Below, one piece after another: positions 1 through 34,065 of a stretch of 34,065 nucleotides of DNA. The translations under genes were made by a program, and so were the position numbers. The stretch's first letter is position 1; each line of letters starts with the position of its first letter. This stretch comes from a virus. Under the pieces are notes generated by a model. The model was not told where the DNA came from. It was given only the letters and a program-made list of their open reading frames with translations, and did no database searches. The stretch is taken from IMG/VR virus record IMGVR_UViG_3300046794_000137, positions 1-34,065 of that record; one strand, written 5' to 3'.

Positions 1-131
1 CGACGCGGAAGATGAGCCAGCAGGGCGAACATCGGGTCAACCAGATGAGCGCGATACGATACGGGCACTTTCTTCAGGTCGTTACGCTTAATGACGATGT
101 ATCGGTCCTCGCGCTTGAATTCTGCGGGCAT
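1..131 (-). CDS. Small hypothetical phage protein, 3' end outside window
   Basis: The start codon is ATG at 131-129 on the minus strand, preceded by a good AAGGAA ribosome binding site. The readable part is 43 residues, begins MPAEFKRED and is charged and soluble, with no membrane segment; the gene then runs off the left edge. It is the most distal visible member of the leftward early operon, about 50 bases beyond the stop of the preceding small gene. I do not recognise the family, and no function is claimed. Confidence 0.7.
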   Translation of the reverse strand, partial: MPAEFKREDRYIVIKRNDLKKVPVSYRAHLVDPMFALLAHLPR

Positions 132-183
132 GATGATTCCTTGGCCGCCCGGATGGCAGCACCATAAGTAGATTGAGAGGGGA

Positions 184-336
184 TTAGAATTCCGGTATGT
201 ATTCGGCCTGGTACGCTTCTGCTGGGGTCTGTCCGCGCGCCCAGTTGTATGCTTCCCACATTTCGGGCTGACCGGGCTTATGTCCGTGCTCGGCGGCCAG
301 GGTCAGCAGCTCGGCCCACCACTGGTCCCATGTCAC
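184..336 (-). CDS. Small acidic hypothetical protein (50 aa)
   Basis: A 50-residue ORF reading VTWDQWWAEL... and rich in Trp, Glu and Ala. The start is taken as GTG at 336-334 because AAAGGAGG lies a few bases upstream, and because this GTG overlaps the TGA stop of the methyltransferase gene (GTGA), a typical translationally coupled junction. A longer in-frame start at 369 would lie inside the methyltransferase gene and has no binding site. No domain is recognised. It may be a small partner of the methyltransferase, but only the coupling suggests this. Confidence 0.65.
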   Translation of the reverse strand: MTWDQWWAELLTLAAEHGHKPGQPEMWEAYNWARGQTPAEAYQAEYIPEF

Positions 337-2402
337 GCTGCCTCCTTTCGCTGAGCTGAAACGCGCCAAGGATCATTCGCTCGCGCCAGCGCTGCCATGG
401 GCGGCGGTGACACACCGTTGCCGCACATGTGCACCTTCTGAGTGATCGTGAACGGCACACCATCGGCGCCGAAATCGATGATGTAGTCACGCGGGAAGCC
501 TTGGGCCCGGTACAGCTCCGGCGGCTTGATCATCCGCAGGCAGATGTCGACGATCACATAGGGTGTGCCCTTGACCAGCACAGTCACCAGGCCCAGACGG
601 TCCTTGGTGGTGATGGTCGGCGAAGGACTGTCGCACCCGCTGACGTTGTCTGTGCCGTAGTAGCTGATCAGGAAGGCCGCGACCCGCAGCGCGCCCGCTT
701 CATGCTCTGGCGACAAGCGCAGCGAAACCACCGAGCTTTTGCCGCCACCGCCTGCAGTGATGGTCGGTGCCGGTTCGTTCAGGGCTTGGCCGACGCTGTT
801 GCCGAACTGGCGTTCCATGAACGCAGTGACCAAGCCGTGGTGCTGGCCGCCGGCGCTGATGGTGTGCAACGGCTCAGCCACGTCTCGGGCATCGCAATTG
901 CCGCGCAGGTGGACCAGTTGAGCCGCCACCAGCTGCTGCTGGCTGCCAGTGCTGGTGACGGTTGTCATCGGCTCGTCTGCGCCCTTGGCGACCGTGGTAT
1001 TGAAGCCGCCGTTCATCTGCGCGATGAATGCGGTTGCCAAGGCGTATTTCCCGCCAGAGGCCATGATCGTGCCCAGCGGTTTCGCCATGTCAGCTGTGCG
1101 CGGGGCACTACCTGGTTTATCGCCATTGCCCAGCTGGACCAGCGCAGCGGCGGCCAGACCTTTGTGGTTCTGCGTGAGGACCGTGCCGAGAGGTTGATCT
1201 ACCGGGGAGGGCTTGCCCGAGTATTCAGGACCACCAGTGCCGACCAGAACAGGGCTGATCAGTGTCAGTTCGCCCCGGTTGGCACAAGTGATCGTCGGCA
1301 GCGGCTCCAGGGGATCATTGATACGGTCGCTGCCCTGGTGAGTTGCCGGTGCAATGATCGGGCTGACAATCGAGAACGAACCGCCCTTGGGGTATGACGT
1401 GATGGTGCGCAGCGGCTCGTCCGTTGATTGGACGTTCCCAACGGACCAGTTGGCGATCGGCACGATGAAAGGGTTCGCGCTATCAATGACGAACTTCTTC
1501 ATGCCCTTGGCGATGCGCCGCAGGGTGGCCGGGGCCAGATCCTTCTTGCGCCCGAAGATGCTGCGGCCGAGGTCAGTGAAGTCGATGCATTCGGCGGCAG
1601 TGCGGTACTTCAGCTGACCCTTCGCGGGCTTTTTCGCGTGAGTAGGCTCAGGCCACACAATCGGCTGGCCATCGCAGCGAGCGAGCATGAACAGGCGCTC
1701 ACGGCTGGTTGGGGCACCGAAGTCGCAGGCCTTGATGATCCGCCATTCGACGACGTAGCCCATGCCTTCCAGCAGTGACACGAAACGGCGCCAGGTTGTG
1801 CCGCGGCGTTTTGGATCTGGCACCAAGAACTGCTGGCCGACCGGAACAATCTCGCCCGGAGCAGCCACCACCTTCTTGATGACTTCTTTGTTCTTCGGCC
1901 CCATGACTGTCACCAGCTTGATGACGCGGCCAGTTGCATGGTCCCGCTTCGCGATCAGCGGACCCCATTGTAGGATCTGTTTCACATTCTCCAGGCTGAT
2001 CACCCGGGGGCGCTTCTTGCCGCCCCACTTGAGGCCGATCCATGACAGGTTGCGAATTTCTCGTTTGCGCGGTTGCCCGCCGGCCGCCTGGCTGTGGTGG
2101 GTGCAGTCCGGCGACATATGGAACCAACCCACGGCACGGCCCCCACATTCCGTATCCGGGTCACCCTCGAAAACGTCCGTGGTGAAGTGCTTCGTGCCCG
2201 GGTGGTTGGCGGTGTGCATGCTGATCGCCGCCGGACTGTGGTTCTTTGCTACGTCGACCTTGCGGCCCAGGCCCATTTCCAGCCCGGTACCGGCGCCGCC
2301 ACCCCCACAGAAGAAGTCCACGACGATTTCATCGTCCTGAGGATCGAAGCCGAGGCCGTATTGCGTTTTGAAATCGAAGGGAGGTTTCTGAAATGCGGTC
2401 AT
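333..2402 (-). CDS. DNA (cytosine-5) methyltransferase with repeat-expanded target region
   Basis: A 689-residue C5-cytosine methyltransferase that would transfer a methyl group from S-adenosylmethionine to cytosine in DNA, probably protecting phage DNA from host restriction. Visible motifs: motif I DFFCGGGGAGTG (29-40, SAM binding), motif IV with the catalytic Cys in SPDCTHHS (97-104), motif VI SLENV (136-140), motif VIII-like SRERLF (233-238), and motif X CGNGVSPP (660-667). Between residues about 328 and 612, where target-recognition sequence is expected, a unit of the form (D/N)EPLxTIT followed by Gly-rich and hydrophobic residues recurs eight times. The protein is therefore much longer than a minimal C5 enzyme (about 330-400 aa). 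The start ATG has GAGG about 11 bases upstream. Family assignment is firm; the recognition sequence is unknown. Confidence 0.95.
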   Translation of the reverse strand: MTAFQKPPFDFKTQYGLGFDPQDDEIVVDFFCGGGGAGTGLEMGLGRKVDVAKNHSPAAISMHTANHPGTKHFTTDVFEGDPDTECGGRAVGWFHMSPDCTHHSQAAGGQPRKREIRNLSWIGLKWGGKKRPRVISLENVKQILQWGPLIAKRDHATGRVIKLVTVMGPKNKEVIKKVVAAPGEIVPVGQQFLVPDPKRRGTTWRRFVSLLEGMGYVVEWRIIKACDFGAPTSRERLFMLARCDGQPIVWPEPTHAKKPAKGQLKYRTAAECIDFTDLGRSIFGRKKDLAPATLRRIAKGMKKFVIDSANPFIVPIANWSVGNVQSTDEPLRTITSYPKGGSFSIVSPIIAPATHQGSDRINDPLEPLPTITCANRGELTLISPVLVGTGGPEYSGKPSPVDQPLGTVLTQNHKGLAAAALVQLGNGDKPGSAPRTADMAKPLGTIMASGGKYALATAFIAQMNGGFNTTVAKGADEPMTTVTSTGSQQQLVAAQLVHLRGNCDARDVAEPLHTISAGGQHHGLVTAFMERQFGNSVGQALNEPAPTITAGGGGKSSVVSLRLSPEHEAGALRVAAFLISYYGTDNVSGCDSPSPTITTKDRLGLVTVLVKGTPYVIVDICLRMIKPPELYRAQGFPRDYIIDFGADGVPFTITQKVHMCGNGVSPPPMAALARANDPWRVSAQRKEAA
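567..1421 (-). repeat. Eight degenerate repeats inside the methyltransferase
   Basis: Repeat cores start at residues 328 (DEPLRTIT), 366 (EPLPTIT), 402 (DQPLGTVLT), 440 (AKPLGTIM), 476 (DEPMTTVT), 509 (AEPLHTIS), 542 (NEPAPTIT) and 591 (DSPSPTIT). The spacing is about 33-38 residues, with a longer final step. Each core is followed by a Gly/polar turn and a short hydrophobic strand such as LVTAF or LVAAQL. The copies have diverged at DNA level, so this is an old protein-level expansion and not a recent tandem duplication. Confidence 0.85.
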
Positions 2403-2452
2403 GGGGCGTCCTCGCCTGGGTGGTGGCGTGATTCGTTAAGGTGGGGGTTGGA

Positions 2453-3028
2453 TCAGAAGCCGTCGCCGCGATCCTTCCGGGCGGGCCTTGCTGCATTGAG
2501 GGCTGATTTGTAACTGGCCTTGGCATCCTTTTTGGCCGTGCACCAATCGCCAGCGACCTCTACCGACTCACAGAGCTGCAGGTATTCTTGGCTATGAAAG
2601 CGGCTGACGTTGCGGCGCCTGTAGCGAACCATTCTGTATTCGCGATTTCCGCGTCCGCTGCGTTCCTGATATCTAGGCTGATTGATGCCAAGAAATTCGG
2701 GGAAGCTATCGTAGCCGCCGTCCGTATCCAGATAGGCGTCGAAGTTCGTTCGCTTGGGCGGGGGAGGCAGACTGGCAATGGCCACTCGCTTCCCATCCTC
2801 GGTTGACTGCCAGACAACTTCATCTGCGGGGCAGAAGGCCGGGGCCTTGGTGCGCACCATCAAGCCAGCACCGACCATCGCATCGAGGTCTGGCGCTTCA
2901 GGCGCGTCTACGGTGGTGCCGTAGAAGTTTCGATAGGGGTGGCGTCCACGTTCGCCCAGCTCAGGACGAAGGCCAAGCGTGTGCCACAGCAGCCCGACCT
3001 GGGCATCGGATATCTGGCCTTGGATCAT
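2453..3028 (-). CDS. Hypothetical phage protein (191 aa)
   Basis: The start is ATG at 3028-3026 with GGAG about 9 bases upstream; the open frame extends further up to 3178 without a supported start. The protein begins MIQGQISDAQVGLLWHTLGL, has a mixed alpha/beta composition, a basic middle (residues about 138-152, rich in Arg and Tyr) and a Lys/Arg-rich C-terminal tail (AKKDAKASYKSALNAARPAR), so nucleic-acid binding is possible. There is no signal peptide or membrane helix. It sits 50 bases upstream of the methyltransferase in the same operon. I do not recognise the family. Confidence 0.75.
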   Translation of the reverse strand: MIQGQISDAQVGLLWHTLGLRPELGERGRHPYRNFYGTTVDAPEAPDLDAMVGAGLMVRTKAPAFCPADEVVWQSTEDGKRVAIASLPPPPKRTNFDAYLDTDGGYDSFPEFLGINQPRYQERSGRGNREYRMVRYRRRNVSRFHSQEYLQLCESVEVAGDWCTAKKDAKASYKSALNAARPARKDRGDGF

Positions 3029-3125
3029 CAGCTTTCTCCAGGGTGCGCGCCGCCCTCCATGAGGATGGTGGCAATTTGGATTGGTTGGGGTTAGATTCTC
3101 AGCTGACCTATCGGCAGGGATGCTC

Positions 3126-3698
3126 ATGAAAGAAATATTACTTGTACCCGCAGTCGCTACATTGATTGCTTGCGTCATTGCGGGAGTTGTGTCATTGGTG
3201 GTTTCGATCCTAACTAAAGATCAGAAAACATCTGAGTTTCGGCAAGCCTGGATTGATGGTCTGCGCAACGATGTCTCGCAATTAGTTGGGCATCACCAAG
3301 TATTGATTCACCTTGTAAGTATCCTGAAGCGAAAAACGAAAGAAGACGCTGTAGAGTTCTTTTTAGCTAATCAAAAAGAGTGGTTAGAAATCTGCATGCT
3401 GGAATCGCGAATTCGGTTGAGGCTAAATCCACAGGAACATGGGGCAATCTTAAAGTTATTGGCCGATGAGCTAAAGGATCAAGGCGAAAACGGAGCAGTA
3501 TGGAAAGAGCGTGCCGAGAGTATATGCCAAGAGGCCCAGGTCATCTTGAAGTCTGAATGGGAACGAGTGAAGGTTGGTGAGCCATCCATCATCTGGCTCC
3601 GACGCTGCTCAAAGCTTGCAATATTCGCCGCCTTATTACTGGCGGCAGTTTTGATTTTTAACTATTTCTGTGTTGGATTCGAATGTTTTAAGCCCTGA
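3126..3698 (+). CDS. Two-helix membrane protein, probable prophage cargo
   Basis: A 190-residue protein with a hydrophobic N-terminal segment (about 4-29), a soluble alpha-helical middle of about 130 residues, and a second hydrophobic segment near the C-terminus (about 162-183) ending in a short tail with two Cys. Just after the first helix is an FRQAWIDGLRND stretch; from memory, RQxWIxxLR motifs recur in small uncharacterised bacterial membrane proteins. ATG at 3126 is preferred over ATG at 3120 because AGGGA is well spaced for it. The gene is on the opposite strand to the surrounding early-left operon and is visibly AT-richer with non-Pseudomonas codons, which points to separate acquisition. 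A role in superinfection exclusion or defence is inference only. Confidence 0.75.
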   Translation: MKEILLVPAVATLIACVIAGVVSLVVSILTKDQKTSEFRQAWIDGLRNDVSQLVGHHQVLIHLVSILKRKTKEDAVEFFLANQKEWLEICMLESRIRLRLNPQEHGAILKLLADELKDQGENGAVWKERAESICQEAQVILKSEWERVKVGEPSIIWLRRCSKLAIFAALLLAAVLIFNYFCVGFECFKP

Positions 3699-3808
3699 CC
3701 CTTTGGGCTAACGACGCCCTCCTGAGAATGGTGCTACTTTGCTTTAAGGTGGCAGGTTGGATGCCTAATAGGCGTTACGCAGTATTGAAATTATAAGGTG
3801 GGAGCTGT

Positions 3809-4486
3809 ATGGCTTTTAATTGGAAGTGCAAGTATTGTGGAAATCACTCTACCGTAACTAATAACAATTACATGGTGGATCATAGTAGGTTTCATCTGAA
3901 TAACTATACCGGCAAAGAACTGTTATTCAGAATTTTTACGGTGGTTTGTCCGAATGATGATTGCAAGAAAATAACTGCTAGCTCAAGTTTGGGGTACGCT
4001 ATTCTCGCGGATGGTAAATGGCAACTCGGACCTGACGCAATTCAGGAGTGGAATCTACTACCTTCAAGTGAGGCACTGGTATTTCCGGATTACGTACCTG
4101 CTCCGATTTTGGCGGATTACGAGGAAGCATGTAAAATCAGAGATCTAAGCCCAAAGGCCTCCGCTACTCTTTCCAGGCGTTGCCTCCAAGGCATTATCCG
4201 CGATTTTTGGGACGTGTCGAAACCGAGGTTATTCGACGAAGTTGAAGCTATTAGGGAGATGGTTGATATAGATACGTGGTCTGCGATAGATGCAGTGAGG
4301 CAGATTGGCAATATTGGGGCTCACATGGAGCGTGATATAAACGTAATAATTGATGTTGATTCAGAGGAGGCACAACTCTTAATAGGCTTGATTGAACTGC
4401 TTATTAAAGATTGGTACATTGCTCGACACAAAAGAAAGGAACATCTCAGAACAATAATTGAAATTGCCAAAGTGAAAAAACTTTAA
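3809..4486 (+). CDS. DUF4145 domain protein with N-terminal zinc ribbon
   Basis: A 225-residue protein. The N-terminus carries WKCKYCGNHS and, further on, CPNDDC, a four-Cys arrangement typical of a zinc ribbon (residues about 7-53). The C-terminal half contains the DUF4145 signature: DYEEACKIRDLSPKASATL at about 108-126, then SRRCLQGIIRDFW, and a later GNIGAHMERD segment. DUF4145 occurs alone or fused to restriction and helicase proteins and is often found in defence or mobile contexts; its biochemical role is not settled. The start has a strong GTGGGAG site. It lies 110 bases downstream of the membrane-protein gene in the same direction and has the same AT-rich composition, so the two probably arrived together. 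Confidence 0.85.
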   Translation: MAFNWKCKYCGNHSTVTNNNYMVDHSRFHLNNYTGKELLFRIFTVVCPNDDCKKITASSSLGYAILADGKWQLGPDAIQEWNLLPSSEALVFPDYVPAPILADYEEACKIRDLSPKASATLSRRCLQGIIRDFWDVSKPRLFDEVEAIREMVDIDTWSAIDAVRQIGNIGAHMERDINVIIDVDSEEAQLLIGLIELLIKDWYIARHKRKEHLRTIIEIAKVKKL

Positions 4487-4500
4487 AATTCATCGGTTGA

Positions 4501-4824
4501 TCAATCGTTCGGTGTGCGCTTTAGTTCTTTGCGGCTCGCGTTCTCAAACTGACGCGCTAGCCTTGGCGTTACAACGAAACCTGACGGGTCAGCCTTCAGA
4601 ATGCGCGCCGCATCCTCGCGGCTGGCCCTGATCAGGTGCAGAATTGCCGTCTGAAACACTTCCTGCTGCTGGCTAAAGCCGTGCTCTTTCATTAAGCGCT
4701 TAAGCCCAGCCTTCACGCCTTCTGGCACATCCACCTTCAGCGTTTCCACGCCCAGGGCTGCCTTCTGTTCCGCCTGGCGTTTGCGGTAATCGCTGGCGTG
4801 TTTCGCTGCTGCTGTCTTCGCCAT
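4501..4824 (-). CDS. Small probable DNA-binding protein (ribbon-helix-helix-like)
   Basis: 107 residues. A basic N-terminus (AKTAAAKHASDYRKRQAEQK) is followed by a short strand-like LKVDVPEGVKAGLKRL and then helices MKEHGFSQQQEVFQTAILHLI, an order resembling ribbon-helix-helix repressors, in which the strand contacts DNA and the helices dimerise. The start ATG has GAGG about 8 bases upstream. It belongs to the leftward operon and converges with the DUF4145 gene, their ends only 15 bases apart. The RHH assignment is tentative; a phage regulatory role would follow from it. Confidence 0.7.
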   Translation of the reverse strand: MAKTAAAKHASDYRKRQAEQKAALGVETLKVDVPEGVKAGLKRLMKEHGFSQQQEVFQTAILHLIRASREDAARILKADPSGFVVTPRLARQFENASRKELKRTPND

Positions 4825-4890
4825 AGGTTGCCTCGTTGAATGGCCATTGCTGTCGGCGGCGCTGGCGCACCTGGTTGGTGATCCGGCGCA

Positions 4891-5205
4891 TCAGGTGGCG
4901 GCCACGGTGATCTTGTTTTCTTTGAGGATCAGCGCGACCGTGCTGGCGTTGAGCTTTAGCTCTTTCGCAATGCCTTTCTTCGCAATGCCTTTGTCTGCCA
5001 GCTCGCGGACCGCCGGTGCCATGCGATCACGTTTCGCCCGGAGCTTTTCGGTGTGGCCGGTGGCGCCGTAGAAAGGCGCCTCCTTGCTGGCGCCGGCGGG
5101 AACCTCGATGACTTCCTTGCCGCGATTGAGGAAGTCATCGATTTGCTGGGACAGGTTGGCAATGATCTGTTTGCGGGGATCTTCCTGAGGAATGCCGATG
5201 TTCAT
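4891..5205 (-). CDS. Small helix-turn-helix protein
   Basis: 104 residues. The C-terminal part (APAVRELADKGIAKKGIAKEL followed by KLNASTVALILKENKI) looks like a helix-turn-helix in which the second helix begins at NASTVALIL; the N-terminal half is charged with no recognised fold. The start codon overlaps the stop of the upstream gene by ATGA (5202-5205), so translation is coupled. It is probably a DNA-binding accessory protein of the early-left operon; the target is unknown. Confidence 0.7.
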   Translation of the reverse strand: MNIGIPQEDPRKQIIANLSQQIDDFLNRGKEVIEVPAGASKEAPFYGATGHTEKLRAKRDRMAPAVRELADKGIAKKGIAKELKLNASTVALILKENKITVAAT

Positions 5206-5492
5206 TGTTCGGCGCCTTTCGACAGGCTGACGCGGACACCGGCGGCGCGCTCTTCCAGAGTGAGGGCGAACTCAACGGCGCGGGCGTATTCGAAGCGGAA
5301 GCCACGCACCTTGTCAGTTGTGCGATCAACGATGTGGAAGGCGCTGACGCCCTTCGGTACGACCTGGAAGCGAACGGCATTACGTGGTGGCTCTTTCCCG
5401 ATCATCGCGTAGAACTCCGCTGTTGCGAGCTGTGAGCGGGCACGCATGGCATTCAAGCCATCCACGCTCTGTTGGATTTGTGGGTAGTGCAT
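5202..5492 (-). CDS. Hypothetical phage protein (96 aa)
   Basis: A soluble 96-residue protein starting MHYPQIQQSVDGLNAMRARSQ. A well-placed GAGGA precedes the ATG at 5492-5490. The centre (RFQVVPKGVSAFHIVDRTTD) has alternating strand-like sequence resembling a small beta-hairpin domain and the rest is helical. It is the first gene of a coupled pair with the helix-turn-helix ORF (ATGA overlap). No family is recognised. Confidence 0.7.
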   Translation of the reverse strand: MHYPQIQQSVDGLNAMRARSQLATAEFYAMIGKEPPRNAVRFQVVPKGVSAFHIVDRTTDKVRGFRFEYARAVEFALTLEERAAGVRVSLSKGAEQ

Positions 5493-5597
5493 GGATGGTC
5501 CTCTGTTCGACTGCGGTTATTCGTCAACACCCTGGCCGCCTGCTGTGAGCCGGTCAGGCGCAGGGGAGGGTGCTGACGGATAAGCGCGGGCAATAAA

Positions 5598-5619
5598 AAG
5601 CCCGGCGTGAACCGGGCTT
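5598..5619 (-). terminator. Intrinsic terminator on minus strand
   Basis: AAGCCCGG (5598-5605) and CCGGGCTT (5612-5619) form a perfect 8-bp stem. Read on the minus strand it is followed by TTTTTATTG. It would stop leftward transcripts between the promoter-proximal small genes and the 5492 gene unless the polymerase is antiterminated, which fits the BoxA found upstream. Confidence 0.75.
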
Positions 5620-5651
5620 GATGCGTGAGCTACTACCACCGTACGTCACGC

Positions 5652-5843
5652 TTAAGCGAGCGCTGCATGAGGCAGGGCCGGTTGGCTATGGGCTATTTCA
5701 TGGCTGTATTCCTCTTCAGCATTGATCGGGTAGGTGTTGCGGCTCGTTGGATCACGCGAGTATCGAGCCGCGCACCCGTCGCACGGGTGGATGAAGGGGG
5801 CCGCTTTCGCGGTGTGTTCTCGTCCGCATCGGTCAGATGCCAT
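5652..5843 (-). CDS. Possible small Cys-rich protein (uncertain)
   Basis: An open frame of 63 residues from ATG 5843 (75 residues from ATG 5879) containing DRCGREH and HPCDGC, which could be half of a zinc-binding site. A minus-strand terminator follows about 30 bases beyond its stop, as expected for a leftward gene. Against it, neither candidate start has a convincing ribosome binding site and both ATGs lie in the arms of a 12-bp inverted repeat. The 458-base stretch 5493-5950 holds nothing else that I would call a gene. Confidence 0.35.
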   Translation of the reverse strand: MASDRCGREHTAKAAPFIHPCDGCAARYSRDPTSRNTYPINAEEEYSHEIAHSQPALPHAALA

Positions 5844-5887
5844 GCACGGGTGACCAAACCCAGCCGTGAATGCTGGCATGGCATCTG
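5834..5887. repeat. 12-bp perfect inverted repeat
   Basis: CAGATGCCATGC (5834-5845) and its reverse complement GCATGGCATCTG (5876-5887) are separated by 30 bases, whose own ends (ACGG and CCGT) can pair further. It could be an RNA hairpin in the leader transcript or a protein-binding site. The sequence alone does not decide. Confidence 0.6.
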
Positions 5888-5950
5888 CCGATGCGGCCTG
5901 GCGAACCAGGGATCGGGCTTTGTCGGCTGTGCTGCCGTGGCGCTGGTTGT

Positions 5951-6157
5951 TCAGGCTTCCATGATCACGACTATGTAGCCGTTACTCTTCTCTGCGTGCC
6001 CCCAGCGTTTGAGGGCTACGACGCCGCCGAACTTTCCGATTGCCGCTTGCTTGACCTGCTGCAGTACCGCGTCCGGTCGCTCTCCTTCATCAGCGAGTGC
6101 GAGCCATTCCAGGCGCTTGCCATCGCTCAGGTGCGAATCAATATTGAATTGAGCCAT
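5951..6157 (-). CDS. Small hypothetical protein of early-left operon (68 aa)
   Basis: 68 residues, beginning MAQFNIDSHLSDGKRLEWL and ending NGYIVVIMEA; soluble, mixed strand and helix. The start at 6157 is supported by GGAGGCAAGGAA directly upstream; the longer open frame above it has no such signal. Its leader (6158-6215) carries a hairpin nearly identical in layout to that of the next upstream gene. Family not recognised; position suggests an early host-takeover or regulatory peptide. Confidence 0.75.
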   Translation of the reverse strand: MAQFNIDSHLSDGKRLEWLALADEGERPDAVLQQVKQAAIGKFGGVVALKRWGHAEKSNGYIVVIMEA

Positions 6158-6173
6158 TTCCTTGCCTCCGTTT

Positions 6174-6215
6174 GATTTCCCGTCTGGCCCTCCAAGAAGG
6201 CCAACCGGCGAAATC
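6174..6215 (-). promoter_or_regulatory. Leader hairpin, copy A
   Basis: GATTTC (6174-6179) with GAAATC (6210-6215), CCG with CGG, and an inner GGCC/GGCC pairing form a bulged hairpin 17 bases upstream of the start codon of the 68-aa gene. It closely matches copy B at 6440-6482 in order, spacing and outer stem, and overlaps the stop codon of the upstream membrane-protein gene. Confidence 0.6.
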
Positions 6216-6423
6216 AGTGAAACCGCCTTGCTGGTATCGCCATGAACTTGATGGCCAGGACCACTGCGGCGCTGGCGCCGACTTCCCAGAATGGCGCGGT
6301 CACCCACCACCATGAGCACCATATGAGCCCGTTCAACTTCAGGGCCACCAGCGCAACCCCGATCAATCCCGGGATCGCCAGCACGCAAATCCCGCCGGCG
6401 TTCGAACTGCTATCTGCTGACAT
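6214..6423 (-). CDS. Small membrane protein (69 aa)
   Basis: MSADSSSNAGG then two hydrophobic segments (about residues 12-32 and 36-60, the first with GLIGVALVALKLNGLIW), ending in a basic tail (IPARRFH). This predicts a two-helix inner-membrane miniprotein. ATG at 6423 has GGGAGGCAGGAAA upstream, and the preceding open frame is leader. It is the first gene after the leftward promoter, a place where lambdoid phages often keep superinfection-exclusion or host-modifying genes; that role is inference. Confidence 0.75.
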   Translation of the reverse strand: MSADSSSNAGGICVLAIPGLIGVALVALKLNGLIWCSWWWVTAPFWEVGASAAVVLAIKFMAIPARRFH

Positions 6424-6439
6424 TTTCCTGCCTCCCTGT

Positions 6440-6482
6440 GATTTCCCGTTTGCCCCTCGCGAGAAGGTCAATCGGTGAAATC
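6440..6482 (-). promoter_or_regulatory. Leader hairpin, copy B
   Basis: GATTTC (6440-6445) pairs with GAAATC (6477-6482), CCG with CGG, and the apex holds the palindrome CTCGCGAG (6456-6463). The distance to the start codon (17 bases) equals that in copy A. The apical stem differs in sequence from copy A while the outer stem is kept. Confidence 0.6.
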
Positions 6483-6510
6483 CCGGCCTCGCTACTGGCG
6501 ACAGGCCGGG
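6482..6510 (-). terminator. Stable hairpin in left leader
   Basis: CCCGGCCT (6482-6489) and AGGCCGGG (6503-6510) form a perfect 8-bp GC-rich stem with a 13-base loop, directly upstream of leader copy B on the minus strand. There is no U-run, so it is more likely a pause, processing or attenuator hairpin than a classical terminator. Confidence 0.4.
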
Positions 6511-6986
6511 GTACTGCATCAGCGGTGTGGTGCTTCTGGTGCCTAATCCCCGCTTGCTGATCGCAGGTTTCGGTATCGAGTGTTGGCGGCGGGCTTCCCT
6601 GGTCATCCCTGCTTGATCAGCAGCGTTGCCTGGATGGTCGTTGGGTACTTACAACATGCGGAGTGCAGCCCTGTGCCAGTTGGGTTCCGAGGGAAGGAAT
6701 GGCACGCCACATGAGGTCCGGCGCTCCTCATTGCCGAGGCTCAGAGCGCTAATTCGATTCGTTGTCTCTCCCTTTCTGCCGCTGGGATTCGCGGGGCGCT
6801 CTGCATATCCGGGTCATTCGCTCGGTTCGGTAACCCTCGTCCGTCACAGGTTTTTCCCGTGTTCCCTTGGCCCCTCAATGGCTTCGAGACGGATCGCCGG
6901 TCGCCGGTAGAGGCAGTGCGGTCTGTTGTTTTTTGCGTTGATTGTTAAAGAGCGGTCGGGCCGCTGTGTAGCGTCTCGATGCGCTT
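6511..6986 (-). other. Long untranslated leader of the leftward operon
   Basis: Between the leftward promoter and the first gene lie about 560 bases in which I find no ORF with a ribosome binding site on either strand. The stretch contains the BoxA at 6941-6954 and a small hairpin just before it (6951-6965), and ends in the stem at 6482-6510. The remaining sequence looks non-coding and may fold. Confidence 0.5.
6941..6954 (-). promoter_or_regulatory. rRNA-type BoxA antitermination element
   Basis: On the minus strand the sequence reads CGCTCTTTAACAAT, matching the bacterial rRNA operon BoxA core GCTCTTTAACA. It lies about 30 bases downstream of the predicted leftward promoter, where lambda has nutL. 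BoxA in nascent RNA binds NusB/NusE and makes the elongation complex resistant to terminators. A short hairpin (AGCGG/CCGCT, 6951-6965) overlaps its 5' end. Confidence 0.75.
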
Positions 6987-7015
6987 AGTAAACAATACGT
7001 TTATAAACAGGTCAA
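6987..7015 (-). promoter_or_regulatory. Leftward early promoter PL
   Basis: On the minus strand, TTGACC (7015-7010) and TTTACT (6992-6987) are separated by exactly 17 bases, and the spacer contains the palindrome GTTTATAAAC. The layout mirrors PR on the other side of cI. CI or Cro bound at the operator would block it. Confidence 0.7.
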
Positions 7016-7038
7016 CACATTTTGTTTATTATGTTTAC
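6988..7038. promoter_or_regulatory. Left operator cluster OL
   Basis: Half-sites of the form GTTTA(T/C) occur at 6988-6993 (as GTAAAC), 6999-7008 (perfect palindrome GTTTATAAAC), 7024-7029 and 7033-7038. The same motif fills the region on the other side of cI (OR), which defines it as the repressor binding sequence. Confidence 0.75.
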
Positions 7039-7043
7039 AGGCC

Positions 7044-7067
7044 AAAAAAAACCCGCCAAAGGCGGGT
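7044..7067 (-). terminator. Intrinsic terminator of cI
   Basis: On the minus strand ACCCGCC (7067-7061) pairs with GGCGGGT (7057-7051) around a 3-base loop, followed by a run of eight T residues (7051-7044). It ends the repressor transcript before it enters OL/PL. Confidence 0.9.
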
Positions 7068-7117
7068 GGTTGTTACGGATTAGGAGTAGGCGCGACGTAG
7101 TGAATTTGTGCTGATCG

Positions 7118-7879
7118 CTAGCGGGCGAACATTCCCCACCAGAACACATGACCTAAAATCGTTAGATTTTGATCCTGCATATCCTGGAACGAATAGTCCT
7201 CATCAAGGTAGTCATCGCGGTTGAAGCTTCGCAGACGGATCCCGGCGGGCAATCTATAGACTTGCTTGATTCGCAGCTGGCCATTGTGATTGAGGGCGTA
7301 TAGGTCTCCGTCGACAATATCACCAAGAGAGTTTTTCCCGGTGTTGATGCCAACTGTGGCTCCGTCGCGAAGAACGGGCAGCATGCTGCTACCTCGGACC
7401 ACAACACATCGCGCTTTATCAAATTGAACGCCGTTCTGCCTCAAGCTTCGCTTGCCAAACCTCAGCTGAGCATTGTTGCCTTCTTCAATCGCAAAGCGGC
7501 CCGATCCAGCGGCCAGCTCAACCTCCCTCAAGAATGGAACGGACACCTCGTCATCCTCTAGCGGAGTGGAGTCATCCCATTCCCGTATTGGAACAACGCC
7601 AAGCGTAGACAGTTCGTCATTGATCTCCGTCTCCCGCCTCCAGGCGGCGCCGCTGAGGGAGTCAGCGTCTATTTGCGGGCCCTCTCCGGAATGCAGCCAT
7701 TCAATGAATACGCCCAGCCGGGTTGCTACCGGAAGCAGCGATTTTCCCGGAACTCCACGAATGAACCAGTTGTTCAGCGTCTGCGTAGATACGCCGAGCA
7801 TGGCTGCCATCTCGGTAGGACTGATTTGTCTGTTTTTCAGGATTTCCCTGAGGCGATCGCCGGAATGCTGAGTAGTCAT
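7118..7879 (-). CDS. cI: CI-type repressor, self-cleaving (S24/LexA-like)
   Basis: 253 residues. The N-terminal XRE helix-turn-helix (about 8-60, with SPTEMAAMLGVSTQTLNNW) would bind the flanking operators. The C-terminal S24 peptidase-like domain contains the Ala-Gly cleavage site (A124-G125 in ELAAGSG), the nucleophile Ser165 in RGSSM and the general-base Lys205 in RIKQVY, so it should self-cleave on RecA filaments after DNA damage and induce lytic growth. ATG 7879 is chosen; a TTG two codons earlier (7885) is also possible. No clear ribosome binding site precedes it and the start sits inside a GTTTATG half-site, so the maintenance transcript may be leaderless or nearly so, as for lambda cI. 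It is divergent from cro and flanked by OL and OR. Confidence 0.95.
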   Translation of the reverse strand: MTTQHSGDRLREILKNRQISPTEMAAMLGVSTQTLNNWFIRGVPGKSLLPVATRLGVFIEWLHSGEGPQIDADSLSGAAWRRETEINDELSTLGVVPIREWDDSTPLEDDEVSVPFLREVELAAGSGRFAIEEGNNAQLRFGKRSLRQNGVQFDKARCVVVRGSSMLPVLRDGATVGINTGKNSLGDIVDGDLYALNHNGQLRIKQVYRLPAGIRLRSFNRDDYLDEDYSFQDMQDQNLTILGHVFWWGMFAR

Positions 7880-7964
7880 AAACAAGAAGTTTACTGCCCT
7901 TGCGGTGTTTATTAAATAAACGTATCGTTGACGAATGTTTATTCGCCAGCGGCGGAATGTTTAT
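7878..7964. promoter_or_regulatory. Right operator cluster OR
   Basis: GTTTA(T/C) half-sites lie at 7878-7883 (reverse, overlapping the cI start), 7889-7894, 7907-7921 (15-base palindrome GTTTATTAAATAAAC), 7937-7942 and 7959-7964 (overlapping the cro start). The cluster covers the whole cI-cro gap. ATACGTTTAT, read on one strand or the other, is also shared exactly with OL. Confidence 0.8.
7900..7928 (+). promoter_or_regulatory. Rightward early promoter PR
   Basis: TTGCGG (7900-7905) and TATCGT (7923-7928) with 17-base spacing; the 15-base operator palindrome lies wholly in the spacer, exactly as at PL. The -35 match is weak, so the boxes are tentative, but a rightward promoter is required here for cro and the replication genes. 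Confidence 0.55.
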
Positions 7965-8163
7965 GAATCCCACACCCCTTGATCGCGCAATTTTGGCTGC
8001 CGGGTCCGGCAAGGCTTTGGCTGGGCTTCTCGGTGTTACCCCGATGGCCGTTTCCTATTGGAAGGTGAGGGGTATCCCAGCCCATCAAGCCATTGCAATT
8101 GAGAAGGCCACCGGCGTCCCGCGTCACGATCTAAGGCCTGATCTCTACCCAGCAGCTGCATGA
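7963..8163 (+). CDS. cro: Cro-like repressor (YdaS/Cro family HTH)
   Basis: 66 residues comprising essentially one helix-turn-helix domain (LDRAILAAGSGKALAGLLGV, then TPMAVSYWKVRGIPAHQAI), the pattern of the YdaS/Cro group of lambdoid phages. It should bind the same operators as CI and favour lytic development. ATG 7963 is chosen because GGCGGA is 6 bases upstream; ATG 7957 is too close to it. It is divergent from cI, the first gene of the right operon, and followed by a possible attenuator hairpin. Confidence 0.9.
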   Translation: MNPTPLDRAILAAGSGKALAGLLGVTPMAVSYWKVRGIPAHQAIAIEKATGVPRHDLRPDLYPAAA

Positions 8164-8172
8164 GCCGCTGGT

Positions 8173-8203
8173 AAAGCCATGGTGAGGCTTTCGGCAGCGC
8201 TGC
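8173..8203 (+). terminator. Possible tR1-like hairpins between cro and cII
   Basis: AAAGCC (8173-8178) pairs with GGCTTT (8186-8191), immediately followed by the 10-bp palindrome GCAGCGCTGC (8194-8203). There is no strong U-run, so it would be a weak terminator or pause, in the position of lambda tR1. Confidence 0.4.
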
Positions 8204-8232
8204 AACACTAAAAATGCAACGAGGTTTTACGA

Positions 8233-8655
8233 ATGGAAAGTTTTCTAAAGGCCTGCCACGACGCTGTGAAGGATGCAGAAACCAAGAAATTAGCGGCTCT
8301 TATGAACATGCCTCACGTCAGCTTGCTACAGCGTTCAAATTCAGAGAACGACGCACATTGGTTCAACGTAAAGCATCTCTACGCACTGCTCCTGCACTCA
8401 GGCGATATGCGTCCACTCGCGGCTCTAGCCGACGAGTTCGGTTACTCGATCATCAAAGTTGAGCAGCCCGCTGCAATAGGAGTGCACCCGGCCTTGAGCA
8501 AAGTTTCGCTCGAGATATCGGAGCTGACCGTGGAGACGCACAACGCGATGGACGATGGCCGAATAGACCAGATCGAGCGTGCCCGAATCCTCCGGGAAAT
8601 TGATCACGCCGAGCAGGCGCTGGCGCAGCTGAAGGCGTCGGTAAAGGCCGCTTGA
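8233..8655 (+). CDS. CII-like phage regulator (CP76 family)
   Basis: 140 residues. The N-terminal two thirds match the pattern of the P2/186-type CII (CP76) regulators: KKLAALMNMPHVSLLQRSN, then HLYALLLHSGDMRPLAALADEFGY, a DNA-binding domain followed by a helical C-terminus (EIDHAEQALAQLKASVKAA). It probably activates lysogeny-promoting transcription early after infection. GAGG lies about 10 bases before the ATG. It is second in the right operon, with a strong terminator right after it. Confidence 0.85.
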   Translation: MESFLKACHDAVKDAETKKLAALMNMPHVSLLQRSNSENDAHWFNVKHLYALLLHSGDMRPLAALADEFGYSIIKVEQPAAIGVHPALSKVSLEISELTVETHNAMDDGRIDQIERARILREIDHAEQALAQLKASVKAA

Positions 8656-8670
8656 ATTCCAGGCACAAAA

Positions 8671-8694
8671 AAGCCGGTGGCTAGACCGGCTTCT
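8671..8694 (+). terminator. Intrinsic terminator after cII-like gene
   Basis: AAGCCGGT (8671-8678) and ACCGGCTT (8685-8692) form a perfect 8-bp stem, with A-rich sequence before and TTCTTC after. It may work in both directions. Replication genes downstream would need read-through or antitermination. Confidence 0.7.
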
Positions 8695-8718
8695 TCAACA
8701 ACACTCTTGAGGCCGATT

Positions 8719-9468
8719 ATGCACGCGACAACCTTCCCACACAATAGCCCGACTGACTCGTCAGTTTTCCCGGCGGCGCCGAATCTTACGCGACAGGTCA
8801 TGTCGTCACGCGAGATCGCGGAGCTGACCGGGAAGCAGCACAAGAATATCCGCCGCGACATCCTGGCGATGCTCGCTGACCTGAAAGTCGATGCGCTCAG
8901 TTTTGAGCGCACCTACAAAGATGCGCAAAACCGGAACCAGGCCGAGTATCTACTCGACCGCGAGCACACCGACTGCCTGCTGACCGGTTACAGCGCCGAG
9001 CTGCGCATGAAGGTGATCCGCCGCTGGCGTGAGCTTGAAGCGCGGGTCATCGGCCACGTCCAGATTCCCGCCGACTTTGCCCAGGCACTGCGCCTGGCCG
9101 CCGATCAAGTCGAGCACAGCCGACAGCTGCAGGAGGTCATCGACAGGCAGGCGCCCAAGGTTGCAGCGATTCAGCGTCTGGCCGCCGCCGAGGGCGCCAT
9201 CTGCATTACCGACGCTGCGAAGCACCTGGGCATTTCCCCATCCAAGCTTTTTGACTGGATGCAGGCCAACCGCTGGCTTTACCGCCGTGGCGGGTCCACA
9301 CGCTGGATCGCCATGCAGCCGCGCATTCGCTCCGGCTACCTGAAACACAAAGTGACCGCACTCAAGCTCGACACCGAAACCGGTATCGAGCGCGCTGCGT
9401 TTCAACCTCTCGTAACCCCGAAAGGCCTTGCGTGCTTGGCTGAAAAGAACATTGGAGCTGCGCAGTGA
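8719..9468 (+). CDS. Rha-type regulator with KilAC antirepressor domain
   Basis: 249 residues from ATG 8719, which has GAGG 7-10 bases upstream; the longer frame to 8677 would start in the terminator. N-terminal Rha domain (about 25-110: MSSREIAELTGKQHKNIRRDI, then a Leu-Leu-rich segment ending YSAELRMKVIRRW) and a C-terminal KilAC/antirepressor domain (about 150-240: GAICITDAAKHLGISPSKLF then WLYRRGGSTRWIA). Proteins of this architecture act as phage antirepressors or modulate lytic growth by DNA binding or by binding a repressor. Its stop overlaps the O-like gene start (GTGA). Confidence 0.9.
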   Translation: MHATTFPHNSPTDSSVFPAAPNLTRQVMSSREIAELTGKQHKNIRRDILAMLADLKVDALSFERTYKDAQNRNQAEYLLDREHTDCLLTGYSAELRMKVIRRWRELEARVIGHVQIPADFAQALRLAADQVEHSRQLQEVIDRQAPKVAAIQRLAAAEGAICITDAAKHLGISPSKLFDWMQANRWLYRRGGSTRWIAMQPRIRSGYLKHKVTALKLDTETGIERAAFQPLVTPKGLACLAEKNIGAAQ

Positions 9469-10253
9469 GCGTTCAAGCAATGACCTGGGCGATGGATATC
9501 CCGACGTCCTCCCTGGATAACCCCGCCGCGCGGCACGTCTTGCTGTGCATGGCCAACTATGCCGGACCTGAAGGCCGTGGAGCCTTTCCGTCTGCGGCGA
9601 CTATCTCGAAACAGACAGGCCTTTCGGAACGCACGGTCCGCCTGAAATTGGATGAACTGGAGAAGGCCGGGTGGATCGCCGAGGGCAATCAGGCAATCGC
9701 TGCTGCCTACATCGACCGCCGCGACCGCCGCCCCGTGGTGTATGACCTTCAGCTAAAGCGGGGTGCAAATGCTGCACCCCGTAAAGATCGGGGTGCAGAT
9801 GACCGCACGGGGTGCAGCTCACAACCGAACGGGGTGCAGGAAAACGCAGAACGGGGTGCAGCAGCTGCACCCAATACACCATTGAACCATCAAGGAACCG
9901 AAGAGCAGCAGCAGCGCGAGGTTTCGGACTTGATCGGCCGACAGGACCAGCAGGCCATCGATGATCTGGACAACCGCCAGCGGTACGCCATGTTCGCTGA
10001 GTGGTCGCCGAACAGCCGTTACCTGATCGCCCAGGCCCAGATCGCTGGGGTCAAGCCAACCGAAATCCCTGACTCGGTCGTGAAATCGTTCATGGGTTTC
10101 TTCGCCGCCAAGCCTGACACCGTGGACACGGCGGCGGGTTGGTGTCGTCGGCTGGTTGCCTGGTTTATTCGTGAGCGAGCCCAGGATGCGGTTGAAGTCG
10201 AGAACGAGACACCGGCACCGAGCAATTGGGCCGCGAAGGGGGTGACGCTGTGA
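9465..10253 (+). CDS. Lambda O-like replication initiator
   Basis: 262 residues with GTG start (GGAG 9-12 bases upstream, overlapping the previous stop). The N-terminal winged-helix/HTH_36 domain (about 1-95, with FPSAATISKQTGLSERTVRLKLDELEKAGW cut into the usual two helices) should bind the origin iterons. A low-complexity linker (about 99-150, rich in Gly, Ala, Gln, Arg) is encoded by the iterons themselves. The C-terminal part (about 160-250, FAEWSPNSRYLIAQAQIAGV) resembles the DnaT/O C-terminal domain that contacts the helicase loader. The next gene is P-like, as in lambda O-P. Confidence 0.9.
   Translation: MSVQAMTWAMDIPTSSLDNPAARHVLLCMANYAGPEGRGAFPSAATISKQTGLSERTVRLKLDELEKAGWIAEGNQAIAAAYIDRRDRRPVVYDLQLKRGANAAPRKDRGADDRTGCSSQPNGVQENAERGAAAAPNTPLNHQGTEEQQQREVSDLIGRQDQQAIDDLDNRQRYAMFAEWSPNSRYLIAQAQIAGVKPTEIPDSVVKSFMGFFAAKPDTVDTAAGWCRRLVAWFIRERAQDAVEVENETPAPSNWAAKGVTL
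9759..9872 (+). repeat. Iteron array: probable replication origin inside O-like gene
   Basis: CGGGGTGCA occurs as five direct copies at 9759-9767, 9789-9797, 9808-9816, 9830-9838 and 9852-9860, with an exact inverted copy at 9773-9781 and a partial inverted copy at 9866-9872. The last three direct copies are 22 bases apart. The copies fall in all three reading frames of the host gene, so selection is on DNA and not protein. The lambda ori likewise lies inside gene O. Confidence 0.85.
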
Positions 10254-10921
10254 GTGGTCCAATCCGCGCTGGTTACCTGGTTGAGCATCGGCAGGCTGAC
10301 CCAACCTACAGCTATGCACCTGCGGTGCAGGTCGAGATTGATCCTGCCACCCAGCAAATTATCGACGAACTGTTCCTCCGGCTTCAGGGCGCCTGCGGCG
10401 CTTGGCGTCAGTCCTGGCCAAATCAAACAATCATGGACGCTTCGAAGCTCGAGTGGTTGGCGGAGTTCATGCGCTCCGGCATCACATCAATGGACCAGTT
10501 ACGCTACGGTATGCGAATGGTCAGTGCCAGCAAGTCTGCATTCGTGCCAGCTCCCGGTGTGTTCGTGAGTTGGTGCTTCGCCCCTGAGGGACTTGGGCTG
10601 CCGAGCGTTGAGACCGCGTATTTACAGGCGCTGCGCAACTCTCACCCAGGCATGGAAGGGCGCGGAAAGTGGTTTCACCCTGCGATCTATCACGCCGCCG
10701 CTGCCGCCGGGTTTCTGAGCCTGCAAACGCTTCCCAGGGAGCTTGGTATTGCTCGATTCGAGCAGAAGTATCAGGACCAGTGCCGGAAGATCTGGCGCGG
10801 TGAAGAGATACCGCCTGTACCGGTCGCGCAAATAGCAGCGCCGGGGAAGTCATGCACCGAGGAAGTTGGCAAGAAAGCCCTTGCCGAGATGCGCGCTCGC
10901 TGTGGAGGTGCCCGTGGCTGA
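10250..10921 (+). CDS. Lambda P-like helicase loader
   Basis: 223 residues starting at GTG 10250, which overlaps the O stop (GTGA) and has AGGGGG upstream. Conserved lambda P-family features: IDELFLRLQGACGAWRQSWP (about 42-61), KLEWLAEFMRSGITSMDQLRYG, then FVPAPGVFVSWC. The protein would recruit host DnaB helicase to the O-iteron complex. The C-terminal third is more variable and basic. It ends 8 bases inside the next small gene. Confidence 0.88.
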   Translation: MSGPIRAGYLVEHRQADPTYSYAPAVQVEIDPATQQIIDELFLRLQGACGAWRQSWPNQTIMDASKLEWLAEFMRSGITSMDQLRYGMRMVSASKSAFVPAPGVFVSWCFAPEGLGLPSVETAYLQALRNSHPGMEGRGKWFHPAIYHAAAAAGFLSLQTLPRELGIARFEQKYQDQCRKIWRGEEIPPVPVAQIAAPGKSCTEEVGKKALAEMRARCGGARG

Positions 10922-11123
10922 TCGACGCCTGGCTATTCCCGAGATCGATACCTACCGTTTTGCGGTGTTCTGCTGCTCGTTCAAGGTGGATCTTGGATCG
11001 ACACCTGATCATGCCTTGGCATTGTTCGTTGATGCTGCCATGGCCAAGCGTTACGGGGCCTGGATGTGGCCGAACACCTTCGAAGTTGTCGACGTGGTCA
11101 CGGGGAAGTCGGTATGCGCGTGA
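10914..11123 (+). CDS. Small hypothetical protein (69 aa)
   Basis: GTG start at 10914 with GGAGG 7 bases upstream; it overlaps the P-like gene by 8 bases and the nuclease gene by 10. Starts VADRRLAIPEIDTYRF, with a middle containing DLGSTPDHALALFVDAAMAKRYGAW; compact and soluble. It sits among recombination and replication functions like the nin-region genes of lambda. Family not recognised. Confidence 0.7.
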   Translation: MADRRLAIPEIDTYRFAVFCCSFKVDLGSTPDHALALFVDAAMAKRYGAWMWPNTFEVVDVVTGKSVCA

Positions 11124-11416
11124 CCTCGAAGAAGCTTCGCGCATCGGCCAACGGGCAAGAGTGCACTGTTCGCATCCCGGGCACCTGCAACCACAACCCC
11201 GAAACGACTGTGCTTGCACATTTGCCTTGCGGGCAGAAGGGCATGGGCATGAAGGGCTTCGACACCGTCGCGGTATATGCCTGCAGCGCCTGTCACGACG
11301 CCATCGATGGGCGAGCCGCGGGCGAGGTCGACTGGCAGGACATGCCTCGCGCAATCGCAGAAACCCATGAGGCGCTGATCAGGGCCGGAATTCTCACTGT
11401 GAAGGGGGCTGCATGA
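11114..11416 (+). CDS. YbcO-type nuclease domain protein (DUF1364)
   Basis: 100 residues from ATG 11114. It carries the DUF1364/YbcO signature: KLRASANGQECTVRIPGTC at the N-terminus, NHNPETTVLAHL, and YACSACHDAIDGR (about residues 55-67), giving Cys and His residues of an HNH-like metal site. YbcO of the E. coli DLP12 prophage is a structurally known member with a nuclease-like fold. It probably acts in phage recombination or DNA repair; it lies next to RusA. Confidence 0.85.
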   Translation: MRVTSKKLRASANGQECTVRIPGTCNHNPETTVLAHLPCGQKGMGMKGFDTVAVYACSACHDAIDGRAAGEVDWQDMPRAIAETHEALIRAGILTVKGAA

Positions 11417-11775
11417 GCGACCTCATGTTGCCGTGGCCACCTAAGGTGCTGAGCCCCAACGCTCGAGCGCACTGGGCAACTAAAAGCCGAGCGGCGAAGG
11501 CATACCGGGCTGCCTGCTTTCTGCTGTGCCGCCAGGCCGCTTTGGCGGTGCCCGCCGGCCGGGCGCTGCTCTCGCTTGAGTTCATCCCGCCTGACCGGCG
11601 CCGCCGAGACGATGACAACTGCATCGCCGCGTTCAAGTCTGGGCGAGACGGCGTGGCCGAGGCCCTGGGCATCGATGACAGCCGATTTGTGACCCAGCTG
11701 CAGATCAGCGCTGAAACCATCAAGGGCGGTGCCGTGCGGGTTCGCATCTCCGATTACATCGAGGGCAATGCATGA
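11413..11775 (+). CDS. rusA: RusA Holliday junction resolvase
   Basis: 120 residues, ATGA-coupled to the gene before. RusA family features: N-terminal LPWPPKVLSPNARAHW, catalytic acidic cluster RRDDDNCIAAFKSGRDG (D66-D68, K75), and a later LGIDDSRF with the other acidic residues. RusA dimers cut four-way junctions symmetrically during phage recombination and clear DNA for packaging. Length agrees with E. coli RusA (120 aa). Confidence 0.95.
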   Translation: MSDLMLPWPPKVLSPNARAHWATKSRAAKAYRAACFLLCRQAALAVPAGRALLSLEFIPPDRRRRDDDNCIAAFKSGRDGVAEALGIDDSRFVTQLQISAETIKGGAVRVRISDYIEGNA

Positions 11776-13061
11776 GCACCGCCGCACTCAAAATCACCGA
11801 CGCCGAAATCAAGCGGCAGGCCGCCGGCTCTGTCCGGGATTTGCGGGATATCGAGAATCGTGGGCTGTACCTGCGCTTTGCTCAACGTCGCGCCCGGGCG
11901 TCGTGGTATCTGGTCCTGCAGGGCAAGTGGAACCTGATTGGCAGCTTTCCAGACCTCACGGCAAAGCAGGTCGTCGCGGCACTGCCGGGGATTCGCCTGC
12001 GGCTCGATGCCGGTGCCGGGTCGACACTCTCCAAGTGGGTGACCACCCGGGAGCTGCTGGACTGGTTCGCCGAGCGGTATTCGCGTGATCGAAGCCTATC
12101 GAAAAAGCGCAAGGACACTAGTGCTTCGATGCTCAAGTGTCACCTCGTACCGTGCTTGGGAAAAGTTGCCTTGGCCAGCGTCGACAAGGCCACGATTGAT
12201 AGCCAGTTGATTTGGCCGATGCAGCAAAGCGTTGAAATTGACTACGTTCGATCGGCATTCCAGCTGCTCGCGCTGGCCTTTCGGCAGGCGTTCAAACTCC
12301 GGCTGATCTCGGAAAATCCCATGAAAGACATGAAGTTCAAAGACTTCTCGACGGCCAAGGTCGGGATCAAGCCGTCGCGGCTGCGCGGCACCCAGCTGCA
12401 GGACCTGCTGGCGAGCTTGGCGGCCGTGATCGCGGACAGCCCGCACGACGGCATGCTGGCCATGATGATGCTCTGCCACGGCACGCGAATCGGCGAAACC
12501 CGGCAAGCCCGCTGGTCACACATCAGCTTGGCTGAGCGTGAGTGGTTCATCCCGGGCGAGCACACCAAAACCGGCGTCGAGCATCACCTGCCACTTACTG
12601 AGCAGGTTCGGCATCTGCTGATGTGGTACCGGGACCGGCAGCAGGCCACTGGCTACGACGGGCAGTTCCTGTTCCCTGGGCGCAGCGGTGGAGGTCTCAG
12701 CGAGGGCAGGGCCAGCGCCGTGTTCTCCCGTGTCGGCAAGGGCGAGTGGACCAGCCACGACCTGCGCAAACTCGCTCGCACCTGCTGGGCAGATATCGGC
12801 ATCGACCATCTGATTGGTGAGCTGCTGATCAACCACGCCATGGGCCACAACGTGAAGGTCTACGTCCAATCCGGCGTGATGGATCGCAAACGCGATGCCC
12901 TGGAGAAGTGGCACGCCCATCTAGACGAGAAGGGCATGACCCTTATTCACGCATTGACCGGCTTTAGATTCGAAGATTCTGATAACTCGCTACAGCCCAC
13001 GGATAACGTGGCTTTGCGGGCAGTTGCCAACACCACCATAGGCGAGGTTTCAAAAGCATGA
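11772..13061 (+). CDS. Tyrosine site-specific recombinase (phage integrase)
   Basis: 429 residues, ATGA-coupled to rusA. N-terminal arm-binding-like part (about 5-75), core-binding helices (about 90-190), then the catalytic domain with R239 (HGTRIGE), K266 (HTKTG), H329 and R332 (SHDLRKLAR), H355 (NHAMGH) and nucleophile Y364 (VKVYVQS). All catalytic positions are present. It would join attP and attB or resolve phage DNA. Oddly it lies in the early-right operon between rusA and the Q-like gene, not at a prophage end, so it would be transcribed from PR. No tRNA-like attachment sequence was seen next to it. Confidence 0.93.
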   Translation: MSTAALKITDAEIKRQAAGSVRDLRDIENRGLYLRFAQRRARASWYLVLQGKWNLIGSFPDLTAKQVVAALPGIRLRLDAGAGSTLSKWVTTRELLDWFAERYSRDRSLSKKRKDTSASMLKCHLVPCLGKVALASVDKATIDSQLIWPMQQSVEIDYVRSAFQLLALAFRQAFKLRLISENPMKDMKFKDFSTAKVGIKPSRLRGTQLQDLLASLAAVIADSPHDGMLAMMMLCHGTRIGETRQARWSHISLAEREWFIPGEHTKTGVEHHLPLTEQVRHLLMWYRDRQQATGYDGQFLFPGRSGGGLSEGRASAVFSRVGKGEWTSHDLRKLARTCWADIGIDHLIGELLINHAMGHNVKVYVQSGVMDRKRDALEKWHAHLDEKGMTLIHALTGFRFEDSDNSLQPTDNVALRAVANTTIGEVSKA

Positions 13062-13384
13062 AAAAGAGCCATGGCCCTGACCTTCGCCGCCGAGTGATCC
13101 CGCTCAAGACCTGCGCTATGTGCCGTGGTCGCGCCGTCGTCAAAGGTGTTTTCCACGAACTGGACTGCATCGCCTGCAATGCATCTGGGTGGGTGCGGCA
13201 GGACAACGGTGCCGCGCTCGACCACCGGGAGTTGGTCACGCAACTGAGCTTCAACCTTCGCAAAGTCACGCAGCAGCTCGAGCAGTTTGTCGATATGAGC
13301 CAGACCGTCGACGCTGCCACGGCCAAGCATTACGAACAGAACAACCGCCTGGGTGCAGGCGGAACGCATTACACAGGGGACTGA
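13058..13384 (+). CDS. Small zinc-finger protein
   Basis: 108 residues, ATGA-coupled to the integrase gene. CAMCRGRAVVKG and CIACNASGW form a CxxCxG...CxxCxxxG pair as in DnaJ-type zinc fingers (residues about 19-45), followed by a helical region (ELVTQLSFNLRKVTQQLEQF). Small zinc-finger proteins of this kind commonly precede late antiterminators in Pseudomonas and lambdoid phages. The role is unknown; nucleic-acid or RNA polymerase contact is possible. Confidence 0.75.
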   Translation: MKKSHGPDLRRRVIPLKTCAMCRGRAVVKGVFHELDCIACNASGWVRQDNGAALDHRELVTQLSFNLRKVTQQLEQFVDMSQTVDAATAKHYEQNNRLGAGGTHYTGD

Positions 13385-13387
13385 ACC

Positions 13388-13771
13388 ATGATGATTCGCA
13401 AGCCGCTTCACCGCCCGCTGGGGGATACCGAGCACATGCTCGAGCAATGGGGCTGGTGGCGTATGGATGGGATGGGCATTCCCAGTTACGCCTCGCCGAT
13501 GCTTGCCATCATGCGTGACATGCTGCCATCTACGACCAAGTCCTACACCATTACCGATGACCTGGCCGGGGTGGTGGATTCTGCATTGGCCAGGCTGTGC
13601 CGCCGCGATCAGCAGATGGGCGACATGATCTGGCTCTACTACGGCGCGAAGTGGCCCGCTGTTCGTGTCGGCCGCCATTATGGTGTGAGCGAGATGAAGG
13701 CCCGCGAGTTGATCAAGGCCGGGGTTGCCTGGATAGATTGCGTGCTCGAGCAATTGAAAGAAGCCGCATGA
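13388..13771 (+). CDS. Q-type late antiterminator
   Basis: 127 residues. The N-terminal LEQWGWWRM and overall layout (short helical protein with RDQQMGDMIWLYYGAKWPAVRV and a C-terminal HTH-like GVSEMKARELIKAG) match the phage 82/21-type antiterminator Q family. It would load on RNA polymerase paused at the late promoter and let it pass the leader terminators at 13843 and 14038. ATG 13388 is chosen; ATG 13391 is equally possible. It is the last gene of the early-right operon. Confidence 0.85.
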   Translation: MMIRKPLHRPLGDTEHMLEQWGWWRMDGMGIPSYASPMLAIMRDMLPSTTKSYTITDDLAGVVDSALARLCRRDQQMGDMIWLYYGAKWPAVRVGRHYGVSEMKARELIKAGVAWIDCVLEQLKEAA

Positions 13772-13776
13772 AATAG

Positions 13777-13805
13777 TTGTCCATATGGAATAGCTCTGTT
13801 TTCAT
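13777..13805 (+). promoter_or_regulatory. Candidate late promoter PR'
   Basis: TTGTCC (13777-13782) and TTTCAT (13800-13805) with a 17-base spacer, just after the Q-like stop and before two terminators. The boxes match consensus only 4 of 6 each. The position is that of lambda PR'. Confidence 0.45.
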
Positions 13806-13842
13806 GTCACGGTGTTCAGCTGTTCAGCGCGACACCCCACCT

Positions 13843-13870
13843 AAAGCCTCGCCATCGTGCGGGGCTTTTT
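13843..13870 (+). terminator. Leader terminator tR'-like (first)
   Basis: AAAGCCTCGC (13843-13852) pairs with GCGGGGCTTT (13859-13868), ten base pairs with one G-U, followed by further T residues. It stops leader RNA from the late promoter unless Q acts. Confidence 0.8.
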
Positions 13871-14037
13871 CGTTGTTGGAACGCAGGCAGAGCGGCCCTA
13901 GGGCAGATCTGCACACGGTATCGCCGGTAGTCACGTGTCATGCAAGAACACCGGCAGGCATGAAGCCCTCACCCTCTCGATTACGCTTCCGGGGCGGTCA
14001 TGCTGGGCAGCGTGGGAAGACACGCACAACTATTCCA
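13871..14037 (+). other. Late leader region without genes
   Basis: From the Q-like stop to the holin start (13772-14095) there is no ORF with a credible ribosome binding site. This part contains only leader sequence between the two terminators. Confidence 0.5.
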
Positions 14038-14063
14038 GGCCTCAGCATTTGCTGGGGTCTTTT
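14038..14063 (+). terminator. Leader terminator (second)
   Basis: GGCCTCAGCA (14038-14047) pairs with TGCTGGGGTC (14050-14059), allowing two G-U pairs, followed by TTTT. A tandem arrangement with the first terminator makes a tight late-gene gate. Confidence 0.7.
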
Positions 14064-14095
14064 CGTTTATAGCTCCCCGAAAGGGAGGACACCGG

Positions 14096-14419
14096 ATGCC
14101 AACCATGCCTGAAAAGCCAGATACGTGGGCCGCGCTCTGGGTCGCTCTTTCGAATCCACTTTGGCAGGGCGCAATCATGGCGATCCTTATCTCGGCCCTT
14201 CGTGTTCTGTACGACGCCAAGGAGACCAGTACACGCCGGATTGTGTTCGAAGCGCTGATCTGTGGTGGCCTGAGCCTGTCTGCCAGCAGCGTTATCGAAT
14301 GGATGGCATGGCCCTCGAGCCTGTCAGTCGCCGCCGGCGGCACCATTGGTTTCCTTGGTGTCACGGCGATACGAGAGCTGGTCACCCGTTTCCTGGGCCG
14401 CAAGGCGGACACGCTATGA
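14096..14419 (+). CDS. Holin (lambda holin-like family)
   Basis: 107 residues from ATG 14096, with AAGGGAGG upstream. Begins MPTMPEKPDTWAALWVALSN and has hydrophobic segments at about 24-39 (GAIMAILISALRVLY), 52-68 (ALICGGLSLSASSVIEW) and 76-93 (SVAAGGTIGFLGVTAI), so three membrane helices, then a basic tail. This is the pattern of the lambda-family holins that open the inner membrane at lysis. It is the first gene after the late leader. Confidence 0.88.
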   Translation: MPTMPEKPDTWAALWVALSNPLWQGAIMAILISALRVLYDAKETSTRRIVFEALICGGLSLSASSVIEWMAWPSSLSVAAGGTIGFLGVTAIRELVTRFLGRKADTL

Positions 14420-14805
14420 AGGCTTTCGCCGTTGCGTTGATCGTCGCGCTGGTCGCGCTGCTTCTGGTCGGGATTCAGCAGTACCGAGTCATTGCCCTAC
14501 AGGGGCAGATCACCATTGCTACCGACGCCACCCGGGACGCCGTTGCCGCCAACAAGGAAAGTCAGGCCACCATCACTGACTTACGGGCAGAGGCCAAGCG
14601 CAATGCCGACTATCAGGCTGACCTGGCCAAGCGCCTCAAGGACAGCGAACAGAAAGCCCTGAAGGCGAGGAAAGACTTTGAACAACTCAAGCGCACCAGC
14701 AAGCCTGTTCGTGACTGGGCTGCTCAGCCTTTGCCTGACGGCCTGCGTGGCAAGCCCGCCGCCATTGGTGGTAAAGACAACGGCGGTAAGGCTCGAACCC
14801 CCTGA
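14416..14805 (+). CDS. Rz-like inner-membrane spanin
   Basis: 129 residues, ATGA-coupled to the holin. One N-terminal membrane helix (FAVALIVALVALLLVGI, about 3-19) followed by a long periplasmic coiled coil rich in Ala, Lys, Glu and Asp. This is the i-spanin layout. The Rz1-like gene is nested in its 3' half in another frame. It links the inner membrane to the outer-membrane lipoprotein and fuses the membranes at the last step of lysis. Confidence 0.88.
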   Translation: MKAFAVALIVALVALLLVGIQQYRVIALQGQITIATDATRDAVAANKESQATITDLRAEAKRNADYQADLAKRLKDSEQKALKARKDFEQLKRTSKPVRDWAAQPLPDGLRGKPAAIGGKDNGGKARTP

Positions 14806-14953
14806 GCTTGTGCCGTGTGAGCGCATCAGCACGGCTGATGAAGACCTGGCACTGAACGGTGATTTGTGGACGCTGAAGGACCGAGCAGTAAACCTGCTGG
14901 ACACCTGCGCCGATCAGGTCGACGCCCAGATCCTGCGCAGTCAGAGCAAGTGA
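14678..14953 (+). CDS. Rz1-like outer-membrane spanin lipoprotein, nested
   Basis: 91 residues starting at TTG 14678 with GAGGAAAG just upstream. A signal peptide ends in the lipobox LTAC with Cys23, after which ASPPPL gives the Pro-rich start typical of Rz1. It overlaps the Rz-like gene by 128 bases in a different frame and extends 148 bases beyond it. It should be lipidated and sent to the outer membrane, there pairing with the i-spanin. The TTG start rests on the binding site and signal peptide. Confidence 0.85.
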   Translation: MNNSSAPASLFVTGLLSLCLTACVASPPPLVVKTTAVRLEPPELVPCERISTADEDLALNGDLWTLKDRAVNLLDTCADQVDAQILRSQSK

Positions 14954-15085
14954 AGAAGTCCTAGTACGTCGCAGTGCCAGGCTATCCGCCGTTCCCCATG
15001 ATCATGCCAGAAGACCACACGTGCGCTGGTGCACTGGCCTACGCCCGGTCGATCTGGCCGAGCGCAACCGTAGAGTGAGTAAGCC

Positions 15086-15568
15086 ATGAGCAAAGTGATT
15101 GAAGTTGTTGTGATCGGCGCCGTTGGTTCCGGCAAGTCGCACGTGCTGTCTCTGATCGATAAAGCGCTGCGCGATGGCTATGGCCCGCACACGCAGATCG
15201 TGTCGCGCGAGCTGTCGATGGAGCGCGGCCTGGGTAGCCCAAGCCCGCAGCCATCGGCCGACACTATCTTCTCGCTGAAGGAGCGCGGCCTGGTAAGCGG
15301 ACAGATCGCTACCAACCTCAAGGTTGAGTTAGATACGACTGATATCGATGCATCGATTGCAAGGGTTGAAGCCTTGCAAGGCTGCGCCTCCAGCTTCTTG
15401 CTTGACCCGCTCGAGCAGGCTATCGAGTCGACGGTGCGGATGCTGCGTGACGAGCATCAGCAGATGGCTGATGCAAAGGCCAGTCAGGATACGGCGTTGT
15501 CTGATCGGCTCGGCGCGCACCTTGACACGTTGCTGGTTACTCAGCTCAGTCGAGTGAAGGCGCAATGA
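15086..15568 (+). CDS. Small P-loop protein of unknown function
   Basis: 160 residues. The N-terminus VIEVVVIGAVGSGKSHVL holds a full Walker A motif (GAVGSGKS, residues 11-18) after a hydrophobic strand, as in P-loop NTPases. No clear Walker B is visible and the protein is short, so it may be a minimal NTPase or a nucleotide-binding regulator. The C-terminal half is helical. A weak GAGTAAG precedes the ATG. It sits between the lysis genes and the HNH nuclease, coupled by ATGA to the next small ORF. The 132 bases before it (14954-15085) contain no gene. Confidence 0.75.
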   Translation: MSKVIEVVVIGAVGSGKSHVLSLIDKALRDGYGPHTQIVSRELSMERGLGSPSPQPSADTIFSLKERGLVSGQIATNLKVELDTTDIDASIARVEALQGCASSFLLDPLEQAIESTVRMLRDEHQQMADAKASQDTALSDRLGAHLDTLLVTQLSRVKAQ

Positions 15569-15783
15569 AGCGTGATGATCAGTCGAGCCTACGGTATCTG
15601 CTGGAGTCCAGGCCGCTGGTACTGAAGCGAAACGGCATCCACGTTTGCCTGCATGACGCATTCAGCGGCGAAGTACTTGGCGGTCAAACCCGGGTTGAGA
15701 TGATCCAGGAGGCTGACAGCATTACTGTATTGCGTGTCGACTTCGCCCTTGATGGCCGATACGTTCGGATTGATGGGGAGTAG
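15565..15783 (+). CDS. Small hypothetical protein (72 aa)
   Basis: Starts MKRDDQSSLRYLLESRPLVL, ATGA-overlapping the P-loop gene; the rest (VCLHDAFSGEVLGGQTRVEM and a beta-rich end LRVDFALDGRYVRIDGE) suggests a small beta-sheet domain. The coupling hints at joint function with the P-loop protein. Family not recognised. Confidence 0.7.
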   Translation: MKRDDQSSLRYLLESRPLVLKRNGIHVCLHDAFSGEVLGGQTRVEMIQEADSITVLRVDFALDGRYVRIDGE

Positions 15784-15788
15784 TTTCC

Positions 15789-16124
15789 GTGACCCGGCTC
15801 AAGTCGCTTGGCAATCGCATCGGCACCCAGGCCAGCAAGCTGCCAATTACGCAGCCCGGCTCCTGGCGTACCGACAAGGCTACCTCAGGCCAGCGCGGCT
15901 ACACCTACGCTTGGCAGAAGGCGAGCAAGGCTCATCTCCGCGAGCACCCGCTGTGCGTGATGTGCGATCGGGTCCGCCGTGTGACTGCCGCCACGCTGGT
16001 TGACCACATCGAGCCCCACCGGGGCGACATGGAGCTGTTCTGGAATCGCACGAACTGGCAATCCCTCTGCACGACCTGTCACTCGTCCCTGAAGCAACGG
16101 CAGGAGGCGGGCGGTCGTGTGTAG
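15789..16124 (+). CDS. HNH endonuclease, packaging-associated
   Basis: 111 residues with GTG start. Contains CVMCDR (zinc Cys pair), the HNH core LVDHIEPHRGDMELFWNRTN and LCTTCHSSLKQRQE, i.e. Cys4-zinc HNH of the HK97 gp74 type. In HK97-like phages this enzyme lies directly upstream of the terminase genes, supports terminase action at cos and is needed for head assembly. Same position here. Confidence 0.92.
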   Translation: MTRLKSLGNRIGTQASKLPITQPGSWRTDKATSGQRGYTYAWQKASKAHLREHPLCVMCDRVRRVTAATLVDHIEPHRGDMELFWNRTNWQSLCTTCHSSLKQRQEAGGRV

Positions 16125-16268
16125 CACGCCAAATCCCCGAGTTAACGCACATATTTGGTGCGGCACGTCAGTTCCCCGATGGGGGTGCTTCGAAAGTTCG
16201 CAGCTTTTGGACTCTAGACCACCTGGGCCCCCATTTAGAGTTTTTTTCCCGTTCTGAGATTTTTGTTA
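16125..16268 (+). other. Probable cos site
   Basis: A 144-base non-coding gap between the HNH and small terminase genes, the place of cos in HK97-like phages. It holds inverted G/C runs (CCCCGATGGGGG, then GGGCCCCCAT) and a T-run before TerS. No nick site can be assigned from sequence alone. Confidence 0.45.
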
Positions 16269-16775
16269 ATGGCTTTAACACCGAAAAAGCGCCGTTTCAT
16301 TGACGCTTTGAGGGAGGGTGCGTCCAAAAAAGACGCGGCCATTGCAGCCGGATACTCCGAGAAGACGGCCTCCGCAGCCGGTTCGCGGCTGGCAAAAGAC
16401 CTTGATGTGATTGCGGAGCTGCACAAGCTGAACGCGCTGGGTCCTGTTAAAGGCGGCGTTAACAGAAATGACGGCACTTCAGCGGCCCAGGACTCACCGG
16501 GAGAACTGAATGCGGGCAAGCAGGATGACGGTGAAAACGGATTCGACCTGGCCCGGGCGCTGAACTATTCAGATCCGAAGGCCTACCTATTGGCGGCCAT
16601 GAATGATCACGCAATGGACCCGAAACTGCGGGTCGATGCTGCCAAGTCGTTGATGCCGTTCATGCACCAACGCAAAGGCGAGACGGGCAAGAAGGAGGAC
16701 AGGCAAAACGCTGCGGAAGAAGCCGCCGCCGGCATGTACGGGACAAGCAAGCCGCCGCTCCGGTCGGTGAAGTAA
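16269..16775 (+). CDS. Terminase small subunit (Terminase_2 family)
   Basis: 168 residues from ATG 16269 (a TTG two codons earlier is possible; binding site weak, GAGA). The N-terminal LTPKKRRFIDALREGASKKD plus AAIAAGYSEKTASAAGSRL is the Terminase_2 helix-turn-helix that binds cos. An acidic linker follows, then a C-terminal helical part with AAKSLMPFMHQRKGETGKKE. It works with TerL, which starts directly after its stop codon. Confidence 0.9.
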   Translation: MALTPKKRRFIDALREGASKKDAAIAAGYSEKTASAAGSRLAKDLDVIAELHKLNALGPVKGGVNRNDGTSAAQDSPGELNAGKQDDGENGFDLARALNYSDPKAYLLAAMNDHAMDPKLRVDAAKSLMPFMHQRKGETGKKEDRQNAAEEAAAGMYGTSKPPLRSVK

Positions 16776-18458
16776 ATGGAATGGACTACAGCGTGCCCCG
16801 ATTGGGAACGCCGAATACTCTCGCGCCAGTCGCTGATTCCGTTCCCGCCGCTCTTTCGGTCCGAGGCTGATGCCGCGCTCGAGCTTTTCAAGTCGCTCAA
16901 AGTTGTCGATGTGCCTGGGCAACCTACCTTTGGCCAGTGTTGCGAGCCATGGGTTTTTGATTTCGTGGCCGCCATCTTTGGTGCTTATGACGCCGAAACC
17001 GGCAAACAGAAGATCCGCGAGTACTTCCTGCTCATCAGCAAGAAGAACGCGAAATCAACGATTGCCGCTGGGATCATGATCACGGCCCTGGTACGTAACT
17101 GGCGGGACAACGAAGAGCTGCTGATCTTGGCTCCTACGATCGAGGTTGCGCAGAACAGCTACAAGCCAGCGGCTGCGATGGTCAGGGCTAATAAACAACT
17201 GGAAAAGATGCTGCTCGTCCAGGACCACATACGAACGATCACTCACCTGACCACCAAGGCAGCGTTGAAGGTCGTGGCGGCGGACTCCGACACGGTTTCG
17301 GGTAAGAAGTCCGGAAAGATCCTCATCGACGAACTATGGGTATTCGGCAAGCGCCCGAACGCGGATGCGATGCTGATGGAGGCCACCGGCGGACAGATTT
17401 CCCGCGACGAAGGCTTCGTGATTTTCCTCTCTACCCAGAGCGACGAGCCTCCCGCTGGCGTATTCAAGGAAAAGCTCGACTACTACCGCGATGTGCGGGA
17501 CGGGAAGATCCACGACAAGAAATCGCTCGGCGTCCTCTACGAGTTCCCGACTGCGATGGTGGAGACCGAGGAATACCTCAAGCCGGAAAACTTCTACATC
17601 ACCAACCCGAACATGGGCAGGTCGGTGAGCCGTGAGTGGCTGGAAGACCAGATGGTCAAAGAGGCCGCCAAGGAACCGGGCGCCCGGCGCAAGTTCCTCG
17701 CCAAGCACCTCAATGTCGAAATCGGCATGAACCTTCGGGCGAATCGCTGGGCTGGTGCTGAGTTTTGGGAAGTGCAGGGCAAGGTAAAGAAGGTGACTCT
17801 GCAGCAGCTCATCAAGCGCTGCGAGGTCATCGACGTAGGGATCGACGGCGGCGGCCTGGATGACCTGCTGGGATTGGCGGCTGTCGGCCGCGACGCGGTA
17901 ACCCGTGAATGGTTGGCTTGGACGCGAGCTTGGGCGCACCCGTCTGTGCTCGAGCGCCGCAAAAGCGAAGCCCCGCGCTTCCATGATTTCGCAAAGGACG
18001 GTGACCTGATCCTGGTCGAACGGATCGGCCAGGACGTGGAGGAGGTGGCCAGCCTGGTGCTGGAAATCTACGAATCCGGCTTGCTGGATATGGTCGGTGT
18101 CGACCCGGCCGGTGTCGGGGCGATCCTTGATGCGCTGATTGCGGTCGGCATTCCTCAGGCATTGGTCATTGGCATCTCTCAAGGCTGGCGCCTGGGCGGA
18201 GCGATCAAGACCGCTGAGCGCAAGCTGGCCGAAGGCGGCCTGATCCATGGAGGTCAGCCGATGATGGCCTGGTGCTGTGGTAACGCCAAGGTAGTACCGG
18301 CGGGCAATTCGATCCTGATCACCAAGCAAGCGTCCGGTACCGCCAAGATCGACCCCTTGATGGCCTTGTTCAACGCCGTTGAACTCATGTCGCGCAACCC
18401 GGTGGCACGCGGGAACGTCGACGACTTTTTTGATGATCCGATAATGGCAGGACTCTGA
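16776..18458 (+). CDS. terL: Terminase large subunit (HK97-like, Terminase_1)
   Basis: 560 residues. ATPase domain with Walker A-like KKNAKSTIAAG (about 89-99) and Walker B ILIDEL (about 180-186), then the coupling region. The C-terminal nuclease domain shows DVGIDGGGLDD (about 352-362) and VGVDPAGVGA (about 440-450), acidic residues of the RNase H-like fold. It cuts concatemers at cos and pumps DNA into proheads through the portal. It follows TerS with no gap and overlaps the portal gene by one base. Confidence 0.95.
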   Translation: MEWTTACPDWERRILSRQSLIPFPPLFRSEADAALELFKSLKVVDVPGQPTFGQCCEPWVFDFVAAIFGAYDAETGKQKIREYFLLISKKNAKSTIAAGIMITALVRNWRDNEELLILAPTIEVAQNSYKPAAAMVRANKQLEKMLLVQDHIRTITHLTTKAALKVVAADSDTVSGKKSGKILIDELWVFGKRPNADAMLMEATGGQISRDEGFVIFLSTQSDEPPAGVFKEKLDYYRDVRDGKIHDKKSLGVLYEFPTAMVETEEYLKPENFYITNPNMGRSVSREWLEDQMVKEAAKEPGARRKFLAKHLNVEIGMNLRANRWAGAEFWEVQGKVKKVTLQQLIKRCEVIDVGIDGGGLDDLLGLAAVGRDAVTREWLAWTRAWAHPSVLERRKSEAPRFHDFAKDGDLILVERIGQDVEEVASLVLEIYESGLLDMVGVDPAGVGAILDALIAVGIPQALVIGISQGWRLGGAIKTAERKLAEGGLIHGGQPMMAWCCGNAKVVPAGNSILITKQASGTAKIDPLMALFNAVELMSRNPVARGNVDDFFDDPIMAGL

Positions 18459-19888
18459 TGGCGAGCAAAAAGCAACCAGGGCGGGTTCGCTCTGCTCTTC
18501 AGAGCTGGCTGGGTATTCCGGTAGGTCTCACCACCGAGACCTTCTGGCAAGAGTGGTTCGGCACATCGAACAGCGGGAAAAGCGTGACCGTGGACGGTGC
18601 AATCCGATTGTCTACGGTATGGGCGTGCGTTCGGCTACTGTCCGAGTCGGTTTCTACGCTTCCATTGAAGCTTTATCGGCGCCTGCCCGATGGATCGAGG
18701 GAGTCGGCGAAGGATCACCCTCTGTTCCGCGTGCTCTGCCGCTCACCTAACGCAGAAATGACGCCTCAGCGCTTCATGCTGATGGTGGTAGCCAGCATTT
18801 GTCTTCGTGGCAACGCATTCGTGGAAAAGAAGTTCGTTGGTAGTCGGCTCGTAGCGCTGAACCCGCTCATGCCCCAGTGCATGACGGTCAAGCGGCAGGA
18901 AAATGGCCGCCTGAAGTACACCTACACCGAGAACGGCACCGAGCGGGAAATCCCGGAAAAGAACCTGATGCACATTCGGGGCTTTGGCCTGGATGGTGTG
19001 TGCGGGATGCTGCCAGTGACGACTGGGCGCGACGTCGTCGGCGCCGCAATGTCGGCGGAAGAAGCGGCGGCCAAGGTATTTGCGAACGGCCTGCAGGCTT
19101 CTGGTTTTCTGACCGTTGAGGGCGGGGCCGCCCAAGGCGCCGGCACGCTGACACCAAAACAGCGAGATCAGTTGAGGAAGGCGCTGGATGCGTTCAGCAG
19201 TTCGAAGAACGCTGGCAAGACCATGGTGCTCGAGGCTGGGCTGAAGTACCAGGGCATCACAATGAACCCTGAAGCGGCCCAGATGCTGGAAACCCGCTCG
19301 TTCAATGTTGAGGAAATCTGCCGTTGGTTCCGTGTGCCGCCTTTCATGGTCGGCCACATGGACAAGCAATCCAGCTGGGCGGCCAGCGTTGAGGCTCAGA
19401 ATCTGCATTTTCTGACCAATAGCCTCCGGCCCCTGCTGGTGAACATTGAGCAGGAAATCACCAGGTGTCTGATCGGCGACGTTGATGCCGAGGAATACTT
19501 CGCTGAGTTCTCTGTGGAGGGTCTGCTGCGGGCCGACAGTTCTGGCCGTGGCGCCTGGTACAACACTGCACTGATGAATGGCTGGATGAGCCGCAACGAG
19601 GTTCGCCGCCTCGAAAACCTCCCACCGATCCCGGGCGGCGATATTTACACCGTCCAGTCGGCCATGGTGGCACTGGAAAGCCTGGAAAACAGCGACGACG
19701 TATCCGCCAAGTTCAACCGGTTCATGTCGAAGGCGCTCCACGCGCACAAGGATGGCGATCGGGAGGCCACAAGGCAGTTGCTGCATGACATCTGTACCGC
19801 GCTCGACGGCGGCGACCCTGACGCACCGACCATGGCGCACGCCCTCATCTCGATTTCGCGCCTCAGCATCACCGAACCAGCGGAGTAA
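18458..19888 (+). CDS. Portal protein (HK97 family)
   Basis: 476 residues, overlapping TerL (TGATG). HK97 portal pattern: VTVDGAIRLSTVWACVRLLSESVSTLPLKLY cut into the usual N-terminal strands, then LNPEAAQ-like MNPEAAQMLETRSFNVEEICR and WFRVPPFMVGH, a signature of this family. It forms the dodecameric DNA gate at the head vertex. Length is normal for the family with a somewhat long C-terminus (HKDGDREATRQLL). Confidence 0.95.
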   Translation: MASKKQPGRVRSALQSWLGIPVGLTTETFWQEWFGTSNSGKSVTVDGAIRLSTVWACVRLLSESVSTLPLKLYRRLPDGSRESAKDHPLFRVLCRSPNAEMTPQRFMLMVVASICLRGNAFVEKKFVGSRLVALNPLMPQCMTVKRQENGRLKYTYTENGTEREIPEKNLMHIRGFGLDGVCGMLPVTTGRDVVGAAMSAEEAAAKVFANGLQASGFLTVEGGAAQGAGTLTPKQRDQLRKALDAFSSSKNAGKTMVLEAGLKYQGITMNPEAAQMLETRSFNVEEICRWFRVPPFMVGHMDKQSSWAASVEAQNLHFLTNSLRPLLVNIEQEITRCLIGDVDAEEYFAEFSVEGLLRADSSGRGAWYNTALMNGWMSRNEVRRLENLPPIPGGDIYTVQSAMVALESLENSDDVSAKFNRFMSKALHAHKDGDREATRQLLHDICTALDGGDPDAPTMAHALISISRLSITEPAE

Positions 19889-19890
19889 CC

Positions 19891-20775
19891 ATGACTATCA
19901 GAACCCTGCCTGCTGCGCCGGCGGAACGCCCGCGCATGAGCGCTTCATCGGATCTGCTCCCGCTGGCGCTCGAGCGGTGGAACCCGGACATTCGAGCCGC
20001 GGCTGATGACGAGAACACCATTTCGATGTTCGACCCCATCGGTTACGACTACTGGACCGGTGATGGCGTCACTGCCAAGCGGGTTAGCGCCGTGCTTCGC
20101 AACCTGGCCGGCGCCGACGTAACCGTGAATATCAACTCCCCGGGCGGCGACATGTTCGAAGGCCTGGCGATCTACAACCTTTTGCGCGAGTACAAGGGCA
20201 AGGTGACCGTGAAGATCCTGGGCATTGCCGCATCGGCAGCGTCCGTGATCGCCATGGCGGGCGACGAGATCCGCATGGGCCTGGGCGCCTTTCTAATGAT
20301 CCACAACTGCTGGGTGGGCATCGCCGCCAATCGCCTGGGTCTGCGCGAAATGGCCGATTCCCTGGAGCCCTTCGATAAAGCCATGGCTGGCATCTATGCG
20401 GCCCGCACCGGTGACGATATCGCCGCGATGCAGGTGCTGATGGATGCTGAAAGCTGGATCGGTGGCGGTGATGCGGTAGATCAGGGCTTTGCGGATTCAT
20501 TGCTCGACAGCGCAGAGCTGAAGGAAGGGACCAAGGCCTCCAGCCCACAGCAAATTGCCGCCCGCCGCCTTGACGTGATCCTGGCCAAGCAGGGCATGCC
20601 CCGCTCCGAGCGGCGGGCAATGATTCAAGAACTCAAAACCGGTACGCCAAGCGCTACCGGCTCTGGTACGCCGAGCGCTACCGAACCTCAGGCCGTCACG
20701 GCCGATGCAATTGCTGATCTGGAAAAGGCCCTTGCCTCATTCAAGTCGGCAGCCTCACAAGTACCTGGAGATTGA
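19891..20775 (+). CDS. ClpP-like prohead maturation protease
   Basis: 294 residues. ClpP/S49-type domain: INSPGGDMFEGLAIYNLL (81-98), the Ser motif GIAASAASV (catalytic Ser115), IHN (His138) and a later Asp. It should cleave the capsid scaffold (delta) domain at maturation. The C-terminal 60 residues are extra and include a 24-base tandem repeat (20639-20685, GTPSAT twice), likely a flexible linker. It is directly upstream of the capsid gene. Confidence 0.92.
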   Translation: MTIRTLPAAPAERPRMSASSDLLPLALERWNPDIRAAADDENTISMFDPIGYDYWTGDGVTAKRVSAVLRNLAGADVTVNINSPGGDMFEGLAIYNLLREYKGKVTVKILGIAASAASVIAMAGDEIRMGLGAFLMIHNCWVGIAANRLGLREMADSLEPFDKAMAGIYAARTGDDIAAMQVLMDAESWIGGGDAVDQGFADSLLDSAELKEGTKASSPQQIAARRLDVILAKQGMPRSERRAMIQELKTGTPSATGSGTPSATEPQAVTADAIADLEKALASFKSAASQVPGD

Positions 20776-20778
20776 CCA

Positions 20779-21990
20779 ATGACCGATACAACCGAACTGC
20801 TAAAGAACATCTCCGCTGAGCTGGCCAAGGCCTCCAGCGAGTTCAGCGCGAAGGCCGAGGCCGCCTTGGGCGAAGCGAAGAAAGCGGGCTCTCTGTCTGC
20901 TGAAACGAAGGCTACGGTCGACGAGCTTGCGTTGAAATTCAACTCGCTGACCGAAGCCGAAAAGCAACTCAAGTCGCAACTGGGTGAGCTGGAACAGGAA
21001 TTCGCCCGACTGCCAGCAGCCAGTTCGCCCCAGACCCGCGAAGGCCTGGGCGCTACCGTGGTGAAAAGCGAAGCCCTGAAGGCTTTCGCCGCCAGCCTGG
21101 AAGGCGGCAAGCGCGTCAACATCCCCGTCAGCGCTGCGCTGCTGTCCACTGATGTGGCCCAGGGCGTAGTTGAACCCCAGCGCTTGCCAGGTATTGACGT
21201 AGCGCCGAAACAGCGCCTGTTCATTCGTGACCTGATCGCGCCCGGTCGTACCTCGTCCCCTGCGATTTTCTGGGTTCAGCAGACCGGCTTCACCAACGCT
21301 GCGAAGGTCGTGGCCGAGGGCACTCAAAAGCCGTACTCCAACATCACGTTCGCTTCGAAGCTGACCGCTGTGTCCACCATTGCGCACATGTTCAAAGCCT
21401 CCAAGCAAATCTTGGACGACTTCGCGCAGCTGCAGTCCACCATCGACGTGGAAATGCGCTACGGCCTGAAGTACGCCGAGGAGCAGGAAATTCTCTTCGG
21501 TGACGGCACCGGTGTGCACCTGCACGGCATCGTGCCGCAGGCCTCCGTCTTCGATGCTGCGTTCGACGTTGAAGGTCAGACCGGTATCGACGATCTGCGC
21601 CTGGCCATGCTGCAGGCGCAACTGGCTCGCCTGCCTGCCAGCGGTCACGTCTTGCACTTCATCGATTGGGCGAAGATCGAGCTGACCAAGGACAGCTTGG
21701 GCCGTTACATCCTGGCGAATCCGCTGGGCCTGGCCGGTCCGATGCTGTGGGGTCTGCCGGTGGTGGCCACCGAGGCCGCTGGCTTCCAGGGCAAGTTCCT
21801 GACCGGGGCATTCCAGACCGGCGCTCAGCTGTTTGATCGTGAGGACGCCAACGTGGTGATCTCCACCGAAAACGCCGACGACTTCGAGAAGAACCTCATC
21901 TCGATTCGCTGCGAAGAGCGGGCCGCGTTGGCGGTGAAACGCCCGGAAGCATTTATCTACGGTTCGTTCACCCCGCCAGCAGCACCTTAA
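20779..21990 (+). CDS. Major capsid protein (HK97 gp5 family)
   Basis: 403 residues. N-terminal coiled-coil scaffold (about 1-85, rich in Lys, Glu, Ala and ending near RLPAASSPQTREG) that the neighbouring protease probably removes, then the HK97 fold: FIRDLIAPGRTSSPAIFWVQ, LKYAEEQEILFGDGTG and the C-terminal GLPVVATEAAGFQGKFLTGA. It forms the icosahedral shell. Whether it cross-links like HK97 cannot be judged from the sequence. Confidence 0.95.
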   Translation: MTDTTELLKNISAELAKASSEFSAKAEAALGEAKKAGSLSAETKATVDELALKFNSLTEAEKQLKSQLGELEQEFARLPAASSPQTREGLGATVVKSEALKAFAASLEGGKRVNIPVSAALLSTDVAQGVVEPQRLPGIDVAPKQRLFIRDLIAPGRTSSPAIFWVQQTGFTNAAKVVAEGTQKPYSNITFASKLTAVSTIAHMFKASKQILDDFAQLQSTIDVEMRYGLKYAEEQEILFGDGTGVHLHGIVPQASVFDAAFDVEGQTGIDDLRLAMLQAQLARLPASGHVLHFIDWAKIELTKDSLGRYILANPLGLAGPMLWGLPVVATEAAGFQGKFLTGAFQTGAQLFDREDANVVISTENADDFEKNLISIRCEERAALAVKRPEAFIYGSFTPPAAP

Positions 21991-22033
21991 CCCCTGACCG
22001 GGCTGTCCTCGCGGCAGCCCACTGGAGGCAACC

Positions 22034-22285
22034 ATGAAACTGAAAACCTTGAAGCCGTTGTACCTGGGCGGCGAGACCCTGGTGGAAGGGACGTCGTTCG
22101 TAACCATCGAGCAGCACGGTCGTGAGCTCATCCAAAAGGGGTACGCCGAGCCGGACACCTCCGAGGATGAACCGGCGGTGACCCTGGGTGATGACGAAGG
22201 CGTTTCGGCGGGCGCGCTCACCAGCGGCTCGGTAGATATCTCGCCAAAAACCGAGAAGCCCAAGAAACCAGCGAAAGGCGCCTGA
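22034..22285 (+). CDS. Small head-region protein (83 aa)
   Basis: 83 residues with strong CTGGAGG site. The N-terminal KLKTLKPLYLGGETLVEGTS then ITIEQ-like VTIEQHGRELIQKGYAEPD resembles small beta proteins often placed after the capsid gene in siphophages; the second half is a flexible acidic/Lys-Pro tail. It could be a head decoration or connector accessory; not proven. Confidence 0.7.
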   Translation: MKLKTLKPLYLGGETLVEGTSFVTIEQHGRELIQKGYAEPDTSEDEPAVTLGDDEGVSAGALTSGSVDISPKTEKPKKPAKGA

Positions 22286-22287
22286 TC

Positions 22288-22629
22288 ATGTCGGTGATCG
22301 ATATCGAAGTGGCGATGCAGCATTGCCACGCCGAGGACGTTGACCGTTCGGACGTTCTGCTCAAGCTGGAAGCGGCTGAAGAATCGGCGGCTATGTATCT
22401 CAACCGGTCGTTCTACGCCGACACCGACGCGATGGCTGAGGCCGTGCTGGCCGGTACCGCTGGCGATGATCCGATCGTCATCACCAAATCGATCACCGCC
22501 GCCTGCCTGCTGATCCTCGGCAACTTGTATGCAAACCGCGAAGACACCGTGGTGGGCGTCAGTGTGGCGGAACTGCCGCAGGGCTCGCGCTCTTTGTTGA
22601 GCCCTTATCGCGTAGGGCTGGGGGTCTGA
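22288..22629 (+). CDS. Head-tail connector (HK97 gp6-like)
   Basis: 113 residues, mostly helical: EVAMQHCHAEDVDRSDVLLKLEAAEE and ITKSITAACLLILGNLYANRE, followed by LPQGSRSLLSPYRVGLGV, the C-terminal pattern of the gp6/Phage_connect_1 family. It forms the ring below the portal. Overlaps the next gene by one base (TGATG). Confidence 0.88.
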   Translation: MSVIDIEVAMQHCHAEDVDRSDVLLKLEAAEESAAMYLNRSFYADTDAMAEAVLAGTAGDDPIVITKSITAACLLILGNLYANREDTVVGVSVAELPQGSRSLLSPYRVGLGV

Positions 22630-22967
22630 TGAGAGCCGGTCGATTGCGTCATGAATGCTCGGTCATGAGCTACCAGCAAACCAGCGACGGTATGGGCGGC
22701 GGGGAAAGCGGCTGGATTGAATTGCGCAAGCTCCGCGCTGAAATCACGATGCCGACCGGACGAACTGCCGTGGTGGCCCAGCAGATCGAGGCGCAGATAT
22801 CGGCGGAGATTCGCTGCCGTCCATCCCCGGGCCTGATCGCCGGGTTGCGCTTGGTCCACGGCAGCATCGTCTATCTAATCGAGGCGTCACTGCTGGACAA
22901 CGACCGTACGATGTTGCGGCTGTTGTGCTCGGTGGTGCCAGCATCCCAATTGAAAGCAGGGGGTTGA
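22629..22967 (+). CDS. Head-closure/adaptor protein (gp7-like)
   Basis: 112 residues of the phage head-tail joining family: MRAGRLRHECSVMSYQQTSD with GMGGGESGW, then beta-rich RAEITMPTGRTAVVAQQIEAQI and a C-terminal LRLLCSVVPA. A small beta-barrel that closes the filled head and presents the tail attachment surface. Directly follows the gp6-like gene. Confidence 0.88.
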   Translation: MRAGRLRHECSVMSYQQTSDGMGGGESGWIELRKLRAEITMPTGRTAVVAQQIEAQISAEIRCRPSPGLIAGLRLVHGSIVYLIEASLLDNDRTMLRLLCSVVPASQLKAGG

Positions 22968-22968
22968 T

Positions 22969-23391
22969 ATGGCCAGGCGTTCCCGTGGTGATTTCAAGCT
23001 GCGCGGTCTTCTGCGGCGGATCGGCAACCAGATGGAAAGCGATCTCCGTCCTGCGATGGTCCGGGCATCCGAGATGGTCCTGGCTACTCAAAAGGACCTG
23101 ATTCCCAAGGATACCCACAAGGCGGAAGAAGCCTTGGAGGCGTTCGTGTCGAAATCCGGGCTGGATGCGCAGATCGGCATCCGTGGCAAGCGCGACAACC
23201 GGAAGTTTTTCTATGGGAAATTTCTGGAGTACGGCACCAAGCAGTACAAGTTCGGTAATGGCGTGATGGCCGCGCGCCCGGCACACCCGTGGCTGCGACC
23301 CTCTATCGACCTGCACCGGGACGACATTGTCTTGCTCATCAGGAACGCTATTACCAGCACCCTTGCAATGGCCGCCCGGGAGGCCAAATGA
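22969..23391 (+). CDS. HK97 gp10-like tail component
   Basis: 140 residues: RSRGDFKLRGLLRRIGNQM, then VRASEMVLATQKDLIPKDTH, FFYGKFLEYGTKQYKFGNG and MAARPAHPWLRPSIDLHRDD, the last two being hallmarks of the HK97-gp10 family (tail completion/adaptor). Basic N-terminus. ATGA overlap with the next gene. Confidence 0.9.
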   Translation: MARRSRGDFKLRGLLRRIGNQMESDLRPAMVRASEMVLATQKDLIPKDTHKAEEALEAFVSKSGLDAQIGIRGKRDNRKFFYGKFLEYGTKQYKFGNGVMAARPAHPWLRPSIDLHRDDIVLLIRNAITSTLAMAAREAK

Positions 23392-23783
23392 GTGATCCAT
23401 CGCTTGCGCTACAGACGGCGCTGTATCAGCGGCTGACAGCGGCACTTGCGGCCCAGTCTGTGCCTGTGTACGACGCCGTGCCTAATGGCACGCCTTATCC
23501 CTACGTGACCCTCGATTATGAGGCCGTGGATAACACCACCCCGATTTCCGGCAGAAAGCGAGAAAACCGCCTGTTCTACCTGTCGGTCTGGTCGAACTAC
23601 AAAGGCCAGGCCGAGGTAAAGCGCATCAACGCCGCAATTGCTGAGGCCCTAGACGAGCAACCGCTGGCGCTGAGCACCGGCGCCGCCGTCTCGGTCCGGG
23701 TCCTGCGCACTGGCACCAATCGTGAGCCGGATGGCGTGACCTACATGGGCTCCGTCACGCTTCGAATCATCACCCAGCACTGA
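23388..23783 (+). CDS. Tail completion protein (DUF3168)
   Basis: 131 residues from ATG 23388, coupled to the previous gene; the longer open frame upstream is an overlap artefact. The DUF3168 pattern is clear: ALQTALYQRLTAALAAQSVP then VYDAVPNGTPYPYVTLDYEA, FYLSVWSNYKGQAEVKRI and a beta-rich end. Homologues close the tail tube end or link the tail to the head. It is followed by a terminator before the tail tube gene. Confidence 0.9.
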   Translation: MSDPSLALQTALYQRLTAALAAQSVPVYDAVPNGTPYPYVTLDYEAVDNTTPISGRKRENRLFYLSVWSNYKGQAEVKRINAAIAEALDEQPLALSTGAAVSVRVLRTGTNREPDGVTYMGSVTLRIITQH

Positions 23784-23804
23784 TATTGCCGAGCAACACC
23801 AGCA

Positions 23805-23826
23805 CCCGCCATTGAGCGGGTTTTTT
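23805..23826 (+). terminator. Intrinsic terminator before tail tube gene
   Basis: CCCGC (23805-23809) pairs with GCGGG (23816-23820), followed by six T residues. It sits inside the late operon, so late polymerase must be antiterminated, or the terminator tunes the level of tail genes. Confidence 0.75.
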
Positions 23827-23853
23827 CGTTTCATCCGCGCCCTGGAGGGCAAC

Positions 23854-24324
23854 ATGGCTATTAAAACTTCTGCCGGTATCACGCTCAAGATCGGGCCGGC
23901 GCACAACGTTACCTATGGCGAAGACACAGCAGGCCGAACCGCAGCAGTCACCGCGCTGAAAGCGCTCATCTACAAGGAAATCGGCGAAGTCGAGGACGCG
24001 GGCGAACTGGGCGATGAGGCCTCGACCGCCGACTTTACCGCGCTGGCCAACCGCCGTAAGCGCAAAGTGAAGGGCACCTTCGACGCGGGCACCCAGCAAG
24101 TCACCCTCGGCGAAGATCCGGACGACGATGGCCAGGATGCCATCAAGGCGGCGCTGGCCAGTGATTCGAACTTCGCCGTCATGATGGATTACGGCGACGG
24201 CACTGCCGACTACTACCTGGTCCAGGTGCTCAGCTTCCGCAAACAGATTGGCAGTGCCGACTCCATTCGCAAGGCTTCGGTGTCGCTGGCGATCAACTCC
24301 GCGATCTACGAAGACAAGCCGTAA
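23854..24324 (+). CDS. Major tail tube protein
   Basis: 156 residues from ATG 23854 with CTGGAGG upstream. Starts MAIKTSAGITLKIGPAHNVTY and has a beta-rich C-terminus (RKASVSLAINSAIYED) typical of siphophage tail tube subunits; the middle loop TFDAGTQQVTLGEDPDDDG is acidic. The family assignment rests on position (just before the chaperone and tape measure genes) and composition. Followed by a very stable UUCG hairpin. Confidence 0.8.
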   Translation: MAIKTSAGITLKIGPAHNVTYGEDTAGRTAAVTALKALIYKEIGEVEDAGELGDEASTADFTALANRRKRKVKGTFDAGTQQVTLGEDPDDDGQDAIKAALASDSNFAVMMDYGDGTADYYLVQVLSFRKQIGSADSIRKASVSLAINSAIYEDKP

Positions 24325-24329
24325 CCCGC

Positions 24330-24347
24330 CCGGGGCTTCGGCCCCGG
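24330..24347 (+). terminator. UUCG-loop hairpin after tail tube gene
   Basis: CCGGGGC (24330-24336), loop TTCG, GCCCCGG (24341-24347). The cUUCGg loop makes it exceptionally stable. There is no T-run, so it is more likely an mRNA 3'-end protector or pause site than a full terminator. Confidence 0.55.
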
Positions 24348-24398
24348 CATCACCCTCATTCCCCTCCTGAACCATTCAGACCCTTAAGGTAAAATCAC

Positions 24399-24758
24399 AT
24401 GTCCAAGACTGACCACGGCACCGTTGAAGTAAATATCGGCGCAGACACCTACATCCTGGCTTTCAACCTGAAGGCCGTGAAGCGCATCGAGCGCGTGTTC
24501 GGCGGCATCCTGCCCGCCATGCAAGAAGTGCAGAAATTCAACCTGGGCGCCGTTGTCCAAGTGGTCGCCGCCGGTGCTGGCCTGGCGTTGAAGCCGAAGG
24601 AAGTTGAAGAGCTGGAAGAGCAAATCTACGACACCGGCATGATCAGCATCACGCCGTCGCTCGTTGAATACCTGTCCGCGCTGCTGAACCCAGCAGCCAA
24701 GGCGGCCGAGCAACTGGACGCCGCTGTTGAAGACTCGAAAAAAACCGCAAAAAAGTAA
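24399..24758 (+). CDS. Tail assembly chaperone (gpG-like), 0-frame product
   Basis: 119 residues, in the position of lambda G. Begins MSKTDHGTVEVNIGADTYIL and has FNLKAVKRIERVFGGILPAM and a helical end finishing in AVEDSKKTAKK. It ends at TAA 24756-24758 directly after a slippery A-AAA-AAG heptamer, so a fraction of ribosomes should shift -1 and make a longer fusion (see next entry). The chaperone coats the tape measure protein during tail assembly. Confidence 0.85.
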   Translation: MSKTDHGTVEVNIGADTYILAFNLKAVKRIERVFGGILPAMQEVQKFNLGAVVQVVAAGAGLALKPKEVEELEEQIYDTGMISITPSLVEYLSALLNPAAKAAEQLDAAVEDSKKTAKK

Positions 24759-25027
24759 AGCGGCCTGAGAACGGTAGCTATGTCGACGAATTGTTCGGCA
24801 TAGCTACCGGCTGCCTGTGCTGGCCGCCGAGCGAGGCCTGGTCTGTCGCTGTGCCTGAGATCCTGCTGGCCTGGGATGCGAAGGTGGAGTTTTTGCGCAG
24901 CACCAGTCCTTTCGGATCGGGCAGCAAGAAGGCGGGGCCACCTGCGCCACCCGAAGATGAAACCCGGGACGAGAAGCGCGAGCGCATCAGGGCGCAGATG
25001 AATGCCCGCAAGGTGCGGAGCCATTGA
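24399..25027 (+). CDS. Tail assembly chaperone -1 frameshift product (gpGT-like)
   Basis: The 0-frame reading 24399-24755 would join the -1 frame from 24755 (GTA AAG CGG...) to the TGA at 25025-25027, adding about 90 residues: VKRPENGSYVDELFGIATG, then LCWPPSEAWSVAVPEIL and a charged end (ETRDEKRERIRAQMNARK). The added part lacks its own ribosome binding site and is open over its whole length. Slippery site 24749-24755 is A-AAA-AAG in the right phase. The fused T-like part binds the tail tube protein in lambda. Confidence 0.8.
24749..24809 (+). promoter_or_regulatory. Programmed -1 frameshift signal with stem-loop
   Basis: Heptamer A-AAA-AAG at 24749-24755 in the 0-frame phase GCA-AAA-AAG-TAA. 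Sixteen bases downstream, CGGTAGCTATG (24772-24782) and CATAGCTACCG (24799-24809) form a perfect 11-bp stem with a 16-base loop. Spacing is longer than the usual 5-9 bases, so the stem may act partly as a stimulator or only modulate the rate. Confidence 0.75.
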
Positions 25028-25082
25028 TAGCGCAGCCAAGAAGCGGATTTGATAGGGTTAGGCGTTTCAGGGAGGAAATCTG

Positions 25083-25520
25083 ATGATCGCCGTACTCTTG
25101 ATCGTGATAATTGTGATTTTGGCGCCTTGGGTGCTGGGGCTGCTGGTTGCCGCTGCTGCGGTTTATGGGACTTGGGTTCTTGTCGTTGCCGGTGTCAGCG
25201 CCGCAGCCTTGACGGTCATCGGCATAATTCTGACTGTGCGGGCTTTATTTTTTCCGAAAGAAACTGCGGCAGATCGCCTGGCTGCATCGAATCGCGAGTT
25301 CAACAAGAGGTATCTGCAGGAGGCTCGAGCGAAGAGAGCCACCGGCGGGGCTGAGGCATCGGATATCCCGTCGCGGGCGCCGGTTGAGGCTGTCCCCGTC
25401 CAAATCTCTCGGGCCTACACGCCTAAAATGATTGACTGCCCGCACTGTGCGCAGTCGATCCCTCGCGGCGGACTCTTCTGCCCCAATTGTGGGAAAGACC
25501 CGAAGCTTGTGCGTCGGTAG
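25083..25520 (+). CDS. Membrane protein with C-terminal zinc ribbon (probable moron)
   Basis: 145 residues with GGGAGG site. Two hydrophobic segments (about 3-27 and 29-54) at the N-terminus, a charged linker, and a C-terminal zinc ribbon CPHCAQSIPRGG / FCPNCGKDP (about 118-140). It is inserted between the tail chaperone and tape measure genes, where no structural gene is needed, and ends in two tandem terminators. HK97 carries its exclusion protein gp15, also a membrane protein, in the tail gene region, so a superinfection-exclusion role is an attractive inference. A possible own promoter: TTGATA (25024-25029) and TTTGAT (25048-25053), 18-base spacing, weak. Confidence 0.75.
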   Translation: MIAVLLIVIIVILAPWVLGLLVAAAAVYGTWVLVVAGVSAAALTVIGIILTVRALFFPKETAADRLAASNREFNKRYLQEARAKRATGGAEASDIPSRAPVEAVPVQISRAYTPKMIDCPHCAQSIPRGGLFCPNCGKDPKLVRR

Positions 25521-25531
25521 CAGTGTTACAC

Positions 25532-25552
25532 CCCGCCTTGGGCGGGTTTTTT
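25532..25552 (+). terminator. Intrinsic terminator after moron (first)
   Basis: CCCGCC (25532-25537), loop TTG, GGCGGG (25541-25546) and six T residues. A strong classical terminator between the moron and the tape measure gene. Confidence 0.85.
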
Positions 25553-25555
25553 ATG

Positions 25556-25579
25556 ACCGCTCAATAGGCGGTTTTTTTT
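25556..25579 (+). terminator. Intrinsic terminator after moron (second)
   Basis: ACCGC (25556-25560) pairs with GCGGT (25568-25572), followed by a run of eight T residues. The pair of terminators is typical of independently transcribed morons and must be passed by antiterminated late polymerase to reach the tape measure gene. Confidence 0.75.
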
Positions 25580-25595
25580 CGCCCGGAGAAAGTAC

Positions 25596-28500
25596 ATGGC
25601 AGGTCAAGAAGTCCAGGGGATGTTGATTCGCCTTGAGGCGACAACGGCGCAGCTCCGTCAGGAAATGGCTCGCGCCGACTCGACCGTGGCCCAGGTCTCC
25701 GGGCGCATTGACTCACAACTGAGTCGCGTAGACAGCGCCTTTGACCAGGTTGGTCAGAGCGCTCGAGCGGCTGGCGACCTGGTCAAGACCGCGCTGGCGG
25801 GGGCCGTCAGCGCCGCCGGATTGAGCGAGTTGCTCAGGCATGCCGAGGCTTACACGACTGTAGCGAACCGGTTGAAGCTGGTAACCACGAACGCCACGGA
25901 ATTCACAGCCGCCCAACGCGCCGTGTTTGATATCGCTCAGCGTTCTGGCCAGCCACTGACAACCACGGCAGAGCTGTATCAGCGGATCGCAACGAACCAG
26001 AAAGAGCTGAAGCTTTCCGGCCAGGGTGTTGCCGGGATTGTTGAAACCATTGCTAAAACGATGGTGATCAGTGGTTCTTCCACCGAGTCGGCGAACGCCG
26101 CATTGATCCAGCTGGGGCAAGCGTTCGCGTCCGGCGTGCTGCGCGGCGAAGAGCTGAATTCGGTCATGGAGCAGGCCCCGGCTTTGGCTCAGGCGATCGC
26201 CAAGGGCATGGGTGTGTCGGTTGGCGCTCTGCGCTCGCTGGGCGCTGCTGGCAAGCTCACAGCTGATTCTGTGGTTAAAGCACTTCAGGCCCAGGCTTCA
26301 GCTGTGAACGAGCAATTTGGGAAAATGCAGAACACTGTCAGCACGGGCATGACACGGCTGGATAACTCGGCAACAAACCTGATCGGCAAATTCGACCAGG
26401 CAACGAGCACAAGCTCCAAGCTTTCCGATGTGCTGACCGGAATGGCAAAAAGCCTGGACTCGGTGTCTGCAAATGGTGCCTCGTTCGCAGATACCGTGGC
26501 GCGGGTTTCAAACGTGGCGGAAACCCTGGCAGTTGTTATTGGCGCGCGCCTGGCCGTGTCCGCCGGGCAGGCAGCTCTGTCCTTTGTGTCGGCGACGAAG
26601 GCGTCAATCGAGCAAACAGCAGCACTGATCCGCGCAACGATAGCCGCTGATGCCGCCGTCGTCGCTGATGCTGCCACGGCAAAACAGGCAGTGCTGACAG
26701 CTCAGTCCCGCCAAGCTGACGCTAAGGCCATGCTCGAACGGGCAGGCGTGGAATTAGCCACAGCAGAGCAAAAAGTGGCTGCTGATCGAATGCGCCAGGC
26801 ATCAGAAATCGGCAATATGAAGTTCACGCAGGCGGCTCTGACTTCCGAAAGACAACTCGAGCTCGTGCGGCACTCCGCGCAAATTACTGACGTTGGGCGG
26901 GCACAATCTGTCGCCCGCATGGGCGAGCTGCGACAGGCTGAAACAGCCATGATTAACCAGGTCAGAGCCGCTGAAATCGCCTTGGCCGAGACCACGGTAG
27001 CCACGTCCGTCGAGATTCAGGCGGCATATCAGGCGAAGACCGCAGCGGCTGCGGGTTACGCGGAAACCAAGCTTGCGACAAACGAAGCCATAGCAGTTTC
27101 TGAGAGAACGGCTGCCGCTGCCACTGTCACATCGAGGTCGGTGGCCGGTCTTTCTGCTGCGGGCGGCGGCCTGCTGGGACTTTTGACAGGCCCTGTAGGG
27201 CTCATTGCAATGGCGGGCCTTGTTGCGGTTTCGTTCCTGAACTTCGGCAGCAGCGCGGATACCGCCACAAAAGCATTGATTGATCAAAATCTCACTGTGG
27301 TCGACAGCATCGCTAAGTTCAAAGAGCTAGGCGAAGCTCAGCGAACGTTACAGGTCTCCACATGGACGGAAAAGCAGACCGAGGCGCTCAATGATGTCAG
27401 CAAAGCGCTGAACGAATACTCGTTGCGCGGCCAAGAAGCGTTCTACAACTTGGGTATGGCGGGCACTCAGGGAGCGGAAACCTTCGTAAAAATGATGGAT
27501 GAGGTGCGTGCAGGATCTCGCTCGCTCGACAGCGTGACTCAATGGGTCAAGGAAAACAGCGCGATCCTGCCTCAATACAAGACAATGCTCGAGCAGACGG
27601 CGGCTGCGTATGAAATCAACGGCGTCAAAGCTGACAAGTACGGCAAGCTTCTCAGCCAGGTTGGCACTGCTACCACGTCAGTTACCATCGAAACTGGAAA
27701 GCTCGCGGAGGCGCAACAGGTGTCGTCCGGGCAAAGTGCAGCGAACGTTGCAGCCTGGGACAAGTACTATGCGCAGCTGATCAAAACTCGTGATCTGCTC
27801 GGCGCCAACACCGAGGCTGAAGCGGCGTATACGGCCGCACGAATGGGGGCCACTCCTGCGCAGGTCGCTGCCGCCAAGCTCATCGGCGAGCAGACGGATA
27901 CACTGAAGGCGTATCAGGAAGCGATTAAGCAGAGCAACGAAGTCGAAAAAGCGGCGCTCAAAATCAAGCTGGCCTCGCTTTATGCGGCCGAAGATGCGCA
28001 GAACGAGGCCGCTGCCGCTCAGAAAAAGGCGCTGGAAGACACCGCCAAGGCAGCCGAAGCGAGCGCTGGTCGCCAGGTCACCGCAATGCAGCAGGTCATT
28101 GATCAGACCCTTCGAGTCGTTCAAGGCCAGAGTCTGCTACTAGTGCAGCCTCAGAAACAAAACAATCTCTCCGGCGCAGCGCTGCTTACCTTTGGGGGCG
28201 CAACGCCGACAGCCCCAGTAGTGCCGAAGGCTTCGCCTGACGAGCGTGCAGCGGCCGCCATTGCCCAGCTCGACGCCACCACTGAAGCCAACAAGCGCGT
28301 AGACAAGGCCGCGAACGCCGCCGCTGCCGCACTCAAGGCCCAGGCCAAAGCGCTTCAGGACCTGCTGGACAAGTCGGGTATCTCGACTAAGGCGGCGAAC
28401 GACATGGCCGACGCCTACCTGGGCGGCGCCGACAACGTCCGGGCAATGACAATCCAGCAGAAGATCGAAGAGGAACTGCTCAAGACCGGCGCCGGTGCGC

Positions 28501-31500
28501 GCGACAGAGTCACCAAAGCGATCAACGACATGCAGGACGCCGAGGATCGCCGGGACGTGGCCAAGACTGCAGCCGCGATGAAAGTCGAAGTTGACCAAAC
28601 CCTGGCCCAGGCCAAGGCCACGCTTCAGGGCTCCGACGCGCTCGAGATCTACAACGTCAACAAGTCGATGCAGGTTGAGTTGGCGGGTAAAAACATTCAG
28701 TACGGCAGCAAGGAGTACGACCAGCTGCTGAAGCAGACCAAGGCGCAACTGGAGGCCAACAAGGCACTCGAGGCCGCGAACAAAGCTAACGACCTGGTCG
28801 ACCGGCTGAATCCGCAAATCAAGCTGCTGAAGGAATACACTGAGGACCAGAAGGCCCTCAACGATGCAATCTCGATGTACCCAGAGAAAGCAGACCTTTA
28901 CCGCGAGTCGTTGGTAAAACTCGGGCAGGAATACGGCGACAACCAGGCGAAACTAACGGTCTGGGGCCGCCTGACTGAGGGAGCCATTGACCGCATCGAC
29001 AAGTCGTTCGCTGATGCCTGGCTGAACATCGATAAGGGCTTCAAGGGCTTTTCCGAAAGTTTGCTCGATGGATTTAAGCAGTTCCTGGCCGAATTGGCCC
29101 ACGAAGCAATTACCAAACCGATTGTTATCAGTTTCGCGAACTCGCTGCTGGGCACCAACAAATCCGGCGGCGTTGGTGATGTAATCAGCGCCCTCAGCGG
29201 CGACAGTTCTAGCGGCAGCACCAGCGGCCTCGCCTCTGTGGCCAACAAGCTGTACAGCGCCTACAACATCGTCACCGGCGTGGGCGCCAAGGTTGTCGCG
29301 GGCTATGCCGAGGGCGGCGTTACCGGTGCTGCAAAAGCTGGCGTCAGCTATTACGGAGATAAACTCAGCACACTCTACGACATCGCCAAGGGCGGCATGG
29401 CCACGTTGTTGGGCCAGCAGACCGCGCTGCAAATCGCGCAGCAGGCGGCAACTCAGGCAGCACTGAACTACGGCGTCACCCAGGGTGTGGCTAGTACCGT
29501 GGGCCAGTTCACTCTCGATGCCGCAGGCCAACAGATCGCGGCCGGCTTGGTGCAGCAGGCAGCCACCGAGGGAGTAGCCTCGGCGGCCGCCACCCAGGGT
29601 GCAAGCAGCGGCGCGACAAGTGCTCTGGGCAGCGCCGCCTCAATGTGGCCGCTGGCTGTCCTCATGGGCATGATCCAGTCGGGCAAGTTGTACAGCGCGG
29701 GTGTGCGTCCTGACGCTGGTGCGATGTACGACAGCGCTGGCGGCACCGGGCTGGGCAAGGTCGTGATGAGCATCCCGACCCTGACCGCAAAGGCATTCGA
29801 AATCGTCGATGGCGCCTTGAGCAAGATCGTTGGTGGCAAGGCTGCGGCGATTCTCACCGGATCCACGTTGTATCAGGCGGTGTGGAGCAAAGTCGGTAGC
29901 AAGTTGTTCGGCAGTGGTTACGAAACCAAGGACGCTGGCATTCAGTTGGCGGTCAAGTCGGGCGAATTTGATGCCCTGCAGTACACGAAACAAAAAAAGA
30001 AGGGCGGTCTGATTTCGGGCAGTTCCAAAACCCGCTATCTGTACAACGACCTGCCGGACGATACGCAAGACGCGCTCGGCAGCGAGTACAACACCACGGT
30101 AATGGGCGCTATGGCGCTATTCACACAGCTGGGCGTCAAGCTCAACGACAGTGTGCTCGATGGCCTCAACATGGCGTCGTCGCAGATCAGCACCCAGGGT
30201 AAAACCTCGGAGCAGATCCAGGCTGAAGTGGATCACTGGTTCGCGCTGCTGGGCGACCAGGTAGTTGTGGCGGTCTCCAAGGCGACCGACGCGGGCGTCA
30301 GCGGCTTCAGTTACGTCGGCTTGCAGGCCTTCGTGAAGAACCTGTATGACGTGAACACCATGCTGAAGCATGTCAACGTGGGTCTCTACGACATGTCCGT
30401 GACTGGCGGCTTCATGGCCGAGCAGCTATCTGCCATGGGCGGCGGCTTTGAGGAGTTGCAGAAATCTGTCAGCGCCTATTACGACGCTTTCTTCTCCGAC
30501 AACCAAAAGTCGATCGACACCATCAGCGATATCCAGGACGTTTTCGACGGCCTGAATATCACGCTCCCAGACAGCCGCGATGGGTTCCGGGCCATGGTCG
30601 AGGGCATCGACAAGTCCACCGAGGCTGGCCGCCAGATGTTCGTCACGCTGATGACCCTCGCCACCGCAGCGGACCAGGCCTACGACATTATGGAGGCCCG
30701 GCAGAAGACGTATTACAGCGCCTTCTACAGCGAGTCGGAGAACACCGCGCGCACCGTTGCGGACGTTACCGCCGAATTCAAAAAGGCGAACGTTGCTCTG
30801 CCGGCAACCCGAGACGGGTACAGGGCAATTGTCGACGGTATCGACCGGACAACCGAGTCCGGCAAGACGCTCTACAACACCATGATGGCCCTGGCCGGAT
30901 CGGCGGACACGTTCTACAAAGCCCAGGAACAGGCCCAGTCTGCCGCGCAGGCCGCCGCTATCGCGGGTGCGAGCAACGCAATGAGCGCGCTGCAACGGGC
31001 AGTCACCGCTGAGAAAAATTCGCTCACCGCCGCGTACAACGCTCGGGTGGCATCGCTGAACGACATGCTGTCGACGGCGCAGGCCAGCGTGACCGGGCTG
31101 ACCAACACCGGCACCGCGCTGGAAACCGCGCTGAAGTCGCTAAACGGCACGTCTGAAACCACCGTGAAGATGCTGCGCGAGCAGGCTAAGGCAACGCTCC
31201 AGAATGCGCTGGCCACTGCCCAGGGCGGCGGCTCGCTTGTCGGCTTTGATGGCCTGGACGACGCTCTGACGTCGGTCAGCACCAACACCACCGACATGTA
31301 CGGGTCGCTCGAGGACTTCACCCGGGAGCAAGGCCGCACGGCGAACGTGGTCGCTCAGCTCAACGCCATCAACGGCATACAGCTGACGGCCCAGCAGCAG
31401 CTATTGAAGAGCGTGCAGACTCAAATCGCCGACGCGAAGGATCAGTTCGACCTGCAGATGGCCAAGCTGGACGATCAGCTCGACGCCGCTCAGAAGCAGC

Positions 31501-32108
31501 TGGACGCACTGAACGGTATCGACAATTCGGTCGTGAGCGTTGCCGAGGCGCTGAACGCTTTCAACGCGGCAGTGCAGTCGGCAATTGCAGCGGCAGCGGC
31601 AGCCGCGGCTAAACCCTCGACCCCAGCGGCCGGTGCGTCAACTGGCTATACCGGCTCTGGCGGGGGCGTCGGCTACAACGATATCAACGCCATCTACAAC
31701 AACGTGCTGGGGCGGGATGCGTCGGTTTCCGATGCCTCGTACTGGGCCGGGCTGGCAGCGGGTAAGACCGCTGCTGAACTGGCCGCAGCGATCAAGGCTG
31801 ATGCAGTCACGAACGGCGAAATCAAAGGCTATGCCTCGGGCGGCTTTCACTCGGGTGGCCTGCGCCTTGTCGGCGAAAACGGGCCTGAGCTGGAAGTTAC
31901 CGGCCCGTCGCGGATTTACAACGCCAGTCAGACGGCCGCCATGCTCAATGGTGGCAACGACAACCCGGCGCTGTTGGCTGAGATTAGAGAGCTGCGCGCA
32001 GAGAATCAGCGCGGGCAATTCCAGATCGCCAAGTACAGCCAGAAGGTGGCGCAGCTGCTGGAGAAATTCGATAACGAAGGCATGCCACAGGAGCGGGATT
32101 ACGCATGA
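25596..32108 (+). CDS. Tape measure protein
   Basis: 2170 residues, predicting a long tail. The N-terminal tape measure domain (about 60-260, with GVLRGEELNSVMEQAPALAQ and MGVSVGALRSLGAAGKLTAD) is followed by long Ala/Gln/Lys-rich coiled coil, hydrophobic stretches near 510-545 (GGGLLGLLTGPVGLIAMAGL), a large helical region, a 78-residue tandem duplication (about 1628-1783), an Ala-rich linker, a DUF4214-like motif (IYNNVLGRDASVSDASYWAG, about 2030-2050) and a Gly-rich end with GLRLVGENGPELEV. It sets tail length and probably inserts in the host membrane at DNA injection. A GGAGAAAG site precedes the ATG. Confidence 0.95.
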   Translation: MAGQEVQGMLIRLEATTAQLRQEMARADSTVAQVSGRIDSQLSRVDSAFDQVGQSARAAGDLVKTALAGAVSAAGLSELLRHAEAYTTVANRLKLVTTNATEFTAAQRAVFDIAQRSGQPLTTTAELYQRIATNQKELKLSGQGVAGIVETIAKTMVISGSSTESANAALIQLGQAFASGVLRGEELNSVMEQAPALAQAIAKGMGVSVGALRSLGAAGKLTADSVVKALQAQASAVNEQFGKMQNTVSTGMTRLDNSATNLIGKFDQATSTSSKLSDVLTGMAKSLDSVSANGASFADTVARVSNVAETLAVVIGARLAVSAGQAALSFVSATKASIEQTAALIRATIAADAAVVADAATAKQAVLTAQSRQADAKAMLERAGVELATAEQKVAADRMRQASEIGNMKFTQAALTSERQLELVRHSAQITDVGRAQSVARMGELRQAETAMINQVRAAEIALAETTVATSVEIQAAYQAKTAAAAGYAETKLATNEAIAVSERTAAAATVTSRSVAGLSAAGGGLLGLLTGPVGLIAMAGLVAVSFLNFGSSADTATKALIDQNLTVVDSIAKFKELGEAQRTLQVSTWTEKQTEALNDVSKALNEYSLRGQEAFYNLGMAGTQGAETFVKMMDEVRAGSRSLDSVTQWVKENSAILPQYKTMLEQTAAAYEINGVKADKYGKLLSQVGTATTSVTIETGKLAEAQQVSSGQSAANVAAWDKYYAQLIKTRDLLGANTEAEAAYTAARMGATPAQVAAAKLIGEQTDTLKAYQEAIKQSNEVEKAALKIKLASLYAAEDAQNEAAAAQKKALEDTAKAAEASAGRQVTAMQQVIDQTLRVVQGQSLLLVQPQKQNNLSGAALLTFGGATPTAPVVPKASPDERAAAAIAQLDATTEANKRVDKAANAAAAALKAQAKALQDLLDKSGISTKAANDMADAYLGGADNVRAMTIQQKIEEELLKTGAGARDRVTKAINDMQDAEDRRDVAKTAAAMKVEVDQTLAQAKATLQGSDALEIYNVNKSMQVELAGKNIQYGSKEYDQLLKQTKAQLEANKALEAANKANDLVDRLNPQIKLLKEYTEDQKALNDAISMYPEKADLYRESLVKLGQEYGDNQAKLTVWGRLTEGAIDRIDKSFADAWLNIDKGFKGFSESLLDGFKQFLAELAHEAITKPIVISFANSLLGTNKSGGVGDVISALSGDSSSGSTSGLASVANKLYSAYNIVTGVGAKVVAGYAEGGVTGAAKAGVSYYGDKLSTLYDIAKGGMATLLGQQTALQIAQQAATQAALNYGVTQGVASTVGQFTLDAAGQQIAAGLVQQAATEGVASAAATQGASSGATSALGSAASMWPLAVLMGMIQSGKLYSAGVRPDAGAMYDSAGGTGLGKVVMSIPTLTAKAFEIVDGALSKIVGGKAAAILTGSTLYQAVWSKVGSKLFGSGYETKDAGIQLAVKSGEFDALQYTKQKKKGGLISGSSKTRYLYNDLPDDTQDALGSEYNTTVMGAMALFTQLGVKLNDSVLDGLNMASSQISTQGKTSEQIQAEVDHWFALLGDQVVVAVSKATDAGVSGFSYVGLQAFVKNLYDVNTMLKHVNVGLYDMSVTGGFMAEQLSAMGGGFEELQKSVSAYYDAFFSDNQKSIDTISDIQDVFDGLNITLPDSRDGFRAMVEGIDKSTEAGRQMFVTLMTLATAADQAYDIMEARQKTYYSAFYSESENTARTVADVTAEFKKANVALPATRDGYRAIVDGIDRTTESGKTLYNTMMALAGSADTFYKAQEQAQSAAQAAAIAGASNAMSALQRAVTAEKNSLTAAYNARVASLNDMLSTAQASVTGLTNTGTALETALKSLNGTSETTVKMLREQAKATLQNALATAQGGGSLVGFDGLDDALTSVSTNTTDMYGSLEDFTREQGRTANVVAQLNAINGIQLTAQQQLLKSVQTQIADAKDQFDLQMAKLDDQLDAAQKQLDALNGIDNSVVSVAEALNAFNAAVQSAIAAAAAAAAKPSTPAAGASTGYTGSGGGVGYNDINAIYNNVLGRDASVSDASYWAGLAAGKTAAELAAAIKADAVTNGEIKGYASGGFHSGGLRLVGENGPELEVTGPSRIYNASQTAAMLNGGNDNPALLAEIRELRAENQRGQFQIAKYSQKVAQLLEKFDNEGMPQERDYA
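30477..30940 (+). repeat. Internal 78-residue duplication in the tape measure protein
   Basis: Two copies start at 30477 and 30711, exactly 234 bases apart. Shared features: YYDAFFSD/YYSAFYSE, LPDSRDGFRAMVEGIDKSTEAG versus LPATRDGYRAIVDGIDRTTESG, then an aromatic-spaced helix. Sequence has diverged at DNA level. Confidence 0.85.
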
Positions 32109-33007
32109 GGCTCATCAAACCGGTGGAGATCACCGAGGCGAAGCTGATCAGCAGCAACGTCCCCGAAAGCGATTACCCGGCCTGGTCGGCAACGGCAACG
32201 TACGCCATCGCCGCCCGGGTGCTGCTGGCCCACAACATCTGGGAAGCCCTCGCGGCGGTGCCCGCCGGCGTAAAGCCAGGTGAGGAGGTTGTAACGGCAA
32301 CGGCTCCGGCCAAGTGGCAACTGATCGGCGCCGACAATCGCTGGCGGATGTTCGACGCCAAGGTCGAATCGCTGACCACGAACGCCGGTACGATCGCCGT
32401 GCGGCTGCGGCCTGGCGCGGTGGTCAACTCGCTGGCGATGTTCAATGTCACCGGCCGCACCGTCACCGTCACGATGGTGGACCCGCTGGAAGGGGAGAAG
32501 TACCGCCGGGTTATCACCTTGGTCGATGCCGGGGTGACTAACTGGTATGACTACTTCTTTTCCGAGATCGATATCCGGACTGACCTGGTGCTACTCGATA
32601 TGCCCGCCTATGGGTCTGCTGACATTCTAGTGACAGTCGACGCTGGATCGTCCACGGCGGCAGTCGGACACATTGTGATCGGGGCCTGGAAGGCTATCGG
32701 CGATGCGCTTTATGGCAGCTCGGTCGGCATTAACGACTACAGCCGCAAGTCCACTGACGAGTTCGGCAACACCACCGTTGTCCTGCGCTCTTACTCAAAT
32801 CGGGCAGAGTTCGATATCTCACTCGAAACAGCGCAGGTAGCAAAGGTCCGACGCCTGCTCGCGGACCAGCGCGCCATCCCGACCGTCTGGATTGGGGAAG
32901 AAACTTACGAGTCGACGATCCTGTTCGGCTTCTACAAGGACTTCAACATAGTGCTGGCCGGGCCGGTTCTGTCCTCCGGAACTATCACTATCGAAGGCCT
33001 GGTGTAG
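32105..33007 (+). CDS. Tail protein downstream of tape measure (tail tip/hub candidate)
   Basis: 300 residues, ATGA-coupled to the tape measure gene. Begins MRLIKPVEITEAKLISSNVP; the middle has beta-rich sequence (NAGTIAVRLRPGAVVNSLAMF, VTVTMVDPLEGEKYRRVI) and the end YESTILFGFYKDFNIVLAG resembles distal tail or tip proteins. Position immediately after the tape measure argues for a distal tail or tip role; the family is uncertain. A small promoterless gap (33008-33052) leads to the fibre gene. Confidence 0.75.
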   Translation: MRLIKPVEITEAKLISSNVPESDYPAWSATATYAIAARVLLAHNIWEALAAVPAGVKPGEEVVTATAPAKWQLIGADNRWRMFDAKVESLTTNAGTIAVRLRPGAVVNSLAMFNVTGRTVTVTMVDPLEGEKYRRVITLVDAGVTNWYDYFFSEIDIRTDLVLLDMPAYGSADILVTVDAGSSTAAVGHIVIGAWKAIGDALYGSSVGINDYSRKSTDEFGNTTVVLRSYSNRAEFDISLETAQVAKVRRLLADQRAIPTVWIGEETYESTILFGFYKDFNIVLAGPVLSSGTITIEGLV

Positions 33008-33052
33008 CAGTTTCAACATACTTTGCTTGTTCAATATTGAAGGAATTACTCA

Positions 33053-34065
33053 ATGGCAGCTCCTGCAATTGCTGCGCTTCCGGCTGCGCCAACGCGCGGC
33101 GATGCGCCGACTGATTACTCGTCGAAGGCTGACACTTTTACAGCTGCCCTTCCGCCGTTTGGCGTCCAGGTAAACACGGCAGTAAGCTGGATGGCCGATA
33201 CCATGGCCGCGACCTTGGATTACAAGAACGCTGCTGCGGCAAGCGCAAATCTCGCCTCGCTTGCCGCGCAAACCGCAGCAACGCAGGCTGCCTTGGCTGC
33301 ATCCGGTGGAGCTGCGCAGGTTTCACTGGCGGCGACCCAGGCGCAGAACGCAGCACAGAGCGCTACTAACGCGCAGACTTACGCTGCGGCCGCAGGCTCC
33401 GCAGCAGGTATTCCCACGTTTACCGGCCACGATGCTTTCGACGTACTGCAGATCAACTCAGGTAAAACTGGCGTGCAGTGGGGCAAGGCTGGGCAGGCCG
33501 TGGGTGATATCCTGGTAACGGCCAGGACTCCGGATGCAACTTACGCTGCGGGCAATCGCACAGTGTACGCAAAGACTCAATTTCCCGACTTGGCAACCTT
33601 GCTGGGCTCTCTAGCGGACGCTGACCGTTCGACTGTAACTGTCGCCAGTATTGATCCTACAGTTCCAGCGGAGACCACCAGCTATCTACAGATAGCACAG
33701 ACGGACAATAGCAGTCTGATAATTGCGTTGATTAGCAACTCACCATTTCCTTGTGTAACGTCTACTGATAAGGGCGCTACATGGACTAGACGACTTACTG
33801 GATTTGCGGCGCTGCCTTACCAACTCGCTTGCGGAAACGGAATGTTTGTCGCAACATTTGCAAGCTCGGCAGTCATCCAGACATCCACCGACGGCGTGAC
33901 ATGGACTTCTCGCTCTTTGGGGGCAACAGTTCAATCACCTGCCATATTTTGGACTGGTACGATATTTATCGTCTGGTCTATCGGTACTACAGGAGGTACA
34001 TTTTATACCTCACCTGATGGCCTGACATGGACTACACGCAGCACCTTCACTACTGTTGGCGCCAC
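33053..34065 (+). CDS. Tail fibre-like protein with Asp-box repeats, 3' end outside window
   Basis: ATG 33053 with AAGGA about 10 bases upstream; the frame stays open to the window end (337 complete codons). The N-terminal part begins MAAPAIAALPAAPTRGDAPT and is Ala-rich and collar-like (residues about 60-120, AAQTAATQAALAASGG), followed by a short globular segment with VGDILVTARTPDATYAAGN. After that, Asp-box (BNR) motifs appear: STDKGATWTRR, STDGVTWTSR and SPDGLTWTTR, implying a beta-propeller that may bind or cut surface glycans. The Asp-box part looks AT-richer than the neighbouring structural genes, hinting at exchange of the receptor-binding module. Confidence 0.85.
   Translation, partial: MAAPAIAALPAAPTRGDAPTDYSSKADTFTAALPPFGVQVNTAVSWMADTMAATLDYKNAAAASANLASLAAQTAATQAALAASGGAAQVSLAATQAQNAAQSATNAQTYAAAAGSAAGIPTFTGHDAFDVLQINSGKTGVQWGKAGQAVGDILVTARTPDATYAAGNRTVYAKTQFPDLATLLGSLADADRSTVTVASIDPTVPAETTSYLQIAQTDNSSLIIALISNSPFPCVTSTDKGATWTRRLTGFAALPYQLACGNGMFVATFASSAVIQTSTDGVTWTSRSLGATVQSPAIFWTGTIFIVWSIGTTGGTFYTSPDGLTWTTRSTFTTVGA

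What the first reader, a model, noticed from the sequence alone, without database searches (positions are those of the whole stretch)
567..1421. Cytosine methyltransferase with an eightfold repeated target-region unit
The sequence shows eight (D/N)EPLxTIT-type repeats at 33-38 residue spacing between motif VIII and motifs IX/X. In C5 methyltransferases the target recognition domain sits there, and multispecific phage enzymes (SP-beta and rho11s types) carry several such elements. The inference is that this enzyme may hold several recognition elements, or a repeated scaffold that widens specificity. The PLPTITTKDR-like motif is known from other phage enzymes; the number of copies here is striking.
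Basis: partly seen in the sequence, partly recalled or inferred. Interest (0 to 1): 0.7.

Follow-up and report, generated by a model that had tools for sequence, protein, structure and literature searches.

The report
Phage methyltransferase carrying eight recognition cassettes
A bacterial virus carries a DNA-marking enzyme with eight different, swappable parts that each look like the piece such enzymes use to choose their DNA target, so one enzyme may mark many sequences and shield the virus from many bacterial restriction enzymes.

Summary
The 689-residue protein at 336-2402 (minus strand) is a C5-cytosine methyltransferase with eight PxxT[IV] units between motifs VIII and IX, against a shuffle mean of 0.44. 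Spacing is 33-38 residues, except 49 before the last unit. Eight is the commonest count in this large phage/plasmid family, where units range from 2 to 10.

Best reading: each unit is a target-recognition cassette like those of multispecific Bacillus phage methyltransferases, and the enzyme is a phage anti-restriction orphan. Units 7-8 align with the two TRD cores of SPbeta mtbP (pairwise E 0.03), one of which aligns with M.HhaI so that its Thr falls on Thr250. Cassettes are swapped cleanly: P0001 and its relative L003 are 82-100% identical in DNA on both sides of a two-for-one exchange. Units fall into recurrent types with type-specific loops around an invariant Pro and Thr, and one protein almost never holds the same type twice (3 of 255 against 80 expected).

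Not shown: any DNA specificity, and the 3D layout of the eight units (AlphaFold failed there). New variant of a known kind.

The parts
336..2402 (-). C5-cytosine DNA methyltransferase gene, 689 aa (stop codon 333-335)
   Evidence: single ORF; Pfam PF00145 E 1.7e-21; phrog_116 and phrog_23072 E about 1e-98
1476..2402 (-). catalytic core, residues 1-309: motif I (FFCGGGGAGTG), IV (SPDC), VI (ENV), VIII (RERLF)
   Evidence: translation; motif tallies over 354 relatives
1368..1475 (-). unit 1 (type I), residues 310-345, T333
1257..1367 (-). unit 2 (type Q), residues 346-382, T370
1146..1256 (-). unit 3 (type O), residues 383-419, T407; absent in L003
1032..1145 (-). unit 4 (type E), residues 420-457, T445; a slot often swapped in close relatives (E, R or H)
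924..1031 (-). unit 5 (type L), residues 458-493, T481
825..923 (-). unit 6 (type A), residues 494-526, T514; the commonest type in the family
726..824 (-). unit 7 (type D), residues 527-559, T547; aligns to a TRD core of SPbeta mtbP
579..725 (-). unit 8 (type B, always last when present), residues 560-608, T596, with a ~14-residue N-terminal extension; aligns to the last TRD core of SPbeta mtbP
336..578 (-). C-terminal part, residues 609-689: motif IX (RMIKPPELYRAQGFP) and X (CGNGV)
   Evidence: BLASTP alignment to mtbP

Best explanation
This is an orphan, phage-encoded multispecific C5-cytosine methyltransferase. One catalytic core (motifs I-VIII plus IX-X) is served by eight different target-recognition cassettes strung between motifs VIII and IX. 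Each cassette is a strand, a variable loop, a fixed PxxT[IV] turn (Thr equivalent to M.HhaI Thr250), a second variable loop and a strand. One cassette at a time docks in the TRD place opposite the catalytic pocket and directs methylation to its own short cytosine-containing site. The phage thereby protects its DNA from several host restriction enzymes at once. Cassettes are gained, lost and exchanged by recombination in the conserved strand between them. Shown: the gene, the eight units, the family-wide variation, cassette exchange, type-specific loops, avoidance of duplicates, purifying selection. Inferred: DNA recognition by each unit, one-at-a-time docking, the anti-restriction role.
For: (1) Position and motif: all eight units lie between motifs VIII and IX. 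BLASTP of P0001 with SPbeta mtbP aligns units 7 and 8 with the two T[LV] cores before its motif IX. phmmer aligns mtbP's first core with M.HhaI 229-257, which puts its Thr at M.HhaI position 250 (counted on the alignment). SPR methyltransferase, reported in a paper title as triple-specific (Gunthert and Reiners 1987, seen only as a reference), has three such cores by eye. (2) Copy number: 2-10 units in 288 non-redundant complete relatives, 125 architectures. (3) Exchange: P0001 and L003 match at 82-100% DNA identity on both sides of residues ~380-456, where two units are replaced by one at 0-70% in 33-nt windows; L006 and L007 differ from P0001 in type at unit 4 only (37-41% against 65-97% in the other units). 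(4) No two alike: same type twice in 3 of 255 proteins, 80.3 +/- 4.9 expected by slot-wise permutation, 0 of 2000 shuffles as low; 0 of 288 proteins hold two units over 60% identical; different slots score over 0.5 in 2 of 4759 pairs within a protein against 2637 of 187200 between proteins of a stratum. (5) Loops: HMM columns 3-6, 9, 10, 12 and 19, 23-28 are conserved within types and differ between types, while Pro17 and Thr20 are shared by all 18 large types. (6) Constraint: dN/dS 0.09-0.15 over the units. (7) Fold of a four-unit relative: pTM 0.82; M.HaeIII 1dct Z 26.0, rmsd 3.5, 278 aligned; M.HhaI 1fjx Z 25.4, rmsd 3.2, 285 aligned.
Against: No specificity is known for any unit. The unit HMM scores only -1.7 bits on the SPbeta TRDs, and the last 162 residues of P0001 match no PDB sequence even at E 10, so the link to known TRDs rests on position, motif and pairwise E of 0.03 (units) and 0.001 (motif VIII). 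Cassettes are not freely ordered: only 15 of 320 co-occurring type pairs were seen in both orders, and type B was last in all 257 cases, so placement is constrained. The permutation test keeps slot and catalytic cluster but not full phylogeny. AlphaFold gave no usable model of the eight-unit region, and even in the four-unit relative units 3-4 are mostly under pLDDT 65. A search for motif depletion linked to unit types was inconclusive.
Confidence: 0.74

Rival explanations
1. Only the last one or two units act as the TRD; the others form a repeated structural or DNA-clamping scaffold (solenoid) that adds affinity or widens specificity without reading separate sites.
For: Unit 8 is the one next to motif IX and type B is last in 257 of 257 cases. 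Type order is largely kept. Enzymes with only two units exist, so a short TRD suffices.
Against: A scaffold has no reason to avoid repeating a unit: 3 of 255 proteins against 80 expected. Loops are conserved within types but differ between types, and single units are swapped while neighbours stay at 65-97% identity.
Confidence: 0.16
2. All units read DNA together as one long composite recognition sequence, one unit per short stretch, as TAL effector repeats do.
For: Regular ~36-residue modular units with type-specific residues at fixed positions; mostly ordered arrays.
Against: Family members range from 2 to 10 units with whole-unit swaps, which would change a composite site wholesale. M.HhaI places one TRD core of this kind in the DNA groove beside one flipped base (recalled), leaving no evident room for eight at once. 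Units are far more diverged (10-46% identity) than TAL repeats (recalled).
Confidence: 0.05
3. The enzyme transfers another group (for example carboxymethyl from Cx-SAM, as the phage enzyme CmoX does) and the many units give near-complete base replacement rather than protection at set motifs.
For: The best PDB sequence match of P0001 is CmoX, 8yf3 (E 0.0012); motif IV is SPDC, not the usual Pro-Cys, in 351 of 354 relatives.
Against: CmoX is defined by Arg at the place of M.HhaI Asn304 and by SPPC (PMC12783734 passages); P0001 keeps the Asn (CGN662GV), as do 354 of 354 relatives. No CmoA-like gene was named among the 19 ORFs searched against family libraries, but not every ORF was searched.
Confidence: 0.03

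Closest known systems
Multispecific C5-methyltransferases of Bacillus SPbeta-group phages (SPbeta mtbP, SPR, phi3T, rho11, H2)
   Same: One catalytic core, several T[ILV]-type target-recognition cores in tandem between motifs VIII and IX; phage-encoded; the last core sits directly before motif IX.
   Different: Two to three cores by eye in mtbP and SPR against eight here; catalytic cores are only distantly similar (23% over the best 40-residue segment); the unit HMM does not recognise their TRDs; their specificities are known (recalled, and PMC8936443 passages), these are not.
Pseudomonas phage F116 DNA cytosine methyltransferase (gene 10) and the phrog_116/phrog_23072 family
   Same: Same family: 59% identity over the whole length, eight HMM units.
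   Different: Different mix of units (alignment); in F116 it lies between two adenine methyltransferase genes.
M.HhaI and M.HaeIII (single-specificity C5-methyltransferases)
   Same: Same overall fold (Z 25-26 for the four-unit relative) and, through mtbP, the same TRD Thr position for M.HhaI.
   Different: One TRD each (recalled); M.HhaI has Pro-Cys in motif IV where this family has Asp-Cys.
CmoX cytosine C5-carboxymethyltransferase (Synechococcus phage S-B43)
   Same: Phage C5-methyltransferase fold; best PDB sequence match.
   Different: P0001 lacks the Arg that binds Cx-SAM and the SPPC motif.

Membership tests
DNA (cytosine-C5) methyltransferases (PF00145) | SAM-binding motif I, catalytic Cys in motif IV, ENV motif VI, motifs VIII, IX and X in order | tested here: met
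   Pfam E 1.7e-21, 77.5 bits against cut-off 22; motifs read; family tallies. Variation: Asp instead of Pro before the Cys.
Multispecific phage C5-methyltransferases (SPbeta type) | Several target-recognition cores in tandem between motifs VIII and IX | tested here: met
   Eight units; units 7 and 8 align to the two mtbP cores.
Multispecific phage C5-methyltransferases (SPbeta type) | Methylates several distinct DNA sequences, one per core | not testable with these tools
   Needs a methylome; motif depletion test inconclusive.
Multispecific phage C5-methyltransferases (SPbeta type) | Close common descent of the catalytic core with the SPbeta enzymes | tested here: inconclusive
   BLASTP 23% over 40 residues, E 0.001; hhalign of family alignment A3 with mtbP 96% probability: homologous, but not the same subfamily by these scores.
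CmoX carboxymethyltransferases | Arg in place of M.HhaI Asn304 and SPPC motif | tested here: not met
   Asn kept in 354 of 354, SPDC in 351 of 354; criteria from PMC12783734 passages.
Restriction-modification system (methyltransferase plus cognate endonuclease) | Adjacent restriction endonuclease gene | tested here: inconclusive
   No endonuclease family among the 19 ORFs searched against one or more of Pfam, PHROGs and PADLOC; but the contig ends 332 bases beyond the gene and not all ORFs were searched.

The most novel reading that the evidence does not exclude
The phage world shares an alphabet of roughly twenty or more interchangeable recognition cassettes, each with its own fixed short DNA target. 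Single enzymes assemble 2 to 10 different letters of it, and selection removes repeats because a repeated letter protects against nothing new. Reading the cassettes would then predict a phage's methylation motifs, and hence which restriction enzymes it resists, from sequence alone.
Probability: 0.42. Interest if true: 0.82.

Novelty: new variant of a known kind. Interest (0 to 1): 0.62.

Why it matters
Multispecific methyltransferases are known from a handful of Bacillus phages with a few TRDs each (recalled). Here the same plan appears in a family with matches in 265 phage and 235 plasmid records, with up to ten units and natural cassette swaps between near-identical genes. Such pairs (for example P0001 and L003) are ready-made experiments: the difference between two methylomes should read out the targets of two or three cassettes. 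If units keep their specificity wherever they occur, this would give a lookup table from cassette to motif, useful for predicting phage resistance to restriction and for making designed methyltransferases.

Tried and rejected
AlphaFold of P0001 with a 43-sequence alignment failed in the repeat region (pLDDT about 20-40 over 303-622), so I modelled a four-unit relative (L157). The structure searches show the C5-methyltransferase fold but print no residue-level TRD alignment. The unit HMM against SPbeta mtbP gave -1.7 bits and the last 162 residues against PDB gave nothing; I relied instead on pairwise and motif evidence. A regex supplement to the HMM created a false unit type 'G' (PSKSIF before the TRD); it was dropped and all counts redone. 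The earlier unit counts are superseded.

Motif depletion: 78 non-redundant flanks of 81 close loci, all C-containing palindromic 4- and 6-mers, four unit types tested. Max-T p 0.024 (type R), 0.026 (type E), 0.62 (H) and 0.51 (P); after correction for four tests and without phylogenetic control this is no result.

CmoX-type chemistry was considered and disfavoured. A paper on Thermanaerosceptrum (PMC7988955, passages) and one on E. coli ST131 (PMC4659465, passages) proved irrelevant. Ten paper searches listed no description of this repeated-unit family that I recognised from titles and abstracts; the library lacks most subscription papers, including Trautner 1996, and REBASE was not searchable, so earlier description is possible.

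Full report
What is there. The window is a 34,065-base IMG/VR virus record. Its left end carries, on the minus strand, a 689-residue protein at 336-2402. Pfam names it a C5 cytosine methylase (E 1.7e-21), PHROGs the DNA methyltransferase families phrog_116 and phrog_23072. Motif I (FFCGGGGAGTG), motif IV Cys (SPDC), ENV, RERLF, motif IX and motif X (CGNGV) are all present in one open frame. The surroundings are those of a temperate phage: CI-like repressor (7118-7885, minus), CII-like protein (8233), Ant (8677), replication protein O-like (9465) and lambda P-like (10226), a phage integrase family match (11772), terminase, portal, tape measure. The nearest genomes with the gene are mostly Pseudomonas, so the host is probably a Pseudomonas (inference).

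The repeats are real. PxxT[ILV] occurs eight times in the protein, all between motifs VIII and IX, against 0.44 on average and at most 4 in 5000 shuffles of that region. A unit HMM restricted to distant relatives' sequences finds 7 of 8 units at 8 bits or more and none in 1000 shuffled proteins (the distant units were collected with a model that had seen P0001, the final model contains none of it). Spacing is 37, 37, 38, 36, 33, 33, 49.

The family. tblastn finds matches in 265 of 50,697 phage records and 235 of 72,556 plasmid records, from Pseudomonas, Gordonia, Mycobacterium, Vibrio, Cellulophaga, Acinetobacter, Sinorhizobium, Enterococcus and others; some of these are partial or weak. Five IMG/VR scans seeded with five members gave loci from which, with P0001 and four annotated-phage proteins, 377 proteins were read; 361 passed a completeness filter and 354 of these had a recognisable motif IX and at least one anchored unit. 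After dropping one artefact type, 288 non-redundant proteins carry 2 (3 proteins), 3 (19), 4 (41), 5 (34), 6 (44), 7 (57), 8 (70), 9 (16) or 10 (4) units, in 125 architectures. So eight is ordinary for this family. Of 80 genome loci, 75 hold an intact single frame, 46 of them with eight HMM units. Relatives in one Gordonia, one Mycobacterium and one Bacteroides phage carry units as well. The sampling follows the seeds and is not random.

What a unit is. BLASTP of P0001 with the multispecific SPbeta enzyme mtbP places units 7 and 8 on its two T[LV] cores, in line with motifs IX and X (E 0.03; the motif VIII segment E 0.001). phmmer aligns the first of these cores with M.HhaI residues 229-257 so that its Thr falls on residue 250 (the alignment block itself is weak, 2.0 bits, but lies in order between stronger blocks). 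Thr250 and its two flanking loops are the DNA-recognition part of M.HhaI (recalled). SPR methyltransferase, called triple-specific in a title seen, shows three such cores (by eye). Against this, the unit HMM itself does not score on the Bacillus TRDs, so the link is by position and motif.

Cassettes. All-against-all comparison sorts 2324 units into recurrent types; 18 types have 20 or more non-redundant members. Pro17 and Thr20 are shared by all 18; columns 3-6, 9, 10, 12 and 19, 23-28 are conserved inside a type and differ between types. That is the pattern expected of a fixed frame with two specificity loops, on either side of the Thr. P0001 reads I-Q-O-E-L-A-D-B. Close relatives differ by whole units: L003 has one unit where P0001 has two, with DNA 82-100% identical on both sides and 0-70% inside; L006 and L007 differ at unit 4 (R or H in place of E); L023 has R at unit 4 and an extra unit P. 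P0001 and L002 have the same eight types but dS 0.80 over the catalytic core and 0.21 over the units, which suggests that the unit array itself was exchanged. Some types change order between lineages: A before D in 73 and D before A in 89 non-redundant proteins; but only 15 of 320 type pairs occur in both orders, so order is mostly kept.

No two alike. The same type occurs twice in 5 of 288 proteins. Random drawing predicts 191. Permuting each slot only among proteins of the same catalytic cluster and unit number predicts 80.3 +/- 4.9 of 255, observed 3, none of 2000 permutations as low (strata with fewer than four proteins were left out). Within proteins 2 of 4759 pairs of different slots score above 0.5, between proteins of a stratum 2637 of 187,200. 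Tandem duplication would produce look-alike neighbours; their absence argues that each unit must do something different. Shared ancestry of arrays may explain part of the deficit.

Structure. AlphaFold gave no model of the eight units. For L157 (four units) the model is good overall (pLDDT 79, pTM 0.82), fair for unit 2 and weak for units 3-4. VIA-align finds C5-methyltransferases throughout: DNMT1 Z 27.2, rmsd 3.1, 284 aligned; M.HaeIII Z 26.0, rmsd 3.5, 278; M.HhaI Z 25.4, rmsd 3.2, 285. How eight units share one active site remains open.

Mechanism. The best-supported account is a multispecific orphan methyltransferase whose cassettes take turns in the TRD site, each directing methylation to its own motif, for protection against several restriction enzymes. 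Tandem TRDs giving multiple recognition sequences, and this protective use by Bacillus temperate phages, are stated in PMC8936443 and PMC12707154 (passages). No restriction gene was found beside the gene among the ORFs searched, though the contig ends just beyond it. Steps shown are sequence-level; DNA recognition is inferred.

Novelty. The plan is known; the number of cassettes, the breadth of the family, and the no-repeat rule were not found in the ten paper searches I made (listed under Tried and rejected). I file it as a new variant of a known kind.

Noticed in passing
window 2103-2114 (residues 97-100 of the protein), and 351 of 354 relatives: Motif IV reads S-P-D-C: an Asp stands directly before the catalytic Cys, where M.HhaI and the SPbeta enzyme have Pro. 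Effect on catalysis unknown.
   Followed up: partly
window 3809-4486 +: DUF4145 protein that also matches the PADLOC defence model PD-T7-4 (E 1.4e-10); a possible prophage-carried defence gene.
   Followed up: no
window 9802-9862: Tandem repeat of a ~22-base unit (2.8 copies) inside the replication O-like gene at 9465-10253; could be origin iterons as in lambda.
   Followed up: no
L082 (phage F116) 3150-6867: In F116 the cytosine methyltransferase lies between two adenine methyltransferase genes, a three-gene modification cluster.
   Followed up: no
P0001 compared with L002, residues 369-490: DNA identity is mostly 97-100% (lowest window 94%) across units 2-5 although the catalytic core has dS 0.80; looks like recent exchange of the unit array alone.
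   Followed up: partly
Klebsiella-type relatives (L083, many of L166-L245): Many lack the terminal type-B unit and end in a type-A unit followed by a degenerate stretch before motif IX.
   Followed up: no

Follow-up and report, generated by a model that had tools for sequence, protein, structure and literature searches.

Stacked cargo in a Pseudomonas-type temperate phage: two probably independent genes in one slot, one of them likely encoding a single-gene defence protein of PD-T7-4/RAZR type

Introduction

RAZR is a ring-activated zinc-finger RNase. The structure of the RAZR:GP77 complex (PDB 9y9c) contains 24 copies of a 219-aa DUF4145 chain. PD-T7-4 is an E. coli defence system that was found by functional selection and validated experimentally (Vassallo et al. 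2022, PMC9519451). Anantharaman et al. (2013, PMC3710099) described DUF4145 as a HEPN family that occurs in defence contexts. In this group, taken together with BxaP (PMC10799925), many members carry fused restriction, helicase or HEAT-like modules. At the genome level, P2 and other prophages have defence hotspots, in which one place of the genome holds interchangeable and often defensive cargo (PMC9519451).

The window analysed here is the whole 34,065-base stretch of a virus record. It contains a DUF4145 gene next to a membrane protein gene, named memA in the following. An earlier note, made from the sequence alone, had put the two genes forward as a candidate for an undescribed defence system of a membrane effector and a DUF4145 sensor.

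Results and Discussion

The phage and its cargo slot

The window represents a temperate siphophage with Pseudomonas relatives. It encodes a CI/S24 repressor, an Ant antirepressor, O-like and P-like replication proteins and an integrase, together with terminase, portal, a Clp-type head protease, capsid and tape measure. To Pseudomonas phages, its middle and late genes show matches of 73–81%. A minus-strand operon with genes for a methyltransferase, p241, p107, p104 and p96 is split by two AT-rich plus-strand genes, memA and the DUF4145 gene. The features of this region are:

2453–3028, minus strand: p241 (phrog_21796), flanking gene; the phrog match starts at residue 57 of the long ORF
3047–3091, plus strand: boundary element copy 1, upstream of memA; best consensus match of the whole window, with a blastn match to related phages
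3126–3698, plus strand: memA, 190 aa; transmembrane helix, helical bundle, transmembrane helix; conserved unnamed phage family
3712–3752, plus strand: boundary element copy 2, degenerate; in the gap between memA and the DUF4145 gene, upstream of the latter
3809–4486, plus strand: DUF4145 gene, 225 aa; zinc ribbon (C7, C10, C47, C52) and HEPN domain; PD-T7-4/RAZR family
4501–4824, minus strand: p107 (phrog_5439), flanking gene, convergent with the cargo

The adjacent AT-rich pair running against the surrounding operon, as described in the earlier note, was confirmed by strand and composition. The GC content is 44.7% for memA and 41.7% for the DUF4145 gene, compared with 59% for the window. GC3 values are 46% and 41%, against 60–76% in the seven other window genes measured. 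Judged from the phrog match, the true start of p241 is likely a downstream ATG at about 3028, which places boundary element copy 1 within the p241 leader. The methyltransferase gene (333–2402, minus strand) encodes a C5-cytosine methyltransferase of 689 aa (phrog_116). Its conserved motifs are split by a long middle part with repeats like 'DEPLRTITS' and 'DQPLGTVLT'.

The DUF4145 protein belongs to the PD-T7-4/RAZR family

The four-Cys zinc-ribbon DUF4145 protein of the earlier note is firmly supported by the cysteines C7, C10, C47 and C52 and by the Pfam match (PF13643, E=6.3e-9). Further matches are phrog_1305, named 'DNA binding protein' in PHROGs (E=1.3e-32), and the PADLOC model of PD-T7-4 (PDLC04109, E=1.4e-10), aligned over residues 5–212 of the protein and 14–190 of the 211 model positions. 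All 63 aligned relatives match the PD-T7-4 model. Matches to tyrosine phosphatases in the PDB were discarded as chance (E of 0.1 or more). The closest solved relative is RAZR in PDB 9y9c. Its HEPN-domain segment, taken from the 9y9c alignment, matches the PD-T7-4 model with E=3e-69 and matching numbering (64–193). RAZR and PD-T7-4 thus form one family and, by this sequence match, are probably the same protein.

The window protein shares with PD-T7-4/RAZR the zinc-ribbon N-terminus, the HEPN ribonuclease-family C-terminus, the single-gene organisation, a mobile-element context and a profile match over its full length. It differs by a low identity to RAZR (about 19% in the structural alignment) and by its location: PD-T7-4/RAZR overlaps an integrase gene, whereas the window gene sits in a phage cargo slot. 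With this identity and a PD-T7-4 match far weaker than that of RAZR itself, the window protein is a distant branch, and its trigger or substrate may differ from those of RAZR. Members of phrog_1305, such as gp7 of Streptococcus phage SM1, are closer (43–48% identity) and have the same domain layout. Unlike the window gene, the members in Firmicutes phages are found in the repressor/integrase module, which DUF4145 relatives adjoin in Streptococcus phages. HEPN domain and defence contexts are shared with BxaP and the DUF4145 HEPN proteins, many of which carry fused modules, but the window protein is a short zinc-ribbon form.

An AlphaFold2 model of the protein (pLDDT 92) has a beta-rich part at residues 3–84 and a helical part at residues 98–224. 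Only the loop that holds the motif histidine and the residues directly following it is poorly predicted. In the structural comparison, ranks 1–16 are all HEPN-containing proteins, led by 2hsb (Z 11.4, 110 residues, rmsd 3.3), 1ufb (Z 10.3) and 3o10 (Z 10.2); Csm6 and MntA-HepT appear further down the list. PDB 9y9c aligned structurally over residues 1–201.

The zinc ligands and the putative active site are conserved. In ten relatives, found by tblastn without motif patterns except for L002, the invariant residues are C7, C10, C47, C52, R164, G167, N168 and H172. C7, C10, C47, C52, G167, N168 and H172 were again invariant in 63 relatives; as this larger set was gathered with patterns including GNIGAH, the cysteines alone provide an independent test in it. 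The motif R164-x2-G167-N168-x3-H172 (R-x7-H, RxxGNxxxH) has its counterpart, with the same spacing, in CRIVGNQAVH of the 9y9c chain. The published HEPN motif is Rx4-6H (PMC3710099); in the window protein the invariant arginine and histidine are seven residues apart, and N168-x3-H172 is present.

Occurrence and neighbours of DUF4145 relatives

Members of this DUF4145 family are frequently carried as cargo by phages, plasmids and restriction-modification (RM) operons across many phyla. In 133 non-redundant groups, no regular partner of the DUF4145 gene was detected: the commonest neighbour family occurred in 13 groups. The commonest neighbours were HTH repressors and lysis genes. An E. coli prophage encodes a relative between lysis genes and terminase. 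A Fic gene and an Abi-family gene flank the DUF4145 gene of a 13-kb Acinetobacter plasmid (L043:3655–6923). By this genomic test, the DUF4145 gene would act as a single gene without an obligatory partner.

Short zinc-ribbon DUF4145 genes were also seen in or near apparent type I RM operons at five loci, one on an Asgard archaeal contig (L078) and four in bacterial genomes (L059, L061, L087, L098). This location recalls that of PrrC and RloC, which also adjoin RM genes. Tandem family members were present in L129: a second, different DUF4145 protein (2352–3065, plus strand; PF13643 E=9.6e-18, PD-T7-4 E=4e-6) is encoded just upstream of the window-type gene at 3512–4180.

A single-gene defence protein as the preferred explanation

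The best explanation of the pair is that two independent morons have been stacked in a single slot of this Pseudomonas-type temperate phage and that the DUF4145 gene most likely encodes a defence protein like PD-T7-4/RAZR, working as a single gene. This explanation is held with good, though not high, confidence. Membership in this family makes a single-gene, infection-triggered RNase the most likely function. The suspicion of phage-borne defence cargo is thus upheld for the DUF4145 gene, whose family has an experimentally validated founder. The family is described as defensive, and its HEPN domain probably serves as effector and not just as a sensor.

The protein would be made in the lysogen, and its N-terminal zinc-ribbon beta domain would recognise a product of the incoming phage, which, judging from the RAZR:GP77 complex, is probably oligomeric. 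The HEPN domain would then cut RNA and stop the growth of the infected cell. Such an abortive infection would shield the prophage from competitors.

Alternatively, the DUF4145 protein could be a regulator or nucleic-acid-binding protein for the phage's own cycle. The PHROGs family name and the relatives near repressor genes agree with such a role. It is nevertheless unlikely, since the HEPN motif and the zinc ligands are fully conserved and the protein belongs to a validated defence family. Relatives beside Abi and Fic genes on plasmids and in apparent RM operons are outside any phage cycle, and the distribution is scattered, with relatives in 2 of 299 Pseudomonas genomes.

The membrane protein memA

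The terminal membrane segments noted earlier for memA are evident from hydropathy (residues ~1–32 and ~158–189). An AlphaFold2 model (pLDDT 91) consists of a long N-terminal transmembrane helix, a helical bundle and a C-terminal transmembrane helix. From the charge distribution, the bundle is predicted to be cytoplasmic. The 37 relatives in viral contigs share a conserved core, K-x2-K-x-SEFRQAWID, RIRLRLN and LK-x-EW-x-x-VK-x-GE in the alignment; the invariance of EFRQAWID is partly a selection effect, as it was used as search pattern.

For memA, no family of Pfam, PHROG, NCBIfam or PADLOC passed. FliH (Pfam), PRK09554 (NCBIfam) and LeoBC (PADLOC) were rejected as weak matches (E 0.008–0.05), far below curated cut-offs where these exist. 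RTasSLATT was matched by one memA relative only (E=0.002) and the Pfam SLATT model by none of 24 relatives. SLATT-type effectors with two transmembrane segments have a topology unlike memA, whose segments stand at both ends. The fold search returned common helical bundles only, namely chemoreceptor sensor domains with a Z of 12, below the level trusted for bundles. Comparison with viral structures gave no significant match.

Could memA be the sole functional cargo, as a holin-like or superinfection-exclusion protein, and the DUF4145 gene a decaying passenger? The transmembrane-bundle-transmembrane model and PHROG holin matches to the transmembrane segment point that way, but the latter are weak (E 0.09) and at chance level. 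In E. coli, the memA relative stands by itself in the nin region of a lambdoid prophage, away from the lysis genes. Every invariant residue is present in the DUF4145 gene of the window, which has an intact ORF. Such a division of roles is therefore very unlikely. Under the preferred explanation of two independent morons, memA is a separate cargo gene and possibly an exclusion protein or membrane-acting effector.

The two genes are exchanged independently

The co-occurrence of both genes was one check suggested by the earlier note. The loci surveyed, 169 for DUF4145 and 37 for memA, include IMG/VR records and metagenome contigs that are partly fragments; protein-found loci reach at most 6 kb to either side, and genes were called as longest ORFs. 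By tblastn, both genes were found together only in the window; memA was the direct neighbour at none of the 169 DUF4145-family loci. A profile search added one co-occurrence in two near-duplicate loci, where a distant memA relative is 2.2 kb and three genes away. The 299 Pseudomonas genomes encode DUF4145 relatives in 2 cases, memA relatives in 13 and both in none.

Related phages have either gene in the same place. A p107-like gene directly follows memA alone in L007, L009 and L010, and DUF4145 alone in L128 and L129. The same arrangement for memA in L003, L004, L011 and L013 was judged from the look of the protein sequence. Just past the p107-like gene, L010 encodes a membrane ORF that resembles a putative abortive-infection protein (7012–7869, plus strand) and has no Pfam or PADLOC match at the cut-off used. 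In the window, memA and the DUF4145 gene are separated by 110 nt with an own boundary element copy.

A single operon in which the DUF4145 sensor activates the membrane effector would suit the adjacency, the common strand, the similarly low GC and the weak matches of a memA relative to the LeoBC and RTasSLATT membrane-effector models (E about 0.001–0.002), but is the least probable of the explanations, a faint chance, given the missing adjacency at all other loci, the sole and distant second co-occurrence, the Pseudomonas genomes, the independent swapping beside p107 and the separate upstream elements. The analysis removes the false lead of a new two-gene system and assigns the DUF4145 gene to a family whose role in defence is known and for which the structure of a complex has been solved.

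A boundary element upstream of interchangeable genes

When flanks were compared, one shared sequence stood out, which precedes memA in some phages and DUF4145 in others. This element has a length of about 45 nt and the consensus GCGCCGCCCTCCGTGACCGGTGGTGGCAATTTGGTTTGGGTTGGGGT. Copy 1 in the window scored 64 against the 61-nt consensus (mean 15, sd 3.4). For the degenerate copy 2, none of 2000 first-order Markov shuffles of 3699–3808 aligned as well to copy 1, and 5 of 2000 aligned as well to the consensus. Both copies were found by gapped local alignment; a strict position matrix from 80 element loci had missed them due to small indels.

The strict pattern CCGCCCTCCGTGACNGGNGGNGGCAATTTG matched 95 stretches of viral contigs, of which 80 were analysed as loci (L216–L295). 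Conservation extends past the searched bases, with AGGCG before and GTTT..GTTGGGGTATTA after, and the genes on both sides vary. The downstream plus-strand ORFs usually start 20–60 nt past the element. Clustering by blastp gave 53 clusters, an upper estimate because some ORF picks may be spurious, among them one memA cluster of four. About 50 different gene families, several with recognised defence domains and most of them unnamed, thus stand behind the element in Pseudomonas-type phages. Among 51 cluster representatives, all drawn from element-flanked sites alone, Pfam identified one each of TIR, DUF4145/PD-T7-4, RelA/SpoT, putAbiC, AbiU2-HEPN, 8xMP and DUF2971; PADLOC identified TIR-TM, AbiP and several PDC models.

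A hairpin was rejected as the function of the element, since neither the consensus nor the two copies in the window folded better than shuffled sequences (z +1.0 to −0.9). A scan for consensus promoters and terminators at the cargo starts gave nothing above shuffles. A text search of the available papers found no description of the element or of the slot.

From its sequence context, the element seems to mark a slot for swappable cargo that is a candidate for defence-related functions. The slot resembles the P2-type hotspots in holding interchangeable, often defensive, genes. Unlike them, it has a short conserved intergenic sequence as its mark, and the genes on either side of this sequence differ from case to case. 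It is an even call whether the sequence serves Pseudomonas temperate phages as a dedicated boundary element. As such, it would be a shared control and exchange region between the minus-strand gene and the divergent plus-strand cargo gene, located in a minus-strand operon, and homologous recombination via the element would swap or stack cargo. If true, the genes behind the element, including the memA family, would be a ready list of new phage-defence candidates. The element is the more useful result of this study, and screening for it offers an inexpensive route to new candidate defence genes of phages.

The strict pattern had no match in 114 genomes from the class of G002, also when two mismatches were allowed. 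The strict pattern occurred in 11 of the 299 Pseudomonas genomes and the reversed control in none. Among named phages, it was present in Pseudomonas phages only, plus one 'Bacteriophage sp.'. A second copy within 2.5 kb downstream was present in 4 of the 80 other loci; cargo stacking is thus not unique to the window phage.
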